A stretch of DNA of 64,000 bases. Origin: Lachnospiraceae bacterium (lineage in GTDB: Bacteria; Bacillota; Clostridia; Lachnospirales; Lachnospiraceae). This document shows positions 1 to 64,000 of the stretch, piece after piece (positions within the stretch are counted from its first letter, which is position 1; every line of letters begins with the position of its first letter). The position numbers and the translations under genes were made by a program. The notes beneath the pieces are model-generated. The model searched no databases. It was not told where the DNA came from and saw only the letters and a program-made list of their open reading frames with translations. The DNA lies in assembly GCA_902363135.1 (NCBI GenBank), contig CABIZF010000007.1:102926-166925 (forward strand). The letters run 5' to 3'.

Positions 1-1
1 A

Positions 2-304
2 ATGAGTGATAAGAAATACAGACCGGAGATTATGAAGAAAAAGATGGATATGAGTTCTTATGACGAGATCCTTCTGGGATTCCCAATCTGGTGGTATGTA
101 GCTCCGACAATTGTCAATACATTTTTGGAAGCCTATGATTTCAGTGGCAAAAAGATTGTGCTCTTTGCAACATCCGGTGGAAGTGGATTCGGTAATACTG
201 TAAAGGAATTACAGCCATCTGCACCGGATGCAGTTATCACAGAAGGCAGCCTGTTAAACCGTGGAACAAAAAAGGAAATCAGTGAGTGGGTAAAATCTTT
301 ATAA
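2..304 (+). CDS. Flavodoxin family protein, C-terminal part (5' truncated by window edge)
   Basis: About 100 residues are visible. The segment DEILLGFPIWWYVAPTI followed by a strand-loop LFATSGGSGFG is the second half of a flavodoxin-fold domain, with the FMN-contacting aromatic loop and the Gly/Ser-rich loop. The N-terminal phosphate-binding loop that every flavodoxin needs would lie before base 1, so the ATG at base 2 is probably internal. Role by family: an FMN-bound electron carrier or quinone reductase in the cytoplasm. It lies 28 nt upstream of the decarboxylase-cupin gene and is probably co-transcribed with it and, before the ICE inserted, with the aldo/keto reductase now at 53162. Confidence 0.8.
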   Translation: MSDKKYRPEIMKKKMDMSSYDEILLGFPIWWYVAPTIVNTFLEAYDFSGKKIVLFATSGGSGFGNTVKELQPSAPDAVITEGSLLNRGTKKEISEWVKSL

Positions 305-332
305 ATAACAGTGCTATGGAGGTATACAGAAA

Positions 333-854
333 ATGGGAAAAATAATACAGACAGCAGGAAGAAATGCACTTGGTGAATTTGCACCGAAGTTTGCACATTT
401 TAACGATGATGTCCTTTTCGGTGAAAACTGGAATAACCAGGATATTGACGTAAAAACAAGAAGTATCATCACAGTGGTTGCTCTGATGGCTTCCGGAATT
501 ACAGATTCTTCTTTAAAATATCATCTTCAAAATGCAAAAAATCATGGTGTAACACAAAAAGAGATTGCCGCAGTAATCACACATGTCGCATTTTATGCAG
601 GATGGCCAAAAGCATGGGCTGTTTTCAATCTTGCAAAGGAAGTGTGGGAGACAGGCGAAGGAGATTTGCCATACGAAGAGGAAGCGATGCGGGCGCATGC
701 AAAAGAGATGGTATTTCCAATTGGTGCACCAAACGATGGCTTTGCACAGTATTTTTCTGGCAGAAGTTTTCTTGCACCAATCTCTACATCTCAGGTTGGA
801 ATTTTCAATGTGACATTTGAACCAGGATGCAGTAAACTGGATTATGTAGCATAA
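333..854 (+). pseudogene. Carboxymuconolactone decarboxylase-cupin fusion, 5' part, split by ICE insertion
   Basis: Residues 1-107 form a carboxymuconolactone decarboxylase (AhpD-like) domain, with the helix ITHVAFYAGWPKAWAVFNLA. From about residue 125 the start of a cupin domain follows (FNVTFEPGC), and the reading frame then runs into foreign DNA and stops after SKLDYVA. The missing cupin barrel is at 52884-53151. Joining base 832 to 52884 gives 768 nt in frame, a normal 255-residue fusion with no residue lost or gained. The truncated protein still has a whole decarboxylase domain and could be partly active. The start ATG follows TATGGAGG by 10 nt. Confidence 0.9.
822..840. other. attL: left chromosome-ICE junction
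   Basis: Chromosomal CCAGG is followed by the crossover core ATGCAG (827-832) and then by the ICE arm T-AAACTGG. The same ATGCAG recurs at 52878-52883, preceded by CCAGTTTT. The host side joins perfectly across the core to restore the target gene, so the boundary is placed by sequence and not by guess. Confidence 0.88.
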
Positions 855-955
855 GAGTGTATAGCGTGTCTGTAGTCTGATTTTTGCCATAAATAAGTAC
901 AGGATACACAGAGAATAGAAAAGAATGTGTATTCAGTTAAATAAGAAATAGATAG

Positions 956-996
956 CTGGTATGAGAGAACAAGGAGTCTTTCATACCAGTTTTTTT
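956..996 (+). terminator. Intrinsic terminator just inside the left end
   Basis: Stem CTGGTATGA (956-964) pairs with TCATACCAG (981-989), followed by seven T. It would stop transcription entering the ICE from the chromosomal flavodoxin operon. Confidence 0.8.
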
Positions 997-1055
997 GTGG
1001 AAAAAGGGATAGGTTGCACAGGATCTGCCAGGAGATTTCAGTAGGTTTGGTGAAT

Positions 1056-1079
1056 AGCTTTCTCCCAGAAGTGTGGTAT
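1056..1079 (+). promoter_or_regulatory. Element-wide promoter-like motif, copy A
   Basis: AGCTTT (1056-1061), 13 nt, GGTAT (1075-1079), 47 nt before the ATG at 1127. The same arrangement precedes the units starting at 5332, 24572 and 46961. Copies A and C also share AAGTGTGGTAT. Confidence 0.6.
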
Positions 1080-1126
1080 AGTCTTGTGCTTGGAACAGGA
1101 AAACTACACAGAAGGGAGACACCGAT

Positions 1127-1735
1127 ATGACAGCACAGCCAGATATCATCTGGAATGAGCAATGCTTGGGGATACGGATAGGAGAACAGGTTTGCACCTA
1201 TCTGAAAAAGCATGATGCGGAATACCAGAGACTGCAAAATAAAATACTGGAACTTACAGAGAGGTATCCAGTAATAGAAACATTTATGGAGTCGAATCAG
1301 GCAATCAGTCTAACGACAGAAGAGCATAAGGCAGTGCATCAATATTTCCGACTGGAAAGCGAAAAGGAAATGATAGAAGAACAGTACCATTTTTATATGG
1401 GACAGGCTCAAATGATCTCCTATGGAGCAATGCTTGGAAAAATTAAAAAAGCAATATTGGGAAATGATGACGGTGACACAAAGAAACTGCTGGAGTTGCT
1501 GCTGGATACCTGGATTGATGAGGTTGAAGATCAGCTGAAAGAAAATACAGTGTACCAGGGAATGCTTGAAAAAATATCGAAATATGAAGAACAGGTTCAG
1601 ACAATGGGATTATCAAAAGAAAAGCGAAAAACAATAGACAAATACGTTACTGAAGTTAGTGAGAGATGGATATTATATGCGGAATCTTTATATCAGGCTG
1701 GCATGCAGAAAATTCTGGAACTATTAAATTTGTAA
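1127..1735 (+). CDS. Hypothetical coiled-coil protein at ICE left end
   Basis: A 202-residue soluble protein that I do not recognise. It has no signal peptide or membrane span and is mostly charged helix: heptad-like stretches at about residues 30-50, 80-95 and 130-175 suggest coiled coils. It is the first gene inside the left end and has its own copy of the shared ICE promoter motif. The start ATG follows AGAAGGGAG by 9 nt. The gene ends against a two-way terminator facing the XRE gene. Being controlled with the recombinase and transfer units suggests a part in element biology, but the sequence shows no function. Confidence 0.7.
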   Translation: MTAQPDIIWNEQCLGIRIGEQVCTYLKKHDAEYQRLQNKILELTERYPVIETFMESNQAISLTTEEHKAVHQYFRLESEKEMIEEQYHFYMGQAQMISYGAMLGKIKKAILGNDDGDTKKLLELLLDTWIDEVEDQLKENTVYQGMLEKISKYEEQVQTMGLSKEKRKTIDKYVTEVSERWILYAESLYQAGMQKILELLNL

Positions 1736-1749
1736 AAAAGGGACGGATA

Positions 1750-1782
1750 AAATGGGGAAGCACGAAAGGAACTTCCCCATTT
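1750..1782. terminator. Bidirectional terminator between convergent genes
   Basis: AAATGGGGAAG and CTTCCCCATTT are exact complements around an 11-nt loop. The hairpin lies between the plus-strand gene ending at 1735 and the minus-strand gene ending at 1790. Confidence 0.75.
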
Positions 1783-1789
1783 GTCACTT

Positions 1790-2041
1790 CTATTCATCTT
1801 TGCCATCAATGAGAAATATGTATGAAACCTGAAAGATTTCAGCAATGGCTTTTAATTCAAGATCAGTGACATAACGCTTGTTTGTTTCGATTCTGGTGAT
1901 TACATTTTTATCCATATCGTAACCAGCTAACTGGAGTTTATAGGCAAGATCACGCTGAGACATATTGTGGGTCTTGCGAAGTTCAATCAATCGCTGGCTA
2001 ATCAGATTCTTCTCACCAGACTGTGTCCTTGGCTTTGGCAT
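1790..2041 (-). CDS. XRE-family helix-turn-helix regulator
   Basis: An 83-residue protein. The HTH runs from about residue 17 to 72 (RLIELRKTHNMSQRDLAYKL, then NVITRIETNKRYVTDLEL), the usual Cro/cI-like five-helix fold. The frame is open to 2149, but the ATG at 2041 is preferred because AGAGGAAG lies just upstream and the protein is then family size. It is transcribed away from the unknown gene at 2171, and a 14-bp perfect inverted repeat lies between them. It probably represses itself and the divergent genes, including the DUF4062 gene. Confidence 0.85.
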   Translation of the reverse strand: MPKPRTQSGEKNLISQRLIELRKTHNMSQRDLAYKLQLAGYDMDKNVITRIETNKRYVTDLELKAIAEIFQVSYIFLIDGKDE

Positions 2042-2073
2042 CTTAAATCTCTTCCTCTCTGGTAAAAGGATGG

Positions 2074-2150
2074 CTTGTCTCACTTTTTGCACCATCTGTA
2101 TTGATTTTAACGATTGGACAAGGTAGAATCGGTTGTAAAAGTGAGACAAG
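2074..2150. promoter_or_regulatory. Long inverted repeat in the divergent XRE promoter region
   Basis: CTTGTCTCACTTTT (2074-2087) and its exact reverse complement AAAAGTGAGACAAG (2137-2150) are separated by 49 nt. They flank the space between the divergent genes, so two distant operator half-regions, with looping or two repressor dimers, are likely. Confidence 0.6.
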
Positions 2151-2170
2151 AACAGAAGAGGGAGAAATAT

Positions 2171-2515
2171 ATGGAGCAGGTAAAAATAGAACAGTTTGCA
2201 TTTTTATATTTATGCAGCGAGCATGATAAAAGGCTATTATTTAAGAAAGAAAAAATGCAGTTAGCTGATTTCGACAGGTTGACTTATCTGATTTATCATC
2301 TTGGTTTTAAGGAATATCACATAAAAGTTTGGATGGAATTTGCAGGAGACTTTAAAAAAGAATGGGATTGTTTGGAAGCACTTCAGGAAACAGGTGGATG
2401 TGCTGTGAGCATAGAAAATACAGAATCAGAGTCCAGATTGCATGAAATGTGGATTAGGGATTTTTGCAAAAATACACCAATGGAAATCAGAGAATGGCTT
2501 CGAGAATTAGCTTAA
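2171..2515 (+). CDS. Hypothetical protein, 114 aa
   Basis: A small acidic soluble protein that I do not recognise. It has a hydrophobic helix pair near residues 8-17 and 35-50 and an aromatic-rich centre (WMEFAGDFKKEWDCLEAL). The ATG at 2171 follows AGAGGGAGAAA, while the longer frame from 2114 lacks a ribosome site and overlaps the operator repeat. It is divergent from the XRE regulator and 122 nt upstream of the DUF4062 gene. It could be a partner or antitoxin-like factor in a small accessory module, but this is context only. Confidence 0.6.
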   Translation: MEQVKIEQFAFLYLCSEHDKRLLFKKEKMQLADFDRLTYLIYHLGFKEYHIKVWMEFAGDFKKEWDCLEALQETGGCAVSIENTESESRLHEMWIRDFCKNTPMEIREWLRELA

Positions 2516-2637
2516 GAAATGTAAATAAAAATATACCCTAACTCATTTTTGTGGTATCATTATTAGTAGAGTTTGTGAAATTTGATTTTGCGGAAACCTG
2601 GAGTGATAAGAGATAAGTATAAAAGGAGCATATTGAT

Positions 2638-3759
2638 ATGAAGAATAGACGAAAGTTTTCTATTTTTATAAGTTCTACCTATGAAGATCTTAAAAAGGAA
2701 AGACAGGCATTGGTAGGTGTGGCACTAGAGAATAATTTTATTCCGGTAGGAATGGAGCAATTTCATGCTGCACCTACAAGTCAATGGAATGTTATAACAA
2801 AAATGATTGATGAGTGTGATTTTTATCTTCTTGTTATTGGTGCTAGGTATGGCTCAATCGATGAAGAAACTGGTATAAGTTACACGGAGAAAGAGTACAA
2901 TTATGCAAAAACTAAAGGATTACCAGTACTTGTATTGATTAAACAACCTTCAGCTATTTCTGAAAGTGAAAAGGATACCGGAAATGATAAGTATGATAAA
3001 ATGAAGAAACTGGATGAGTTTAGAGAAAAAGTCAAAAATGATAAAAATACAGTTGATTTTTTCACAGATTTAAACAGTTTAAAGTATGTGGCATCACCGA
3101 CATTTAGGAACGCCGTTAACTATGTTGATGATAACGCTGGATGGGTTCGATATCGAGATATAGTGGATATAATTAATGAAGAGGCAGAAGGACGAAATAA
3201 AGCAAATACTGAACTTGGAGAACATCAGCAGAAGATGCTAGATGACATGAAAGAGATGTTTTCTCAATTCTATAGTAGACTCACTGACCTAGAAAATAAC
3301 CAGTTAACCTTGAAAGAAATTCCTACAGCAACAAGTGAAGATATCAAAAAATTGTTCCAGGTTGAAGATAATACGTTAATTATTGGAAATCCAGAAGAAA
3401 ATAAATCAGTTGTAGGGCTAGATGATGTTGGGAACATTCCAGTGGACTCTGCCTTTTTATTAGTATATGCGGCTGATGGTGATGGGCAAATACTAAAGAT
3501 ACGGACACTTGGTTCACCTACTCAGATTTTTACATCAGGTAAGCAGTTTATGGCTGATAATTCAAAAAGAGAATCTGCGAGATGGGAAGAGGCTTTAGAC
3601 AGACTTATAGAATGGGGCTGGGTTAAAGCTGTAGGGTATAAAGGTGAAATATTTGAATTGACCGGAACAGGTTATAGCAAAGCTGATTGGTTAAAGAACA
3701 ATATGGCAATAGATACTTCAAAAGAACCGCTTGACGAGTTAAAAGAGTTTGAAGATTAA
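2638..3759 (+). CDS. DUF4062 domain protein, possible defence effector or sensor
   Basis: A 373-residue protein. Residues 5-110 match DUF4062: an N-terminal strand FSIFISSTYEDLKKER, a second strand-turn FYLLVIGARYGSI, then SYTEKEYNYAK and a strand LPVLVLI. The domain has a Rossmann-like fold and often forms the front part of NTPase or NLR-like signalling proteins. Here the rest has a coiled-coil stretch (about 190-225) and a C-terminal region (250-360) resembling a winged-helix or effector-associated fold, with no NTPase motif. AAAAGGAG precedes the ATG. Base composition is AT-rich compared with the transfer genes. Placement at the ICE end beside an XRE regulator fits a cargo defence gene, which is an inference. 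Confidence 0.75.
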   Translation: MKNRRKFSIFISSTYEDLKKERQALVGVALENNFIPVGMEQFHAAPTSQWNVITKMIDECDFYLLVIGARYGSIDEETGISYTEKEYNYAKTKGLPVLVLIKQPSAISESEKDTGNDKYDKMKKLDEFREKVKNDKNTVDFFTDLNSLKYVASPTFRNAVNYVDDNAGWVRYRDIVDIINEEAEGRNKANTELGEHQQKMLDDMKEMFSQFYSRLTDLENNQLTLKEIPTATSEDIKKLFQVEDNTLIIGNPEENKSVVGLDDVGNIPVDSAFLLVYAADGDGQILKIRTLGSPTQIFTSGKQFMADNSKRESARWEEALDRLIEWGWVKAVGYKGEIFELTGTGYSKADWLKNNMAIDTSKEPLDELKEFED

Positions 3760-3825
3760 TAAGAATTAAACTAATACAGTTATGCGTATTTATTTGCAAA
3801 TATACATGGCTGTATTTTTTATTAC

Positions 3826-3860
3826 GGGCAGGGCTCTTCGGGGTTCTGCCCTTTTTCTTT
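3826..3860 (+). terminator. Intrinsic terminator after the DUF4062 gene
   Basis: GGGCAG (3826-3831) pairs with CTGCCC (3846-3851) around a GC-rich loop, followed by TTTTTC and more T. Confidence 0.75.
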
Positions 3861-3923
3861 TTCCAGACCAAAAGACCACCTGCTGGAAAAGAACAAGAAA
3901 AACCTGAAAGGATGTGGTGACTT

Positions 3924-4832
3924 ATTATTATAGGAATCGATCATGGATATTATGCCATCAAAACGCCCCATGTGTGCTTCCCGACCGGACTGACCGGATA
4001 CGATTACGAGCCGTATACCATGCAGAATGTCCTGCAGTACAATGGGAAATTTTATGTGTGTGGAACCGGGCGGCAGACGCTGGTGAGAAGTAAGACTTCC
4101 AATGACAATTATTATCTTTTGACAATGGCAGCCATTGCCCAGGAAATCCGCTATCGCCGGGGAGAGCGGAAAACAGATGTAGTTCTGGCAGCCGGTCTTC
4201 CACTGGCAAGTTTTGGCAGGGAGAAAAAAGGCTTCCGGGAATATCTGTTTCGGAAAGAGCAGCCTCTGCGTTTCCGGTACGAGGATGAGAGCTATGAGAT
4301 CCGGATTCAGGATGTAAAACTGTTCCCACAGGGATACTCAGCCCTGGCTCTCCACCCGGAATGTGTTCGGGACGAGCCTTCTGTTCTTCTCGCAGATATC
4401 GGTGGCTGGACCGTAGACCTGATGCGGCTGGACAACAGTGTTCCAAATGCCGCTACCTGCCGCAGCCTGGAACTTGGTGTGATCCGGTGTGTGGATGAGA
4501 TCACCGAGCAGGTACGCAGAAATACCGGACTGTCTGTAACGGATATTCAGATCGAACGTGTTCTGAACGGCCAGAGCTGCAGCATGGACCCGGCCGCAAA
4601 AGAAATCATTGTCCGGCAGGGAAGGCTCTACACGGAGAAAATACTGTCTGCAATTATGGAAGCCGGGTTCGATCTGAAGGCAATTCCGTCCGTGATCATG
4701 GGCGGCGGAGCCAGCATTCTGAAACGGCACGTGACACCGCAGGACGGGCTGTGTCGGCAGATTTACCTGACAGACGTACACGCCAATGCTTCCGGCTATG
4801 AGCGGATTGTGGGGCAGATGTGCGCGAAGTAA
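3924..4832 (+). CDS. parM: ParM/StbA-type actin-like segregation ATPase
   Basis: About 302 residues. The actin/ParM phosphate-1 motif GIDHGYYAIKT is at residues 4-14, the phosphate-2 motif DIGGWTVDLMRL near 157 and the adenosine motif MGGGASIL near 258. ParM polymerises with ATP to push plasmid copies apart, so this implies active segregation of an extrachromosomal ICE form. The first ATG/GTG/TTG in this frame is the GTG at 3972, which would delete the essential GIDHG motif. Between the stop at 3918 and the motif, only ATT/ATA codons (3924-3932) stand after AAAGGATGTGGTGA. I infer a rare ATT start. ParR overlaps its end. Confidence 0.85.
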   Translation: MIIGIDHGYYAIKTPHVCFPTGLTGYDYEPYTMQNVLQYNGKFYVCGTGRQTLVRSKTSNDNYYLLTMAAIAQEIRYRRGERKTDVVLAAGLPLASFGREKKGFREYLFRKEQPLRFRYEDESYEIRIQDVKLFPQGYSALALHPECVRDEPSVLLADIGGWTVDLMRLDNSVPNAATCRSLELGVIRCVDEITEQVRRNTGLSVTDIQIERVLNGQSCSMDPAAKEIIVRQGRLYTEKILSAIMEAGFDLKAIPSVIMGGGASILKRHVTPQDGLCRQIYLTDVHANASGYERIVGQMCAK

Positions 4833-5113
4833 AGAGACCCGTTTTCTCGTTCCGCCTGAACCTTGATAACCCAGATCACAAAAAGGCATGGGAGATCCTG
4901 CAAAGTGTTCCAGATGGACAGAAGAGCAGCTATCTGGTTCAGGTGATCTTAAAAGATCAGGAAAACAACCAGCTGGAGAAAAGCATCCGGCAGGCAATCC
5001 GGGAAGAACTGGCAGGTGTTTCCATTTCTGGCTCCGGGGAGAGTGTTTCAAAAAAGGAAGAAATCCCGTCCCAGATGCTGGATTTTCTCTCCGGGCTTGA
5101 GGATGCATTCTGA
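4820..5113 (+). CDS. parR: ParR-like centromere-binding adaptor
   Basis: A 97-residue basic-then-acidic protein beginning at a GTG inside the last codons of parM (13-nt overlap, so translationally coupled). The N-terminal part (RPVFSFRLNLDNPDHKKAWE) fits a ribbon-helix-helix DNA-binding domain. The C-terminal end (SQMLDFLSGLEDAF) looks like the short hydrophobic peptide by which ParR proteins contact ParM filaments. It would bind parC repeats. No clear parC array is visible beside it, though AGTCAA recurs around 5115-5165. Confidence 0.75.
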   Translation: MREVKRPVFSFRLNLDNPDHKKAWEILQSVPDGQKSSYLVQVILKDQENNQLEKSIRQAIREELAGVSISGSGESVSKKEEIPSQMLDFLSGLEDAF

Positions 5114-5271
5114 AAAAGTCAAGTCTTTCCTGGTGATAAAATAGCCAAATTTCAAGCAGTCAAATTAGTATAAATCACGGATTTTTGAAAGGGGTGATGC
5201 CTATTGAATGTTATTGGATCTGCATCCTTTGGGAGCTTTTGAGAGCCTCATATTCGTTGGGTATTGTGAAT

Positions 5272-5296
5272 AGCTTTCTGTCAGGTTTTAGGGTAT
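5272..5296 (+). promoter_or_regulatory. Element-wide promoter-like motif, copy B
   Basis: AGCTTT (5272-5277), 14 nt, GGTAT (5292-5296), 35 nt before the ATG at 5332. It shares TGAATAGCTTTCT with copy A. Confidence 0.6.
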
Positions 5297-5331
5297 GTTG
5301 TATGTAGAAAAAAGAAAGGAGAACGAACACA

Positions 5332-5904
5332 ATGGAGATGAAAAACATATGCGGAAAAATCCCGGTAGAGCTGCATGAAAAGCTAAAACTGGAAGTCGAA
5401 GAGTTAGGAATCAGCATACCAAAATACCTTGAAATGGTAATCGAAGAACACATGACAAGAAAAGGAGAAAAGACGAACATGGCAGATTTAAGAACAGTAG
5501 CAGTACAGGTAACCGAGGATTTATTTTCCAGACTGAAAGCAGTCCTCGCCAGGAATGGCATGAAACAGAAAGACTTCTTAATCGGGCTTATCGAAGATGC
5601 AATCGAAAAAGAAGAAGCCAAATGGAAAGCAGAGTCAGAGGAAGCCGAAGAAACAGAAATGGAAGAGCCTGAGACTGCGAAATCAGAACCGGATGAAGAG
5701 TCAGTAGAACCTGAAGCAGAAGAGCCTGAGACAGAAGCACTGGAAGCTGAAACAGACGGAGAAATGACAGAACCGGACGAAGCTGAAGCAGATGAAGAGC
5801 CGACAGAGCCAGAAAACGAAGAGCCAGCGGAAGCAGAGCCAACAGAACTGGAAACCGAAGAAGCAGAAGAATCTGAGCCAGAGGAAGCGGAATCAGAAGA
5901 ATAG
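5332..5904 (+). CDS. DNA-binding-like protein with long Glu-rich tail
   Basis: A 190-residue protein. Residues 1-45 and 50-98 look like two ribbon-helix-helix or Arc/CopG-like units: KIPVELHEKLKLEVEELGIS, then VQVTEDLFSRLKAVLARNG. Residues 100-190 are a low-complexity tail of Glu, Pro, Thr and Ala with repeated EEPE/ETE units and almost no basic residues. The same kind of acidic tract is found in the adhesin at 8323. The tail may act as a DNA mimic or keep the domain soluble. It is the first gene after promoter copy B and ends before a strong terminator, so it may be made in excess over the operon downstream. The fold call is uncertain. Confidence 0.6.
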   Translation: MEMKNICGKIPVELHEKLKLEVEELGISIPKYLEMVIEEHMTRKGEKTNMADLRTVAVQVTEDLFSRLKAVLARNGMKQKDFLIGLIEDAIEKEEAKWKAESEEAEETEMEEPETAKSEPDEESVEPEAEEPETEALEAETDGEMTEPDEAEADEEPTEPENEEPAEAEPTELETEEAEESEPEEAESEE

Positions 5905-5937
5905 ACATTACAAAACAGAAACCAAGAGACGGAAACG

Positions 5938-5963
5938 GTGCAGAGAAATCTGCACTGTTTTTT
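5938..5963 (+). terminator. GAAA-loop intrinsic terminator or attenuator
   Basis: GTGCAGA, loop GAAA, TCTGCAC, followed by TG and a run of seven T. It lies directly before the methyltransferase gene. Read-through or its control would set the level of the long operon that follows. Confidence 0.85.
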
Positions 5964-5979
5964 TCGCAGCGAAGGGAGG

Positions 5980-7281
5980 CTGATAGCCGGAACAATTCGA
6001 TTTTTTGACCTGTTCAGTGGAATCGGAGGATTCCGAGAAGGGCTGCACAGGGCAGGGGGCTTCACCTGTGTCGGACACTGTGAAGCAGATGCATATGCAG
6101 ACCACAACTACCGGGTGCTGTTTGATACGGAAGGAGAGTGGTTCTGCAATGACGCAAGAAATATTGAAACAGAACGAATGCCGGACTTTGATCTTTTATG
6201 TGCGGGATTTCCTTGCCAGGCATTCTCAATCGCTGGACGAAGGGAAGGATTTGCCGATGCAAGAGGAACCCTTTTCTTTGAAGTTGCCAGACTGGTTGCA
6301 GACAAACGACCTGCGTATTTTCTCCTTGAAAACGTACCCGGTCTGCTTTCGCATGACAAAGGGCGGACGTTTCACACCATCCTCAGTACGCTATCTGAAC
6401 TGGGGTATCATGTCGAATGGAAAGTGCTTAACAGCAAGGATTTCGGAGTCCCCCAGTCAAGGAAGCGGGTGTATATTGTCGGATATCTTGATGGAAGATG
6501 TGCCGGAAAAATATTACCTTTCCCAAAAGCAAATGGAACAGCTCTTATACAAGTCCATGCTGGCAAACAGGGAGAAAGAGTCTACGCAGAAGAAGGACTG
6601 AGCTGCACGCTGACCAGCGGGGCTGGTGGTATGGGCGGCAAGACCGGATTATACGAAGTCGGTATCCCAATCAAGGAAAACACCCGAAAAGGATACAAGA
6701 TGGCCTACGAGGGGGACAGCATCGATCTCGGATATCCGGGAATCAACAGTCGCAGGGGGAGAGTCGGGCATGAGATCGCCCATACCCTGACGACCGGAAA
6801 CCAGCAGGGAACACTGCATTTTGTAGATATCTCCCCTCCGCCGCTGGTGACAGACGTTGCAAGATGTCTGAATACCAGACAGGATTCCAGCATCCATAAC
6901 CACAGAGGCGAAAGTTCCGGGGTGCTGGTGGAAGAAGCGCCAAGGGCAGTGCTGACACCGGCCAAGGAAAAAGTCCGCCAGAATGGAAGAAGGATGAAAG
7001 AACCGGAAGAGCCAATGTTCACCATTACGGCAACTGACCGTCATGGAGTGATTTACCACGGCAGAATCCGCAGGCTGACGCCAAGGGAGTGTCTGCGGCT
7101 GCAGGGATATCGGGATGGTCAGATTTCCAAGATGGAAAAAGAAACATCGGATAACCAGCTTTACAAGCAGGCCGGTAATGGTGTCACTGTCAATGTCATT
7201 GAAGCAATAGGCAGAAATTTGAAAGCAGTAGATGAAGAGATCCAAAGCGGCTCACCTGTTCCAGAAGCGAAGGGTGGGTGA
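5980..7281 (+). CDS. C5-cytosine DNA methyltransferase (Dcm family)
   Basis: About 433 residues with all main motifs in order: motif I FDLFSGIGG (residues 9-17), catalytic motif IV FPCQAFSIAG (near 77), motif VI LLENV (near 116), motif VIII QSRKRVYIVGY (about 160), a long target-recognition region (190-360), motif IX TPRECLRLQGY (about 368) and motif X QAGNGVTVNV (about 397). It methylates cytosine C5 using SAM. No restriction enzyme is adjacent, so it probably protects the ICE from host restriction. The start is unclear: the only GTG (5938) lies inside the terminator hairpin. After GAAGGGAGG (5971-5979) only CTG (5980), ATA and ATT codons precede motif I, so a non-AUG start is inferred. Confidence 0.9.
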   Translation: MIAGTIRFFDLFSGIGGFREGLHRAGGFTCVGHCEADAYADHNYRVLFDTEGEWFCNDARNIETERMPDFDLLCAGFPCQAFSIAGRREGFADARGTLFFEVARLVADKRPAYFLLENVPGLLSHDKGRTFHTILSTLSELGYHVEWKVLNSKDFGVPQSRKRVYIVGYLDGRCAGKILPFPKANGTALIQVHAGKQGERVYAEEGLSCTLTSGAGGMGGKTGLYEVGIPIKENTRKGYKMAYEGDSIDLGYPGINSRRGRVGHEIAHTLTTGNQQGTLHFVDISPPPLVTDVARCLNTRQDSSIHNHRGESSGVLVEEAPRAVLTPAKEKVRQNGRRMKEPEEPMFTITATDRHGVIYHGRIRRLTPRECLRLQGYRDGQISKMEKETSDNQLYKQAGNGVTVNVIEAIGRNLKAVDEEIQSGSPVPEAKGG

Positions 7282-8237
7282 AGCAGATCGACCTAAAAGA
7301 CCAGTATTTTGGTACAGAGATTGAGATGACAGGTATCAGCCGCTATGATGCGGCTGTTGCGATTGGAAGAATGTTCGGAACAGAGCCATATCATATCCGT
7401 TCTTACGATTCATGGTGTGTAAAAGATTCAGATGGAAAAACGTGGAAATTTTCAAGAGACAGCAGTATCGACTGTGAAAGGCTGGCAAATGGTACTGTAA
7501 TAGATGCCGATGGAGATTATTCGACAGAAATGGTATCCCCGAAATTGGAATATTCGGAAATGGGGAAACTCCAGGAAGTGGTGCGGTGTGTCAAAAACGC
7601 AGGTGCTTTTGTCAATTCATCCTGTGGCATGCATGTCCATGTGGACGCATCCAATCATACACCAAGGAGTCTGAAAAATGCACTGACGATCATGTACTGC
7701 AAAGAGGATATTCTGTTCAAAGCCTTAAATGTACAGACGAGAAGGGAAGATGAGTATTGCCAGAAAGTCCGTCCTATGGTATTGGAGAAGATCCGCCGGA
7801 TGCCAAACAGCACCATCACGATGGAAAAATTCAAAAGGGCATGGTATGAGGGAAATGACGGAAGCTCCGAGCATTACAACTGGACAAGGTATTATGCCTT
7901 AAACCTACATGCTGTTTTTTCCAAGGGAACACTGGAATGGCGTTGTTTTGAAAGCACCCTCCATGCAGGAAAAGTCCGGTCGAATATCACACTGGCACTT
8001 GCCATATCCGCACAGGCGATCAACCAATCTTGTACCCATGCAAAAAAGACGGAGATCGGGGATAACCCGGCATTTACGTTCCGCACCTTTCTGCTCCGCC
8101 TCGGATTGATCGGGGACGAATACAAAAATGTGCGGAAGCATCTGCTTGCCAATCTGGACGGGGATAAGGCATGGCGGTATGACAAAAGTACCTATGCCTG
8201 TCTGCAGAATCCAAGACGGACAGATGATGCGAGATAA
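7278..8237 (+). CDS. Amidoligase family protein
   Basis: A 319-residue protein matching the amidoligase family (glutamine-synthetase/GCS-like fold). The first strand FGTEIEMTG (residues 11-19) carries two metal-binding glutamates, CGMHVHVD (about 116-123) gives further ligands, and LNLHAV followed by GTLEWRCFEST (about 205-227) is the conserved Arg/Glu end. The family forms amide bonds between carboxylates and amines with ATP. It starts with GTG overlapping the methyltransferase stop (GTGA), so it is co-translated. The gamma-glutamylcyclotransferase-like gene two places downstream could open such gamma-glutamyl amides. The substrate is unknown; the neighbouring adhesin is one candidate. Confidence 0.85.
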   Translation: MKQIDLKDQYFGTEIEMTGISRYDAAVAIGRMFGTEPYHIRSYDSWCVKDSDGKTWKFSRDSSIDCERLANGTVIDADGDYSTEMVSPKLEYSEMGKLQEVVRCVKNAGAFVNSSCGMHVHVDASNHTPRSLKNALTIMYCKEDILFKALNVQTRREDEYCQKVRPMVLEKIRRMPNSTITMEKFKRAWYEGNDGSSEHYNWTRYYALNLHAVFSKGTLEWRCFESTLHAGKVRSNITLALAISAQAINQSCTHAKKTEIGDNPAFTFRTFLLRLGLIGDEYKNVRKHLLANLDGDKAWRYDKSTYACLQNPRRTDDAR

Positions 8238-8252
8238 CAGAATAATGAGAAC

Positions 8253-8285
8253 AGACAGGCCGGGTGGAAACATCCGGCTGTTCTT
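8253..8285 (+). terminator. GAAA-loop hairpin before the adhesin gene
   Basis: GCCGGGTG, loop GAAA, CATCCGGC (8259-8278) followed by TGTTCTT. It resembles the hairpin at 5938 and probably attenuates transcription between the amidoligase and the adhesin. Confidence 0.6.
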
Positions 8286-8322
8286 ATGCAAAATGAAGAA
8301 AAAGAAGAAAGAGGTAGAAAAC

Positions 8323-11300
8323 ATGAAGAGTAAATATCGATTCAGGCGAATCCTTTCAGGGGTGATGGCGGCAGTCACCATCTTATCCACGGTCATTTCA
8401 CCGCTGACGGTGTATGCTTCGGAAGAGCCGAAAGCGGCGGAACCGCCAGCGTATGAATCCGTAAAGGATCAGCTGGATGAAAATGAAGTGGTAAAAGCCA
8501 CCGATCTGGAGCTGGAAGTCGGACAGGACTTTGATGTTTCCACGGATTTTACAAATTTGGAAATCAAGGACGAAAGCAAAGTCAAAGTGACATTCCAGAA
8601 AGCAGAGAATGACGCCGGGGAGAACTTCAGCACCAGCCATGCAGACACTTACCATGCCGTTTATTATGTGGAGCCAGTCAACCAGAACCACCCGGTTTAT
8701 CAGATTGGGAGAAACCTGATCGTAAAAGAGCCTGTGACAGCAGCTCAGAGTGAACCGCAGACAGAACAGGCAGTTACCGAAGAGGATACAGGTTCTGATG
8801 ATGAGGAAGCTGCCTCGCAGGAAGAAACTGAGACAGTGCCTGTAGAAACAGAAATTGTTGAGCCGGAGACAGCTGAATCTGAAACAGAAGAACCGGAAGA
8901 AACAGAACCCGAATTTCAGGGTGGACTTTCTGAATCTGAGTTTGATGCCGCATTAGAGGAAGCCGAAACAGAAAATACAACCGATAAAGAATCCGGGCTG
9001 ACACTCAGCGATGTTCTGGAGCAGGCAGGGGAACAGGATATTGACCTTATGGCAATGGAAGATGGGGAAACCGTTTCTTTCACCGCAGTCAATACCAGTA
9101 CAAGAGCAACACAGGATGTAGATGTGACAAGAGGGACTGCATACTATTATGCAGACTACGGTCTGGGTTCTTATGTAACCTATAAATATACCGTAAAATT
9201 TGGAAACGTGTCTGCAACTGCCTACTGTGTGCAGCCGTCAAAAGCAGGACCTGGGGATGGTGTTTATAAGATCACCAAACTGGGTGACAGCAAAGCACTG
9301 GCAAAAGTATGCTACTACGGCACAAAAGCATCCGGCGAAAATGGATTTTTCTCAGAGAAACATCCTGATTTTTCCGCTGGAAAACAGTTTATCATTGTCC
9401 ATCTGGCTGCGTCTTATGCCAATAACAGTAGTGACGCTTTTTCCGGTACGAATGCAACCGGACAGGCTCTGGCAATGGAACTCTACAATTATTGCATGAG
9501 CCAGCCGGAGATACCGGAAGTGGACATGAGTTTCTCCAATGCAGATGTTACCGCATATATCAGCGGCAACAGCCAGAGAACAGAAGAGATCACCTTTAAG
9601 GCATCCGAACTGCAGACCATCACCATGAAACTGCCTTCCGGTGTCAAACTGCATAATGTGACAACGGGAAAAACAAGCAGTGCAGGTGCATCCGTGGAGA
9701 TCTGCGGCGGTACCAAATTCTACTTATCTGCACCGCTGACACAGGCAGTGGATGTCAAAGGGGAATGGTCTGTTACCATGAAGGGAAGCATCATCAAAGA
9801 CTATTCCGCTTACAAGATCACAACCGGAAGCGAGACACAGGACCTTGCCCTGGTATTTGGCGAGGGCGTGACCGATGAGAAGTATGTAGATTTTAAAGTG
9901 TCATGGGTAAAACAGGCAACTCTGGAGATCGTAAAGAAGGACCGCAAGAGCAACAAAGCCATCGCAGGTGCAGTTTATGGCGTTTACAGTGACAAGGATG
10001 GAAAGAACTTGATCACAAAGATGCCGGCCACAGATGCCAACGGAGCTTCCAGCGTTACGATCACCAAAACACAGGATACCGTATACCTGAAAGAGATCTC
10101 CGTACCAAACGGATATCTGCTGGATACCAAAGCCTACGATGTGAAACTGGTCATCGGAGATACTGTAAAACAAACCGTTACCGATGCAGAGCAGATGGCA
10201 AGCCTGACTGTTTATAAATTAGGAGAAGTCCTGACCGGAGCAAAGGTAACTGATGATGGTGTTTCCTTTGTTTATACCGAGCAGAAACAGAAGAGTGCGG
10301 TTTACAATGTTTATGCCGCAGCGGATATTGTATCCGCAGACGGAACCGTCATTTATAAAAAAGACGCACTGGTCAAAGCCGGACTTACTACCGGGGATGA
10401 CGGAAGTGTCACACTGGATAATCTATATCTGGGAAAATATGTGGTAAAAGAAATGCAGGCACCACAAAATCTGATATGCACAGGCGAAAGCCAGGAAATC
10501 ACCCTTTCCTATGCCGGAAGCAATGTGGAGAAGGTCATGGGAAGCGTGACATTCAAAAATGACCGCCAAAAAGCAAGCGTAAGCGTATACAAACAGGATA
10601 AGGAAACCAGGAAATACCTTCCGGGCGGCACTTATGGCCTGTATGCCGGAAACGACATCAAAGCAGCGGACGGAACCGTTGTGGTCAAAAAAGATACCCT
10701 CATTGAGAAGGTAGTGACCGGAACAGACGGAAAAGCCGTATATCAGGCAGACCTGCCGATCGCTAACAGCTACTACATGAAAGAGGTTTCTGCACCGGCC
10801 GGATATACCAGAAACAGTGAGGATGTGTACTCTTTTACGTTCCAGTACACCACAGACAAAGAGGCAACCGTTTCTTTCAGCCACACGTTCCAGAACGAGC
10901 GTGTCAATGCGAAGATCAAACTGGTAAAAGAGGATTCCGAAACCGGAAAGACCGCACAGGGAGATGCAACCCTTGAGGGTGCGGTTTACGGACTGTATGC
11001 CCGTGAGGATATCGTTCATCCGGATGGACAGACAGGTGTCCTTTACCCGGCAGGAACGCAGATTGCAACCCTGACTACGGATACAGAGGGAAATGCAGAA
11101 GTCGCAGACCTCTATCTCGGAAAGTATTACGTGAAAGAACTGACTCCGCCTGTCGGATATCTGACAGACACGGAAGAACATGATCTGGAGTGTAATGACG
11201 AGGGAGATCTGGTTCAGACGGTAGAACGTACCGCAACTTCTCTGGAAGATGTGATCAAACAGCCGTTCCAGGTCATTAAAGCAGCCAACAATGGTAAGAC

Positions 11301-14300
11301 CGATGCCGATCTGTTAAAAGGTGTGGGATTCAGTGCATATCTGGAGAGCAGCCTGAAGAAAAATAAGGACGGTTCCTATGACTTTGCATCTGCTACTCCG
11401 GTCGTGCTGACCGCAGACGGACAGACAGAAATGTTCACGGATGAGCGTGGATATGCATGCTCCATTCCGCTTGCATACGGAACCTACATTGTAAGGGAGA
11501 CCACCACACCGCACAACTTCAAACCAGTCGATGACTTTAAGGTTGTGATCTCGGAAAACAATCCGGATCAGCCGCAGGTATGGCGTGTGCTTCTGGACGA
11601 AGAGTTTGAAGCAAAATTAAAGATCGTCAAAAAAGATGACGAGACAAAGAAATCTGTCCTGGTTCCGAATACCGAGTTTAAAGTATACAATCTGGATAAC
11701 AAGAAATATGTGGAACAGGTGACCACCTACCCATCTACTACGGTACATAAATCTTATTTTACGGATGAGAATGGATACCTGATCCTGCCACAGAATCTGG
11801 CTTGTGGAAATTACCGCATCGAAGAAGTGACTGCACCGGATGGATACACCCACAGTGCCAATACCGTGGAAATCAAGGTAGACAGCGATACCGCATACCA
11901 GGAAGATCCGGTCAGCGGTGACTTGATCATCGAGGTGGAATTCGAGAACCACCCGGCAAAAGGCAGACTGACCATCCACAAGGAAGGAGAAGTAGTCAAA
12001 GGTTTTGACAAGGATTTCACCTATGAGGAAGCCAGCCTTGCAGGAGCCGTGTTTGAGGTTTATGCCGCAGAAGATATCTATACCGCAGACCATCAGAAAG
12101 ATGAGAACGGCAACCGTTATCTGGAATATGCCAAAGACACACTGGTGGCAACGGTGACAACTGATGAAACCGGAAGTGCCGTAATCGAGAATCTTCCGCT
12201 CGGAACATACCGGGTAGAAGAGAAAAAAGCACCGGAAGGCTACACCTGGAATGCCAAAGGGGAAGAGGTAACCTTTACCTATGCCGGACAGGATACCCCG
12301 GTCGTAGACGAAGAAGTGACATTTAAAAATGAACGCCAGAAAGTAAGCATCACCGTGGAAAAACAGGACGCAGAAACCGGAAGCGTGGTAGCCGGAGCTG
12401 TATTTGGACTTTACAATAAGAAGGAAATCAAATCAGGCAACAAGGTCATCGTGAAAGCAGATACCTTATTACAGGAGATCACAAGCGATGAAAAAGGACA
12501 GGCACACTTTACCCTGGACCTGCCGCTTGGAACTTATTATGTAAAAGAGATTTCCGCACCGGACGGTTTTGTATCCTCTGATGAGGTACTGGAATTTGAT
12601 GCCACCTATCAGGGGCAGGACATTCCGACCATCAAGCTGAAATCTGTGAAGAAGAACCAGCCGACCACCATCGAGATGACCAAATCCGATCTGACCACAG
12701 GCGTAGAGCTGAACGGGGCATCCCTTTCTGTTCTGGACAAGGATGGAAATGTGATCGACAGCTGGACTTCCGTAAAGGATGAGCCTCATGTGATCAAATA
12801 TCTGACTGTTGGAAAAACTTATATCCTCCGTGAATCCCTTGCACCGCTTGGTTATTTAAAGACCACAGATGTGGAATTCACCGTTCAGGATACCGCAGAA
12901 GTACAGAAAGTGGAAATGAAAGACGATGTGCCGAAAGCACTGCTGATCGTAAACAAGAAGGGTGAATTCCTTGATAAGATCACCCTGCTGGACAATGTCA
13001 AAGGCGTTGTAGAGCATCTGTTTGAGTACATCACAGGAAGCCTGTCAGACGTTACCTTTGAGATTTACGCTGCAGAGGATATCAAAGCAGCCGATGGCGT
13101 AAGCCCGGATTACTATTCCAAAGATGAGCTGGTAGCAACTGTGACAACGGACGCAAACGGCATTGCAGAAGTATCTGATCTTCCGGTTGGAAAATACTAT
13201 GTCAAAGAGGTCGGCACAGCATATGGTTACGTCCTGGATGATGAACCACGATATGTAGATCTTTCCTACCGTGACCAGGATACCCCTGTTGTCGTATACG
13301 ATGAGGACTGGCAGAACAACCGCCAGAAGGTAAAAGTGAACGTCCTGAAGAAAGAAAAGGATACCGACCGTGTATTAAAAGGCGGCATCTTTGGTTTGTA
13401 CACCAGAAACGATATCCTGTCCGCATCTGGAAAGGTGCTGATGGAGGCCGATACCCTGATCGAATTAAAAACAACGGATGCAGATGGAAAGATTTCCTTT
13501 ATTGCAGACCTGCCGATTGACGGAACCTATTATGTGAAGGAGCTGTATGCACCGGATGGATTTGTCACCACCGGAGAAGAACAGGAATTTGTTTTTGAGT
13601 ACCAGGGAGACAAAGAAGCAGAAGTGTCCTATGAGTTCGTATTTGAAGATGAGCCGACAACCGTGGAACTTTCCAAAACCGATCTGACCACAGGCGAGGA
13701 ACTGCCGGGAGCCAGATTACAGCTGACGGATGAAAACGGGGCTGTTGTTGAGGAATGGACATCCACCAAGGAGCCGCACATCATCAAAGAACTGGTTGTA
13801 GGAAAATCGTACACCCTGACAGAAACCAAGCCGGCCGATGGATATGCCACTGCGGAAAGCATCACATTCACCGTGGAGAATACTGTAGAGATCCAGAAAC
13901 AGATAATGGAAGATGACGTGACCAAAGTGGAGATTAGCAAAACGGATATTACCGGAGATACTGAGATCGAAGGAGCCAAACTGACCATCACAGATGAAAA
14001 TGGCAATATCGTAGAAACCTGGACTTCCGGTAAAGAGCCGCATTATATCGAAAAACTTCCAATCGGTAAATACACCCTGAAAGAAGAGCAGGCTCCAAAC
14101 GGTTATGTCGTTTCGGAAGAGATCACCTTCGAGGTGGCAGACACCGCAGAGATCCAGAAGGTAGCCATGAAAGATGATACCGCAAAGGGACGTCTGATCA
14201 TTGAGAAAACGGACAAGGATACCGGAGCTGCACTGAAAGGTGCGGAATTTGAATTGAGGGATGCCGATGGCAAAGTGGTAGAAACCCTGACCACTGATGA

Positions 14301-14652
14301 AAACGGTCATGCAACCAGCGGACTGCTTGCAATCGGAACTTATAAGGATGGCAAATTTGATAAGGCAGCCACTTATTATCTGGATGAGACCAAAGCACCG
14401 GAAGGATATCAGCTGGATGAGACCAAGCATGAAGTGACATTTACTTATGTAGATGACAAAACCCCAGTGATTGAAGTCATCCAGAAAGTGACGAACGAGA
14501 AGCTGCCGGAGGACACCTCGTCTGTAAGTAACCCGAAAACAGGCGATGACACCAACCTCTGGATTCCGGCCCTGTGCCTGATCCTTTCCACAGGCGGTCT
14601 GATCGGCATGGGTGTGGCATCCAGAAGAAAGAAGAAAAAAGGGGGCAGATAG
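8323..14652 (+). CDS. Giant NPKTG-anchored adhesin: thioester (TQXA-like) domain plus about 14 SpaA/CnaB repeats
   Basis: A 2109-residue secreted surface protein. Residues 1-32 are a signal peptide (basic MKSKYRFRR, hydrophobic core, AxA-like VYASEE). Residues 120-290 are acidic E/T/P-rich linker. Residues 290-390 resemble a thioester domain: AYCVQP (Cys near 301) and KQFIIVHLAASY (Gln near 354), able to bond covalently to host ligands. From about 530 to 2060 come some 14 CnaB/SpaA prealbumin-like modules. Each starts like VxKxDxETGxxLxGAxFxLY and ends with an E-containing strand such as VTFKNERQK, giving internal isopeptide bonds. The end is NPKTG, a membrane span and KKKKGGR: a sortase signal. 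ATG at 8323 is chosen for GAGGT and the signal peptide; the upstream frame to 8128 overlaps the amidoligase. A sortase follows two genes on. Confidence 0.92.
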   Translation: MKSKYRFRRILSGVMAAVTILSTVISPLTVYASEEPKAAEPPAYESVKDQLDENEVVKATDLELEVGQDFDVSTDFTNLEIKDESKVKVTFQKAENDAGENFSTSHADTYHAVYYVEPVNQNHPVYQIGRNLIVKEPVTAAQSEPQTEQAVTEEDTGSDDEEAASQEETETVPVETEIVEPETAESETEEPEETEPEFQGGLSESEFDAALEEAETENTTDKESGLTLSDVLEQAGEQDIDLMAMEDGETVSFTAVNTSTRATQDVDVTRGTAYYYADYGLGSYVTYKYTVKFGNVSATAYCVQPSKAGPGDGVYKITKLGDSKALAKVCYYGTKASGENGFFSEKHPDFSAGKQFIIVHLAASYANNSSDAFSGTNATGQALAMELYNYCMSQPEIPEVDMSFSNADVTAYISGNSQRTEEITFKASELQTITMKLPSGVKLHNVTTGKTSSAGASVEICGGTKFYLSAPLTQAVDVKGEWSVTMKGSIIKDYSAYKITTGSETQDLALVFGEGVTDEKYVDFKVSWVKQATLEIVKKDRKSNKAIAGAVYGVYSDKDGKNLITKMPATDANGASSVTITKTQDTVYLKEISVPNGYLLDTKAYDVKLVIGDTVKQTVTDAEQMASLTVYKLGEVLTGAKVTDDGVSFVYTEQKQKSAVYNVYAAADIVSADGTVIYKKDALVKAGLTTGDDGSVTLDNLYLGKYVVKEMQAPQNLICTGESQEITLSYAGSNVEKVMGSVTFKNDRQKASVSVYKQDKETRKYLPGGTYGLYAGNDIKAADGTVVVKKDTLIEKVVTGTDGKAVYQADLPIANSYYMKEVSAPAGYTRNSEDVYSFTFQYTTDKEATVSFSHTFQNERVNAKIKLVKEDSETGKTAQGDATLEGAVYGLYAREDIVHPDGQTGVLYPAGTQIATLTTDTEGNAEVADLYLGKYYVKELTPPVGYLTDTEEHDLECNDEGDLVQTVERTATSLEDVIKQPFQVIKAANNGKTDADLLKGVGFSAYLESSLKKNKDGSYDFASATPVVLTADGQTEMFTDERGYACSIPLAYGTYIVRETTTPHNFKPVDDFKVVISENNPDQPQVWRVLLDEEFEAKLKIVKKDDETKKSVLVPNTEFKVYNLDNKKYVEQVTTYPSTTVHKSYFTDENGYLILPQNLACGNYRIEEVTAPDGYTHSANTVEIKVDSDTAYQEDPVSGDLIIEVEFENHPAKGRLTIHKEGEVVKGFDKDFTYEEASLAGAVFEVYAAEDIYTADHQKDENGNRYLEYAKDTLVATVTTDETGSAVIENLPLGTYRVEEKKAPEGYTWNAKGEEVTFTYAGQDTPVVDEEVTFKNERQKVSITVEKQDAETGSVVAGAVFGLYNKKEIKSGNKVIVKADTLLQEITSDEKGQAHFTLDLPLGTYYVKEISAPDGFVSSDEVLEFDATYQGQDIPTIKLKSVKKNQPTTIEMTKSDLTTGVELNGASLSVLDKDGNVIDSWTSVKDEPHVIKYLTVGKTYILRESLAPLGYLKTTDVEFTVQDTAEVQKVEMKDDVPKALLIVNKKGEFLDKITLLDNVKGVVEHLFEYITGSLSDVTFEIYAAEDIKAADGVSPDYYSKDELVATVTTDANGIAEVSDLPVGKYYVKEVGTAYGYVLDDEPRYVDLSYRDQDTPVVVYDEDWQNNRQKVKVNVLKKEKDTDRVLKGGIFGLYTRNDILSASGKVLMEADTLIELKTTDADGKISFIADLPIDGTYYVKELYAPDGFVTTGEEQEFVFEYQGDKEAEVSYEFVFEDEPTTVELSKTDLTTGEELPGARLQLTDENGAVVEEWTSTKEPHIIKELVVGKSYTLTETKPADGYATAESITFTVENTVEIQKQIMEDDVTKVEISKTDITGDTEIEGAKLTITDENGNIVETWTSGKEPHYIEKLPIGKYTLKEEQAPNGYVVSEEITFEVADTAEIQKVAMKDDTAKGRLIIEKTDKDTGAALKGAEFELRDADGKVVETLTTDENGHATSGLLAIGTYKDGKFDKAATYYLDETKAPEGYQLDETKHEVTFTYVDDKTPVIEVIQKVTNEKLPEDTSSVSNPKTGDDTNLWIPALCLILSTGGLIGMGVASRRKKKKGGR

Positions 14653-14653
14653 G

Positions 14654-15148
14654 CTGAAACAATTATATTTTGCGTATGGAAGCAACATGGATCTGGACCA
14701 GATGGCATATCGGTGCCCAAAGGCGGAGGTGGTAGAAACCGTCCGCCTGGAGGGGTATCGGCTGACCTTTGCAGCCGCAGGAAGCGGTCTTGCCACCATC
14801 TTCCCGGAAGAGGGAAGCCATGTGGACGGCGTCCTCTGGTCACTGACCGGGGACTGCGAAAAGAGCCTGGATCTTTATGAAGGCTATCCTGATTTTTACG
14901 ACAAACAGGAAATCACCGTCAAGAATAAAGGCGGAAGAGAGATCAAAGCCATTGTCTATATCATGACAAAAGATTACATGCAGAACTTTAATCCGCCCGG
15001 ACGGTCGTACCTGACCGGAATCTTAAAGGGTTGCAGGCAGAATCAGATCCCAACAGAACCAATCCTGAAAACAGCAAGGAAACCGCCTGTGCCGGGACAG
15101 ACACAGAAGAGTCAGCCAAAGAAGAGAAAAGCCGGACAGGAACGATGA
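14654..15148 (+). CDS. Gamma-glutamylcyclotransferase (AIG2-like) family protein
   Basis: A 164-residue protein. The family substrate loop YGSN is at residues 8-11 (FAYGSNMDLDQM) and the catalytic glutamate fits LDLYEGY (E76), as in human GGCT. The family releases 5-oxoproline from gamma-glutamyl compounds. The last 35 residues are basic and disordered. No ATG, GTG or TTG lies close before YGSN; a CTG at 14654, 8 nt after GGGGG and 1 nt after the adhesin stop, is the likely start by reinitiation. The ATG at 14612 would overlap the adhesin by 41 nt. It stands between adhesin and sortase, so it may act on a modification of the adhesin or peptidoglycan. It overlaps the sortase start by ATGA. Confidence 0.82.
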   Translation: MKQLYFAYGSNMDLDQMAYRCPKAEVVETVRLEGYRLTFAAAGSGLATIFPEEGSHVDGVLWSLTGDCEKSLDLYEGYPDFYDKQEITVKNKGGREIKAIVYIMTKDYMQNFNPPGRSYLTGILKGCRQNQIPTEPILKTARKPPVPGQTQKSQPKKRKAGQER

Positions 15149-15942
15149 AAATCGTGAAAAAACTTTTTCAAGCGGTATGTCTTGCTGCTCTTTTCTTAAG
15201 TGCCGGATTTCTGATTTACCACATGGTATATCTTCCAATGGAAAACAAAAAGCTGGTGGCAGAGCTGAAAGGGAATTTCCCGGAGCCGGAAGCTCCGGGA
15301 GCCTCAGGCTCTGAAAAGAAAGACCAACCAGCTGGAAGAAAATGCCCGGTGGCTACGGTAGACCTTGTTACTCTTCGGAAACAATACCTGGATGTGCAGG
15401 GATGGCTGACGATACCAGATACCGGAATCGATTACCCGGTGCTTCAGTCCGAACAGGAGAATGGGGAGTTTTACCTGAAACGGAATTACAAAAAGGAATA
15501 TGACATCAACGGAAGCCTGTTTTTACAGGCAGACTGCAAAGTGTCTGAAAGTCGGAACCTTATCATTTACGGTCACAACATGAACAGTGGGGCAATGTTC
15601 GGAAATCTGGACTTCTATGCAGATGAAACATATTATCAGGAGCATCCCTTTGCTTATCTTCAGACAGAGGATAGCATTCAGGAATATCGAATTGTCACGG
15701 TGCTGAAAGCAGACAGGAATTTGTTCCCATTCCAGCAGAAACTCGCAGATGCGGAGGCAGTGCAGGAATATTTAAAAGCAGCTAAGCAGAGGGAAGTGTT
15801 CGAAACCGGGGATGATTACCTGAAGTGTATATACGATAAGGTTTTGACGCTCGTCACGTGTTCATATGAATGGAGCGGTGCCAGGAACATCGTCCTGGCG
15901 GTGCCGGTTTCCGGGGCAGTGTGGAGTCAGAAGTGTTCGTAA
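15145..15942 (+). CDS. srtB: Class B sortase
   Basis: A 265-residue protein with an N-terminal membrane anchor (residues 7-27). The sortase fold follows: GWLTIPDTGIDYPVLQ, then catalytic His144 in YGHNM, Cys239 in TLVTCSYEW and Arg247 in SGARNIVLAV. The spacing and the TCSYEW form are those of class B enzymes. It is a membrane transpeptidase that links cleaved sorting signals to peptidoglycan. The adhesin with NPKTG is its obvious substrate. Many class B enzymes in Clostridia accept (S/N)PxTG-like signals. It starts inside the stop of the preceding gene (ATGA). Confidence 0.92.
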   Translation: MKIVKKLFQAVCLAALFLSAGFLIYHMVYLPMENKKLVAELKGNFPEPEAPGASGSEKKDQPAGRKCPVATVDLVTLRKQYLDVQGWLTIPDTGIDYPVLQSEQENGEFYLKRNYKKEYDINGSLFLQADCKVSESRNLIIYGHNMNSGAMFGNLDFYADETYYQEHPFAYLQTEDSIQEYRIVTVLKADRNLFPFQQKLADAEAVQEYLKAAKQREVFETGDDYLKCIYDKVLTLVTCSYEWSGARNIVLAVPVSGAVWSQKCS

Positions 15943-15971
15943 GTACCAGAAAAGTGCAGAAAATGAGACAA
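15941..15971 (+). repeat. 31-bp direct repeat, copy 1
   Basis: AAGTACCAGAAAAGTGCAGA followed by AAATGAGACAA begins at the sortase stop codon. It is repeated with two changes 121 bp downstream. Confidence 0.75.
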
Positions 15972-16061
15972 ATAATGACCGCACGGGCAGGGATGTGTTC
16001 AAAACAGGGGGATTATGTAAGGGTGTGCATTGGTAGTATTTAGGTTGAAAAAAGTGTCTGA

Positions 16062-16092
16062 AAGTACCAGAAAAGTGCAGAATGTGAGACAA
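16062..16092 (+). repeat. 31-bp direct repeat, copy 2
   Basis: Same unit as 15941-15971, with 29 of 31 bases identical. The gap between the two has no convincing gene (frame 16030-16176 continues metK upstream but lacks a ribosome site). Possible protein-binding iterons in the metK leader. Confidence 0.75.
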
Positions 16093-16176
16093 CTTATAAC
16101 CCAGATCCGGCAGAAAGTGTTCCAGAAAGGAGCGTTTCCTGCCGTTATTATTTACTTGGAAAGGATGGTAACGATT

Positions 16177-17337
16177 ATGAAACGATTTTATACAGCAGAA
16201 TCCGTAACAGAAGGACATCCGGATAAGCTCTGCGACCTGATCGCAGACAGCATTCTGGACGCGTGTCTGAAAGAGGACGAAAATTCCAGAGTGGCCTGCG
16301 AGGTGCTGGCGACCAAAAGGAACATCATTGTGGCAGGAGAGATCACCAGCCGATTTGAGCCACAGGTGTTTGAAATCATCAAAAAGGTGCTGGAGAGTGC
16401 AGGCTATGAAGCAGAGGAAATCCATATGGATGCCCTCATCCACAAACAGAGTCCGGATATCGCCGGGGCAGTGGAGAGATCCAGAGAACGAAGGGCAGGG
16501 ACTGTTTCTGTTCAGAGCGGACTTGCCAGCGGTGCCGGGGATCAGGGCATCATGATTGGTTACGCCTGCGATGAGACACCGCAGCTTATGCCGATGCCAG
16601 TGGTTCTGGCGAACCGCATTGTAAGGGAACTGTCTGCAAGCCGTAGAAGCGGATATATCACGGGAATCTTGCCAGACGGAAAGGCGCAGGTGACCGTGGA
16701 GTATGAAGATGACAGACCTGCCCGGCTGGATACCGTCATTGTGTCCTGCCAGCATGAAAAGGAAAAATCCCTTCGGAAGCTGGAGCATGAGATCCGGGAG
16801 AAAGTGTTACGCCCGGCACTCCGTATGCTGCCACCGGATGAGGATACCAAGATCCTGATTAACCCATCGGGCAGATTTGTGTGCGGAGGTCTGGATGCAG
16901 ACACCGGACTGACAGGAAGGAAACTAATGGTGGATACCTACGGCAGCCTGGTACCGCATGGCGGCGGTGCATTCTCCGGGAAGGATTGTTCCAAAGTTGA
17001 CCGTTCCGGGGCATACATGGCCCGTTACATCGCCAAAAACATGGTAGCTGCCGGACTTGCCAGCCGATGCCAGGTGTCCCTTGCCTATGCCATTGGGGTT
17101 GCCCAGCCAGTCATGGTGCAGGTGGATACCTTTGGAACGGGAAAGATCTGTGCGGATGACTGCCTCGCCGCAGCGATCCCTCTGGTGTTCGGGCTTACCC
17201 CAAGCCAGATCTGTGACACCCTGCACCTGAAGCGGCCAATCTACCGACAGAGTGCGGTGTTCGGGCATTTTGGAAGAAAGGAATTCCCGTGGGAGAAAAC
17301 GGATAAGGCAGAGCAGCTCCGGGATACCGTGATGTAA
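16177..17337 (+). CDS. metK: S-adenosylmethionine synthetase (methionine adenosyltransferase)
   Basis: A complete 386-residue enzyme. N-terminal motif ESVTEGHPDKLCD (ATP/Mg site), GAGDQGIMIGYA hexapeptide region near residue 120, INPSGRFVCGGLDADTGLTG near 232 and the phosphate loop GGGAFSGKDCSKVDRS near 266. It makes SAM from methionine and ATP. The family is normally a single housekeeping gene, so a copy on an ICE flanked by DNA methyltransferases probably keeps SAM available for modification of incoming or excised element DNA. The substitutions GYACDETPQLMP and RRSG indicate a divergent, mobile-element branch. ATG at 16177 follows AAAGGATGG. Its stop TAA shares a base with the next ATG. Confidence 0.95.
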   Translation: MKRFYTAESVTEGHPDKLCDLIADSILDACLKEDENSRVACEVLATKRNIIVAGEITSRFEPQVFEIIKKVLESAGYEAEEIHMDALIHKQSPDIAGAVERSRERRAGTVSVQSGLASGAGDQGIMIGYACDETPQLMPMPVVLANRIVRELSASRRSGYITGILPDGKAQVTVEYEDDRPARLDTVIVSCQHEKEKSLRKLEHEIREKVLRPALRMLPPDEDTKILINPSGRFVCGGLDADTGLTGRKLMVDTYGSLVPHGGGAFSGKDCSKVDRSGAYMARYIAKNMVAAGLASRCQVSLAYAIGVAQPVMVQVDTFGTGKICADDCLAAAIPLVFGLTPSQICDTLHLKRPIYRQSAVFGHFGRKEFPWEKTDKAEQLRDTVM

Positions 17338-18308
17338 TGCCGTGGATTCCGGAAGAAGAAATCAAACGTGCAAGGGAGATCACCGCCATTGAATACCTGA
17401 AGAAATATCAGCCAAACCGTCTGAAAAAATCTTCAGCCAGAAATGAATGGGAGCTGACAGACCACGACAGCTTTAAGATTAACGAGCAGACCAGCCAGTG
17501 GCACTGGAAATCCAGAGATATCGGGGGCACCAGTGCTTTAAATTTCCTGATTCATGTAGACGGGTGTTCTTTTCTGGAGGCAGTGCAAATGCTGAAAGAT
17601 GAGTATCCCACCTATATCCCTCCTCCAGTGGAAGCAAAGCCAAAGAAGCCATTTGTCCTGCCTACGGCCAGCCCAGACTGCCGCAGGGTGTTCCGCTATC
17701 TGAAAGAGCGGGGCATCAGTGGCGAGGTCTTACAGCGGTGTGTTCATTTGGGAATCTTATATGAGAGTCTGCCCTACCACAATGCCGTGTTCATAGGACG
17801 GGATGAAAACCAGGTGGCAAGATATGCTTTCCTGCGTGGGATTTACGATGCCAGCGGAAAGTCTTTTAAGATGGAACAGGCCGGAAGTGAAAAGGCATAC
17901 GCTTTTTGTATTCCGGCGAAATCGGGATGCAGACGGGTTGCTGTTTATGAAGCCTGTGTGGATGTGCTTGCCCACATGACATTGGAACAGAGACAGGGAA
18001 GCCGGGATAAGTACCGTCTGGAGCTTGGCGGGATCAGCGCACCAAAAGAAGGGCAGAGCCAGCGGAGCATGAAAAAGCCGCAGGCATTGGAACATTTTCT
18101 GTCCCAGCACCCGGAGATCACCGAGATCGAAGTGTGTACCGACAATGACTTTGCCGGACGGTGGGCGTGTGAACATATCCGAAAAGCCTACGAGGGAAGC
18201 TATCGGATCATCGAGAACCTGCCGGAAATCGAAGGGGCAGACTGGGCAGACATGGCAAAAATGGCTGCCCGTACACCGGAGAAACGGCAGAATAGGGAAG
18301 CGAGGTGA
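17337..18308 (+). CDS. DUF3991/toprim domain protein
   Basis: A 323-residue protein. Residues 5-110 fit the DUF3991-type primase N-terminal region (ITAIEYLKKYQPNRL, then FKINEQTSQWHWKSRDIGGTSALNFL). Residues 195-300 form a toprim fold: RVAVYEACVDVLAHM (strand with the expected acidic residue) and EVCTDNDFAGRWACEHI (DxD-type metal site). There is no helicase or zinc finger domain. It probably primes or nicks DNA during element replication or transfer. It starts in TAATG with metK and is followed after 4 nt by the next gene. Confidence 0.8.
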   Translation: MPWIPEEEIKRAREITAIEYLKKYQPNRLKKSSARNEWELTDHDSFKINEQTSQWHWKSRDIGGTSALNFLIHVDGCSFLEAVQMLKDEYPTYIPPPVEAKPKKPFVLPTASPDCRRVFRYLKERGISGEVLQRCVHLGILYESLPYHNAVFIGRDENQVARYAFLRGIYDASGKSFKMEQAGSEKAYAFCIPAKSGCRRVAVYEACVDVLAHMTLEQRQGSRDKYRLELGGISAPKEGQSQRSMKKPQALEHFLSQHPEITEIEVCTDNDFAGRWACEHIRKAYEGSYRIIENLPEIEGADWADMAKMAARTPEKRQNREAR

Positions 18309-18312
18309 TGCT

Positions 18313-19086
18313 TTGAAAGATAAAATAGAAGTGGAAATGCTGTCACCTCTGATGGCAGAGTTTATTCCGGACTATTCAGATATTGTGAATCTGGATGATG
18401 CGGAGCCATTGGAAGGACCTGACCTGGTGCAGTATCAGACATCCATCGCAGAAAAGGTTGACGAGATCAATCGGCTCGGTATGCCTGACAACCAGCCATG
18501 CAACCTGATCGATTATTTTGACCAAAACAAGGACATTAAGGAAAAAGTGGAACGCATTACAATGGCGGTAAAGGAACAGGAGGGCGTTTTATATGGCTGT
18601 GCAAACCTGACACTCCGGGAGAATCTGACACCAGAGGAATACCGTGTGGTGGGGCAGTATCTGAGAGGGCAGTACAGCGATGGCTGGGGAGAAAGTCTGG
18701 AACAGCGGGAGATCAAGGTAGACGGTGGTGAATTATACTTACATTTCTATGTTGGTGCCGGCTCGGATTTCCAGATACAGGTGAAAGCACCGGAAAACGG
18801 TGTGCAGGAAAAGCAGCCGGAACAAAAGCCGTCCCGTCCAGAACTTAAGCTCTTAGGGCATGACGGAAATATTTTCTCAATCCTTGGGGATGCCGCAAGA
18901 CTGCTTAGACGTGCCGGGATGTCCGAACAGGCCAACGAAATGGCGGATCGTGTCCACAAGAGCAGCAATTACTATGAAGCGCTGGGAATCATCAGCGAAT
19001 ACGTGGAAACCGAGCTGTCGGACCACCGTGAACAGCCCAGAACGCCAAGAAAAGAAACACTGAAAAAAGAGGATACCTGCCGATGA
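18313..19086 (+). CDS. Hypothetical ICE protein, 257 aa
   Basis: I do not recognise a named family. The start is a TTG after GAGGTGATGC. The N-terminal part (EVEMLSPLMAEFIPDYSDI) is acidic. The middle contains a mixed alpha/beta unit (LYGCANLTLRENLTPEEYRV, then ELYLHFYVGAG) that looks like an antirestriction or regulatory fold. From about residue 175 a helical domain follows (IFSILGDAARLLRRAGM, then YYEALGIISEYVETEL). It lies within the operon of DNA-processing genes between toprim and methyltransferase. An accessory protein of element replication or anti-restriction is possible. Confidence 0.6.
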   Translation: MKDKIEVEMLSPLMAEFIPDYSDIVNLDDAEPLEGPDLVQYQTSIAEKVDEINRLGMPDNQPCNLIDYFDQNKDIKEKVERITMAVKEQEGVLYGCANLTLRENLTPEEYRVVGQYLRGQYSDGWGESLEQREIKVDGGELYLHFYVGAGSDFQIQVKAPENGVQEKQPEQKPSRPELKLLGHDGNIFSILGDAARLLRRAGMSEQANEMADRVHKSSNYYEALGIISEYVETELSDHREQPRTPRKETLKKEDTCR

Positions 19087-19175
19087 GCAGTTCCATAAAG
19101 AAAAGCACTTCCAGAGAAATATGGAAAATAAGCGACCGAAAGGATGATGCCTATGGGAAATACCCTGAAACTTGA
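19083..19175 (+). CDS. Possible small protein, 30 aa
   Basis: ATG overlaps the stop of the preceding gene (ATGA), and the frame runs 30 codons (MSSSIKKSTSREIWKISDRK onwards) into the start of the methyltransferase gene. Coupled placement argues for translation, but no ribosome site of its own stands out. It could be a coupling leader for the next gene. Confidence 0.3.
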   Translation: MSSSIKKSTSREIWKISDRKDDAYGKYPET

Positions 19176-19965
19176 AGATCTTTTAAAACCGGACTGCCTG
19201 CCGGATGAGTCTGCCGGAGGGGAGAACTGGCGTATCCTGCATGGGGATACCTTAAAGCTGGTAAAAGGATTCCAGCCGGGAATTTTTGATGCAGTCGTGA
19301 CCGATCCGCCTTATGCGTCTGGGGGAACCAAGCAGAATGAACGCAACCGTACCACTAACCAGAAGTACAGCAGTATGAAAGCGGAAAACGCCCTGCCGGA
19401 TTTTGATGGGGATAATAAGGACCAGCGTTCCTGGACCCACTGGATGGCAGAATGGCTGTACGATGTGCGGAAAGCCTGCAAGAGAGGGGCTCCGATCTGC
19501 CTCTTTATTGACTGGAGACAGTACCCGTCCATTACCGATGCCCTTCAGTGGGCAGGCTGGATCTGGAGAGGAACCGCAGTCTGGGACAAGGGAAACTCCC
19601 GTCCGCAGAAAGGCAGGTTCCGCCAGCAGGCAGAGTATATCGTGTGGGGAAGCAACGGCCCGATGCCGATCAACCGCCCGGTGTCCTGCCTTCCGGGTGT
19701 GTTCCGTTATGGAAATCCACAGAACCGCATCCATGTGACAGAGAAGCCGCTCCAGCTGATGAAGGATGTCATCCAGATCTGCGAGCCGGGTGGCCTGATC
19801 TTAGATCCGTTTGCCGGAGCTGGTACTACCATCCTTGCGGCGGCAGAGTCAGGCTATCAGGCGGTCGGCATCGAAGTGACGGATGTGTATTATAAGCTGG
19901 GAAGCGACCGTGTTCGCATTGCACTGGAAGCATTGGAAGAAGCGGAAAACGAAGAATCGCAGTAA
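19153..19965 (+). CDS. Site-specific DNA methyltransferase (N4/N6 amino-methyltransferase)
   Basis: About 270 residues. Catalytic motif IV DAVVTDPPYASGG (near residue 50) precedes the SAM-binding motif I ILDPFAGAGTT (near 217), the order of beta-type amino-methyltransferases. The middle region (70-190) is the recognition part. It modifies exocyclic amines of adenine or cytosine with SAM. No cognate nuclease is present, so it is probably an orphan protecting the ICE. ATG at 19153 is favoured because AAAGG is 9 nt upstream; upstream in-frame ATGs at 19144 and 19147 are too close to it. Together with the C5 enzyme at 5980 and metK it forms a modification set. Confidence 0.9.
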   Translation: MGNTLKLEDLLKPDCLPDESAGGENWRILHGDTLKLVKGFQPGIFDAVVTDPPYASGGTKQNERNRTTNQKYSSMKAENALPDFDGDNKDQRSWTHWMAEWLYDVRKACKRGAPICLFIDWRQYPSITDALQWAGWIWRGTAVWDKGNSRPQKGRFRQQAEYIVWGSNGPMPINRPVSCLPGVFRYGNPQNRIHVTEKPLQLMKDVIQICEPGGLILDPFAGAGTTILAAAESGYQAVGIEVTDVYYKLGSDRVRIALEALEEAENEESQ

Positions 19966-19968
19966 CCG

Positions 19969-20026
19969 GATGTCTGCCAGACATCTGAAAAAAGAAAGAA
20001 AAGAATCCAGATGTCCACAAGACATC
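19969..20026. promoter_or_regulatory. Two identical palindromic operator-like sites
   Basis: GATGTC-N5-GACATC occurs at 19969-19985 and again at 20010-20026, 41 bp apart (about four helical turns). Arms are perfect in both and the centres differ (TGCCA, CACAA). The second also begins a hairpin series ending in GTTTTTT at about 20050-20056. A dimeric repressor binding cooperatively is the simplest reading. Confidence 0.6.
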
Positions 20027-20065
20027 CACAGAGCCAGAATGCTTTGTGGGTGTTTTTTAGATCAT

Positions 20066-20090
20066 GCCGGACAGAGGTAAACTGTCCGGT
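20066..20090 (+). other. Hairpin upstream of the DUF4406-like gene
   Basis: CCGGACAG and CTGTCCGG flank a short AGGTAAA loop just before the ribosome site GGAAAGGAG of the gene at 20102. No T-run follows, so it is an RNA structure or operator rather than a terminator. Confidence 0.45.
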
Positions 20091-20101
20091 CAGGAAAGGA
20101 G

Positions 20102-20434
20102 ATGGTCGTATTGGAACAGGCACTTGCTTATGTCTGCTGTTCTGCAGAAGAGGGAAAGACCAAAGTACAGCGGTACTGCAGGAAGATCTACGAATTGGGA
20201 TATGTGCCGATCTGCCCGCAGTACAGCTTTTCCCCATTCCTTGATGATGGGGACGCAGAGGATATGCAGGCCATGCGGAGAATGTCCCACCAGATCTTAA
20301 GGCGGTGCAGGATGGTGGTCGTCTGCGGAAAAGAGACCACCGGGACGATGAACACGGAGATCAGCATGGCTGACAGACTCCATATCATCTGTACCACACT
20401 GGATGGGTTGAGCAAAATCAAGGAAAATGAATGA
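20102..20434 (+). CDS. DUF4406/DUF7768-like protein (nucleoside deoxyribosyltransferase-like fold)
   Basis: A 110-residue alpha/beta protein: first strand ALAYVCCSAEEGKTKVQRYC, then LGYVPICPQYSFSPF, RRCRMVVVCGKETTGTMNTE and a final helix. The pattern is the small Rossmann-like nucleoside 2-deoxyribosyltransferase-related fold seen in many phage and ICE proteins of unknown role. The ATG at 20102 follows AGGAAAGGAG, and a TTG four codons on is an alternative. It is the last gene before the oriT region. Confidence 0.65.
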   Translation: MVVLEQALAYVCCSAEEGKTKVQRYCRKIYELGYVPICPQYSFSPFLDDGDAEDMQAMRRMSHQILRRCRMVVVCGKETTGTMNTEISMADRLHIICTTLDGLSKIKENE

Positions 20435-20464
20435 TTCAGAAAAACGACTGGTTCAGAGGGGACG

Positions 20465-20540
20465 AAACCGGATGCGACTGGTTTTGCAAGCATAGCGTTT
20501 GGATATCCAAACGCACTTTGGGGAGAACCCCAATCCCCCA
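20465..20540. other. oriT: Candidate origin of transfer (oriT)
   Basis: The gap before the mobilization genes holds nested dyads: AAACC and GGTTT arms (20465-20485), the perfect 20-bp palindrome GCGTTTGGATATCCAAACGC (20495-20514), then the hairpin TTGGGG-AGAA-CCCCAA (20518-20533) and CCCCC. Relaxase origins of Gram-positive elements usually combine inverted repeats with a nearby nick site and lie just upstream of mobC and the relaxase, as here (MobC at 21081, relaxase at 21393). The nick position is not identified. Confidence 0.5.
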
Positions 20541-20576
20541 TACCGAGCCGTAAACAGACGAAAGGAGAACGAAAAA

Positions 20577-20954
20577 ATGTTGGGATTTATACTTGGCACA
20601 ATGACTGGAGGAGTAATGGGCGTTTTTGCAATGTGTCTTTTCATAGCTGGAAAGCGGGAGGACGAGGCGCTGGAGCGGTGCCGGATAAAACGGAAAGAGA
20701 TCATCGACCACGGCGTGTGCATCTGTTTTGTAAACAGCCAGGGAGAGGAACTGTTCCGTCTGGCAGACGGGGAGAGCCTTGTGCAGAATGCCCCAAATGG
20801 AGAGCGGAACGTATCCACCTGCCACTATCTGGATGCCGATTCTGCTATGATCGATGGGAAGAAATGGAACCTTCTGGAATTTGCAAAAGAGATGGAAAAG
20901 AGGGGAATCATACTTGCCCCGATGGAGCTGTGCCAGGTACCGGAAAGGGGGTGA
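20577..20954 (+). CDS. DUF3789-type small membrane protein with C-terminal domain
   Basis: A 125-residue protein. Residues 1-25 (LGFILGTMTGGVMGVFAMCL) are a Gly-rich membrane span of the DUF3789 kind. The cytoplasmic remainder (ICFVNSQGEELFRLADGESL, then WNLLEFAKEMEKRGIILAPM) is longer than in plain DUF3789 proteins and may be a fusion. AAAGGAG precedes the ATG by 7 nt. These small membrane proteins are common beside mobC and relaxase genes in Clostridial ICEs. Function unknown. Confidence 0.7.
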   Translation: MLGFILGTMTGGVMGVFAMCLFIAGKREDEALERCRIKRKEIIDHGVCICFVNSQGEELFRLADGESLVQNAPNGERNVSTCHYLDADSAMIDGKKWNLLEFAKEMEKRGIILAPMELCQVPERG

Positions 20955-20961
20955 GGCCTAT

Positions 20962-21042
20962 ATGAAGAAAAAGATCATTGCTGCAGCCGTAGCCATTGGC
21001 GTGCTGACAGGATTCCTGATCTGGAAAAACCGTGAAATGTAA
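20962..21042 (+). CDS. Tiny membrane protein, 26 aa
   Basis: A basic start MKKK, one hydrophobic helix (IIAAAVAIGVLTGFLIW) and the end KNREM. A strong ribosome site GGGGGTGAGG lies 6 nt before the ATG, and it follows the previous gene by 7 nt, so real translation is likely. A single-span peptide in the mobilization operon. Confidence 0.6.
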   Translation: MKKKIIAAAVAIGVLTGFLIWKNREM

Positions 21043-21080
21043 TGGAGTAATCAATAACCCGTTGGAAAGCAGGTGAAGAG

Positions 21081-21389
21081 ATGAGAAAAAGAAACCATAT
21101 GATACCAGTCCGCCTCAATGCAAAGGAGCTGCGTTTTCTGGAAGAACAGGTAGAAAAAAGCGGCCTGTCCCGTGAGGAATATATCCGTTCCATCGTCATG
21201 GGCGGCGAAGTCCGGGCAAGACCCTGTGAGCATCATGCAGAGCTTTTACGGAAAATATCCGGTCTGTGCAACAATGCCAACCAGCTTGCCCATGTAGCCA
21301 ACGGCTGTGGGATGGCCGGGGAAGAGAGTATCCGGGAAATGCTCCGCATGACGAAAGAGACATGGAGGCTGGTCAAAGAGGAATGGTAG
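21081..21389 (+). CDS. mobC: MobC-type relaxosome accessory protein
   Basis: A 102-residue protein: N-terminal RNHMIPVRLNAKELRFLEEQ is a ribbon-helix-helix-like DNA-binding start, SREEYIRSIVMGG follows, and the C-terminal LLRKISGLCNNANQLAHVAN is the bacterial mobilization (MobC) signature. It binds oriT beside the nick and recruits the relaxase. It is separated from the relaxase ATG by 3 nt. Confidence 0.88.
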   Translation: MRKRNHMIPVRLNAKELRFLEEQVEKSGLSREEYIRSIVMGGEVRARPCEHHAELLRKISGLCNNANQLAHVANGCGMAGEESIREMLRMTKETWRLVKEEW

Positions 21390-21392
21390 CCG

Positions 21393-22691
21393 ATGGCATA
21401 CACCAGTATCATCCCGGTCAGCCGTCTGGACAATTCCATCACTTACATCCGAAATAAGGATAAGACCACAAAGAAAGGGCAGAGTGCCGGCTCTCTGGAA
21501 GAAGCCATTGATTACGCCATGAACCGGGACAAGACAGAGCGTTCCGTTTTTGAGGATGCCATCGGCTGTGTCTGTGAGACTGCCTATCAAGATATGGTAG
21601 CTACAAAGAAACGCTACCACAAGATGGACGGAGTACAGGGCTACCATCTGGTGCAGAGTTTTGCAAAAGGGGAAGTCACCCCGGAACTGGCACACCAGAT
21701 CGGCATGGAGCTGGCAGAAAGGCTCCTTCAGGGAAAATACGAAGCAGTCATCACCACCCATTTGAATACGGCGCATTACCACAACCACATCGTGTTTAAC
21801 TCCGTTAGCATGGAAGATGGGAAAAAGTACCACAGCAACAGCAGGAGCTACTACGAGGATGTGAGGAAAGCATCGGATGCCTTATGCCTGAAATACGGAT
21901 TATCCGTCATCGAACCGAAAAACAGCAAAGGGAAATCCTACGCCCAGTGGATGGCAGAACAGGACGGAAAGCCGACCTGGAGAACCTCGATCCGTCTGGA
22001 CATCCGGGATGCGGTGGCAGAGAGCTTCACATGGAAACAGTTTCTGGAACAGATGAAGCAGAGGGGATACCAGTGGAAGCTGAACCGGAAGTACATTGCA
22101 TTAAAAGCACCGGGGATGGAACGGTATATCCGTCTGCGGAGCCTTGGGAAGCATTACTCGGAAGAGAGCATCCGCCAGTGGATCTTGCAGCCAAAAAGCA
22201 GGATACCTGTTGGAAAAGAAAAAACTTCCCAACCCCCGAAAAAGAAGTTAAAGGGGATACAGGCCCTGTATTATTCCTATCTGTATCAGATGGGTGTCCT
22301 AAAGCAGAAGCCGAAAAGGATCTCCCCAGTGCTCCGGGCAGATATCCGAAAACTGGATGCCAGGATCGAGCAGATGGAATTTCTACAGAAGCACCAGATC
22401 ACTACCCGTGAAGAGCTGATGGCATACCGAACCTCGTTGGAAGAGCAGGTACAGGCACTCATAAAAGAACGGAGGCGGCTCTACCGGAGCGAACCGGACA
22501 GTGACAGAATCAGTCAGATCACCGAAGAACTGAAGCCACTTCGAAAGGATATCCGTATCTGTGTGCGGATCGAACAGCAGTCCAAAGAAATGGAAGAGCG
22601 GATGCATCTGGCAGAGCAGATCCACAGACAGGCAGAACAGGAAGAAGAACAGACGGAGAAAACCAGACAACCGAGAACAGAAAGCAGGTGA
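21393..22691 (+). CDS. Relaxase/mobilization nuclease (MOB-P type)
   Basis: A 432-residue protein. The catalytic tyrosine is probably Tyr18 in RLDNSITYIRNKDKT. The metal-binding histidines are in THLNTAHYHNHIVFN (near 122-136), the motif III of VirD2/MobA-like relaxases. A GYHLVQSF strand precedes it. The C-terminal third (300-432) is charged coiled coil, probably for contacts with the coupling protein. It nicks one strand at oriT and pilots it into the recipient. It forms an operon with mobC and the PcfB-like gene. Confidence 0.93.
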   Translation: MAYTSIIPVSRLDNSITYIRNKDKTTKKGQSAGSLEEAIDYAMNRDKTERSVFEDAIGCVCETAYQDMVATKKRYHKMDGVQGYHLVQSFAKGEVTPELAHQIGMELAERLLQGKYEAVITTHLNTAHYHNHIVFNSVSMEDGKKYHSNSRSYYEDVRKASDALCLKYGLSVIEPKNSKGKSYAQWMAEQDGKPTWRTSIRLDIRDAVAESFTWKQFLEQMKQRGYQWKLNRKYIALKAPGMERYIRLRSLGKHYSEESIRQWILQPKSRIPVGKEKTSQPPKKKLKGIQALYYSYLYQMGVLKQKPKRISPVLRADIRKLDARIEQMEFLQKHQITTREELMAYRTSLEEQVQALIKERRRLYRSEPDSDRISQITEELKPLRKDIRICVRIEQQSKEMEERMHLAEQIHRQAEQEEEQTEKTRQPRTESR

Positions 22692-22696
22692 ATGAT

Positions 22697-23533
22697 ATGA
22701 ATTATGGAGGAGATGCGGCGGACCAGATCGTCCGGTATTCCCTGGATGGCGTGGACCACGGGCTCAGGCTTTCCGGTACGCTGGCAAAGCATCTGGCGGT
22801 ATTTGTTGCCGCTGTATTAAAAGACCAGAAGAAAACGAGGGGCAGGACCCGGATGGTGCGGATGTTAAAGGAGAACAAGCCATTGAAGTTCTTTACCGTA
22901 CCGTCCGAACGTCTGCGTGAATTCTGCAGTGAGGGCAGGAAACGAGGTCTGCTCTATGTCATTATCCGGGATAAAAAGAACCCGGAGATGAGCGAGGTCA
23001 TGGTCTTTGCCGATGATGCAGCCAAAGTCAACCGTGTCATGGATAAGATGAACCTTGATTTTGTAAGGAGCGAAGTCGGGGAAGCTGTCCATGAGGTAAC
23101 TGCCGGAATGGAAGCACCGGAAACCGAAGCAGTACAGGAAACTGTGCAGATGCCGGAGGGCGAGGTGCAGTTTGAAATCAGCGATCTGGACGAAGCATTC
23201 CAGGTCGGTGACATGGACTTTTCTGAAGGGGAAAAGAACCAGAACCACGATGGAAAGGAGTTTTCCGAACCGGAAAATTTTATCCCGGTGCAGGAAGAGG
23301 GGGAAGAGAATCTGTCCGGCTCTTCCTTGCACAGCAGAAATATTTCTACCGGGCAGGAAAAAGGGACTGATGCAGGGCAGAGGGAACAGGAGCGTCCCAG
23401 TGTCCGCCGGGAGCTGGAGAACATCAAACGGGAGAAAGCAGAGGAATCCCAGAAGCGGAGCCGGGAAAAGAACCGTGGACCAAAGAAAACGCAGAAGAAA
23501 GCAAGAAATAAACGAAAGATGAAAGCGAGGTAG
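22697..23533 (+). CDS. PcfB family protein
   Basis: A 278-residue protein. Residues 1-115 match PcfB-like proteins (ADQIVRYSLDGVDHGLRLSG, LAKHLAVFVAAVLKDQ, then LREFCSEGRKRGLLYVIIRD), a conjugation accessory family named from pCF10. The rest is acidic and then very basic (last 40 residues Lys/Arg-rich) and probably binds DNA. ATG at 22697 follows AGGTGA; a GTG at 22688 overlapping the relaxase end is possible. Confidence 0.8.
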   Translation: MNYGGDAADQIVRYSLDGVDHGLRLSGTLAKHLAVFVAAVLKDQKKTRGRTRMVRMLKENKPLKFFTVPSERLREFCSEGRKRGLLYVIIRDKKNPEMSEVMVFADDAAKVNRVMDKMNLDFVRSEVGEAVHEVTAGMEAPETEAVQETVQMPEGEVQFEISDLDEAFQVGDMDFSEGEKNQNHDGKEFSEPENFIPVQEEGEENLSGSSLHSRNISTGQEKGTDAGQREQERPSVRRELENIKREKAEESQKRSREKNRGPKKTQKKARNKRKMKAR

Positions 23534-23536
23534 TAG

Positions 23537-24475
23537 ATGGACCTGACAAAATTTTTAGGGCAGGACACGCAGGAACAGTCTGCCCAGCGGTTATCGAAAG
23601 AAGAATATGCCGCACAGAAAAAGCAGGAGAGGGAAGAAATCTGGGGTATGATCGATGGAAAGGCACAGGAGGTCTTCCAGAATGGGGACTCCTTAAAAGG
23701 ATTCCTTGATTTTATGGGACAGTGCAAGCCGCAGAGGACAGACAACCTGTTCCTGCTTTATGCACAGAATCCGGAGATCCGGCAGGTCAAGACCTTTGAA
23801 AAATGGAAGGAAGAAGGCAAGGTAGTCAAGACCGGAAGCAAGGGATACAACTTCATTGTCGGACAGGAATATGAAAAGGACGGTGTCATCCAGCAGGGGT
23901 ACTCCATCCAGAAAGCCTATGACATCAGCCAGATCCGTACCAAGCAGCCGGAAGAGGCAGAGCCAAAGCCGATGGACCAGCTGATGGAAGCACTGCTGAC
24001 CGACAGCGAGGTACGGATTCAGATCGCAGACAATCTGCCGGATAAGGTACAGGCACAGTACATCCCGAACAAGCGGACGATCTATGTCCGAAATGGCATG
24101 AGCGAAAATGCAACGTTCCATTCCATCAGCCGGGAGTTGGCCTGTGCATCCCTTGACCATCACGATGGAAGCTACAGCCGGGCAGGGGTATCGGCACAGG
24201 CCTATTGTGCGGCGTATGTGACAGCACAGAAATACGGCGTGGATGTCTCCGGTTTTTCCTTTGACAAGGTATGCCAGATGCAGGCATTCGGACAGAAAGA
24301 TCCGAAAGAACTCCGCTCCTTTATCCAGGATGTAAAGAGTGCAGCCTATTCCATTGGCAAGCAGGTAGACCGCAACCTTGGCAAAAGCGAGCAGGAATTT
24401 ATGACCGATGAATTTGCCATCCCGGAGGAAAAAACGGAGAAACCTGCCAAGAGTAAAAAGTCTCCGGAACGCTGA
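23537..24475 (+). CDS. ArdC-like antirestriction protein with degenerate metallopeptidase site
   Basis: A 312-residue protein. Residues 20-130 fit the ArdC N-terminal ssDNA-binding domain (FLDFMGQCKPQRTDNLFLLY, then WKEEGKVVKTGSKG). Residues 160-300 fit its zinc-peptidase-like part, but where HExxH is expected the sequence reads HSISRELACASLDHH, so the metal site looks lost. ArdC proteins protect entering single strands from restriction. It starts 4 nt after the PcfB stop and is the last gene before promoter copy C. Confidence 0.68.
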   Translation: MDLTKFLGQDTQEQSAQRLSKEEYAAQKKQEREEIWGMIDGKAQEVFQNGDSLKGFLDFMGQCKPQRTDNLFLLYAQNPEIRQVKTFEKWKEEGKVVKTGSKGYNFIVGQEYEKDGVIQQGYSIQKAYDISQIRTKQPEEAEPKPMDQLMEALLTDSEVRIQIADNLPDKVQAQYIPNKRTIYVRNGMSENATFHSISRELACASLDHHDGSYSRAGVSAQAYCAAYVTAQKYGVDVSGFSFDKVCQMQAFGQKDPKELRSFIQDVKSAAYSIGKQVDRNLGKSEQEFMTDEFAIPEEKTEKPAKSKKSPER

Positions 24476-24506
24476 TAAAAAGGGGCTTTTCCGGCTCTTT
24501 TGCAGT

Positions 24507-24531
24507 AGCTTTCCGGGAGGAAGTGTGGTAT
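24507..24531 (+). promoter_or_regulatory. Element-wide promoter-like motif, copy C (transfer operon)
   Basis: AGCTTT (24507-24512), 14 nt, GGTAT (24527-24531), 40 nt before the ATG at 24572. A weak hairpin AAAAGGGGC/GGCTCTTTT at about 24478-24500 may end the previous operon. Confidence 0.6.
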
Positions 24532-24571
24532 GTTGTGGTTGAGAAAAAAGAGGAAATAAGGAGGCTCGCCT

Positions 24572-24886
24572 ATGACAAGAATGCGATATGTAAAGATGGA
24601 CCGGATCATGAACCACATGCTGATCCATGCACTCCGGGAAGTGTTCCGGCAGGAAAAAGAACAGGGGCTTCCGGTGGATACCACACGGGATCTGGTTCTG
24701 AAGCTGGCAGAGCAGGAAGAGGGAAAGCTCTACCTGACAGAAGCCGAACACAGCAAATCCGTGGAAGCCTTAAACCAGCTCCGGGACACATACCTGAAAA
24801 ACGGACGCTATTCCGATGGGATCGACAGCGTCCTGTTAAAGATCATGAAATCCAGATACCGCCCATACCGTGGAAGGGGAAGATGA
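24572..24886 (+). CDS. Hypothetical protein, first gene of transfer operon
   Basis: A 104-residue basic helical protein, not recognised. It contains MNHMLIHALREVFRQEKEQG and a hydrophilic end SRYRPYRGRGR that would suit nucleic-acid or membrane-surface contact. AATAAGGAGG precedes the ATG. Its position after promoter copy C suggests a regulatory or early transfer role. Confidence 0.65.
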   Translation: MTRMRYVKMDRIMNHMLIHALREVFRQEKEQGLPVDTTRDLVLKLAEQEEGKLYLTEAEHSKSVEALNQLRDTYLKNGRYSDGIDSVLLKIMKSRYRPYRGRGR

Positions 24887-24895
24887 AGAAAGGAT

Positions 24896-25168
24896 GTGGT
24901 ACAAATATACAGAAATATGACACAAGAAAGAATAGAAGCCATGCGGAGAAGATATCCGCCGGGAACCGAGGTCACGCTTAACAGCATGGAGGGGGAGAGC
25001 CACATGCCACCCGGCTTAAAAGGTAAGGTGGATATGGTAGACGATGCAGGGCAGATCCACGTAAACTGGGAGAATGGAAGCAGCCTTGCCCTCGTTCCGG
25101 GAGTGGACAGCTTCCACATTACGGACCTGCCAAGAGCAGAGAGGCCCAAACAGCAGCCATCCCGGTAA
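24896..25168 (+). CDS. DUF4314 family protein
   Basis: A protein of about 83-90 residues. The signature RRYPPGTEVTLNSM, GLKGKVDMVDDAGQIHVNWE and GSSLALVPGVDSF is that of DUF4314, a small beta-barrel family in Firmicute ICEs and phages. The usual family start fits the ATG at 24917 (MTQERIEAM), but the frame opens at GTG 24896, directly after AAAGGAT. Neither start has an ideal ribosome site. Function unknown. Confidence 0.75.
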   Translation: MVQIYRNMTQERIEAMRRRYPPGTEVTLNSMEGESHMPPGLKGKVDMVDDAGQIHVNWENGSSLALVPGVDSFHITDLPRAERPKQQPSR

Positions 25169-25191
25169 CAAACAGCCGGAAGTCAGACTGG

Positions 25192-26925
25192 ATGATTTGG
25201 CTTGCCGGACTGCCTGTCATCTGGTGGGTAGCAATCCTGCTTGCGGATGCCATCCAGCCGGGCAGGAATCTTTTCGAGCTGATGGAGGTTCTCACAGAAA
25301 AGCTGAACCATCCCTTCCAGTTTCATTATACGGAATATACCATCAAGTCGATGCTGGTCTGCACGTTACTTTACGCAGCTGGGATCGGCATTTTTTATTC
25401 CAGTCAGAAGAACTACCGCAGAGGGGAAGAACATGGCTCTGCCAGATGGGGCGATGCCCGGCAGATCTGTAAGAAATATAGCCAGAAGCCGTACTCCCAG
25501 AACATCCTGCTGACACAAAACTTCCGCATTAGCCTTGACACCCACAAGCACCGCAGATGTCTCAACATTCTCGTAGTGGGAGGCTCCGGTGCAGGAAAAT
25601 CCAGAGGCTTTGCCCTGCCAAACATCATGCAGTGCTGCTGTTCGATGGTCATCACCGATCCGAAAGCCGAGCTGCTCCGAAAGACAGGCGGTCTGCTGGA
25701 AAAGCAAGGATATGAGGTGCGTGTCTTTGACCTCATCAATCCCGACACATCTTTTTGCTACAATCCATTCGAGTATGTCCACGATGACAAAGACGTGCTC
25801 CGTCTTATTTCCAATCTGATACAAAACACCACACCCAAAGGTTCCCAGTCCTCTGATCCCTTCTGGGAGAAGAGCGAAACCGCACTGCTTCAGGCACTGA
25901 TGCTGTATCTGCTCCACGAAGCTCCGCCGGAAGAACAGAACTTCGCCATGATCATGGAGATGTTAGGCTCGGCACAGGTAAAAGAAGAGGACGAGGACTA
26001 CGAGTCCCCTCTGGACATTTTGTTTGACCGTCTGGAGATGCGGGACCCGGACAGCATTGCCGTCAAGCAGTATCACATTTACAAGCAGGCAGCAGGAAAG
26101 ACCGCCAAGTCCATCCTGATCAGTGTAGGTGTCCGGCTGGCAGCCTTCAATCTGCCGCAGATCGCCAAGCTGACCAATACTGATGAACTGGATCTTTCCA
26201 GCATGGGAGAAAGAAAAGTTGCGCTTTTCTGCTGTATCCCGGATGCAGACACCTCTTTGAATTATCTGGTAGGCATGATCTACAGCCAGCTTTTCCAGAC
26301 GCTTTATTACATGGCAGACCGTGTGCATGGCGGTGCCCTCCCGGTTCCGGTCAACTGCATCATGGATGAGTTTCCAAACGTATCCCTGCCAAATGAGTTT
26401 GAGAAGATCCTGGCAACCTGCCGTTCCCGTTCCATTTACTGCAGCATCATCATCCAGAACATGAGCCAGCTAAAGGCTCTGTTCAAGGACTCCTGGGAAA
26501 GTCTGGTGGGCAACTGCGATGAGTTTTTGTACCTGGGCGGCAATGAAAAAGAGACACACAAATATGTATCAGAATTACTGGGGAAAGAAACCATAGACAC
26601 CAACACCTACGGGCAGACCAAAGGAAAATCCGGCAGCTACTCCACCAACTTCCAGCAGAGCGGAAGGGAGCTGTTACAGCCGGATGAAGTCCGTATGCTG
26701 GATAACCAGAATGCACTTCTGTTTATCCGCGGGGAGCGGCCCATACTGGATGCCAAGTATGACCTGATGAAGCATCCCAACATCCGGTATACCGAGGACG
26801 GAGGTGCCGGCCCGTTCAATTATGCGAAAGCACCGCTGGCGCATGACGATTTTACATTTGACGAAACAAGATATGACGATTACGAACTGCTTCTGGATGA
26901 GGACATCATCGGGGAGCTTTTTTGA
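25192..26925 (+). CDS. virD4: VirD4/TraG-type type IV coupling protein
   Basis: A 577-residue ATPase. Two N-terminal membrane spans (residues 1-20 and about 48-68), Walker A VVGGSGAGKSRG (about 127-138), Walker B NCIMDEFPNV (about 387-396) and the conserved C-terminal blocks YLGGNEKETHKYVSELLG and MLDNQNALLFIRGERPILD. It couples the relaxase-DNA complex to the type IV channel at the inner side of the membrane. No strong ribosome site precedes the ATG, so translation may be coupled to the DUF4314 gene. Confidence 0.93.
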   Translation: MIWLAGLPVIWWVAILLADAIQPGRNLFELMEVLTEKLNHPFQFHYTEYTIKSMLVCTLLYAAGIGIFYSSQKNYRRGEEHGSARWGDARQICKKYSQKPYSQNILLTQNFRISLDTHKHRRCLNILVVGGSGAGKSRGFALPNIMQCCCSMVITDPKAELLRKTGGLLEKQGYEVRVFDLINPDTSFCYNPFEYVHDDKDVLRLISNLIQNTTPKGSQSSDPFWEKSETALLQALMLYLLHEAPPEEQNFAMIMEMLGSAQVKEEDEDYESPLDILFDRLEMRDPDSIAVKQYHIYKQAAGKTAKSILISVGVRLAAFNLPQIAKLTNTDELDLSSMGERKVALFCCIPDADTSLNYLVGMIYSQLFQTLYYMADRVHGGALPVPVNCIMDEFPNVSLPNEFEKILATCRSRSIYCSIIIQNMSQLKALFKDSWESLVGNCDEFLYLGGNEKETHKYVSELLGKETIDTNTYGQTKGKSGSYSTNFQQSGRELLQPDEVRMLDNQNALLFIRGERPILDAKYDLMKHPNIRYTEDGGAGPFNYAKAPLAHDDFTFDETRYDDYELLLDEDIIGELF

Positions 26926-26939
26926 TGGGAGGAATGCCA

Positions 26940-27299
26940 ATGAATTTACTGAAAAATAAGAAACACACAGAAATCAGGAAAGAGACCGCACCGCTGAAGA
27001 TGAAGAGAGGGCAGAAGAAACTGTTTGCTCTGTATGCAGTCATGGTACTGTCGATCTGCATTGGGGCGACCTGCGTTTATGCCGCAGGCGATCCGCTGAC
27101 CGTAGTCAATAACCTGTCTACGTTTATCTTTTCCCTGATCCGCGCCATTGGCCTGATCCTGCTGGGATTTGGTATCGTGCAGGTCGGTCTGTCCTTAAAG
27201 AGCCACGATCCAAGCCAGAGGGCAAACGGATTTCTGACACTGGCAGGCGGTATCATCATTACCTTTGCAAAAGAGATCCTGGATCTGATCATGGGATAG
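26940..27299 (+). CDS. Maff2/pilin-like small membrane protein of the T4SS
   Basis: A 119-residue protein. A basic N-terminus, a signal-like span (LFALYAVMVLSICIGATCVYA) ending in AAG, then two hydrophobic helices (FIFSLIRAIGLILLGFGIVQ and FLTLAGGIIITFAKEIL). This is the layout of VirB2/TrbC-like pilins and of the Maff2 family. ATG at 26940 has GGGAGG 7 nt upstream and is preferred over upstream in-frame starts overlapping virD4. Confidence 0.75.
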   Translation: MNLLKNKKHTEIRKETAPLKMKRGQKKLFALYAVMVLSICIGATCVYAAGDPLTVVNNLSTFIFSLIRAIGLILLGFGIVQVGLSLKSHDPSQRANGFLTLAGGIIITFAKEILDLIMG

Positions 27300-27315
27300 G
27301 AGAAGAGTCCAGAAG

Positions 27316-27341
27316 GGGAGCCATGCGAAATGCCGGCTCCC
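27316..27341 (+). other. Intercistronic hairpin after the pilin-like gene
   Basis: GGGAGCC and GGCTCCC flank a 12-nt loop. There is no T-run, so it is more likely an mRNA stabiliser that raises the abundance of the pilin-like message than a terminator. Confidence 0.5.
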
Positions 27342-27373
27342 TGCTCACTTTTGAGGATGGGAGGTGAAACTGT

Positions 27374-28213
27374 TTGAGTGATAACTGGATCGTACAGAAT
27401 CTAAATTCTGCCTTGCAGACCTGGAGCGACAAGCTGGCTGAAATCTGGACACTGCTGACGCAAAGCCCGGAGAATTTCAAGGGCGGGGCAATCTGGAGCG
27501 TGATGACGAACATCAACGGTGGACTGAAAGCCATCGGGTACGGCCTGCTGGTTCTGTTCTTTGCGGCAGGGCTGGTAAAAACCTGTGGGAGCTTCACGGA
27601 TATGAAAAAGCCGGAACACGTAGTGAAAGCCTTTATCCGTTTTGCACTGGCACAGGGAGCCGTTATGTCCGGCATGGAGCTTCTGACTGCGATCTTTTCC
27701 GTTGTGCAGGGCATCGTAACAAATATCATGTCCCACTCCGGGATGGCGGGTGGAACTGTAACGGAGCTGCCCTCGGAGATCGTGGACAAGATCGAAGCGG
27801 TGGGGATGCTGGAATCTATCCCTTTGTGGATCGTAACTTTATTAGGAAGCCTGCTGATTACGGTATTGTCATTTGTCATGATTCTGACTGTATACGGGAG
27901 AATGTTTAAGCTGTATATGTACACAGCCATCGCACCGATTCCATTGGCAACCTTTGCCGGGGAGCCAACCCAGTCTGTAGGAAAGAACTTTATCCGTTCC
28001 TACGCCGGGGTATGTCTGGAAGGAGCCATCATCGCACTGGCCTGCATCATCTTTTCGGTGTTTGCATCAAGTCCGCCGGCCATCGGGGACACCAGCCTGT
28101 CCGCCGTGACCATTGTCTGGAATTACGTCGGGGAACTGGTATTTAACCTGCTGGTACTGGTCGGGGCAGTCAAGGCATCCGACCGTATCGTAAAAGAAAT
28201 CATGGGATTATAG
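27374..28213 (+). CDS. VirB6/TrbL-like polytopic membrane protein
   Basis: A 279-residue protein with about six membrane spans (for example LKAIGYGLLVLFFAAGLVKT, SIPLWIVTLLGSLLITVLSF, ECAs such as GAIIALACIIFSVFAS and LVFNLLVLVGAVKASDRIV). The Gly-Arg-Met-Phe turn with the cluster of Pro (AIAPIPLATFAGEP) is usual for VirB6-like channel proteins of Gram-positive ICEs. It starts with TTG after GGGAGGTGAAAC. It forms part of the inner conjugation pore. Confidence 0.82.
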   Translation: MSDNWIVQNLNSALQTWSDKLAEIWTLLTQSPENFKGGAIWSVMTNINGGLKAIGYGLLVLFFAAGLVKTCGSFTDMKKPEHVVKAFIRFALAQGAVMSGMELLTAIFSVVQGIVTNIMSHSGMAGGTVTELPSEIVDKIEAVGMLESIPLWIVTLLGSLLITVLSFVMILTVYGRMFKLYMYTAIAPIPLATFAGEPTQSVGKNFIRSYAGVCLEGAIIALACIIFSVFASSPPAIGDTSLSAVTIVWNYVGELVFNLLVLVGAVKASDRIVKEIMGL

Positions 28214-28225
28214 GAGGCGAAAAAA

Positions 28226-28663
28226 ATGGAAGAACCAAAGACACTGAGCTACGACTGGCAGTATGGCCGGGAGGAATTATTTCTCAGGGTAGACAGTTAC
28301 ATGAGCGATGACAATCTCTATATCGGGCTTTACCATATGGAAGATGGATACCCGGAAAGCTTTGCAGACCTTACGGTAAACCTGCCTTTTGCTCCGCTGG
28401 GCGGTATCAATGAAGCCTATATCGACCACAATTTCAGCAAAGAAAAGCTTCGTTTTATAAAGCAGCATAAGCTGGGAACGATACAGCCGGATACCGCATC
28501 CTCCGGTTACTGCATTTTCCAGAGGGTTGCATTCGACCTGAAAAAACTGGCAGAGCTTGATCCGGAAGGAACAAAAAGATTTATGGAAAGAAATGGCATC
28601 CGGCAAAGGGATGTACCAAAACAGAAACAAAAGAAAAAACAGAGATTACAAAGAGAAAGGTAG
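28226..28663 (+). CDS. DUF4313 family protein
   Basis: A 145-residue soluble protein resembling DUF4313: LFLRVDSYMSDDNLYIGLYH, then FADLTVNLPF and NEAYIDHNFSKEKLRFIKQH. The C-terminal 25 residues are almost all Lys, Arg and Gln. It is encoded between VirB6-like and PrgI genes in many ICEs of this kind, but its role in transfer is not known. AGGAGG precedes the ATG. Confidence 0.75.
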   Translation: MEEPKTLSYDWQYGREELFLRVDSYMSDDNLYIGLYHMEDGYPESFADLTVNLPFAPLGGINEAYIDHNFSKEKLRFIKQHKLGTIQPDTASSGYCIFQRVAFDLKKLAELDPEGTKRFMERNGIRQRDVPKQKQKKKQRLQRER

Positions 28664-28671
28664 AAAACAAC

Positions 28672-29106
28672 ATGGAAGTGAAAATGAATAAAGAAATCCG
28701 AGACTATCAGGAGTCAATGTTCTGGGGCTTAAGCTTCCGGCAGTGCTTATTTTCGGTACTGGCGATCCTGGCAGCCCTTGGAATCTATTTTGTCACCCGG
28801 AAATATGCCGGGGAACAGGTAACCGGATGGCTGTGCATCCTTGGGGCGGCTCCCTTTGCAGCCTGCGGCTTTTTTCGTTACCACGGCATGACGGCAGAAC
28901 AGTTTGCATGGGTAGTCATTAAATCCGAACTGCTGTACCCGAAGCGGCTGGTATTTAAGTCGGAGAACCTGTACTTTTCCTGCATGGAAGAGAGCCTGCG
29001 GCTGGGTGAGAAAATGATGGGAAACGGAGCGGAACTTCTGGAAAAGAAGCGGACGAAACAGAAGAAACCAAAGAAGCGAAGAGGAAGGGGTGATGCCTTT
29101 GATTAA
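28672..29106 (+). CDS. PrgI family T4SS membrane protein (VirB3-like)
   Basis: A 144-residue protein: MNKEIRDYQESMFWGLSFRQ, then two adjacent membrane spans (about 27-45 and 50-68), the family layout of PrgI, the Gram-positive counterpart of VirB3. The C-terminal end is basic. It overlaps the VirB4 gene by 14 nt, and the two usually act together. Confidence 0.85.
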   Translation: MEVKMNKEIRDYQESMFWGLSFRQCLFSVLAILAALGIYFVTRKYAGEQVTGWLCILGAAPFAACGFFRYHGMTAEQFAWVVIKSELLYPKRLVFKSENLYFSCMEESLRLGEKMMGNGAELLEKKRTKQKKPKKRRGRGDAFD

Positions 29107-31429
29107 AACCCTGAGTCAGACACTGAAACAGGACAAGGAAAAATTTAAAGTACCGAAGTCTGTCCAGCAGGCCATCCCGATTCGCAAGATCTGGCCAGAT
29201 GGTATTTTTCAGGTGGAGAGCAAGTATTCCAGGACATTCCGGTTTACGGATATCAACTATTCCATTGCCAGTAAAGCGGACAAGACGGAAATGTTCCTGG
29301 ACTACTCTGAACTTTTAAATGCACTGGATTCTGGCTGTACGGCGAAGATCACCCTGAACAATCGTAAGATCAACAAGGAAGAGTTTGAGCAGTCCCTGCT
29401 GATCCCGATGAAAGGGGACGGTCTGGACGAGTACCGGAAAGAGTACAATGACATGCTCCTTTCCAAGATCTCCGGTACCAACAACAGTATCTACCAGGAA
29501 CGCTATCTGACCATCAGCGTCCACAAGAAAAACATCGATGAAGCCAGAACCTATTTCGCACGTGTGGGAACGGACATCATCACCCATCTGGCCAAGCTGT
29601 CCTCTATTGGGGAAGAGCTGGATGCAGAGCAGAGGCTACAGATCTTCCGGGACTTTTTCAAGGCAGACGTTCCACAGAGTTTTTCATTTGACATGAAAGC
29701 CTTTGCGAAAAAGGGACACAGCTTCAAAGACTGGATCTGCCCGGACACGATGGAATTCCATAACGACCATTTCAAGCTGGGCGAGCAGTACGGCAGAGTC
29801 CTTTTTATGGAAGATTACGCCAGCTATGTAAAGGATGAGATGATCTCCGAACTGTGCAGCCTTGGCAGGAACCTGATGCTGTCCATTGATATCATCCCCG
29901 TACCGACAGACGAAGCGGTGCGTGAGATCCAGAACCGACTGCTGGGCGTGGAGACAAACGTCACCAACTGGCAGAGACGCCAGAATGCCAACAATAACTT
30001 TTCAGCCGTAGTTCCCTATGACATGGAGCTGCAGAGAAAAGAGACCAAGGAAATGCTGGACGATCTGACCACCAGGGATCAGAGGATGATGTTCGGCATC
30101 CTGACAATGGTACATATGGCAGACAGCAAGAAACAACTGGACTCCGATACGGAAACCCTGTATTCCATTGCGAGAAAACACCTCTGCCAGATGGCAACTT
30201 TGAAGTGGCAACAGGTCGATGGACTGAATACCGTCCTGCCGTATGGCCTGCGGAAAATCGATGCAGTGCGTACCCTTACTACAGAATCCACCGCCGTCCT
30301 GATCCCGTTCCATACGCAGGAAATCATGCAGCCGGGAGGCATCTATTATGGGCAGAATGCCGTCAGCAAAAATATGCTGGTGGCAGACCGAAGGAAGCTG
30401 TTAAACGGCAACTCTTTCCGACTGGGTGTCAGCGGCTCCGGCAAGAGCTTCTCGGCAAAAGAGGAGATCGTAGACCTTGCCCTTTCCACGGAAGATGACA
30501 TCCTCATCCTCGATCCGGAGTCGGAGTTTGCTTCTCTGGTGGAAGCCTTAAACGGAGAGGTCATCCGGATCTCGGCAACCTCGGATACCCATCTGAATGC
30601 ACTGGATATGGATTCTGCCTATGGCAATGATCGAAATCCTCTGATTGAGAAGTCAGAATTTATCCTTTCCCTGTTTGAGCAGCTCGTAGGAGCCGGAAAC
30701 CTTTCGGCAAAGGAGAAATCCATCCTTGACCGCTGCACCGCAGATGTGTACCGGGATTATATGAGGGGCGGTTACAAAGGGCAGGTGCCGACCTTAAAGG
30801 ACCTGTACCGACAACTCATGCTCCAGCCGGAAGAAGAAGCCAGAGGGCTGGCTCTGTCTTCGGAACTGTTTATCAATGGCAGTCTGAACACCTTTGCCCA
30901 GGAAACCAATGTCAACACGAAGAGCCGTATCATCGACTATGACATCCGGGAGCTGGGCGAACAGCTGATGCCCCTTGGCATGCTGGTCACACTGGATTCG
31001 ATTTTTAACCGTGTGATCCAGAACTGGAAGAAGGGAAAAACGACATGGATCTTTGCGGATGAGTTTTATCTGCTGTTCCGCTATGAATACAGTGCGGACT
31101 TTTTCTACCGCCTGTACAAGCGTATCCGTAAGTATTCCGGATTTGTAACCGGACTTACCCAGAACGTTGAGGAACTTCTGAAATCCGATACCGCCCGCCT
31201 GATGCTGGCGAACAGTGAGTTCCTGATCCTTTTGAATCAGGCTACCACCGACCGGGATGAGCTGGCGGCACTTCTGAATATTTCAGACAACCAGTTATCC
31301 TACATCACCAATGTGGGTGCCGGCCATGGTCTGATCCGCTGTTCCGGAAATCTGGTGCCGTTTGAAAATTCGTTTCCAAGAAATACAAAGCTGTACCGCC
31401 TGATGACGACCAAGCCGGGCGAAGGGTAA
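29093..31429 (+). CDS. virB4: VirB4-like conjugation ATPase
   Basis: A 778-residue protein. An N-terminal CagE/TrbE/VirB4 region (1-400), Walker A GVSGSGKSFSAKEE (about 443-456), Walker B-like DDILILDPESEFASL and FADEFYLLFRYEYS, and an arginine-finger region TQNVEELLKSDTARLMLANS. It powers assembly and substrate movement in the type IV system. ATG at 29093 follows GAAGGGGTG. Length is near the 750-850 usual for the family. Confidence 0.94.
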   Translation: MPLIKTLSQTLKQDKEKFKVPKSVQQAIPIRKIWPDGIFQVESKYSRTFRFTDINYSIASKADKTEMFLDYSELLNALDSGCTAKITLNNRKINKEEFEQSLLIPMKGDGLDEYRKEYNDMLLSKISGTNNSIYQERYLTISVHKKNIDEARTYFARVGTDIITHLAKLSSIGEELDAEQRLQIFRDFFKADVPQSFSFDMKAFAKKGHSFKDWICPDTMEFHNDHFKLGEQYGRVLFMEDYASYVKDEMISELCSLGRNLMLSIDIIPVPTDEAVREIQNRLLGVETNVTNWQRRQNANNNFSAVVPYDMELQRKETKEMLDDLTTRDQRMMFGILTMVHMADSKKQLDSDTETLYSIARKHLCQMATLKWQQVDGLNTVLPYGLRKIDAVRTLTTESTAVLIPFHTQEIMQPGGIYYGQNAVSKNMLVADRRKLLNGNSFRLGVSGSGKSFSAKEEIVDLALSTEDDILILDPESEFASLVEALNGEVIRISATSDTHLNALDMDSAYGNDRNPLIEKSEFILSLFEQLVGAGNLSAKEKSILDRCTADVYRDYMRGGYKGQVPTLKDLYRQLMLQPEEEARGLALSSELFINGSLNTFAQETNVNTKSRIIDYDIRELGEQLMPLGMLVTLDSIFNRVIQNWKKGKTTWIFADEFYLLFRYEYSADFFYRLYKRIRKYSGFVTGLTQNVEELLKSDTARLMLANSEFLILLNQATTDRDELAALLNISDNQLSYITNVGAGHGLIRCSGNLVPFENSFPRNTKLYRLMTTKPGEG

Positions 31430-31460
31430 GAGCGGGACAAGCCGGGACTGGAGGTGAGAG

Positions 31461-33404
31461 ATGAAGGATATCAAAACCAAAGAAGTTACAACAAAACCAA
31501 AGACCAAAAATCCTGCCTCCAGAATCCCCAAGGAGCTGATGCGGACGGACATACTGGAGAGCAAGGAAAAATCCCAGGCCATCGCAAATGCCAGGGACAA
31601 TGACATGGGAGAACAGTCCCCATCCGAATATGCCAGTGGGAAAGTCGCATCCGCAGAGGAATGGGCTGCAAGAAAGACAGGCAGAACTGTAACCAGAGCC
31701 GGAAAGACAGCCGCACAGACTTCCTACGAGAAGATCAAACAGAGAGCCGCTGGCAAAAAAGAAGTAGAAAAAGAAGCGGAGAAAGAAACCGCCAGAGGAA
31801 CAGGGGACACACAGACCGCCGATCCTGCTAGCCGGGAAGCACCCGAGCAGAAGAGCCGGGAAGTACAGATTCAGAATGCCCAGCGGCAAAAGGCGGTTTC
31901 AGATGCCGTCAAAACAAAAGAGCAGAAGATCCGGGCTGCCAGGGAGACACCAAGAATCCAGAATGGACAGGAAATGTCGGAAGGTGGATCGCTTTCCATC
32001 AAAAGACAAAACCAGAAAAGCAAGGCCGGAGATACCGCAAGGCAGAATGCCATCCGCCAGAAACAGCCGGAAACCATACGGATCAAGGAAAAGCCACGGA
32101 AACAGTTGGAGCCGAAGACCATACAGCGGCGTACTATTAAGACCGCCCCTCCATCTGTGAAGATCAGCATCCAGCCAGAGCAGAAGCTCCGGGTGGCCAG
32201 TTCCAACGCCCTGACAGCCCGGATGCAGAAGCAGATGGAACGAAGGGCAGCGAAGCAGGCGGCGAAGAAAGCCGCCTTGCAGACTTCCGATGGAGTCCGC
32301 CGGATACAGAAAACGGCAAGGGCAGGAGAGAATACCTTCAAGGCAGCTAAGGCCGCTGTAGAAGCGGCAGCGAAAACGGTGCAGTCCATGATGGCTGCAC
32401 TGGGAGCCGCCGGAGCGGTCATGGTTCTGCTTCTGGTTATCATGGTCGGGATCATTGGCGGTGCGGCATTCTCTGGAAGCTCAGAGAGCAACGAAGCACT
32501 CAGCCAGGAAGTACTTTCCTATACGGCAACCATCCAGAAATACGCCAACCAGTATGGAATCCTCGAATACGTTTCCGTGATACAGGCAATCATGATGCAG
32601 GAATCTGGCGGCCGGGGGACCGATCCCATGCAGAGCAGTGAGTGCCCATACAACACCCGGTATTCCAACAGCCCGAATGCCATCCAGGATGCCGACTATT
32701 CCATACATGTAGGAATCCAGTATTATGCGGACTGCCTGAAGGAAGCCGGATGCACCAGCCCCCAGGACATGGATAAGCTGAAGCTGTCCCTGCAAGGGTA
32801 TAACTACGGCAACGGATACATAACGTGGGCGCTCCGAAACTACGGGGGCTACAGTGCAGAAAATGCTCTGCAGTTTTCCAATGATCAGGCTGCTTCGCAT
32901 GGCTGGAGTGCCTATGGCGATCCAGAATACGTCCCTCACGTCCTGAGGTATTATTCCAGCGGCGGATTGTTTGCCGGCCTGTTTGGAGGCAACGGCCAGA
33001 TCGTATCCGTGGCACTTACCCAGCTTGGAAATGAAGGAGGCCAGAAGTTCTGGTCATGGTATGGATTTGACAGCCATGTGGCGTGGTGTGCCTGCTTTGC
33101 CAGCTGGTGTGGGGATCAGGCAGGACTGATCGAGAGCGGCAAGATGCCGAAGTTCTCCCTATGCGATGATGGGATCGCGTGGTTTCAGGGCAAGGGAAAA
33201 TGGAAGAGCAGAGGATATTCGCCAGCACCCGGAACCCTGATCTTCTTTGACTGGAACGGGGACGGAACCTCAGACCATGTGGGAATCGTGGAGAAAATTG
33301 AGGGAAGTACCGTATATACGGTAGAGGGAAACTCCAGTGATGCCGTGAACAAGAGAAGCTATGATATCAATAACGGAACGATCATGGGATACGGCATACT
33401 TTGA
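31461..33404 (+). CDS. Lysozyme-like/CHAP cell-wall hydrolase of the conjugation system
   Basis: A 647-residue protein. Residues 1-310 are a long basic, Gln/Lys/Arg-rich cytoplasmic region. A membrane span follows at 315-336 (MVLLLVIMVGIIGGAAF). Residues 350-495 form a lysozyme/transglycosylase domain with catalytic Glu in IMMQESGGRG. Residues 525-647 form a CHAP amidase with Cys in VAWCACFASWCG and His in SDHVGIVEK. It opens peptidoglycan for the mating channel, as do Tn916 Orf14-like and CD1108-type proteins. The unusually long cytoplasmic tail may interact with VirB4. It is the last gene of the transfer operon. Confidence 0.9.
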   Translation: MKDIKTKEVTTKPKTKNPASRIPKELMRTDILESKEKSQAIANARDNDMGEQSPSEYASGKVASAEEWAARKTGRTVTRAGKTAAQTSYEKIKQRAAGKKEVEKEAEKETARGTGDTQTADPASREAPEQKSREVQIQNAQRQKAVSDAVKTKEQKIRAARETPRIQNGQEMSEGGSLSIKRQNQKSKAGDTARQNAIRQKQPETIRIKEKPRKQLEPKTIQRRTIKTAPPSVKISIQPEQKLRVASSNALTARMQKQMERRAAKQAAKKAALQTSDGVRRIQKTARAGENTFKAAKAAVEAAAKTVQSMMAALGAAGAVMVLLLVIMVGIIGGAAFSGSSESNEALSQEVLSYTATIQKYANQYGILEYVSVIQAIMMQESGGRGTDPMQSSECPYNTRYSNSPNAIQDADYSIHVGIQYYADCLKEAGCTSPQDMDKLKLSLQGYNYGNGYITWALRNYGGYSAENALQFSNDQAASHGWSAYGDPEYVPHVLRYYSSGGLFAGLFGGNGQIVSVALTQLGNEGGQKFWSWYGFDSHVAWCACFASWCGDQAGLIESGKMPKFSLCDDGIAWFQGKGKWKSRGYSPAPGTLIFFDWNGDGTSDHVGIVEKIEGSTVYTVEGNSSDAVNKRSYDINNGTIMGYGIL

Positions 33405-33451
33405 AAATTAATATGTTGACTCTTAGAGAGTAGTCAATAGTTTAGATTACC

Positions 33452-33498
33452 TTGACTAAAAAACAAATATAAAGTATTATGTGATTAGCTTCGACTAA
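33452..33498 (+). promoter_or_regulatory. Promoter and operator of the iron-uptake cassette regulator
   Basis: -35 TTGACT (33452-33457), 17 nt, -10 TATTAT (33475-33480). Just downstream is the dyad TTAG-N6-CTAA (33485-33498), resembling half-sites of DtxR/IdeR boxes. A further dyad TTGACT...AGTCAA lies upstream at 33416-33437. Repression by the DtxR-like protein at 41106 is likely. Confidence 0.65.
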
Positions 33499-33519
33499 CT
33501 AGAAAAAGGAGGGCGCACG

Positions 33520-34485
33520 ATGACAAACCAATATATGACGAAGCTGTATCACGATCTGCTCTCCAACTCTCCGCAGACAGTGACAATAGATATTCCGGCT
33601 GATATGGGAACAGGTCAGATTTCGCAAGTTGTTACAAAGCAAGGAGCAGTTGTTTCGGACTGGAAAATGAATTATTTTTCAGATATGAACGTGCAGGGAG
33701 TGAGTAGCGAAGAATACATTCAAATGTTGTTCTGCTTCAATGATGGTGTTTCCTGGAATATTGCAGATAGCCGACAAAGTATCAGCATACAAAAAGGTGA
33801 GTCCTGTATTTATCGTGGACACGGGAAAATGGAATATCTGTGCTATTCCAAACAAAACGATTTCCTTTTCAAAAATGTAAAAGTACCACTGTCGTATTTC
33901 CGTAAAATTATGAATGACTATTTTGATGTTGGTGAGATTGAGGTTTATCAGAAAAAACTATTGGAAGGTATATCAAAAGTAGGTATTACTCCCTATATGG
34001 AGCACATTTTTGCGGAACTGAAAGACTTCACGCAATATCGCGGCGGATTGGGATACCTGTTTTTGGAAAGCAAAGTTTTTGAGTTGTTATCTGTATATTT
34101 GAGTGAGATTTTGGAACTGAGTATTCTTGCGTCAACTTATATAGCAATTTCCAGAAGTGACCGAGAATCCATCATAGAAGCGAAGAGAATCATTGACAGT
34201 CAGCTTGCTTTGGCACCAAGTTGTGAGGAATTGGCGCGAAAAGTCAATATTAGTACTTCAAAATTGTCAAAGGGTTTTTCCTCGCTGTTTGGAACATCGG
34301 TTCATGCGTATATTATAGATCAGCGATTGGAAAAGGCGGCAAGTCTACTATTAGAAAGTAATTTGAACGTAAGTCAGGTGGCAGCATTTGTAGGCTATTC
34401 AAAACCGAGTAACTTTGCTGCGGCATTCAAAAAGAAGTATGGGGTAATTCCTAAAAACTATAAAACGGAAAATACGATTGGTTAA
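33520..34485 (+). CDS. AraC-family transcriptional activator (YbtA-like role)
   Basis: A 321-residue protein. The N-terminal ligand-binding half (1-210) is cupin-like. The C-terminal AraC domain (about 215-315) has its first HTH SCEELARKVNISTSKLSKGF and its second in LLLESNLNVSQVAAFVGYSK, followed by FAAAFKKKYGVIPKNY. It is the first gene of an iron cassette. In yersiniabactin and equibactin-type systems an AraC regulator senses the ferric siderophore and activates the uptake genes. Direct repeats suited to it lie just after its stop. Confidence 0.88.
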   Translation: MTNQYMTKLYHDLLSNSPQTVTIDIPADMGTGQISQVVTKQGAVVSDWKMNYFSDMNVQGVSSEEYIQMLFCFNDGVSWNIADSRQSISIQKGESCIYRGHGKMEYLCYSKQNDFLFKNVKVPLSYFRKIMNDYFDVGEIEVYQKKLLEGISKVGITPYMEHIFAELKDFTQYRGGLGYLFLESKVFELLSVYLSEILELSILASTYIAISRSDRESIIEAKRIIDSQLALAPSCEELARKVNISTSKLSKGFSSLFGTSVHAYIIDQRLEKAASLLLESNLNVSQVAAFVGYSKPSNFAAAFKKKYGVIPKNYKTENTIG

Positions 34486-34496
34486 AATTAAAAAAT

Positions 34497-34558
34497 ACCG
34501 ATTTTGGGTAGAATAAAACCGTTTTTGGGTTGGAAATGTAGGCGTAAATTGTTATTAT
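34497..34558 (+). promoter_or_regulatory. AraC-type direct repeats and promoter for the uptake genes
   Basis: ACCGATTTTGGGTAGAA (34497-34513) and ACCGTTTTTGGGTTGGAA (34518-34535) are direct repeats 21 bp apart, on one face of the helix. A -10-like TATTAT lies at 34553-34558. This is the classical layout for an AraC-family activator bound beside RNA polymerase. Confidence 0.7.
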
Positions 34559-34561
34559 ATG

Positions 34562-34597
34562 TGGTGTAGTTAGAAAATACTAACTACACCATTTTTT
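34562..34597 (+). terminator. 12-bp hairpin with T-run in the leader of the ECF transporter gene
   Basis: TGGTGTAGTTAG (34562-34573) pairs perfectly with CTAACTACACCA (34580-34591), followed by six T. It ends the araC message. If transcription starts at the -10 just upstream, it would also be the first structure of the transporter mRNA, as 5' stabiliser, attenuator or metal-regulator operator (it contains TAGTTAG/CTAACTA). Confidence 0.75.
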
Positions 34598-34615
34598 AGA
34601 TAGGAGGATACTGGT

Positions 34616-35212
34616 ATGAGTTCCCAGAAAAAAAGTTCCCGGCTTGAGGGAAAAGATTTAATTACTATCGGCATCTACACCGTCATCTATGTCGTCATTG
34701 TTATGCTGGTGGCGATGCTTGGCTTCATCCCCATTTTTATTCCGCTGATGGCGGTGCTGTGTCCTTTGATTGGCGGCATCCCCTATATGCTGTATGTTAC
34801 AAAGGCTAAAAAATTCGGGATGACTGCAATCATGGGTTTCCTGATTGGTCTAATCATGGTGTTCTTCGGCAACGGCTATCTTACTATGGTAACTGGTCTT
34901 GTTGGCGGCCTGTTGGCTGACGTGATCCTGAAAAAGGCAGACTACAAAAGTGCAAAGAGTACAGTTCTTTCCTGCGGTGTGTTCAGCATCTGGGTGTTTG
35001 GCAACTTTGCTCCCATTTTCCTGAACCGTGAAAGCTATATGGTAATGCTGACTGAAGGATACGGCACTGAATATGCAGCTACCCTTAATACATATATGCC
35101 TATGTGGATTGCGCCTATTTTGCTGGTTGCCTGCTTTGTGTTTGGCCTTGTCGGAGGTATGATTGGGAAAGCCATTTGCAAAAAGCACTTCCAGCGTGCC
35201 GGTATTGCATAA
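34616..35212 (+). CDS. MptD/Trep_Strep-type ECF transporter S component
   Basis: A 198-residue membrane protein with about six spans (IGIYTVIYVVIVMLVAMLGF, IPLMAVLCPLIGGIPYMLYV, MGFLIGLIMVFFGNGYL and others). The family is the substrate-binding S subunit of energy-coupling-factor importers found beside EcfT and duplicated EcfA proteins. It probably recognises an iron chelate or related small molecule. ATAGGAGG precedes the ATG. Confidence 0.8.
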   Translation: MSSQKKSSRLEGKDLITIGIYTVIYVVIVMLVAMLGFIPIFIPLMAVLCPLIGGIPYMLYVTKAKKFGMTAIMGFLIGLIMVFFGNGYLTMVTGLVGGLLADVILKKADYKSAKSTVLSCGVFSIWVFGNFAPIFLNRESYMVMLTEGYGTEYAATLNTYMPMWIAPILLVACFVFGLVGGMIGKAICKKHFQRAGIA

Positions 35213-35964
35213 TGGCGCGGGAAATTCTGCTCAGCAAAAAAACAGAACAAGGGTTGCGGCTCGATCCGCGTACAAAACTGTTGCTCATCTTCATCATAAG
35301 CATTTTTGTCATGGGTGGAACAGGCGGAGAAGCTATGGGACTGATCCGCCTTGTTCTTTGTGTGGTTCCGGCTATATTGCTGCTTACCTCGAAACAATGT
35401 GCAAAAGCTGTGGGCTATATTGCTGTGTTTTCTGTTTTTTATGCTGTCCAAATTTATGTTTTGCCGCACCTTACGGGGATATTGAATTTCCTTGTTCTGT
35501 TTACAACAGGATTCTTCTGCCGAATCCTTCCCAGTGTTGCGATTGCTGCCTATGCAGTGAAAACAACAACGGTCAGTGAATTGATTTCCGGCATGGAAAG
35601 AATCCATATGCCTAAAGAAGTGACGATCCCCTTAACGGTCATGTTCCGCTTCTTTCCAACTGTCTTTCAGGAGTCAGAAGCAATCAGTGACGCTATGAAA
35701 ATGCGTGGGATTAAACTTGGAGGGAAAAAATCTTCAAAAATATTGGAGTATAAGCTGATCCCGATGATTACCTGCTCCGTGAAAATCGGTGAGGAACTTT
35801 CCGCTGCGGCAATTACCCGTGGCCTCGGCGCTCCTGTCAAACGCACAAACATTTGCCAGCTTAAATTCAATTTTGCCGATGTGGTGCTGATCTTGTTTTG
35901 TTGCTTTGTAGTGTTTTGGGCGATTGCTTCCCCGATAATTTCCGCAGGAGGGATTTTGCCATGA
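35212..35964 (+). CDS. ECF transporter T component (EcfT-like permease)
   Basis: A 250-residue protein with LDPRTKLLLIFIISIFVMGG at its start (the DPRTKL motif of EcfT), several spans, and the coupling motifs MRGIKLGGKK and AAAITRGLGAP (Ala-Arg-Gly signatures that contact the ATPase). The ATG at 35212 shares a base with the S-component stop (TAATG); upstream ATG codons overlap that gene. Confidence 0.87.
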   Translation: MAREILLSKKTEQGLRLDPRTKLLLIFIISIFVMGGTGGEAMGLIRLVLCVVPAILLLTSKQCAKAVGYIAVFSVFYAVQIYVLPHLTGILNFLVLFTTGFFCRILPSVAIAAYAVKTTTVSELISGMERIHMPKEVTIPLTVMFRFFPTVFQESEAISDAMKMRGIKLGGKKSSKILEYKLIPMITCSVKIGEELSAAAITRGLGAPVKRTNICQLKFNFADVVLILFCCFVVFWAIASPIISAGGILP

Positions 35965-37427
35965 TAGATTTTCAAAATGTTTCTTTTTCTTATGGTGAAG
36001 AATCCAGCGGCGGAGGGATTAGAAATGTCAATCTCACCATAAACACAGGGGAATTTGTTTTACTCACGGGAGAATCCGGCTGTGGGAAAACAACGATTAC
36101 CCGTTTGGTAAATGGGCTGGTGCCTCATTATTACGAGGGCAAATTAGAGGGCGATGTCCTTCTGGACGGAAAAAGCGTATCAGATACGCCGCTTTATGAC
36201 TTGGCTGCTATGGTGGGATCTGTATTCCAGAATCCCAAAAGTCAGTTTTTCAACGTGGATACGGATAGTGAATTAGCCTTTGCCTGTGAAAATTTAGGCT
36301 ATCCTCAGGAGGATATCCTGAAAAGGATTGACCGGACAGTTTCCGATTATCATATTGAAGATTTGATGGGGCGAAGCGTGTTTGCTCTGTCCGGAGGCGA
36401 AAAGCAAAAAATAGCCTGTGCTTCATCAAGTGTATTGCTGCCGGGAATTATGGTCCTGGACGAACCATCTTCTAATTTGGATATGGCTGCTATTGATGAC
36501 CTGCGGCAGGTCCTAAGCCTCTGGAAAAAGCAGGGCAAAACAATTCTGATCGCAGAACACCGCCTTTACTACCTTCACGATCTTGCAGATCGTGTGCTGT
36601 ATGTAAAAGATGGGGAGATTGAACGGGAATACACGCCTGCTGAATTTGACAGCTTATCGGATGGCACTCGAAAAGAAATGGGGCTGCGGCCGTTTTCTCT
36701 CTCGAAGTTGAAGCCTGCGAATCAGTATCAGGCGCATACAGCTAAACAGATGGAATTTCAAAATTTCTGCTTTGCGTATAAAAAGCGGGAACCGGAAAGC
36801 CTCCATATTCCGAGTGCAGAACTGCCTGTTGGAGAAACGATTGCCATTATCGGTCTGAATGGCGCTGGAAAATCTACTCTGGCCCGCTGTATTTGCGGAC
36901 TGGAAAAGAAGTGTGGCTTTTTGCAGGTTGAGGGGAAAACCCTTGATTGGAAAGCCCGGCTCAAACATTGCTACATGGTAATGCAGGATACCAGCCATCA
37001 GCTATTTACCGAAAGCGTGGCGGATGAAGTGCTTCTGAGCATGGACAACAAGGATGAAACTGTTGTGGATAAAATCCTTAAACAGTTTGATCTGCTGGAA
37101 TATAAAGACAGGCACCCGCTTTCTCTTTCCGGCGGGCAAAAACAGCGGGTAGCGATCGCGTCTGCCATTGTGAGTAACCGGGAGATCATTGTGTTTGACG
37201 AACCAACAAGCGGGCTTGATCTCAAACATATGCGGGAAGTTGCGCGGAGTTTGAAGTCACTCGCGGATCAGGGCAAAACGCTTCTTGTTATTACGCATGA
37301 TCCGGAGTTGGTGATGGCGGGATGTTCGTATGTAGTCCATATGGAAAAAGGGCAAGTAAAAGAAAGCTATCCATTGGACGAATCCGGCAGTAAAAAGGTT
37401 TTGGATTTTTTCCGAATCCGCCAGTGA
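35961..37427 (+). CDS. ECF transporter fused double ATPase (EcfA-EcfA')
   Basis: A 488-residue protein with two ABC domains in one chain. First: Walker A GESGCGKTTITR (about 37-48), signature LSGGEKQKI, Walker B IMVLDEPSSNLD. Second: Walker A GLNGAGKSTLAR (about 299), signature LSGGQKQRV (about 388), IVFDEPTSGLDL. It drives the ECF importer formed with the two genes upstream. The start overlaps the EcfT stop (ATGA). A strong terminator follows. Confidence 0.92.
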   Translation: MIDFQNVSFSYGEESSGGGIRNVNLTINTGEFVLLTGESGCGKTTITRLVNGLVPHYYEGKLEGDVLLDGKSVSDTPLYDLAAMVGSVFQNPKSQFFNVDTDSELAFACENLGYPQEDILKRIDRTVSDYHIEDLMGRSVFALSGGEKQKIACASSSVLLPGIMVLDEPSSNLDMAAIDDLRQVLSLWKKQGKTILIAEHRLYYLHDLADRVLYVKDGEIEREYTPAEFDSLSDGTRKEMGLRPFSLSKLKPANQYQAHTAKQMEFQNFCFAYKKREPESLHIPSAELPVGETIAIIGLNGAGKSTLARCICGLEKKCGFLQVEGKTLDWKARLKHCYMVMQDTSHQLFTESVADEVLLSMDNKDETVVDKILKQFDLLEYKDRHPLSLSGGQKQRVAIASAIVSNREIIVFDEPTSGLDLKHMREVARSLKSLADQGKTLLVITHDPELVMAGCSYVVHMEKGQVKESYPLDESGSKKVLDFFRIRQ

Positions 37428-37481
37428 ATTTTAGAAATTATGAATGTCAGGGCCGCCTTGACTGGACAGAAAGATAATGAT

Positions 37482-37516
37482 AAGAGGCCGCTTTACTTTG
37501 GCGGCCTCTTGTTTTT
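37482..37516 (+). terminator. Terminator between importer and half-transporter genes
   Basis: AAGAGGCCGC (37482-37491) and GCGGCCTCTT (37501-37510) with a 9-nt loop, then GTTTTT. Partial read-through would make the ABC pair less abundant than the importer. Confidence 0.85.
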
Positions 37517-37553
37517 GAAGCACAGACAGTACGGCTCAATATAAGGAGGGCTT

Positions 37554-39338
37554 ATGTTCAAAAAAATCTTTGAGTACGCAGGGCCATATAAGAAAAATAT
37601 GTATGTGGCCACGGTTGTCGTACTGGTCAGCGTTCTTATGGGCATCCTGCCTTTTGTGCTGGCCTATCAGGTCATTTCGCCATTGGTTATGGGCGATTCT
37701 GTTGAAACAGAATTTGTTTTATTGCGTGTTATAGGGGTTTTGATCTGTCTTGTTTTGCAGGCGTTTTTTTATGGATGGGGATTATCAATTTCTCATAAAG
37801 CAGCATATAACACATTGTTCCGGCTGCGGGTATCTCTGCAAAAGAAGTTTGAGAAACTTCCCCTTGGCATTGTGGAGGAAAAAGGGACAGGGACAATCAA
37901 AAAGCTGTTTGTCGATGATGTGGACAGCTTGGAATTGCTCCTTGCTCATTCAGTCCCAGAGGGTATCGCAAATTTACTGATCCCGCTGGTGATTTATGTT
38001 GCTATGTTTTGTGCGGACTGGAAACTGGCTCTTATGTCTTTGGCCTCTATCCCGATCAGCCTGCTCTCCATGGTCATTATGTACTCTGTTGGAATGAAGC
38101 GCATGGGTCCCTACTATCAGTCTGCACAGAAAATGAACAACACGATCATTGAGTACATCAATGGTATGGAGGTTGTCAAGGTATTCAATAAGGACGCAGA
38201 TTCCTATGAGCGGTTCCGCAAAGATGTATCAGATTATCGGGACTATACTCTGGCGTGGTACAAGGCGGCGTGGCCGTGGATGGCAATTTACAGCAGTCTG
38301 CTTCCATGCACCATTATTCTGACTTTACCTGTTGGCGCATGGTTCGTTCTCTCTGGCTGGTCTACTTTGCCTAATTTGATCTTGGTACTGTGTCTTTCTT
38401 TAAGTATTGGTATGCCACTGCTGAAATCTCTCGGTTTCCTGCCTACCATGCCCCAGCTCAACTATAAAATTTCTGCATTGGAGCAGGTGTTGGATGCGCC
38501 AGAGCTCCAGCAGACAGAAGATGCGTTCCACGGGAAAGATGACACCATTACTTATGACCATGTTTCTTTCGCTTATCAGACCACACAGCCCGGCCCGGAT
38601 GGAAAGCCTGTTGTAATTGAGGATGAAGTTCTCCATGACATTTCCTTTACGGCAAAAGCTGGACAGAAAACAGCCCTTGTTGGTGAATCTGGCTCCGGCA
38701 AGAGTACATTAGCGAAACTGCTGATTCACTATTATGACCCACAGAAAGGCAGTATTTCCATCGGTGGGCAGAAATTATGCGATATGAGCCTTGAAGCACT
38801 CAACAGCCGTATTTCCTATGTGGCGCAGGATCAATACCTGTTCAACACCTCTCTGCTTGAAAACATTCGGCTTGGTCGGCTGAACGCAACGGATGAAGAA
38901 GTGGTGGAGGCCGCAAAGAAAGCTCAGTGTATGGAGTTCCTTGAGAAACTTCCGCAGGGTATTCATTCAATGGCTGGTGATGCAGGAAAAATGCTCTCCG
39001 GCGGTCAGCACCAGCGTATTTCTCTGGCAAGGGCAATCTTAAAAGATGCTCCAATTGTGGTGCTTGACGAGGCAACTGCCTATGCCGATCCCGAAAATGA
39101 GGAAAAGATGGAAGCTGCCATTGCAGAGCTTGTAAAAGGTAAGACCCTTGTGGTTATCGCGCACAAATTACCAGCCATTATGAACGCAGATCAGATTTGT
39201 GTTATGGATCACGGAAAGCTGGTTGCAACGGGCAAACATCAGGAGCTGATCCAGTCCTGCCCAGAATATCAAAAGTTGTGGAAAGCGGCACAGGACAGCG
39301 CCGAGTGGAAAGTACATACTGCAAAGGAGGGGAAATAA
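37554..39338 (+). CDS. ABC half-transporter, first of pair (YbtP/Q or Eqb-like)
   Basis: A 594-residue protein: an exporter-type membrane domain (residues 1-310, six spans) and a nucleotide-binding domain with Walker A GESGSGKSTLAKLL (about 376), Q-loop YVAQDQYLF, signature LSGGQHQRISLARAIL and Walker B IVVLDEATA. Exporter-fold half transporters beside iron regulators import ferric siderophores in yersiniabactin (YbtP, YbtQ) and related systems. TAAGGAGGG precedes the ATG. It pairs with the next gene. Confidence 0.85.
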   Translation: MFKKIFEYAGPYKKNMYVATVVVLVSVLMGILPFVLAYQVISPLVMGDSVETEFVLLRVIGVLICLVLQAFFYGWGLSISHKAAYNTLFRLRVSLQKKFEKLPLGIVEEKGTGTIKKLFVDDVDSLELLLAHSVPEGIANLLIPLVIYVAMFCADWKLALMSLASIPISLLSMVIMYSVGMKRMGPYYQSAQKMNNTIIEYINGMEVVKVFNKDADSYERFRKDVSDYRDYTLAWYKAAWPWMAIYSSLLPCTIILTLPVGAWFVLSGWSTLPNLILVLCLSLSIGMPLLKSLGFLPTMPQLNYKISALEQVLDAPELQQTEDAFHGKDDTITYDHVSFAYQTTQPGPDGKPVVIEDEVLHDISFTAKAGQKTALVGESGSGKSTLAKLLIHYYDPQKGSISIGGQKLCDMSLEALNSRISYVAQDQYLFNTSLLENIRLGRLNATDEEVVEAAKKAQCMEFLEKLPQGIHSMAGDAGKMLSGGQHQRISLARAILKDAPIVVLDEATAYADPENEEKMEAAIAELVKGKTLVVIAHKLPAIMNADQICVMDHGKLVATGKHQELIQSCPEYQKLWKAAQDSAEWKVHTAKEGK

Positions 39339-41087
39339 ATGTTTGCTTTGTTTTCAAGAATATTGAAACTTTCCGACCATTATAAGAGCCGTATTCAGGG
39401 CGCATTTGTTTGTGCGTTTCTGGAATCCATTCTGTCCAAAATGCCGATTTTTCTGGCCTTTGTGGTTTTGAGTGGATTTGCAAATAAGACGATTACCGGG
39501 CAGACTTGTCTTTATGTGGGACTTGGCCTTGCCGCTATTGTGCTGGTTCAGATGCTCGTCCACTATCTTAGTGACAGCCTGCAAAGTGCAGCGGGATATT
39601 TGATGTTCGCTGACAAGCGTATCGAATTGGGCGGCCATCTGCGGAAACTTCCGATGGGATATTTCACTTCCGGCAATATTGGCAAGATCAGTTCTGTCCT
39701 CAGTACCGACATGGTGTTCATTGAAGAAGTCGCTATGAGTACGCTGGGAAACATGATGAGCTATCTGCTGTCCTCGCTGGTTTTGCTGGCGTTCATGTTT
39801 TATCTGAATTGGCAGATTGGCTTGATTGCTGCGATAGTTACTATTTTGGCATGGCTGGTATCTAAGGGAATGAACAAAGTTTCCCTACGAGAAGCAGCAG
39901 GCCGTCAGGAGCAGAGTGAACGGCTGACCGATGCGGTGCTGTCTTTTGTGGAGGGCATTGGTGTTATTAAGAGCTATAACCTGCTTGGAGAAAAATCCGA
40001 AGAACTGTCCGGCAATTTCAAACGTTCCAGAAATACATCGCTTGATTTTGAACGGAAAATGACCCCGTGGACAATGGGGCTGAATATCCTTTACGGTATT
40101 GGTATTGCGGCAATTTTCGGTCTGTCTATTGTGTTGGAACAGAGCGGTGCGCTTTCTTTGGCTTATGTGTTGGGTGTTCTGCTATTTGTATTTGATCTTT
40201 TTGGCCCGTTGAAGGCTCTCTATGGAGAAGCATCCAGACTAACCGTTATGAACGCTGCCCTTGATCGTATTGAAGCGGTATTGGATGAACCGGAACTTTC
40301 CGACAACGGCAAGCAGCATATTCCGGCTCAGGCACAGCCGGGACAGCCGGAAGTCCTGTTCAACGATGTTACATTTGCTTATCAGGATAAAGAGGTTTTG
40401 CACCATATCAGTTTTGCCATGAAGAAAAATTCTATGACAGCGCTGGTTGGGCCATCCGGTAGTGGTAAGTCCACCATTGCAAACTTACTGGCGCGGCTTT
40501 GGGATGTAAAATCCGGCAATGTGACGATAAGGGGTGTGGATATTCGCAATGTACCTCTGTCGGAATTGATGAATCAGATCAGCATGGTATTCCAGCGCGT
40601 GTATCTGTTTCAGGACACCATTTACAACAATATCATCATGGGAAAGCCAGATGCCACGGAAGAAGAAATCTATGAGGCTGCCAGAAAAGCCCGCTGCTAT
40701 GATTTCATTATGGCTCTGCCTGATGGGTTCCAGACAGTGGTTGGCGAAGGCGGTGCGACACTCTCTGGTGGCGAAAAGCAGCGTATTTCGATTGCCCGCT
40801 GTATCCTGAAAGACGCGCCTATCGTTATTTTGGACGAAGCTACCGCGAGTGTGGATACGGACAATGAAAGCTATATTCAGGAGGCTATTTCCGAATTGGT
40901 GAAGGGAAAGACCCTGCTTGTAATTGCTCACCGCCTAAATACCATCCAGAACGCCGATCAGATTTTAGTTATAGACAACGGCCAGATTGCACAGCAAGGA
41001 ACCCATGAGGAACTTTTGAAACAGCCTGGTATCTATCAGGATTTTGTCAATATCCGAAAGAGTGCGGCTGGCTGGAGTCTTGCTTAA
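39339..41087 (+). CDS. ABC half-transporter, second of pair
   Basis: A 582-residue protein. Membrane domain 1-310; Walker A GPSGSGKSTIANLL (about 371), signature LSGGEKQRISIARCIL (about 474), Walker B IVILDEATASVD. The ATG follows directly after the stop codon of the first half-transporter, with ribosome site AAGGAGGGG inside that gene, so they are co-translated and probably form a heterodimer. Substrate inferred as ferric siderophore from the cassette. Confidence 0.85.
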   Translation: MFALFSRILKLSDHYKSRIQGAFVCAFLESILSKMPIFLAFVVLSGFANKTITGQTCLYVGLGLAAIVLVQMLVHYLSDSLQSAAGYLMFADKRIELGGHLRKLPMGYFTSGNIGKISSVLSTDMVFIEEVAMSTLGNMMSYLLSSLVLLAFMFYLNWQIGLIAAIVTILAWLVSKGMNKVSLREAAGRQEQSERLTDAVLSFVEGIGVIKSYNLLGEKSEELSGNFKRSRNTSLDFERKMTPWTMGLNILYGIGIAAIFGLSIVLEQSGALSLAYVLGVLLFVFDLFGPLKALYGEASRLTVMNAALDRIEAVLDEPELSDNGKQHIPAQAQPGQPEVLFNDVTFAYQDKEVLHHISFAMKKNSMTALVGPSGSGKSTIANLLARLWDVKSGNVTIRGVDIRNVPLSELMNQISMVFQRVYLFQDTIYNNIIMGKPDATEEEIYEAARKARCYDFIMALPDGFQTVVGEGGATLSGGEKQRISIARCILKDAPIVILDEATASVDTDNESYIQEAISELVKGKTLLVIAHRLNTIQNADQILVIDNGQIAQQGTHEELLKQPGIYQDFVNIRKSAAGWSLA

Positions 41088-41105
41088 TGGCGAAAGGAGC
41101 TGCCT

Positions 41106-41522
41106 ATGAAACTTCATACTGCCGGAGAGGATTATTTGGAGGCCGTGCTTATACTCCAAAAGAAGCTCGGTATGGTGCGCTCTGTGGATGTTGCCCGGTA
41201 CATGGAGGTTTCAAAACCCAGCGTATGTTATGCAGTAGGAACTTTGCGAGAGGGCGGTTTTTTGACAATGGATGAAAAGCATTATCTGCACCTGACAGAA
41301 CTTGGCCGGGATATGGCTGAAAAAATTTACGAACGCCATTGTTTTTTTACTTATCAACTTATATCCGTTGGAGTTAATCCACAAATTGCAGAAGTTGATG
41401 CTTGTCGTATGGAACATGCAGTCAGTGATGAAAGTTTTCAAAAACTGAAAGAGCATGCGATGAGAGAGATTGCTTCACAAAAAATTGACAATACATTTGA
41501 TAATTTTCCTGTGAAGAAATAG
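41106..41522 (+). CDS. DtxR/MntR-family metal-dependent regulator
   Basis: A 138-residue protein. N-terminal winged helix (GEDYLEAVLILQKKLGMVRS, VDVARYMEVSKPSVCYAVGT, then LTELGRDMAEKIYERHCFFT) and a dimerization/metal domain with candidate ligands in DACRMEHAVSDE. It has no SH3-like third domain. With iron or manganese it would repress the cassette; equibactin-type ICE loci also carry a DtxR-like regulator. GAAAGGAG precedes the ATG, 18 nt after the transporter gene. Confidence 0.88.
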   Translation: MKLHTAGEDYLEAVLILQKKLGMVRSVDVARYMEVSKPSVCYAVGTLREGGFLTMDEKHYLHLTELGRDMAEKIYERHCFFTYQLISVGVNPQIAEVDACRMEHAVSDESFQKLKEHAMREIASQKIDNTFDNFPVKK

Positions 41523-41552
41523 AAAATGTTGCTTTGCTAAAATAGATTAAAT

Positions 41553-42272
41553 ATGAAAGACACAAAATACAAGATATTAGCATATTTTGACAATCAATCA
41601 TATCGAAAACTATTCAATGAGGTAAACTCAGATTATGCAGAAAATCTACAAATTTTACTGCATAATTTGAGTTTATTTTCTTATGATGTGCTTATAATAG
41701 GAGTGATCCTTTATAAAGAGAACATAAGTAATATTATATCTGCTATTAGAAAAATAACGCAGATACCAATTATTATTTTGACGGATGCTTCCTCTTTATT
41801 GTGTATGTCATGGAAAAAAGAATTAATATACGCTGGTGCAGATTGTGTAATGGATATAAATAGCACTATAGAAGAAGTAGATCTGCAGATTTTTTCATTG
41901 GCACGACGAAATAATAAACAAAAAATAACTCAAAAGCAATCCGAAACGATGATTGATAAGGGAAAACTTGTAATGGATCATAAGAAACATAAAGTATTTT
42001 GGAATAATGTAGCGTTACATTTAACACGACAAGAATATAATTTTTTATACTTATTAGCGGTGACACCGATGAGAGTATACACATTTGAACAGATTTACCA
42101 GCTCGTATGGAAAGATTATTCTGTTGGTGATATTAAAAATATCATCTGGTGTCTGGTAAAGCGATTGAGAAAAAAGTTGAATGTCGTTGAAGACGGTGCC
42201 GGGAATTGCATTGTCAGTGTCAGGGATATAGGTTACAAATTTGAATTGAATAATGAAAACGAACAGCAGTAA
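41553..42272 (+). CDS. OmpR/PhoB-type winged-helix regulator with receiver lacking the phospho-aspartate
   Basis: A 239-residue protein. Residues 1-115 resemble a receiver domain, but where the acceptor Asp is expected the strand reads YDVLIIGVIL (Gly instead of Asp), and the first acidic pocket is also changed. Residues 140-232 are an OmpR-like DNA-binding domain (LTRQEYNFLYLLAVTPMRVY, then IIWCLVKRLRKKLN and VRDIGYKF). No histidine kinase is nearby. Very AT-rich compared with neighbours, so separately acquired. It may act without phosphorylation, perhaps on the direct repeats at 42339. Confidence 0.8.
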   Translation: MKDTKYKILAYFDNQSYRKLFNEVNSDYAENLQILLHNLSLFSYDVLIIGVILYKENISNIISAIRKITQIPIIILTDASSLLCMSWKKELIYAGADCVMDINSTIEEVDLQIFSLARRNNKQKITQKQSETMIDKGKLVMDHKKHKVFWNNVALHLTRQEYNFLYLLAVTPMRVYTFEQIYQLVWKDYSVGDIKNIIWCLVKRLRKKLNVVEDGAGNCIVSVRDIGYKFELNNENEQQ

Positions 42273-42307
42273 GGCGAATAATCCGTAAAAAGATTGTTCG
42301 TCTTATT
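42273..42307 (+). terminator. Terminator after the atypical response regulator
   Basis: GGCGAATAATC (42273-42283) pairs with GATTGTTCGTC (42292-42302), with two G-U pairs, followed by TTATTTTATTT. Confidence 0.75.
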
Positions 42308-42338
42308 TTATTTGTGCTGGAAAGAAGGTGATAAAAAT

Positions 42339-42379
42339 TGACCGTCAATTGACAGGTTTCTGACCGTTAACTGACAGGT
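42339..42379 (+). promoter_or_regulatory. Tandem 19-bp direct repeats, regulator binding site
   Basis: TGACCGTCAATTGACAGGT (42339-42357) and TGACCGTTAACTGACAGGT (42361-42379), 22 bp apart (two turns). The spacing suits an OmpR-family protein. They lie between the winged-helix regulator gene and the sigma-like gene. Confidence 0.65.
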
Positions 42380-42544
42380 GCATCCGATACACTGTGCCTT
42401 TGTAAAGATATGATTACAAAGGAGATCCGTGTTTGCAGGGAAACAGCAGAGATGCCGGACATTCCTGTGGACAGGAAGAACGAGCCAGATCACCGCCACA
42501 CTCCGATTTGATTTCACAAAAATTCAGATCGGAGGAAAAGATAA

Positions 42545-42985
42545 GTGGCTTATAACAAAGCAAAAGAAGAATATAGATGGAACCAGTGGAAAGCAGAGGA
42601 AGAGAAGATCCTGCGTGAACAGGGCGTGGATGAAGAGACGATCCAGAAGCTTCGGGAGTATGACTGGGACGATTTCAATGCAGAGCGGAGATTCCGGGAA
42701 CACCAGACCTCGCTTCTGGACTGTATGGAACTGCTCCTGGAAGAAAAAGAAACCAAAGAGTCCCAGCCGGAGAGCGTAGAAGCCCTGCTGGATACCGTGG
42801 AGAACGAAGAACTGCTTCAGATCCTGTTATCAACTGATAAGAAAACTCTTCAGATGATTGTCCTGAAGATGATGGGATATGCACCAAAAGAGATCAGTCA
42901 TCACATGGAACTGCCGGAGCAGACTGTTTATACAAGACTGCGGAGGTTACGGGAGAAAATCAAAAAGTCCATGAAATTTGAATAA
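42545..42985 (+). CDS. Sigma-70 region-4-like regulator of the ICE
   Basis: A 146-residue protein starting with GTG after GGAGGAAAAG. The C-terminal 60 residues are a sigma region-4 helix-turn-helix (LLSTDKKTLQMIVLKMMGYA, PKEISHHMELPEQTVYTRLR). The N-terminal half is charged helix and lacks a clear region 2, so it may be a sigma-like activator rather than a full sigma factor. Homologues sit in the regulatory segment of many Tn916/Tn1549-like elements. It is a candidate reader of the four AGCTTT-GGTAT motifs. Confidence 0.75.
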   Translation: MAYNKAKEEYRWNQWKAEEEKILREQGVDEETIQKLREYDWDDFNAERRFREHQTSLLDCMELLLEEKETKESQPESVEALLDTVENEELLQILLSTDKKTLQMIVLKMMGYAPKEISHHMELPEQTVYTRLRRLREKIKKSMKFE

Positions 42986-43041
42986 AACAAAAGGCTCTCA
43001 TCGGCTGATTATCAGAACGAATAGACAGGAGGATTGATACG

Positions 43042-43542
43042 ATGGATGAGAAAGAAGTGTCCGAAATGCAGGAAGAAATGATGACGGTACTGGTAGTCGA
43101 GCCGATGAAAGCACCCTATGTCAAAAGCATCCCCAATGAGCTGGAAGATCTGCAGCAGGCAGTAGGCGGTGACATTGAGATGACTTATCCGTTTGAGGAT
43201 GAGGTTGGAATTCTTTTAAACGGCAATGGAAAATTTGAGGGGTTGCCGTTAAATCGGGCATTGTACGATGACCGAGGACAGGTCTATGATGCCATTGCCG
43301 GAACATTCCTTGTGGTAGGACTGACAGAAGATGATTTTACTTCGCTGACACCGGAGCAGATTGAAAAGTTTAAAGAAAAATATCAGTCACCGGAAGTTTT
43401 CACCCTGTTTAACGGGGAACTTCATGTGATGAAGATGCCACCGCAGGAACAAAAAGAGCAGAAGGAAAGTCGGAAGAAGGATGCACAGCAGAAGAATCCG
43501 GCAAAAGGAAAAAAGAAAAACAGATCCGGGGAAGCACGATAA
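43042..43542 (+). CDS. DUF3846 family protein
   Basis: A 166-residue protein matching DUF3846: MTVLVVEPMKAPYVKSIPNE, LEDLQQAVGGDIEMTYPFED, then GLPLNRALYDDRGQVYDAIA and GTFLVVGL. The tail is Lys/Gln-rich. The family is common on ICEs and phages with unknown role. ACAGGAGG precedes the ATG. Confidence 0.82.
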   Translation: MDEKEVSEMQEEMMTVLVVEPMKAPYVKSIPNELEDLQQAVGGDIEMTYPFEDEVGILLNGNGKFEGLPLNRALYDDRGQVYDAIAGTFLVVGLTEDDFTSLTPEQIEKFKEKYQSPEVFTLFNGELHVMKMPPQEQKEQKESRKKDAQQKNPAKGKKKNRSGEAR

Positions 43543-44067
43543 AAAATTTTTCTGTGAAGTGAATAAAAAAATACACTGCCATCGGCTAGTAAGCAGAGGG
43601 ACATCCCTCGGCTGTTCTTTGGCAAGTGAATATCGGCACTACAGGTACGTTCCCAACCGTAGAAGCGTGACAGTATGAGCGCCATGATTAAGTATAGGGT
43701 AAAGATTCTTAGACTTGGAGCGAGAAAGCATAGCTGTGAATAAGGCGGTGGCAGCCTTTCGCCAGGATCACGGACGGGGGATAATGATACACGTTACCAG
43801 CCAGAGAGCGGAAGATGGACTCCGGGTTGTAATCAGAAAGACCCCTAGGACATCTGTGAGCGGCGGCAGGCCAGCCGCCCGCCTGTAGTGTCCCCTTTCC
43901 CAGAAGAAATACAGGGATAGTTCCGGGGGTGCGAGGTCAAATGCGGAACAGCAAGATAAAAAAGAAATCAATGAAGAAGTGTGTCGTTGATATCAGATAC
44001 CATGCGGCTGTGGGAGACTACAGCCGTATTCTTGTGGTATTAACGTCACATCAAGGGGAGAGAACAG
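43543..44067 (+). other. 525-nt gene-poor region, candidate structured RNA
   Basis: No frame with good coding signs. Visible structures: GAGGG-ACAT-CCCTC (43595-43610) before CGGCTGTTCTTTGG, GCGGC...GCCGC (43860-43880) and many short GC-rich dyads. GC is high compared with the surrounding intergenic DNA. One 60-codon frame (43941-44123, ribosome site GCGAGGTC) overlaps the next gene and is doubtful. The region may hold a regulatory or long structured RNA, or the leader of the DUF4240 gene. Confidence 0.35.
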
Positions 44068-44793
44068 ATGGAAGAAACAAAAAGAAGTGGAATGAGCAAG
44101 GATCAATTCTGGAATCTGATTGAAAAAGCAAAGGAAGTGTGCGGCACCGATCTGGATGCTTCGGCAGTGTGGATCAAGCAGCAGCTCTTCTATATGACAC
44201 CGGAGGATGTCCTCCAATTCCACAATCTTGTTTACAGTTACCGGGATGCGGCTTATAAGTACGGCTTATGGACAGCGGCAGGTATTATGATGGAAGCAGG
44301 GTGCAGTGATGACAGTTTTTCCGATTTTCGGATGTGGCTGATCGCCCAGGGAAAAGAAGTTTATCTGAATGCCTTAAAAGATCCGGATTCCCTTTCCGGC
44401 GTGACTCCGTATGGGTACTGTAGTTTTGAAGCGTTGGGATACATCTCATCGCAGGTCTACAGTGCCATGAAAGGGAAAAATATCTATCAGGACAGTACGG
44501 CAAGAATGCAGATGGAATGTTATGAGCAGGTGATCCGGGATGTTGTGTACCATCCCATGATCGAGTATCCGCTGGAATTACCGGAAGCAATGGTGGTATA
44601 TCCGAAACTCTGTGAATGCCATTTGTCCGAGCAGGTAAGGAAAGCTCCTCAGAAAGTAAGGACATGGAATGTTTCCCGGACGGATATCCGAAGGATGATG
44701 GCAAGAGGGAATGCTGCCATAAAGAAAATGCAGGAACAGGGACAGAATACACCGGAAGCGACCAGACCCGTCCGTAAGGGTACGGTAAGATAA
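44068..44793 (+). CDS. DUF4240 family protein
   Basis: A 241-residue protein. The N-terminal half matches DUF4240: SKDQFWNLIEKAKEVCG, then LWTAAGIMMEAGCSDDSFSD, FRMWLIAQGKEVYLNALKDP and DSLSGV. The family is found in toxin-immunity and mobile contexts, function unknown. The C-terminal end is basic. AAGGGGAG precedes the ATG. It lies 21 nt before the helicase gene. Confidence 0.82.
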   Translation: MEETKRSGMSKDQFWNLIEKAKEVCGTDLDASAVWIKQQLFYMTPEDVLQFHNLVYSYRDAAYKYGLWTAAGIMMEAGCSDDSFSDFRMWLIAQGKEVYLNALKDPDSLSGVTPYGYCSFEALGYISSQVYSAMKGKNIYQDSTARMQMECYEQVIRDVVYHPMIEYPLELPEAMVVYPKLCECHLSEQVRKAPQKVRTWNVSRTDIRRMMARGNAAIKKMQEQGQNTPEATRPVRKGTVR

Positions 44794-44814
44794 GCTTTCT
44801 GGCAAGGAGAAGTA

Positions 44815-46791
44815 ATGTGTTATAAAAATGAATATCAGAAAAGGGCACATGGCGAAGTGGAACAGATCTTTCGGGAGCTTCTCCCGAAAGCCGGGCTTCA
44901 TGTAAGGGAAGAACAGATCCGTCTCTGCCATGAAATGCTGGATGCCCTTATGAAAAATGAAATCACGCTCTGTGATGCAGGAGTCGGCATCGGAAAGACC
45001 TATGCCTATCTGACAGCCTGCATCCTGATGCGGAAATATAGTGTACTGCATTCCGGTTATTCGGGATGTGACAGGCGGTCTGTAGTGGTATCCACTTCCA
45101 GTATCGCCTTACAGAAAGCCATCATAGAGGAATATGTTCCTTTCTTATCGGACGTACTGTTAAAAGCAGATCTGCTTCAGGGAGAGTTAAAAGCGGTCGT
45201 CCGCAAGGGAAAGGAACATTTTGTATGCGATTACAGGCTGGCCCAGAGATTAGAGGCAGTCCGGGACAAGAATAAAAATCAGGCACAGATGGAGGCATTG
45301 AAGTCCCTCCGGCATAACTTTGATTTAGATTCCGTACATAACCTGAGCGGTTTTGACCGCAGGCTGGTGTGCGTACCGAAATTCTGCCCCAGGGAATGTC
45401 CGGGGAAAGCAGGATGCCGTTATCAGAAGCATCTGGATATTTCCAGGAAAGAGGATATTTTTTTACAGATTTGCAATCACAATTATCTTCTGGCAGATGC
45501 CATGCACCGGGCAAATGGGTACCGTCCGCTTCTGGCAGATTACAGGGCTCTGGTCGTGGATGAGGCCCATAAACTCCCGGAAGCCGCCAGCCAGATGTAT
45601 GGAAGAAGCATTGGAAGGGAAGATGTGCAGGAGATTGCTTACTTTTTAGTCAGAGAGCATAAAGGCACGGATGGAAAACGGCTGCTGGAAGGGGTTTCCG
45701 CTCTTCAGATGGAGATTCGAAAGCACCGGAAAGATGGCATCGAGGACATGGCTGGAAAAGAAAGTTTTTATTTTCCGCCGGGAGCTGGCACAGCCTTAGC
45801 CCAGATGCAGGAAAGACTTCAGCTTATGATCAAAAGGCTCGCCGGGAATATTCCTTACTGGACTTTCCGGCGGCTGGAAGAGATGGAAGAGCTGTTCGGC
45901 TGGTTTTTAAAGAACGACAAACGGTATATTTTGTTTTTACAGCAGGACAGCCGGGGACATTTAACCTTTATGGCAGTCAACCGGGAGATCCCGAAGTATC
46001 TGGACGCCACCTTATGGAGCCGGGGATTTCCGGCAATCTTAACCAGCGGCACCTTAAAAGCCGGGAACGGTTTTGCAAGGACCAGACAGATGACCGGGCT
46101 GGAAAAAGAAACAGGTGTCCGGGAGTGTGTGGCAGAATCCCCATTCTGCTACCAGGAGAACTGTCTGCTTTACATCCCGGAGCATTTAAAACCAAGAAAA
46201 AAGGGGAGCCGGGAAGAGGCCGAGCAGCTTGCCGGGCAGATCCGTGATCTGGTGTGTTCCACTTACGGGCATACGCTGGTACTGTTCACATCTTATACCC
46301 TGATGGGAAATGTGCAGCAGCTTTTGCGGGATCAGATCCCGTTTCCGATGGTGCAGGTATGGAGAAACTCCCAGGAAGAGATCGCCCGGTTTAAGAAGAT
46401 GGAGAATGCCGTGTTGTTCGCAGCCGGCTCCTGCTGGGAGGGTGTGGACTTTCCGGGTGACATGGTATCGTCCCTGATTATCGTAAAACTACCGTTTTCT
46501 GTTCCGGACCCTATCCATGAAGCCCAGAGGGAGCAGTACCGATCGCTAAAATCCTACATCCAGACCATCGTGGTGCCAGATATGCAGAAGAAGTTGCGTC
46601 AGGGATTTGGCCGGGCAATTCGCACGGAGCAGGACACCTGCGTTGTGTCTATTTTAGATCACCGTGCCACGAAAAAAGGCAGGTATCGGAGTGATGTTCT
46701 GGAAGCACTGCCAAAGTGCCAGATGGCAGAACGGATCGAAGAAGTAGAAGATTTTATCCGAAGCCGGAAAGTGGAGCGTTACTACAGCTGA
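44815..46791 (+). CDS. DinG/Rad3-type superfamily 2 helicase
   Basis: A 658-residue protein. Walker A CDAGVGIGKTYAYL (about 54-67), a four-cysteine iron-sulfur cluster in CVPKFCPRECPGKAGC (near 185-200), DEAH box VVDEAHKLPEAA (about 245), then SGTLKAGNGF, GSCWEGVDFPGD and motif VI QGFGRAIRTEQD. DinG-like enzymes unwind DNA and RNA-DNA hybrids 5' to 3'. On an ICE it may help process the excised or transferred strand. AAGGAG precedes the ATG. Confidence 0.92.
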   Translation: MCYKNEYQKRAHGEVEQIFRELLPKAGLHVREEQIRLCHEMLDALMKNEITLCDAGVGIGKTYAYLTACILMRKYSVLHSGYSGCDRRSVVVSTSSIALQKAIIEEYVPFLSDVLLKADLLQGELKAVVRKGKEHFVCDYRLAQRLEAVRDKNKNQAQMEALKSLRHNFDLDSVHNLSGFDRRLVCVPKFCPRECPGKAGCRYQKHLDISRKEDIFLQICNHNYLLADAMHRANGYRPLLADYRALVVDEAHKLPEAASQMYGRSIGREDVQEIAYFLVREHKGTDGKRLLEGVSALQMEIRKHRKDGIEDMAGKESFYFPPGAGTALAQMQERLQLMIKRLAGNIPYWTFRRLEEMEELFGWFLKNDKRYILFLQQDSRGHLTFMAVNREIPKYLDATLWSRGFPAILTSGTLKAGNGFARTRQMTGLEKETGVRECVAESPFCYQENCLLYIPEHLKPRKKGSREEAEQLAGQIRDLVCSTYGHTLVLFTSYTLMGNVQQLLRDQIPFPMVQVWRNSQEEIARFKKMENAVLFAAGSCWEGVDFPGDMVSSLIIVKLPFSVPDPIHEAQREQYRSLKSYIQTIVVPDMQKKLRQGFGRAIRTEQDTCVVSILDHRATKKGRYRSDVLEALPKCQMAERIEEVEDFIRSRKVERYYS

Positions 46792-46898
46792 GAGCATCCG
46801 TGGCGTTGTTGGTTCTGCCCAGATCCGGGTAGCAGACAGGACAAAAAGTTTAGTGGTATTTCAGGGGCGGTTTGGAGCGAATTGGTAGTATTGGTGAT

Positions 46899-46923
46899 AG
46901 CTTTATCGGCATGAGTTGGGTAT
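46899..46923 (+). promoter_or_regulatory. Element-wide promoter-like motif, copy D (recombinase operon)
   Basis: AGCTTT (46899-46904), 14 nt, GGTAT (46919-46923), 37 nt before the ATG at 46961. It connects integration/excision genes to the same control as the transfer operon. Confidence 0.6.
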
Positions 46924-46960
46924 ACTGTGTATAGCGTTAGAGGAAAGGAAGTGAGCAGAA

Positions 46961-48079
46961 ATGAGAAGATATGAGCTGGAAACAGAAAGAGAAGGCTCCA
47001 CCGTTTATTTCTTTATCAGAGATGTGGAAACACTGGATATCGTCCTGCTTCCAACCAAATATCTGATGCACAAGATACGGAGGAAATGTTCACCGAATAC
47101 GGTGCGGCGCTCCGCACTTGCAATCCTGTACTATCTGGAATACATCCATGAAAAGAAAAAGGAATTGACAGACGTATATCAAATGCCTTATGTTGAACAG
47201 ACAAATCACTTTGTGGAATTTTTATACTGGCTGAAAGCCGGGAAGCATACCAGAGATAAAAATCACAGATCTCCAAACAATGGAACCTGCAACGCATACT
47301 TAAGAGATGTGTTCAGGTTCTATCTTTTTATAGAAGAAGAGTACCAGCAGTTCGGGGAGCTGAAAGTCCTGTCCTATAATTATTTTGTAGCCGTGGATGC
47401 AGTAGGCGTAAAGAAAAGCATACGATCAAAGAGTTTCAAAGGCTATTTAAAAGAGGAAGAGCATAAGGCGAGAGCAGCAAAGAAAGATGAAATTGTGGAA
47501 ATCTTGAAAGCGTGTACCAATATAAGAGATCGGCTTCTCATGCTGCTTCTGGCAGAGACAGGCTACCGAATCGGTGAGATCTTAGGAATTGATTACAGTA
47601 AGGACATTGATTATCAGAACCACATAATCCGGGTATATTTCCGTGAGGACAATGAAAATGGAGCGAGAGCAAAGAATGCAGAATACCGAAGTGCGAAGAT
47701 CAGCAAAGATACCTTCGGCTTTTTAAATCTGTATATCGCAGAGTACCGAAAACTACTTCAGCACCAGACAAGCCTGTTTGTGAATATTTCCGGGGATAAT
47801 ATCGGAAAACCAATGAACGTGGAAGCAGTATACTCCATGCTAAAAAGAATGGATAAGAAAACAGGGATTAAGATCACGCCTCATATGCTCCGGCATTACT
47901 TTGGAAATGAGCGGAGAAAAGCAGGATGGTCGCTGGAACTGATACAGCTGGCCTATGGACACCGCCACATCCAGACAACCATCAATTATCTGGACATTGT
48001 GGATGATGAACTGCTGGATGCCAGCCAGGAATTCTACGAGAAACACTCCTCCCTGTATGGGATTGAGGAATTGCTATAG
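46961..48079 (+). CDS. Tyrosine recombinase 1 (Tn554 TnpA-like)
   Basis: A 372-residue protein close in size to Tn554 TnpA. N-terminal SAM-like core-binding domain (about 35-155). Catalytic domain: Arg in TGYRIGEILGID (about 202), HMLRHYFGNER (His-x-x-Arg, about 307-311), His in YGHRHIQTT and the nucleophile Tyr in INYLDI (about 342). All catalytic residues are present. It is followed after 12 nt by recombinase 2. Confidence 0.92.
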   Translation: MRRYELETEREGSTVYFFIRDVETLDIVLLPTKYLMHKIRRKCSPNTVRRSALAILYYLEYIHEKKKELTDVYQMPYVEQTNHFVEFLYWLKAGKHTRDKNHRSPNNGTCNAYLRDVFRFYLFIEEEYQQFGELKVLSYNYFVAVDAVGVKKSIRSKSFKGYLKEEEHKARAAKKDEIVEILKACTNIRDRLLMLLLAETGYRIGEILGIDYSKDIDYQNHIIRVYFREDNENGARAKNAEYRSAKISKDTFGFLNLYIAEYRKLLQHQTSLFVNISGDNIGKPMNVEAVYSMLKRMDKKTGIKITPHMLRHYFGNERRKAGWSLELIQLAYGHRHIQTTINYLDIVDDELLDASQEFYEKHSSLYGIEELL

Positions 48080-48091
48080 GAGGTGGTTTTT

Positions 48092-49843
48092 ATGCCTGCG
48101 TTTTTACAGCCTTTTATAGAGGCAGAACAAGAACGGAGCAGGCGGATTGAGCAGCTACGAAAAGAAATCCGGGAGTTTGCAAAAGAGGAAGCAGGAAGTT
48201 CCATTACAGAACAGATTCTGCTGTTTCTGGCAGATGAGATGGTAGAACATCTTTCGGAAATAGATTATGAACTGCGAATGAAATTTGAATTATACATAAC
48301 ACCGCTGATAAAGCGAAATTACATTTACCGATATACCGGAACGTTCGACCGGATACGGCAAGCGTACATCCGGGAACGGATGAAAACTCCGGCTGGACAG
48401 AGGGAATGTGAATGGAAATATAAAAATGAAATACTTTTTGTTCCATACCACTCAGATCCTGTAATCGTAAAGAGTGTGGAAACGGTACGGTGTCGGAGCA
48501 ACATGGTCTGGAATTTTAAAGCGGCAGCCAGTGAGAAACTGAAACGTCAGATTTTTACCGTGCTGGAATATATTCTGGAGAATTATGAAATTTCCAGACT
48601 GAGGGAATATAAACTGACCGGGCTACAGCTTTTTTACGAATTTTGCATCCGGGAGCAGATTACAGATATCCAGCTTCTGGAGCTGGAACAGGAAACAGCA
48701 TTTCAGGACTACCTGAAGCAGAAAGTCGAGAAAGAGCAACGGCGAAAACGACTGAAGAGCATTGTGGAAACTGCCCGTAAAGTGATTTTTATAGAAACTG
48801 ATGAAACAAGATGGGATGCTACCATCTGGTATTTAGAGCGGTTTCGTATTGCCAAAGAAAGAATAAACCAGAGTGACAGTATAGAAAAAATATCATTTCA
48901 GGAAGTTCTACAGCCCAAGAATCGATTGCTGCTTCAGGAATATATGAAGTACGAAATTGGAATCGGAGAACTGGCGCTCAGTACGGTGTACGAAAGATTC
49001 CGAACCATTCGAAATTTTTTGCAGGAGATCAGCGAACTGGAAGTTACCAAGTGTGATGCCAGCCTGATTGATGTATATTTAAAGAATTTGCAGAATGGTG
49101 CTATGGGAGCAAAGACATTTAATACCAATGTTTCGGGAATACAGTTTTTTATGAAATTTCTGGAAGTAAAGGGGTATATAAAAAAGGTTCCGTTTTATGC
49201 ATCGTATTACTTGGAAAAACAGATCCCAGTCCACCATAACAGAAGTGTGGAAGAGGATGTGTATATGGAAATTATTCAAAACCTCTCACAGTTTCCTGAA
49301 CACCTGAGAATGATGTTTTTACATCTCTGGTGTGTGGGACTCCGGATCAGTGAGGTCTGCACCTTAAAAGGGGATGCGTATTATATCCAGAATGGTGACT
49401 GCTGGATGAAGGTCTACCAGGTGAAAATGAAAAATTATAAAAGGGTTCCCATTCCGGTAACATTGTATTGTCTGATGCAGGTTTATCTGAAAAAGCACCC
49501 TACCGAAAAAGAAGCATACATTTTTCGGAATCGGAAAGGTGGAGCATTTTCCAAAAGCACCTTCATGGGGCAGATGAAAAAATACTGCTCCCAGATAGGC
49601 ATACAGAATGGAGAATATATTTTTAAGTCTCATGATTACCGACATACCGTAGCAACCAATTTTTATGAGCATGGCGTATCAATCCAAAGCATCCGGGACT
49701 ATCTGGGACATACGTTTGAGGAAATGACCATGCAGTATATAGATTATATGCCAAGAAAAATTGCTAAAGAAAATGACGCATACTTTGAGGAAGAGGAAAA
49801 CAGCCTGCTTGCCTGTATGCAGAAAGGAGAGAAGCATGGATAA
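48092..49843 (+). CDS. Tyrosine recombinase 2 (Tn554 TnpB-like)
   Basis: A 583-residue protein with a long N-terminal extension (about 300 residues) as in Tn554 TnpB. Catalytic Arg in GLRISEVCTLKG (about 416), HDYRHTVATNFYEHG (about 514), His in YLGHTFEEMT and Tyr in MQYIDYMP. The set is complete. ATG at 48092 lies 5 nt after AGGAGGTGG. It overlaps recombinase 3 by 8 nt. Confidence 0.92.
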   Translation: MPAFLQPFIEAEQERSRRIEQLRKEIREFAKEEAGSSITEQILLFLADEMVEHLSEIDYELRMKFELYITPLIKRNYIYRYTGTFDRIRQAYIRERMKTPAGQRECEWKYKNEILFVPYHSDPVIVKSVETVRCRSNMVWNFKAAASEKLKRQIFTVLEYILENYEISRLREYKLTGLQLFYEFCIREQITDIQLLELEQETAFQDYLKQKVEKEQRRKRLKSIVETARKVIFIETDETRWDATIWYLERFRIAKERINQSDSIEKISFQEVLQPKNRLLLQEYMKYEIGIGELALSTVYERFRTIRNFLQEISELEVTKCDASLIDVYLKNLQNGAMGAKTFNTNVSGIQFFMKFLEVKGYIKKVPFYASYYLEKQIPVHHNRSVEEDVYMEIIQNLSQFPEHLRMMFLHLWCVGLRISEVCTLKGDAYYIQNGDCWMKVYQVKMKNYKRVPIPVTLYCLMQVYLKKHPTEKEAYIFRNRKGGAFSKSTFMGQMKKYCSQIGIQNGEYIFKSHDYRHTVATNFYEHGVSIQSIRDYLGHTFEEMTMQYIDYMPRKIAKENDAYFEEEENSLLACMQKGEKHG

Positions 49844-51353
49844 TAAACTGAAATTCCAACAACTGGAATGTTATAAGCTGGCTACCGATGAGCAAAAGGA
49901 AAAGCTGAATAAGGAACAATATTTTGATCTGGATAAACTGCCGGGAAACCAGCTTCAGACAGAATTTGTCGAATACATTTACTACCGTGGAACGCAGGTA
50001 TCCATCCTGACCATAAAAAGGGAAAGGCATTATTTTAACAGCTTATGTGAATTTTTTCAGAAGTCATCCCATCAGGAGAACAGCCTGCTTGACAGAGAAA
50101 AAGACTTCTGGATAAAGCAGTTGAAAATGTGGATGATACAAAACGGTAGGGCTTTGACGAAGCATAAAGTGACGAACATTCAGACTGAATCGGTGGAAAA
50201 AGCTGCCCTGATCCGGTATTTTGAAAGCCTTCTGGAATTTACACTGGATCGATCAGAAACCAATGAGCTGGCAAAGGATATCTGGCATCTGGAAAGGCTT
50301 CCGCTTATCCTGCGGACAAATCCGATTGTCAACCATAAGACACTAAATTTCAGAGGAATCCGGCAACCAGATATTCGGGAAGAAGTAAAAAAAGCAATTT
50401 ACCATCATCTGAAAACCGAAGCCCTTGGCAGTATAAAACGTGAACTGTCCGCAATGAATAAATTTTCAAAGTATTTGGATGAAAAGCATTCCAAGATCAG
50501 CACCTGCGAAGAGATTGACCGGGAGATCATAGAACAATTTTTAATCAACATCAAGGTAGAATCAAACGGAGGGAATGGCATCCGGGATGACCTGCTAAAG
50601 CTTCGAAATGTGCTGGAAACAATCGGAAAAATTTATGATTTTCCACATCTTACAAAACTGTTTTTAAAATCTGATTTTCCGCCAGAACGGAAAGCAGAAT
50701 TCAAATCTTATTCGGACAGTGAGCTGAAAAGACTGAATGCCCAGATTGTAAAAATGGAAGAGCAGATAGCAAGGGCAATGATCATCCACCAGATGCTTGG
50801 AACCAGAATTTCCGACACGCTGACCTTGCGGAAAGACTGCCTTTATAAACATGACCGTCAGGATATGATTATCATATACCAGCCGAAAACAAGAAGATAT
50901 GAAAAACCGATCAGCCGGGAGCTGGCACAGCTGATTGGAAAGGCAGTCAGTTATGCAAATGAGCATTATCCTGAAAGCATTTATATCTTTGCGGACGAGA
51001 ACAAACCGGAGAGACCAATCAGTTACCAAACCTTGCAGGATAAAGTGCTTCGAATGATCTATGAAAAAGATATCCGGGATGACAGCGGAAACTTATTCGG
51101 ATTTGGAACGCATATGTTCCGGCACTGCTATGGGGTAAAATTAACGGAACTCCATGTGGATGACTGGACGATAGCGAAGCTCCTGGGACATAAGGGAGTA
51201 CGAAGTGTCCAATATTACCGAAAAATGAGCAATCAGCGGATGGCAGATGAAACAAGAGAAGTTAGAAATTTTATGTCACAGATTATACTGGCAAGTCTGG
51301 ACGGATGGGGAGAAGAATATGAGCAAATACGACAAGATGCTGGAATTGAATAA
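49836..51353 (+). CDS. Tyrosine recombinase 3
   Basis: A 505-residue protein: N-terminal helical region, core-binding domain about 205-300, and catalytic residues in LGTRISDTLTLRKD (about 323), HMFRHCYGVKL (about 426), LLGHKGVRSVQYYRKM (His about 453, Tyr about 461). Complete. A third recombinase in the same operon is the mark of recombinase-in-trio elements and is absent from classical Tn554 (two recombinases plus TnpC). GAAAGGAG precedes the ATG. Confidence 0.92.
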   Translation: MDNKLKFQQLECYKLATDEQKEKLNKEQYFDLDKLPGNQLQTEFVEYIYYRGTQVSILTIKRERHYFNSLCEFFQKSSHQENSLLDREKDFWIKQLKMWMIQNGRALTKHKVTNIQTESVEKAALIRYFESLLEFTLDRSETNELAKDIWHLERLPLILRTNPIVNHKTLNFRGIRQPDIREEVKKAIYHHLKTEALGSIKRELSAMNKFSKYLDEKHSKISTCEEIDREIIEQFLINIKVESNGGNGIRDDLLKLRNVLETIGKIYDFPHLTKLFLKSDFPPERKAEFKSYSDSELKRLNAQIVKMEEQIARAMIIHQMLGTRISDTLTLRKDCLYKHDRQDMIIIYQPKTRRYEKPISRELAQLIGKAVSYANEHYPESIYIFADENKPERPISYQTLQDKVLRMIYEKDIRDDSGNLFGFGTHMFRHCYGVKLTELHVDDWTIAKLLGHKGVRSVQYYRKMSNQRMADETREVRNFMSQIILASLDGWGEEYEQIRQDAGIE

Positions 51354-51702
51354 AAGAAAGAGCGAAGAAAAAGTGGAACGGGCAGTCCTGACAATACGGA
51401 CAATGGTGTTGGAGAGAGAAAAGGTGTCCGTACCAGCACTGATGCAAAAGACTGGTTTATCTAGAGGATTCTTTTACAAGAATCCGATTGTAAGAGGTGA
51501 GATTGATGCAGCAATGGAACAGCAGGCTGGTATGGTGGATCCAAGGAGAAACATTATCAGTCAGGCGATGGAAGCGGAAATGAATCTGCTCCGGCAACAG
51601 CTACAGAAACTGAAAAGCGAAAATGAGAATCTAATAAAGGAAAACCAGAAGTTAAAAAAAGCACTATCCAAGAAAGAGTTGAATCTTATCAAACAGATTT
51701 AA
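51319..51702 (+). CDS. TnpC/DUF6262-like accessory transposition protein
   Basis: A 127-residue protein, the size of Tn554 TnpC (about 125). N-terminal basic KMLELNKRKSEEKVERAVLT, an HTH-like segment KVSVPALMQKTGLSRGFFYK, and a C-terminal coiled coil (LLRQQLQKLKSENENLIKEN). TnpC influences orientation and efficiency in Tn554. It overlaps recombinase 3 by 35 nt and is the last gene of the operon before a long hairpin. Confidence 0.85.
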   Translation: MSKYDKMLELNKRKSEEKVERAVLTIRTMVLEREKVSVPALMQKTGLSRGFFYKNPIVRGEIDAAMEQQAGMVDPRRNIISQAMEAEMNLLRQQLQKLKSENENLIKENQKLKKALSKKELNLIKQI

Positions 51703-51703
51703 G

Positions 51704-51766
51704 CTATATCATAATGCAAAGTAGGTCTGCCAGAATACAGCAGATCTGTTTTGCATTGTGATATAG
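51704..51766. terminator. 63-nt near-perfect hairpin after the recombinase operon
   Basis: CTATATCATAATGCAAA (51704-51720) pairs with TTTGCATTGTGATATAG (51750-51766) with one G-U pair. The inside pairs further (AGGTCTGC with GCAGATCT). It is long and starts 2 nt after the stop. No T-run follows, so besides termination it could be an RNA-processing site or a recombination-related palindrome. Confidence 0.65.
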
Positions 51767-51928
51767 AAACAGATTATGCTTAAAAGGCATTAAGCAACCC
51801 ATGATAATGGGTATTGGACATAGAAAGTAATATGGGTGTATGATGGAGCCGATAAGAAATAGAGCGTACCTGAAAAGCAAACTGCCACAGGAAAATTATG
51901 AACTTTATGTAAAAAGCTGCAAAGTCTA

Positions 51929-51959
51929 TTGACCTGGAGTTTACTTCAGGTTGTACCAT
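51929..51959 (+). promoter_or_regulatory. MerR-type promoter with 19-bp spacer
   Basis: -35 TTGACC (51929-51934), exactly 19 nt, -10 TACCAT (51954-51959), with the dyad CCTGGAGT-TT-ACTTCAGG (51933-51950) centred between them. An over-long spacer holding a palindrome is the hallmark of MerR-family regulation (inducer twists the DNA to activate). No merR gene lies within the window, so a host regulator is implied. Confidence 0.82.
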
Positions 51960-51988
51960 AAAAGAAAAAGAGCAAGGAGGAATTTTTT

Positions 51989-52411
51989 ATGGATATTGAA
52001 CAGATGAAAAAAGACTTAGGTGGAGGTAACGTATTTCCAATCGGTGAAGAAAATGTAGTATTTGCAAAATATTTTACAGGTGAGTGCTATCTGAATATGC
52101 TTACAACAGAGAGAGTACCAGTTGGTCTCGTTACTTTCGCTCCTGGAACCATCAATGCATATCACATCCATCATAAAGGTGGACAGATCCTTATGGTTAC
52201 TGGTGGAAGAGGATGGTACCAGGAAGAAGGAAAGCCGGCTCGTGAGCTGAAAGCCGGAGATGTAGTAAATATTCCACCAGAAGTAAAACATTGGCATGGA
52301 GCAGCGAAAGACAGCTGGTTCCAGCATCTGGCTGTTGAAGTTCCGGCAGAGGGTGCTTCCAATGAATGGCTTGAGTTTTTACCGGAAGAAGAGTATAACA
52401 AATTACCATAA
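51989..52411 (+). CDS. Small cupin-domain protein
   Basis: A 140-residue single cupin: motif 1 INAYHIHHKGGQILMVTGGR with HxH-type metal ligands and Gly-Gly-Gln, motif 2 VVNIPPEVKHWHGA. These short cupins, with carboxymuconolactone decarboxylases, flavodoxins and aldo/keto reductases, form stress or aldehyde/quinone-responsive operons. It is first after the MerR-type promoter, with AAGGAGG 11 nt before the ATG. Its sequence parallels the cupin half of the gene split by the ICE. Confidence 0.9.
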   Translation: MDIEQMKKDLGGGNVFPIGEENVVFAKYFTGECYLNMLTTERVPVGLVTFAPGTINAYHIHHKGGQILMVTGGRGWYQEEGKPARELKAGDVVNIPPEVKHWHGAAKDSWFQHLAVEVPAEGASNEWLEFLPEEEYNKLP

Positions 52412-52436
52412 ATAAGAAAGATGGAGGTTTGATATC

Positions 52437-52775
52437 ATGGCAAAGATCACACAGATAGCAGGAAGAAATGCTCTGGGAACATTTGCACCAGATTTTGCAC
52501 ATTTTAACGATGACATTCTTTTCGGAGAGAACTGGAATAACGAAGATATTGATTTAAAAACAAGAAGTATCATCACAGTTGTAGCACTGATGGCACAGGG
52601 AATCACAGATTCCTCTTTGAAATTCCATTTACAGAATGCAAAGGATCATGGGGTAACACAGAAAGAGATCGCAGCAATCATCACTCACGTAGCATTCTAT
52701 GCAGGCTGGCCAAAAGGCTGGGCAGTCTTTAATCTTGCAAAAGAGGTTTGGAATGAGGACGAAGCAGAGAAATAA
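52437..52775 (+). CDS. Carboxymuconolactone decarboxylase family protein
   Basis: A 112-residue protein, strongly similar to residues 1-107 of the split fusion at 333 (both contain HFNDDxLFGENWNN and KTRSIITVVALMA). It ends soon after WNEDEAEK, so it has only this domain. It forms an operon with the cupin gene. Inside the ICE boundaries by the att reconstruction, it gives back the decarboxylase activity as a stand-alone protein. Family members are small helical hexamers, some with peroxidase-like Cys, though no CxxC is present here. Confidence 0.9.
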   Translation: MAKITQIAGRNALGTFAPDFAHFNDDILFGENWNNEDIDLKTRSIITVVALMAQGITDSSLKFHLQNAKDHGVTQKEIAAIITHVAFYAGWPKGWAVFNLAKEVWNEDEAEK

Positions 52776-52869
52776 CCTGGCAGAAACTGCTCGTCATGAA
52801 AGGGTCGCACAAAACACAGACGTGTATGCCGTTAAAGCCCGTAACTATAAGGGATTGCGGAGGGGTAGT

Positions 52870-52893
52870 CCAGTTTTATGCAGAAATAACTGG
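52870..52893. other. attR: right ICE-chromosome junction
   Basis: ICE arm CCAGTTT-T (52870-52877), core ATGCAG (52878-52883), then chromosomal AAATAACTGG. CCAGTTT is the exact reverse complement of the left arm AAACTGG, so the excised circle would have a symmetrical core site. Confidence 0.88.
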
Positions 52894-53151
52894 CATATCC
52901 ATCATGCAAAAAGTGGAGGCGGTCAGATCCTGGTATGTGTTGCCGGAAGAGGATATTATCAGGAAGAAGGGAAAGATGCTGTAGAAATGAAGCCAGGCGA
53001 CTACATCAATATTCCGGCAGAAGTGAAACACTGGCATGGCGCTGCTCCGGATGAATGGTTTTCCCATCTGGCAATTGAGGTGCCGGGAGTGGATTGTTCC
53101 AATGAGTGGTGTGAGGCGGTATCGGAGAAAGAGTACGCTGGATTAAGATAA
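52884..53151 (+). pseudogene. Decarboxylase-cupin fusion, 3' part (cupin barrel)
   Basis: From the junction the frame reads RNNWHIHHAKSGGGQILVCV, then DYINIPAEVKHWHGA and the stop at 53151: the cupin barrel missing from the gene at 333. Upstream, a continuous frame from 52699 reads through ICE-end sequence unrelated to the missing part and has no evident start, so the fragment is probably silent unless made as a short fusion. It is 10 nt before the aldo/keto reductase gene, and transcription from the MerR-type promoter probably still passes through it. Confidence 0.9.
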
Positions 53152-53161
53152 GGAGAGCACT

Positions 53162-54166
53162 ATGGAATACGGTAAACTCGGAAATACAGATATAGAAGTG
53201 TCAAAATTATGTGTGGGCTGCATGAGTTTTGGGAAAGCTGGAACCATGCATGACTGGACGTTGGATGAAGCTGAAAGTGAGAATGTTATCAAGCATGCAC
53301 TTGATTTGGGATATAACTTTTTTGATACAGCAAATGGATATTCAGCAGGAACAAGTGAGGAATATTTAGGTAAAGCATTGAAGAAAAATGTAGCGAGAAA
53401 TCAGGTTGTGATTGCATCCAAGGTATATTTTAATGAAGGTCGTTTATCAAGACAGGCAATCATGAGGGAAATAGATGGAACTCTGTCACGTCTTGGAACC
53501 GACTATCTTGATTTATATATCATCCATAGATTTGACTATGATACACCAATTGAAGAAACTATGGAGGCACTGCACGATCTGGTAAAAGCAGGAAAGGTCA
53601 GGGCACTTGGTGCATCTGCCATGTATGGATATCAGTTTTATAATATGCAGTTAGCCGCAAGAGACAATGGATGGACACCATTTTCTGCGATGGAGAATCA
53701 TTATAATTTGCTTTACAGAGAGGATGAGAGAGAATTGCTACCAATTTGTAAGCAAATGAAAGTTTCGTTAATGCCGTATAGCCCTCTTGCAGCCGGACAT
53801 CTGGCAAGACCACAGTGGAAATCAGAGTCTCTTCGTGGAACCACGGATAGGGTTGCCATGGGAAAATATGATAAGACTGAAGCGGAAGACATGCAGATAG
53901 TTAAACGTGTAGCGGAGCTTGCCGAAAAGTATAACTGCAAAATGTCCCAGATAGCCATTGCATGGCAGTGGGCAAAGGGAATTCTATCGCCTATTATTGG
54001 GGCAACCAAAACGCAGTATCTGGATGATTCAGCCGGAGCATTTGACATTAAATTAACTGCCGAAGACCTAGCATATCTTGAAGAGCCATATGTTCCACAT
54101 GAGATAGTTGGTGCAATTGATAAAAATCCGGCGCAAGGTGTTATTTTGCTTGATGAAAAGAAATAA
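53162..54166 (+). CDS. Aldo/keto reductase
   Basis: A 334-residue TIM-barrel oxidoreductase: LGNTDIEVSKLCVGCMSFG at the start, FDTANGYSAGTSEEYLGKAL with the catalytic Asp and Tyr, IASKVYF Lys strand, YIIHRFDYDTPIEE with the His, and the NADPH-binding end SPIIGATKTQYLDD. It reduces aldehydes or ketones. It belonged to the flavodoxin/decarboxylase-cupin operon before insertion; now its nearest visible promoter is the MerR-type one in the ICE. Ribosome site AAGGAGAG. Confidence 0.94.
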   Translation: MEYGKLGNTDIEVSKLCVGCMSFGKAGTMHDWTLDEAESENVIKHALDLGYNFFDTANGYSAGTSEEYLGKALKKNVARNQVVIASKVYFNEGRLSRQAIMREIDGTLSRLGTDYLDLYIIHRFDYDTPIEETMEALHDLVKAGKVRALGASAMYGYQFYNMQLAARDNGWTPFSAMENHYNLLYREDERELLPICKQMKVSLMPYSPLAAGHLARPQWKSESLRGTTDRVAMGKYDKTEAEDMQIVKRVAELAEKYNCKMSQIAIAWQWAKGILSPIIGATKTQYLDDSAGAFDIKLTAEDLAYLEEPYVPHEIVGAIDKNPAQGVILLDEKK

Positions 54167-54181
54167 AGTTTCAGTAATCAT

Positions 54182-54220
54182 AGAGTGTATGGATTCAATT
54201 CCATATGCTCTTTTTCTTTT
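54182..54220 (+). terminator. Terminator after the aldo/keto reductase
   Basis: AGAGTGTATGGA (54182-54193) pairs with TCCATATGCTCT (54200-54211), with two G-U pairs, then TTTTCTTTT. Confidence 0.85.
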
Positions 54221-54403
54221 ACTTAATTTCAAGAAAAATGCAGAAATCTAATGTTACGAGTTTCTTACGAGTGGCATTAAAAAAAACTCGCAAGAAAAAA
54301 AGTAAAAAAATTTGCTTTTGACCACTGTAAAACAGGCTCTGAGCGTTTCGTTATATGAAGGGATAATTTTTCTTTCATAATTCAAAGAAAAGAGGACAAA
54401 GAA

Positions 54404-54580
54404 ATGTCAGAGAAAAGATGTTATACAGTTCAAGAGTTACAGGAAATCTTAGGAGTCAGCAGACCTACTATTTATAACCTTTTGAAGAAAAAGGAATTCC
54501 GGTGGATTCAGTTGGATGGCGGAAAGTATCGCATCTCTAAGAAGAGTTTTGACGACTGGCTCGATAACTTGGAGCAGTAA
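54404..54580 (+). CDS. Excisionase-like helix-turn-helix protein
   Basis: A 58-residue protein: YTVQELQEILGVSRPTIYNL, a short wing (RWIQLDGGKYRISKKSF) and DDWLDNLEQ, the MerR-like winged-helix fold of Tn916-type Xis and similar factors. AGAGGAC precedes the ATG. It lies outside the ICE and next to a broken gene of the same sort of element, so it is probably the survivor of an older mobile element. An AT-rich leader with repeated ACGAG/ACTCG words precedes it. Confidence 0.78.
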   Translation: MSEKRCYTVQELQEILGVSRPTIYNLLKKKEFRWIQLDGGKYRISKKSFDDWLDNLEQ

Positions 54581-54700
54581 AAAACAGGATGTTGATCAGG
54601 CAGATTTTGTCTGCAATCGACATCCTAAATTTTTATCTGGATTTGAGATATGATATAAGAAAAAACACTAACACTAAAAAAGACAGGAAGTGAAGAATAA

Positions 54701-55099
54701 ATGGCAACAGCAATTATGAAACAAAAAGAAGTTCCGGAAATGGACGATGTTGAAGAGATCATTTCAAAGATATCAGAAGACAGTCCTTACAAACGGCGTC
54801 CGACACAAAAGAGAACCTGGATGACCGTGCCGGAAATGGGAAAGCTGCTGGGATTAAAAAAGACCGATCGATATTGGCTGGTGCATAAAAATGTTTTTGA
54901 ATCTAAAGAGATTCCAAAAGTGGGGAAGGTCCCGCTTTTGAGGCGAATGACAGGCAGTGTATATACACTGCCTGTCATTGCTATTCTTAGCTCTCAAGTA
55001 TTAAATACAAAAAATCAAAGAAATGTTTATTTTAGATGTACAGATTTGAGTACAACAAATTGCGTATCCAGAGTTAACATGATAAAATTATTACATTAG
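54701..55099 (+). pseudogene. Truncated helix-turn-helix protein of an old mobile element
   Basis: The first 70 residues (MKQKEVPEMDDVEEIISKIS, RTWMTVPEMGKLLGLKKTDR, YWLVHKNVFESKEI) read like an element-borne excisionase-type HTH protein. After about base 54920 the translation becomes unlike it (VPLLRRMTGSVYTLPVIAIL) and passes through a perfect palindrome at 54946. The 3' end therefore seems replaced by a rearrangement. Confidence 0.6.
54946..54979. repeat. Perfect 34-bp palindrome
   Basis: AATGACAGGCAGTGTAT (54946-54962) is followed immediately by its exact reverse complement, with no loop. It stands at the point where the HTH gene loses its normal sequence. It could be a joined pair of short inverted repeats left after element loss, or a dimeric operator. 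Confidence 0.8.
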
Positions 55100-55229
55100 C
55101 TTCAAGATGTAGCGTATGTAAAGTATGAAGTATTTGTTGAAGATCAGGAGTAGGTAGTATGTTTGACTAGCAATCAAAGATATCGAAACATACGGATTGA
55201 AAGATTGCTATTGATAGGAGAAAAATTAG

Positions 55230-56204
55230 ATGATGCAAAAGGAAATAGATGTGACAGCTTTGGGCGAACTTCTGATTGATTTTACAGAGAATGGCGTCAG
55301 CAGTCAGGGAAATGCATTATTAGAAGCAAATCCAGGTGGGGCACCATGTAATGTGCTGGCAATGCTTGGAAAGCTGGGCAAAAAAACAGCATTTATCGGA
55401 AAAGTTGGAAACGATCAATTTGGTAATATGCTAAGAAAAACGATAGAGTCTGTTGGAATTGATGCAGAAGGTTTAGTGATTGATGACAAGGTACATACCA
55501 CATTGGCATTTGTACATACTTATCCAGATGGTGACAGAGATTTTTCTTTTTACCGTAATCCAGGAGCGGACATGATGTTGAGAAAAGAAGAGGTTTCTTT
55601 GGATAAGATATGTGCATCCAAAATCTTTCATTTTGGAACGTTATCCTTTACTCATGCGGGAATCAGGACAGCTTCACAATATGCAATTCAGTGTGCGAAA
55701 GAAGCTGGAGCGTTGATTTCCTTTGATCCTAATTTACGTGAACCATTGTGGGAGAATCTTGAGGACGCACGAAAAGTTATTGAGTATGGAATGGAGTGTT
55801 GTGATATCTTAAAAATATCGGACAATGAACTGACTTTTATGATAGGTGAAAAGGATTATGACAAAGGAGCAGTTCTTCTTCAGCAGAAATATCAGATTCC
55901 ACTTGTATGTGTTACTCTGGGAAAAGATGGAAGCCGGGCATACTATAAGGGGCTTACGATTAAAGCAGAGCCATTTTTGCAGAAAAACACGATAGAAACA
56001 ACGGGTGCAGGAGATACCTTTACCGGATGTATGCTGAATACAGTTTTGGATAAGGGGCTTGATAATCTTACAGGAGAGGACATCGGAGGGATGCTTCGAT
56101 TCGCAAATGCAGGTGCAGCTCTGATTACAACAAAGCGAGGTGCTTTGAGGGTTATGCCGGAAAAAGATGAAATTGAATCGTTATTAGAAGAGCAGACGGA
56201 GTAA
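55230..56204 (+). CDS. PfkB-family carbohydrate kinase (fructokinase-like)
   Basis: A 324-residue ribokinase-fold enzyme: N-terminal GELLIDFTE and NPGGAPCNVLAMLGKLG (sugar-binding), DPNLREPLW mid-domain, and the catalytic C-terminal signature TTGAGDTFTGCM with the base Asp. The NPGGAPxN form is usual for bacterial fructokinases. It phosphorylates fructose to fructose-6-phosphate. It lies 20 nt before the GH91 gene, which suggests it handles fructose released from inulin-derived sugars. TAGGAG precedes the ATG. The leader has paired GTATGTTT/AAACATAC arms (55157-55193). Confidence 0.88.
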   Translation: MMQKEIDVTALGELLIDFTENGVSSQGNALLEANPGGAPCNVLAMLGKLGKKTAFIGKVGNDQFGNMLRKTIESVGIDAEGLVIDDKVHTTLAFVHTYPDGDRDFSFYRNPGADMMLRKEEVSLDKICASKIFHFGTLSFTHAGIRTASQYAIQCAKEAGALISFDPNLREPLWENLEDARKVIEYGMECCDILKISDNELTFMIGEKDYDKGAVLLQQKYQIPLVCVTLGKDGSRAYYKGLTIKAEPFLQKNTIETTGAGDTFTGCMLNTVLDKGLDNLTGEDIGGMLRFANAGAALITTKRGALRVMPEKDEIESLLEEQTE

Positions 56205-56224
56205 ACATATAGGAGGATTTATTG

Positions 56225-57580
56225 ATGTCAAGTAAAAATTATTATGACGTTACAAAATGGAACGTTGGAAATTCTTACGAGGATATTGGGGAAGTAATCA
56301 ACAGTATTATTGCGGATATTAAAAAGCGACAAACAGATTCAAATATGAATGAAGGTGGAAAACCGGGAGCAGTCATTTACATTCCGTCTGGTGATTATCA
56401 TCTTCGTACACAAGTAGTGATTGATATCAGTTACTTGAAAATTATGGGTTCAGGACATGGTTTTGTATCATCCAGTATCCGTTATAATCTTCCGGAGAAT
56501 GAATGGGCAGATTTACATGAAGTGTGGCCGGGCGGAAGCCGTATCCTTGTTGACCTTTCTCCAGAACCACGAGATGAAGAATCGGCAGGAGCAGCATTCT
56601 ATGTTGAGCGAGATGGAAATCCACGAATTAGTTCTGTAGAATTTGAAAACTTCTGTATTGATGGTTTGCATTTTGTGGACGATGGTTCGGGAATGTCAAA
56701 TCCAGAAAATACATATACCAATGGAAAAACAGGTATTTATATTGGAAGTGCACAGGATTCATTCAGGCTCACAGGTATGGGAATCGTATATTTAGAACAT
56801 GGAGTTACGATTTATCATGCAGATGCGTTGTCTATTCACGATAATTTCATAGCGGAATGTGGTAATTGCATAGAGTTGAGAGGCTGGGGACAGGCATCTA
56901 AAATAACAGATAATCTGATGGGCGCAGGTTATAAGGGATATTCCATCTTTGCCGAAAATTTTGGTGGACTTTTGATTACAGCAAATAATATTTTTCCTCG
57001 AGGCACAAGTAGTGTTCATTTCCGTAATGTGGCACGTTCCATTATTACAGCCAACAGATTTCATTCCTTCTATCCGGGAATGCTGGTATTTGAAGGAAAC
57101 TGTTCGGAAAATATGGTTTCTTCAAATCATTTTTTACGTGACAATGAACCATGGGCGCCTATGTTGGAATATGATAATGGATTAGATGATTTGTATGGTA
57201 TTCTGTGTATCAGTGGTAATAATAATTCGGTAATTGCCAACCATATTTCAGAAATAATCCATACACAGTCTATCAAGCCAGCCGGGGCAAAACCTGTAAT
57301 CATACATATTGTTTCAGGTAAAGGAAATTATATTTCGGATAACCATATTGTTGCAACTACCGAAGTTGCGGATGAGCAGACAAAGGCATCAGATTCTTGC
57401 TTTTCTGCACAAGTAGATGCACTGACGACTACTGATAAGTTGGTTGCGCTTGATGTAACAGCTGTTTTGGTAGAAAAAGAATCCGTTCAGAATACGATTC
57501 TTGACTCCGGAAGCGAGGGACAGGTTATTATAGACAGGACTGTAAATGCTTTTAGAGCTACTCCAGTGCCAGGAGTATAA
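56225..57580 (+). CDS. GH91 inulin fructotransferase / difructose-anhydride enzyme
   Basis: A 451-residue right-handed beta-helix protein strongly like GH91 inulin fructotransferases: DIGEVINSIIADIKKRQTD, GAVIYIPSGDYHLRTQVVID, ADALSIHDNFIAECGNCIEL (region of the catalytic Asp/Glu pair), WGQASKITDNLMGAGYKGYS and ILDSGSEGQVI near the end. Known members make difructose anhydride III or I from inulin, or hydrolyse these anhydrides. There is no signal peptide, so it acts in the cytoplasm, which favours hydrolysis of imported anhydride over attack on inulin polymer. AGGAGG lies 8 nt before the ATG at 56225. Partner of the kinase upstream. Confidence 0.9.
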   Translation: MSSKNYYDVTKWNVGNSYEDIGEVINSIIADIKKRQTDSNMNEGGKPGAVIYIPSGDYHLRTQVVIDISYLKIMGSGHGFVSSSIRYNLPENEWADLHEVWPGGSRILVDLSPEPRDEESAGAAFYVERDGNPRISSVEFENFCIDGLHFVDDGSGMSNPENTYTNGKTGIYIGSAQDSFRLTGMGIVYLEHGVTIYHADALSIHDNFIAECGNCIELRGWGQASKITDNLMGAGYKGYSIFAENFGGLLITANNIFPRGTSSVHFRNVARSIITANRFHSFYPGMLVFEGNCSENMVSSNHFLRDNEPWAPMLEYDNGLDDLYGILCISGNNNSVIANHISEIIHTQSIKPAGAKPVIIHIVSGKGNYISDNHIVATTEVADEQTKASDSCFSAQVDALTTTDKLVALDVTAVLVEKESVQNTILDSGSEGQVIIDRTVNAFRATPVPGV

Positions 57581-57611
57581 AATTATGGTGCAAATAACAA
57601 GTATATGAAAG

Positions 57612-57646
57612 AAAAAGAGCCTTGGCGTGATGTCAGGGCTCTTTTT
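57612..57646. terminator. Bidirectional terminator after the GH91 gene
   Basis: AAAAAGAGCC (57612-57621) and GGCTCTTTTT (57637-57646) are exact complements. A group II intron 5' end lies 8 nt beyond. Confidence 0.88.
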
Positions 57647-57653
57647 AGTGGAA

Positions 57654-57837
57654 GTGCGCCTAGCGGCGCACGTTTCGTTTGCGCGCCATGGGCGCGCTCT
57701 CGCAGGTGAAAGTCCTGAACATGCCCAGGTAGTGGGAAATGTATAGCTGAACAGCAAGGGTGTCCATCGTGAGGTGGAATCTGAAGGAAGCTGTAGGCAA
57801 ATCCTTGGTCCGACGGACAGAAATCGCATATGAGGCT
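57654..57837 (+). mobile_element. Group II intron fragment, 5' end of domain I only
   Basis: It starts with GTGCGCC, the usual 5' end of bacterial group II introns, and contains GTGAAAGTCC and later ACAGAAATCGCATATGAGG, words typical of intron domain I. After about 184 nt the sequence changes to an IS3 gene fragment, and no reverse transcriptase is present. It sits directly downstream of a terminator hairpin, the target of class C introns. Confidence 0.65.
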
Positions 57838-58083
57838 ATCTCGTAATTCTCGTTGCAAACGAGCAATTTCTTTTGCCTCATCACTTGCATAATTGCCTGA
57901 TCCACGAGTCGGAACAGCTCCTTCATGATTCTTTGCTGATTTCATCCAATTCTTCAGTGCCGACTCACTGATTCCGAGATTTTCAGCACATTTACGGAGT
58001 GCCATCTCTGGATGCTCTAATCGATACCTTACTGCATCTTCTTTAAACTCCTGTGAATATTTTGTACCTTTTGCCATAACCAT
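57838..58083 (-). pseudogene. IS3-family transposase OrfA fragment
   Basis: About 80 residues: YSQEFKEDAVRYRLEHPEMA, LRKCAENLGISESALKNWMK, then EIARLQRELRD, the HTH and leucine-zipper start of IS3-type OrfA. The normal continuation is cut by the intron fragment, and what follows in frame is antisense intron. GGAGGAG precedes the start at 58083 or 58077. No OrfB remains. Confidence 0.82.
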
Positions 58084-58594
58084 TCTCCTCCTTGCTCTAT
58101 GACTATCATATAATATTTATTGAAAATGGTCATGTTTATTTTGTACTATTTATATTCTACCACCAGCAAACGTGATGGATGCTGGATTGGTCAGTCTGAG
58201 CCCGGCTATATAGCCGGGCTTTGAAATACATTAGCCAATTTTTGATAGCCAGCTTAAGACCACAACAGGATAGTTGCTCTTATGTAAATACAAAATGATT
58301 GATATTTTTCATTATTAAATACATATATTTATAATTAAGAGAGTTACAATGCCGGTACCTTGGAAACATCGGAGACTGCAATTATGAGGGTTTTTGATAG
58401 AAAAAAGTCTTTTAATATATCCTGATCAATGATATAATATTCCAAAATGTTGATGTATGGACGTTTTTGTTTTCTGAAATGTTGATTTATCAACATTTTT
58501 GTTTTCTGAAATGTTGATGATGAAAAATGTAGTAATTAAAAATGTTACAAAGTTGTTCTTGATAAAAATATTATTTGGTAACAGGAGGCATTTT
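58084..58594. other. 511-nt AT-rich region with terminator and iterated repeats
   Basis: No credible gene. It holds the perfect palindrome GCCCGGCTATATAGCCGGGC (58201-58220) followed by TTT, a probable terminator. It also holds three copies of AAATGTTGAT at 58445, 58478 and 58510 (33 and 32 bp apart). The last two are parts of a longer repeat TTTTTGTTTTCTGAAATGTT (58464, 58496). The centre AAATGTTGAT-TT-ATCAACATTT (58478-58499) can form a hairpin. These are probably operator elements of the ATPase gene. Confidence 0.6.
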
Positions 58595-59917
58595 ATGTTA
58601 AAAAGAAAAGTGATGCATTACATAAAAAAATGGGTAGATTCAAAAAACAAAAAATGTCTTGTGATTCAGGGAGCCAGACAAACAGGAAAAACATATATAG
58701 TTGAAAGATTTGCAGAAGAGAACTATGAAGAAATTGTTGAAATTAATTTTAAACAGATACCTTCTGCGATGGATATTTTTTCCGGTGATCTAACAGTAGA
58801 TAATATGGTTATGGCTATGCGATTTCGTTTTCCTGAAAAGAAGATTATTCCAGGAAAGACTATGATTTTTCTGGATGAGATTCAGGAGTGTCAGGAAGCA
58901 ATAACTTCTCTTAAGTTTTGGGCATTAGATAATAGATTTGATGTCATTGCATCAGGATCACTTTTAGGAATTGATTATAAACGTGCTTCTTCTTATCCTG
59001 TTGGGTATGTTGATTATCTGAAAATGTATGGAATAGATTTTGAGGAGTTTCTTTGGGGAATGGGAATCTCTGAGGATATGATAAGGAATATCTGTGGATA
59101 TCTTAGTTCAAAAGCTGCTATTCCAGAGGCGATTCATTCTCAGATGATGAAATATTTTAGGCAGTATGTCGCTATAGGTGGTATGCCGGAAGCAGTTCAG
59201 AAGTATATAGATACAAAAGATTTCAGGGAGGTTGACCGAATTCAGAGAAGCCTGTTACAGGGATATCAGTATGATATAGCCCATTATGCTACAGCTGAAG
59301 AAAAGGTAAAAGCGGAGAAGTGCTACCTCTCCCTTGCGAAACAGTTATTGGATAAAGAAAATCATAAATTTCAATATAAAGAAGTTGAGCATGGAGGCAG
59401 GGCACAGAAGTATTTTTCTAGTATCGAATGGTTACTTCGTGCAGATATGTTGTATTTGTGTAAACTTGTAACCGATATAAGATTTGATCTGGATGATTAT
59501 GCAAGAGATGATTTTTTCAGAGCTTATACAACGGACTTGTCGCTGTTGATGGCAATGAAAGATTTTTCCTTGAAGCAGCATATTATAGAAAATACCTTGG
59601 CAGGAAATTCCAAAGGAGGAATATTTGAATGTGCTGTAGCAGATGCTCTTCATAAGAAGGGATATCAGTTATATTTCTATAAAAATGAGACAACGAAAAA
59701 AGAAATTGATGTAATCATTCAAAAAGATGGAAAAGCAGTTCCTATTGAGGTCAAGAGTGGAAATACACGTGCAAATTCACTAAAATCGATCATGAAAAAT
59801 AATAAAGATATAAGCTATGGATATAAGTTCATAGATGGAAATATAGGAACCAGCGAAGAGGGAATAATTACATTACCGCTCTATATGATCGCTTTCTTTG
59901 ATAAAGTATCAGAATAA
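58595..59917 (+). CDS. AAA_14/DUF4143 ATP-binding protein
   Basis: A 440-residue protein. Walker A GARQTGKT (26-33), Walker B TMIFLDEIQEC (about 89-98), sensor-like VIASGSLLGIDY, a middle helical part, and the DUF4143 C-terminal domain ending in EIDVIIQKDGKAVPIEVKSG, a PD-(D/E)xK nuclease-like core (ExD...ExK). The family is very common in gut anaerobes; its task is unknown, with suggested links to defence or protein handling. The ATG follows ACAGGAGG; upstream in-frame starts overlap the operator repeats. Confidence 0.85.
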   Translation: MLKRKVMHYIKKWVDSKNKKCLVIQGARQTGKTYIVERFAEENYEEIVEINFKQIPSAMDIFSGDLTVDNMVMAMRFRFPEKKIIPGKTMIFLDEIQECQEAITSLKFWALDNRFDVIASGSLLGIDYKRASSYPVGYVDYLKMYGIDFEEFLWGMGISEDMIRNICGYLSSKAAIPEAIHSQMMKYFRQYVAIGGMPEAVQKYIDTKDFREVDRIQRSLLQGYQYDIAHYATAEEKVKAEKCYLSLAKQLLDKENHKFQYKEVEHGGRAQKYFSSIEWLLRADMLYLCKLVTDIRFDLDDYARDDFFRAYTTDLSLLMAMKDFSLKQHIIENTLAGNSKGGIFECAVADALHKKGYQLYFYKNETTKKEIDVIIQKDGKAVPIEVKSGNTRANSLKSIMKNNKDISYGYKFIDGNIGTSEEGIITLPLYMIAFFDKVSE

Positions 59918-59925
59918 CTGTAGAC

Positions 59926-59965
59926 AAACTTGGTGTTGGGTGTTATGCTCAGCACCAAGTTTCAA
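59926..59965 (+). terminator. Terminator-like hairpin after the ATPase gene
   Basis: AAACTTGGTG (59926-59935) and CACCAAGTTT (59953-59962) are exact complements with a 17-nt loop. The T-run is only three, so efficiency is uncertain. Confidence 0.6.
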
Positions 59966-60052
59966 AAGGAATGAATATAAAGACTATTGAAAACAATTGG
60001 TCAACCGTTATAAAAGGACAATAAACAAATCGGAATCAGTAGGAGGATCATT

Positions 60053-60808
60053 ATGAGATTTTATAACATATTTTTCAGCCCGACAGGGGGTACTGAGAAA
60101 GTAGCAGATATTGTTGCGAAAGGGACGAAGCTGGATGCTGAAGAAATCGACCTAATTAAAGAACCAGATAAACTCATGAAGGTGAAATTTGAAAAAAAGG
60201 ACCTATGTTTGGTTGCTGTACCGTCTTACGGTGGACGCATTCCATCAGTTGTAACGGATATGTTCCGCAAAGTAAAGGCAGATGGTACGAAAGCAATTCT
60301 TGTGGCAGTATTTGGAAACCGTATGATTGATGATACTCTATTGGAACTACAGGATGTTCTGGAGGCATCAGGATTTGTATGTATCGCAGGAATGGAGGCT
60401 GTCGCAGAGCATTCCCTGATGCATCAATTTGGAACCGGACGCCCGGATCAGCAGGATGAAAAGGAATTGCTGGAATTTGCCGCAAAGATTATGCAAAACA
60501 GCGAAGCACAAAGGACACCTGCATTTCCGGGAAACAGACCATATCGAGAATATGGAGGTGTTCCACTCAAACCCGTTGCAAATGGAAAATGCACTTCCTG
60601 CGGTCTGTGCGCAAAAGAATGCCCGGCAGGTGCCATTCCGTTGGACAATCCGAAGATGACCGATAAGGATAAGTGCATTTCTTGTATGCACTGTGTAGCA
60701 GTCTGTCCGAAGAAAGCAAGAAATTACAGTAAGCTTGTCAGTTTTATCGCTGGACTGAAAATGAAGAAGGTTTGTTCCGGTAGGAAGGAAAATAAATTGT
60801 ATTTATAA
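60053..60808 (+). CDS. EFR1-type ferredoxin-flavodoxin protein
   Basis: A 251-residue protein: an N-terminal flavodoxin-like domain (FFSPTGGTEKVADIVAKG phosphate loop; AVPSYGGRIPSVV) and a C-terminal double 4Fe-4S ferredoxin with CTSCGLCAKECPAGAIP (about 181) and CISCMHCVAVCPK (about 209). It transfers electrons in the anaerobic cytoplasm. EFR1-type proteins are widespread in Clostridia, with unknown partners. TAGGAGG precedes the ATG. Confidence 0.9.
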   Translation: MRFYNIFFSPTGGTEKVADIVAKGTKLDAEEIDLIKEPDKLMKVKFEKKDLCLVAVPSYGGRIPSVVTDMFRKVKADGTKAILVAVFGNRMIDDTLLELQDVLEASGFVCIAGMEAVAEHSLMHQFGTGRPDQQDEKELLEFAAKIMQNSEAQRTPAFPGNRPYREYGGVPLKPVANGKCTSCGLCAKECPAGAIPLDNPKMTDKDKCISCMHCVAVCPKKARNYSKLVSFIAGLKMKKVCSGRKENKLYL

Positions 60809-60966
60809 TAGGGCGAGCAATACAATGAGAAATATGTAAATTGCAATTTACCGGACTGGAAATTCCACAGGGCTGATGTTTGCCGTCGTAGGCGGCGGCA
60901 CATATTCTTTTTTGTCCGGAAGCGTGGTATACTCTGCACATAGACGCACCTGAGGGAGGGACGAAA

Positions 60967-61341
60967 ATGGAAACTGAAAAAGTATATGTCATGCCATTTG
61001 CAAAAATATATCCCATGCTGGTGGCAAAGGCAGTCCGCAAGGGGCGGACACAGGCAGAGGTGGACGAGATCATTGAGTGGCTGACGGGTTACAGCGCCCC
61101 GCAAATTGAGGCTGCGGTGCAGAATGGAACGCTGTATGGGGATTTCTTTCGGGATGCTCCGCAACTCAATCCTGACCGGGTGCTCATAAAGGACAGCATC
61201 TGCGGCGTAAAGCTGGAGAGCATTGAAGAGCCGCTGATGAAGGAAATTCGCTATCTGGACAAGCTGGTGGATGAACTGGCTAAGGGCAAAGAGATGAAGA
61301 AGATCAAGCGAACAAACAAGGCAGGGACGAAAAATGGATAA
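60967..61341 (+). CDS. DUF2200 family protein
   Basis: A 124-residue protein matching DUF2200: VYVMPFAKIYPMLVAKAVRK, GRTQAEVDEIIEWLTGYSAP, then LNPDRVLIKDSICGVKLESI. The last 20 residues are Lys-rich. Function unknown; members are often near DUF5655 genes, as here. GAGGGAGG precedes the ATG, and the end overlaps the next gene by 8 nt. Confidence 0.88.
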   Translation: METEKVYVMPFAKIYPMLVAKAVRKGRTQAEVDEIIEWLTGYSAPQIEAAVQNGTLYGDFFRDAPQLNPDRVLIKDSICGVKLESIEEPLMKEIRYLDKLVDELAKGKEMKKIKRTNKAGTKNG

Positions 61342-61732
61342 CAGCGCACCAGATGCCATGATGTTTTTTGAACAGCACCCGGCAGTGCACCCTCTGTATG
61401 AGGCGTTTCAGGAGAAGCTGCTTTTGCGCTATCCCGAAACAAGGATCAAGGTGCAGAGATCACAGATCTCGTTTTACAACCGGCATCTCTACGCCTGTGT
61501 GTCCTTTTTGAGAGTAAAAAGACTAGCGGAGCTGCCGGAAAATTATTTTGTGCTGACTCTGGGGCTACCTGCACCGTTGGAATCGGAGCGGGTCGCAGCC
61601 AAGACAGAGCCTTATCCGGGACGATGGACAACCCATTTTGTTCTCCACCGTACCGCAGACCTGGACGAGGAGCTGTTTGAGTGGGTCGGGCAGCTCTGTG
61701 TCTGGGGCGAGGAGAATCGACTGACAGAGTGA
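61334..61732 (+). CDS. DUF5655 family protein
   Basis: A 132-residue protein: MMFFEQHPAVHPLYEAFQEK, ISFYNRHLYACVSFLRVKRL, YFVLTLGLPAPLESERVAAK, TEPYPGRWTTHFVLH. This is the DUF5655 pattern, a small alpha/beta fold of unknown role. It is co-translated with the DUF2200 gene. Confidence 0.85.
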   Translation: MDNSAPDAMMFFEQHPAVHPLYEAFQEKLLLRYPETRIKVQRSQISFYNRHLYACVSFLRVKRLAELPENYFVLTLGLPAPLESERVAAKTEPYPGRWTTHFVLHRTADLDEELFEWVGQLCVWGEENRLTE

Positions 61733-61793
61733 CGAATTCAAGCCTGCAGGGATGATAAGCGGTTCAGTATGATATAAATTGAATATGAAATGT

Positions 61794-61832
61794 AAAGACT
61801 ATTTATCGTAAAACAGTAAATGGTCTTTTTTG
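61794..61832 (+). terminator. Terminator after the DUF5655 gene
   Basis: AAAGACTATTTA (61794-61805) pairs with TAAATGGTCTTT (61817-61828) including one G-U pair, followed by T residues. Confidence 0.8.
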
Positions 61833-62004
61833 CACCTTTTTGGGAACGAGTAGAAATTTATAGCCGGAAATATATGTTTTATCATAATCTGTGAAATAAG
61901 GCAGGTTAATTCTGCAATTTACATATTTTTTAAGGTGTTCCGGCATGGTACAATGGTACTTATAAAGAACCTATTATGTCTGTAGGAGAGAGCGGTGAAA
62001 AGTT

Positions 62005-62475
62005 ATGAAGCTATTATTTAAACAAAGGCTGTTTTCATGGTTTGACAGCTATGATATCTATGATGAAGCAGGCAACACGGTTTATGTAGTAAAAGGTCAG
62101 TTGTCCTGGGGACATAAACTTGTAATTTATGATGCCTATGGAAATGAAGTAGGAATGGTTGTTCAGAAAGTTCTTACCTTCCTTCCTAAATTTGAGATTT
62201 ATAAAAACGGCAGTTATATCGGATGCCTGAGCAAAGAATTCTCATTCCTGACGCCACATTATAATATTGATTACAATGGATGGCATATTGATGGAACTAT
62301 TATGGAATGGGACTATAGCATTCTTGATCGAAGCGGTTATTCAATTGCACGGGTTAGTAAAGAACTGTTTCATATGACTGATACATATGTTATTGATGTA
62401 CAGGATCCAGGAAATGCGTTGGATGCGTTGATGTTTGTACTTGCAATCGATGCAGAAAAATGTTCCAGAAATTAA
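62005..62475 (+). CDS. LURP-one-related (YxjI-like) beta-barrel protein
   Basis: A 156-residue protein composed of repeated strands: FDSYDIYDEAGNTVYVVKGQ, GHKLVIYDAYGNEVGMVVQK, FEIYKNGSYIGCLSKE, WDYSILDRSGYSIARVSKEL. This is the LURP-one/tubby-like barrel family, possibly phospholipid-binding. GTAGGAGAGAG precedes the ATG. It is likely co-transcribed with the next two genes. Confidence 0.85.
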   Translation: MKLLFKQRLFSWFDSYDIYDEAGNTVYVVKGQLSWGHKLVIYDAYGNEVGMVVQKVLTFLPKFEIYKNGSYIGCLSKEFSFLTPHYNIDYNGWHIDGTIMEWDYSILDRSGYSIARVSKELFHMTDTYVIDVQDPGNALDALMFVLAIDAEKCSRN

Positions 62476-62515
62476 ATAGTTGATCTTATTACTGTAATTA
62501 TTCGGAGAATGAAGC

Positions 62516-62734
62516 ATGGGAATATTCAAAAAGAAAATCGTGAAAAAAACATATGACCGAGAACATATGAAACCAGTTATTCGTGCAAGCATTTGTACCG
62601 GAGAAGAAGTAGCAGGGTTCAAAGACATACGGACCGGAAAAATCGAAGAGATCATGCTGATCAAATCGCCGGAGGACTTAGAAAAATTCAAAGAGATATA
62701 TGAGATAACAGAGAAAATTGCAAAAGAATATTAG
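62516..62734 (+). CDS. Small conserved-looking protein, 72 aa
   Basis: Basic start MGIFKKKIVKKTYDREHMKP, then VIRASICTGEEVAGFKDIRT and an acidic helix. Similar short proteins in Clostridia are often mislabelled as dehydrogenases, but 72 residues cannot hold that fold. Function unknown. TTCGGAGAATGAAGC precedes the ATG. Confidence 0.65.
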   Translation: MGIFKKKIVKKTYDREHMKPVIRASICTGEEVAGFKDIRTGKIEEIMLIKSPEDLEKFKEIYEITEKIAKEY

Positions 62735-62760
62735 ACATTGGATGAGGAGGAGATGTTGTC

Positions 62761-63123
62761 ATGAGAACTATAGGTAATATCTTTTGGTTTATATTTGGAG
62801 GATTGCTAGGCGGCTTGGCTTGGGTTTTTGCAGGATGCATATGGTGTATTACAATTATTGGAATTCCGGTAGGTCTGCAATGCTTTAAATTTGCAACCCT
62901 GGCATTCTGGCCGTTTGGAAAAGAAATCGTGTATGGAAATGGCATGTTTTCATTTCTGGTAAATCTTATATGGATTATATTTTTTGGATGGGAAATGGCA
63001 CTTGGAAACCTGATAGTGGGTTGTATTTGGTGCATTACGATAGTTGGAATTCCATTTGGAAGGCAGTTCTTCAAGATGGCAAGACTCTCTTTCATGCCAT
63101 TTGGTGCGAGTGTGATAGGGTAG
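62761..63123 (+). CDS. YccF-domain membrane protein
   Basis: A 120-residue protein with two copies of the YccF unit: IWCITIIGIPVGLQCFKFAT followed by FWPFGKEI, and IWCITIVGIPFGRQFFKMAR followed by FMPFGASV, each with hydrophobic spans. An inner-membrane protein of unknown role. GAGGAGGAG precedes the ATG. Confidence 0.92.
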   Translation: MRTIGNIFWFIFGGLLGGLAWVFAGCIWCITIIGIPVGLQCFKFATLAFWPFGKEIVYGNGMFSFLVNLIWIIFFGWEMALGNLIVGCIWCITIVGIPFGRQFFKMARLSFMPFGASVIG

Positions 63124-63171
63124 AATATGTGAGGTCTTATGGATGAAAAATAAAATAATATTATTCACGGA

Positions 63172-63720
63172 TGGTAATATGATCGATGGACGGATGCTTC
63201 TCCTTGATCAATGGAACCAATAAATCATTCATGGATTGAATGCTTTCCGGAGTCTGGTTAATGTCGGCTCTGCAATCGACTAGTACGCTACGGTACTCAT
63301 CATGGGCATATTTGGATGAATAAAACTTTCTGGGCATAAGACAATGGGTCTTTTTACCACAGCCATTACATACGTAGGGTGGTTTATTCAGTTTCTCACA
63401 TTCAGCTGTCTCATATGCGGGACATATATATCAGTGCAGCGAAAGGATGGTTTTCTGCAAAGCTTACAATGAATGCCACACATCTTATCACACAAGCATG
63501 TCACCTTACAGTTCTTACGATGAATACATGGCGGGTGAGTGTAACCTGAATCCGGACGTTCTTTTGTATGTGCGTGGAGACGTACTTCCTTTGATATGGT
63601 AGATGGATTTTTACCAATAATTCGTCCAATTTCAGTGAAGCTTTTATTCTCAGTAAGACCTTTCTCGATATCAACACGCTGTTCAAATATTAAATGCTTC
63701 TGATTGCCTTTATTTTTCAT
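63172..63720 (-). pseudogene. IS30-family transposase N-terminal part, frameshifted
   Basis: From ATG 63720 on the minus strand: HLIFEQRVDIEKGLTENKSF, TEIGRIIGKNPSTISKEVRL, then a Cys-rich region CKVTCLCDKMCGIHCKLCRK. Near 63427 the frame breaks within ATATATAT; reading on in the next frame restores CPAYETAECEKLNKPPYVCN, YSSKYAHDEYRSVLVDCRAD and SIDHI, the usual IS30 continuation. The DDE catalytic domain is missing, so the copy is dead. Confidence 0.82.
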
Positions 63721-63933
63721 AATTATCTCCAATTTGCACAGGCAGGCAATCAGCTGCAAGTACATTATACGGAGTAATGATTATCAAAGACAATGTGGCA
63801 AATATGTGTGCAAAAGTAACTTCTACCTATATGGAATTTACTCTTGCATTTGGTCCAAAACCGGAATTTAGTTTTTCATTTAAGTTGAATTCTCCTTCCT
63901 CTACAGGTGGGAGATGAATTGCAAAAAACAAAA

Positions 63934-63968
63934 GAACACTTGTTCTGCAATGCGATTCATGGTATAAT
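63934..63968 (+). promoter_or_regulatory. SOS (LexA) box over a sigma-A promoter
   Basis: GAACACTTGTTC (63934-63945) fits the Gram-positive LexA operator GAAC-N4-GTTC. It overlaps a -35 TTGTTC (63940-63945), followed by 17 nt and -10 TATAAT (63963-63968). The gene it controls starts beyond the window; lexA, a Y-family polymerase or another SOS gene is expected. Confidence 0.78.
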
Positions 63969-64000
63969 AGAATCAGTCGATAAGATGATTATTCAAAAAA

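Follow-up and report, generated by a model that had tools for sequence, protein, structure and literature searches.

A conjugative element that splits a CMD-cupin redox gene carries its own cupin and CMD genes, a possible stand-in for its target

The locus described here has its closest precedent in Vibrio cholerae S24, whose recA mobile element (RME) interrupts recA and brings a recA of its own that is 23% divergent; movement of the RME was demonstrated at the bench, and its authors state that the element's copy leaves recA-requiring pathways unaffected, thereby sparing the host (PMC4405046). In both cases, a site-specific island breaks a coding gene and brings a divergent relative of it, and the copy on the RME is functional (PMC4405046). 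The RME carries one gene, whereas here there are two stand-alone genes, putative substitutes for one domain each of a fusion; the carrier is a conjugative element, and the carried cupin comes from another subfamily that lacks the attachment motif. A second likeness is to the Tn554-related elements and the strand-biased circularizing elements (SEs), in which tandem tyrosine recombinases are followed by a small partner gene, insertion sites are preferred, and the ~6-bp core can differ between the two ends, all as here (PMC10214605); the Tn554 hosts in Table 1 of that paper are Staphylococcus and Enterococcus. Unlike in Tn554 and the SEs, the three recombinases here all match PF00589, conjugation genes are present, and the partner is a DUF6262 protein in place of Tn554 TnpC or SE Srap, a parallel of position and size only. 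Islands in tRNA and tmRNA genes also resemble what is proposed below in that island sequences restore the target, but those islands rebuild it in place (PMC4383910), whereas the genes here are separate from the target and would substitute for it. Our literature search, with most subscription journals outside its coverage, found no description of this element family.

The window, i.e., the whole stretch of 64,000 nucleotides that was analyzed, contains a ~52-kb integrative conjugative element inside a host operon consisting of a flavodoxin gene, a gene for a fusion of a carboxymuconolactone decarboxylase-family (CMD) domain and a cupin domain, and an aldo/keto reductase gene. The classification follows from the predicted recombinase, relaxase, and conjugation ATPase that lie between two defined ends. 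In base-pair order, the features are as follows.

2-304, plus strand: host flavodoxin gene, truncated by the window start (Pfam Flavodoxin_4)
333-832, plus strand: left part of the split host fusion, containing the CMD domain in full and the beginning of the cupin domain
827-832, no strand: left core, ATGCAG
833-52877, no strand: integrative conjugative element, left inner end TAAACTGG, right inner end CCAGTTTT
21393-22691, plus strand: relaxase (NCBIfam relaxase models, matched below cut-offs)
29090-31429, plus strand: VirB4-like conjugation ATPase, CD1110 family (NCBIfam NF045971, above cut-off)
46961-48079, plus strand: tyrosine recombinase 1 (PF00589)
48083-49843, plus strand: tyrosine recombinase 2 (PF00589)
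49761-51353, plus strand: tyrosine recombinase 3, likely start 49839 by our choice (PF00589)
51247-51702, plus strand: DUF6262 protein, likely start 51319 by our choice (PF19776)
51929-51959, plus strand: MerR-type promoter-like site with a 19-bp spacer (pattern only)
51989-52411, plus strand: carried stand-alone cupin, with FAPGTINAYHIHH where the target has FEPGCRNNWHIHH (PF07883)
52437-52775, plus strand: carried stand-alone CMD-family gene (PF02627)
52808-52877, plus strand: conserved right terminus (terminus profile; the profile match reaches 52878)
52878-52883, no strand: right core, ATGCAG
52884-53151, plus strand: right remnant of the split cupin domain
53162-54166, plus strand: host aldo/keto reductase (PF00248)

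The element is flanked on both sides by the 6-bp core ATGCAG, and its inner ends CCAGTTTT and TAAACTGG are inverted relative to each other; the limits 833 and 52877 were set from siblings in which both ends can be read. The first-pass annotation had put the right end near 51770, but the actual end is at 52877 and is followed by the core, ~100 bp beyond the carried CMD gene. The ~70-bp right terminus, whose profile was built from six sequences, lies outside the cupin and CMD genes and is kept in distant relatives that do not have those genes; no second terminus was found at 51701-51990. The terminus pattern had no matches in IMG/VR, plasmids gave no match, and a single weak hit to phages covered 17% of the query at 71.9%. 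Outside the element, a transposase-like ORF lies at window positions 57583-58083, the name being a reading from the ORF list only.

That the insertion splits a decarboxylase-cupin fusion, as first annotated, is borne out by two near relatives in which both parts are contiguous. At the empty site in L151, the joined flanks are each 98% identical to those of the window, and the aldo/keto reductase adjoins the intact fusion; in L152 the flanks are 97% and 96% identical, and at both sites the matches of the two flanks overlap by 8 bp around the core. Within the ~3.7-4.0 kb fetched, the carried pair is absent from both empty sites, where the sole CMD-like stretch is the fusion's own; the empty site with cupin and CMD genes already beside the fusion, named beforehand as evidence against an element-borne pair, was thus encountered in neither. 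In the window, the left ORF of the split fusion (173 residues) continues into the element to 854, and by Pfam its CMD domain at residues 18-103 is unbroken. The claim that both domains are destroyed therefore stands for the cupin, which is split, and fails for the CMD domain, which is left whole, and a need to repair both activities is not supported. Four of 240 proteins fetched (P0191, P0218, P0233, and P0240, representing 71, 250, 30, and 2 sequences, respectively) are CMD-cupin fusions truncated by the element's left end, ending KLDYVA.

Both carried genes are intact, the cupin of 140 and the CMD protein of 112 amino acids, and they read outward on the plus strand, as originally described. 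Their closest NCBIfam models are (R)-mandelonitrile lyase for the cupin and carboxymuconolactone decarboxylases for the CMD protein, both below cut-offs; the best solved structures are the cupins 2f4p and 4bif and the carboxymuconolactone decarboxylase-family proteins 4g9q and 2af7, respectively. Sequences at 95-96% identity to the carried cupin abound in public data, with clusters of 1241, 873, and 125 members, and the element, found in gut-type bacteria, has near-identical copies in several genera.

A scan with recombinase 3 yielded 26 loci, six of which (L001-L006) are 91-100% identical, and whole-genome searches added two further siblings: G145 (L076, recombinase 3 at 94%) and G779 (L158, L186), the latter known from its two ends and its cargo, 89% in DNA, with the recombinase outside the comparison. 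The contig of L001 stops inside the cupin, leaving its right end unreadable. All eight copies with a readable right end, i.e., the window and seven siblings, carry both cupin and CMD, and the co-travel predicted in the first-pass annotation is thereby supported; siblings ending near 51770 without these genes, the counterexample it had named, did not appear. Seven of the eight copies are inserted at a cupin motif, and one, L003, lies in an ABC ATPase gene at a DEPT motif (the left half of that gene matches PF00005 above cut-off); L003 and L004 share an identical recombinase 3. The CMD-cupin fusion is hit in the window, L002, L004, L006, and G779, and a cupin without a fused CMD domain in L005 and G145; upstream of the target cupin in the L005 host is an ORF with merely a remote CMD match. 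Intact relatives of the target are carried by all seven cupin-site copies, whereas L003 has the pair but an ABC target. In our reading, the cores at the two ends agree in the window, L005, L006, and G779 and differ in L002, L003, L004, and G145; the end that holds the host's own core varies, being the left one in L003 and the right one in L004. Decay of the target remnant was dropped as a sign of age, a frame change being found in only one of the seven cupin sites (G145).

The carried genes were at first taken to be close relatives of the lost domains. This holds for the CMD gene, which shares 82% DNA identity with the host CMD over 300 nt, sibling copies having 84-88% amino acid identity to an intact fusion, but not for the cupin, whose sibling copies reach only 55-56% amino acid identity to an intact fusion. 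In the tree, the carried cupin belongs to a clade with TIN or TVN instead of CRN ahead of the metal-binding HIHH, the fusion cupins being placed elsewhere, and descent of the carried cupin from the target was rejected on this basis. The carried CMD protein is placed among CMD domains of the Blautia type, its position within them having modest support. The carried cupin lacks CRNNW, which 21 of the 26 native cupin loci fetched contain; three others have TIN, and the motif was unmatched in two. Because native cupins of the same clade are also without the attachment motif, it was probably already missing before the cupin joined the element, and we rejected alteration of the motif by the element. 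The distant element in L007 (recombinase 3 about 51%), inserted in a radical-SAM gene, has a cupin of its own (L007 12146-12568); that cupin contains the motif and takes a different tree position from the carried cupin, L007 being a long branch, which argues that cupins entered such pockets at least twice. No further member of the L007 lineage was found in 397 genomes (E<=1e-150, >51% identity).

The right end of the window is mosaic. Compared with L003, recombinase 3 and DUF6262 differ at 6 of 1864 positions, the stretch 51806-52411 differs at 41 of 606, and from there to the element end there are no differences in 466. The patch, which covers promoter and cupin, is sharply bounded with respect to L003, L004, and L006, CMD and terminus being identical, and this divergence suggests that the promoter and cupin of the window were probably exchanged with another source. 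Chimeras occur among the proteins as well. Six CMD proteins (P0201, P0205, P0210, P0216, P0225, and P0228) are host-fusion-like in their first ~80 residues and carried-CMD-like in their last ~20, and P0201 represents 854 sequences; a near-identical gene is absent among 64 genomes of the genus, the best match (96%) being an intact fusion. Such chimeras may be scars of a deletion by recombination between host and carried CMD sequences, products of gene exchange, or errors of assembly. Ten cupins (P0020, P0022, P0026, P0029, P0035, P0039, P0043, P0044, P0049, and P0053) join a carried-type N-terminal half to a host-like C-terminal half, the switch point in most lying near YQEEGK. In the host of sibling L001, a native cupin gene is followed by a CMD gene (L042, G002:C311:161-903), the same order as in the cargo.

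Among distinct carried alleles, pairwise dN/dS is 0.015-0.034 for the cupin, at a dS of 0.29-0.57, and 0.007-0.065 for the CMD gene; recombinase 3 gives 0.049-0.103 in pairs with a dS of about 0.09 or more, the ratio being unstable in pairs with fewer changes. These values point to strong purifying selection on the carried pair. Eleven genomes were searched with an intact fusion as the query (E<=1e-20), a threshold that leaves room for more distant cupins or CMD proteins in all 11. Another intact fusion is missing from five of the six cupin-site hosts (G003, G005, G006, G145, and G779; G006 has remote CMD matches), and G001, also with a cupin-site insertion, retains a second one. Blautia wexlerae MSK.20.46, which bears L006, keeps a second fusion. 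In G004, the host of the ABC-site copy, the search found the carried pair only. For G002, which hosts L001 and whose insertion site is unreadable, the search found an intact fusion (64%) along with a native pair of cupin and CMD genes.

Ahead of the carried cupin, the promoter-like site comprises TTGACC, the 19-bp spacer with an imperfect dyad, and TACCAT. A site of equal pattern and length was present in all five sibling copies scanned, with a weaker dyad in several, and in none of five host flavodoxin operons over the 300 bases scanned upstream. In Bacillus subtilis, the MerR regulator AdhR raises the CMD-family gene yraC, among others, under formaldehyde or methylglyoxal (PMC4776306). The likeness is in the CMD-family gene, which there stands under a MerR-family carbonyl-stress regulator; unlike here, a cupin partner or a mobile element is not mentioned in the available part of that paper (PMC4776306), and no MerR gene was present among the 10 element ORFs scanned with Pfam. 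A weak terminator-like hairpin lies at 52852-52871, one of two such sites in 51300-54400, where 1.6 are expected by chance. The suggestion that the element supplies a promoter for the downstream host gene, with read-through into the aldo/keto reductase, is not supported; in sibling L002, the next large ORF beyond the element is on the opposite strand.

In the wider family, 36 right ends were tabulated, several of them from near-identical elements and one (L098) with a weak terminus match (19.4 bits). Judged by flanking frames, their sites comprise 6 cupin, 15 flavodoxin, 10 ABC ATPase (including L003), and 1 radical-SAM gene (L007), together with 4 that are unnamed; the site motif is P[IN]WW in flavodoxin and DEPT in ABC ATPase genes. 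Ten fragments from non-cupin sites all agree with the assigned target, those from ABC genes below cut-offs: Pfam confirmed radical SAM for L007 and flavodoxin for four of four fragments, whereas none of five ABC fragments exceeded the Pfam cut-off, because they start after Walker B, and all five match NCBIfam ABC ATPases below cut-offs. Target type tracks the recombinase tree, in which the cupin clade has support of 100/100; the exceptions are L003, L019, L020, and L024.

Between DUF6262 and the right terminus lies a cargo pocket, which among the 36 right ends is empty in 17 (including L023, with a broken DUF6262 frame), contains cupin and CMD in 7, has a lone cupin in 1 (L007), and is occupied by other genes in the remaining 11. 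The seven with the pair are the six cupin sites and L003, the pair in L005 being taken from a separate sequence comparison. Other pockets hold anti-phage genes, namely Tmn in L081, Mokosh MkoA/MkoB in L078, and KAP NTPases of the type of candidate system PDC-S20 in L008 and L082; that of L008 also holds a second gene without an assigned family. Unassigned pocket genes include one of 402 amino acids in three loci and one of 247 in four; no Pfam or PADLOC match was obtained for L018 11924-12667, L083 2093-3301, or L008 12209-13873 (247, 402, and 554 amino acids). The pocket matches the target in 6 of the 36 right ends, all in the cupin clade, and no other tabulated pocket contains a copy of its own target. 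Neither these pockets nor the flavodoxin-targeting relative G109, in which ~53 kb showed no intact flavodoxin, support a rule by which family members in general would bring a copy of their target. Two flavodoxin-site elements seen over 60 kb each (G042 and G296) were left out of this count; they showed no flavodoxin piece, and their left ends lie outside the view. Module exchange is seen in G651 (L145-L147), which shares its conjugation backbone with the window (VirB4 99% and relaxase 93-94% identical), whereas its recombinase 3 is only 43-44% identical, its pocket gene is a different one, and its target is an ABC gene. In this case, the one that allows a clear comparison, cargo changes along with the integration module while the conjugation backbone stays the same.

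We give about an even chance to the view that the cupin-CMD pair is a functional stand-in for the broken redox gene. In this view, the pair is a fixed part of an integration module made up of the recombinase trio, DUF6262, the cargo pocket, and the right terminus. The recombinases prefer GCRNNWHIHH, a conserved cupin motif, and so tend to disrupt redox cupins of the host, in many cases within a CMD-cupin fusion. The module supplies both domains as a pair of genes behind a promoter-like site of its own, such that the host would retain the function; as the subfamily of the carried cupin is without the attachment motif, the element would be unable to insert into its own spare. The data show the co-travel, the target, the missing motif, and the constraint; the pair would in addition be expressed, replace the lost function, be shielded by the missing motif, and be kept for that reason. 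Speaking for a stand-in are the presence of the pair in all eight readable copies, the cupin-motif sites of seven of them, the G651 comparison, the low dN/dS, the five cupin-site hosts in which no other intact fusion was found, the two empty sites without the pair, the presence of CRNNW in most native cupins but not in the carried one, and the six pockets that match their target. Counting against it, the match of cargo with target is a single event, because it has only one phylogenetic origin; in addition, G001 and the host of L001 (G002) retain an intact fusion, L003 and L007 have a cupin without a cupin target, native cupins of the same clade lack the motif too, the CMD half of the target is unbroken, the pocket is a general cargo site, and the flavodoxin-site element of G109 offers no intact flavodoxin. 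Pure repair, the role first proposed, is further weakened by the ABC site of L003, the second fusion in G001, the L007 cupin in a radical-SAM gene, the anti-phage pockets, and the lack of target copies in other pockets. Several of the same facts favor the leading rival, in which the pair is accessory cargo like any other: a small operon against electrophile or oxidative stress, retained for its own benefit in the variable pocket at the right end, with a match to the target that is coincidental and made likelier by the element's life in redox operons; we consider this a real possibility, short of an even one. In its favor, the same pocket is variable in relatives (Tmn, Mokosh, PDC-S20 KAP NTPases, and unassigned genes), no other tabulated pocket has a copy of its target, and both L003 and L007 have a cupin without a cupin target; the control of CMD-family yraC by a MerR regulator in B. 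subtilis carbonyl stress (PMC4776306) also fits such an operon. Against this rival, all seven known cupin-site copies carry precisely the two domains that make up the usual target.

It is improbable that the pair represents local capture without a role, in which neighboring redox genes were picked up from a former host and persist as the element is young. Relatives of the flavodoxin, cupin, CMD, and aldo/keto reductase genes do adjoin one another in several hosts, a native cupin-then-CMD order exists in L114, and the cupin segment is mosaic, but the dS of 0.29-0.57 and very low dN/dS of the carried cupin indicate long maintenance, even if part of this divergence may stem from exchange with other cupins. 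A recent imprecise event that trapped host genes at the right end, the alternative offered in the first-pass annotation, or a tandem insertion would account for cargo sitting at the element's end. We rejected both as very improbable indeed: past the cargo lies a terminus homologous to those of relatives without cargo, no second terminus was found at 51701-51990, and the pair is absent from both empty sites and present in all eight copies.

Returning to the stand-in reading, its fullest form is tentative, and we regard it as rather doubtful: a conjugative element would prepay the cost of its insertion with a two-gene spare, drawn from a lineage immune to the module's own recombinases, and the host would then become dependent on it. 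If true, host dependence on the element for the fusion's function would disfavor variants that have lost part of it. Insertion into a protein-coding gene should carry a cost for the host, and, among the related elements of this sample, whose targets include cupin, flavodoxin, and ABC genes, relatives of the target are found only in those that hit cupins. The evolution of compensation for an element's own target is thus directly testable here, with the empty sites, the ABC-gene copy, and the host with a second fusion as natural controls.
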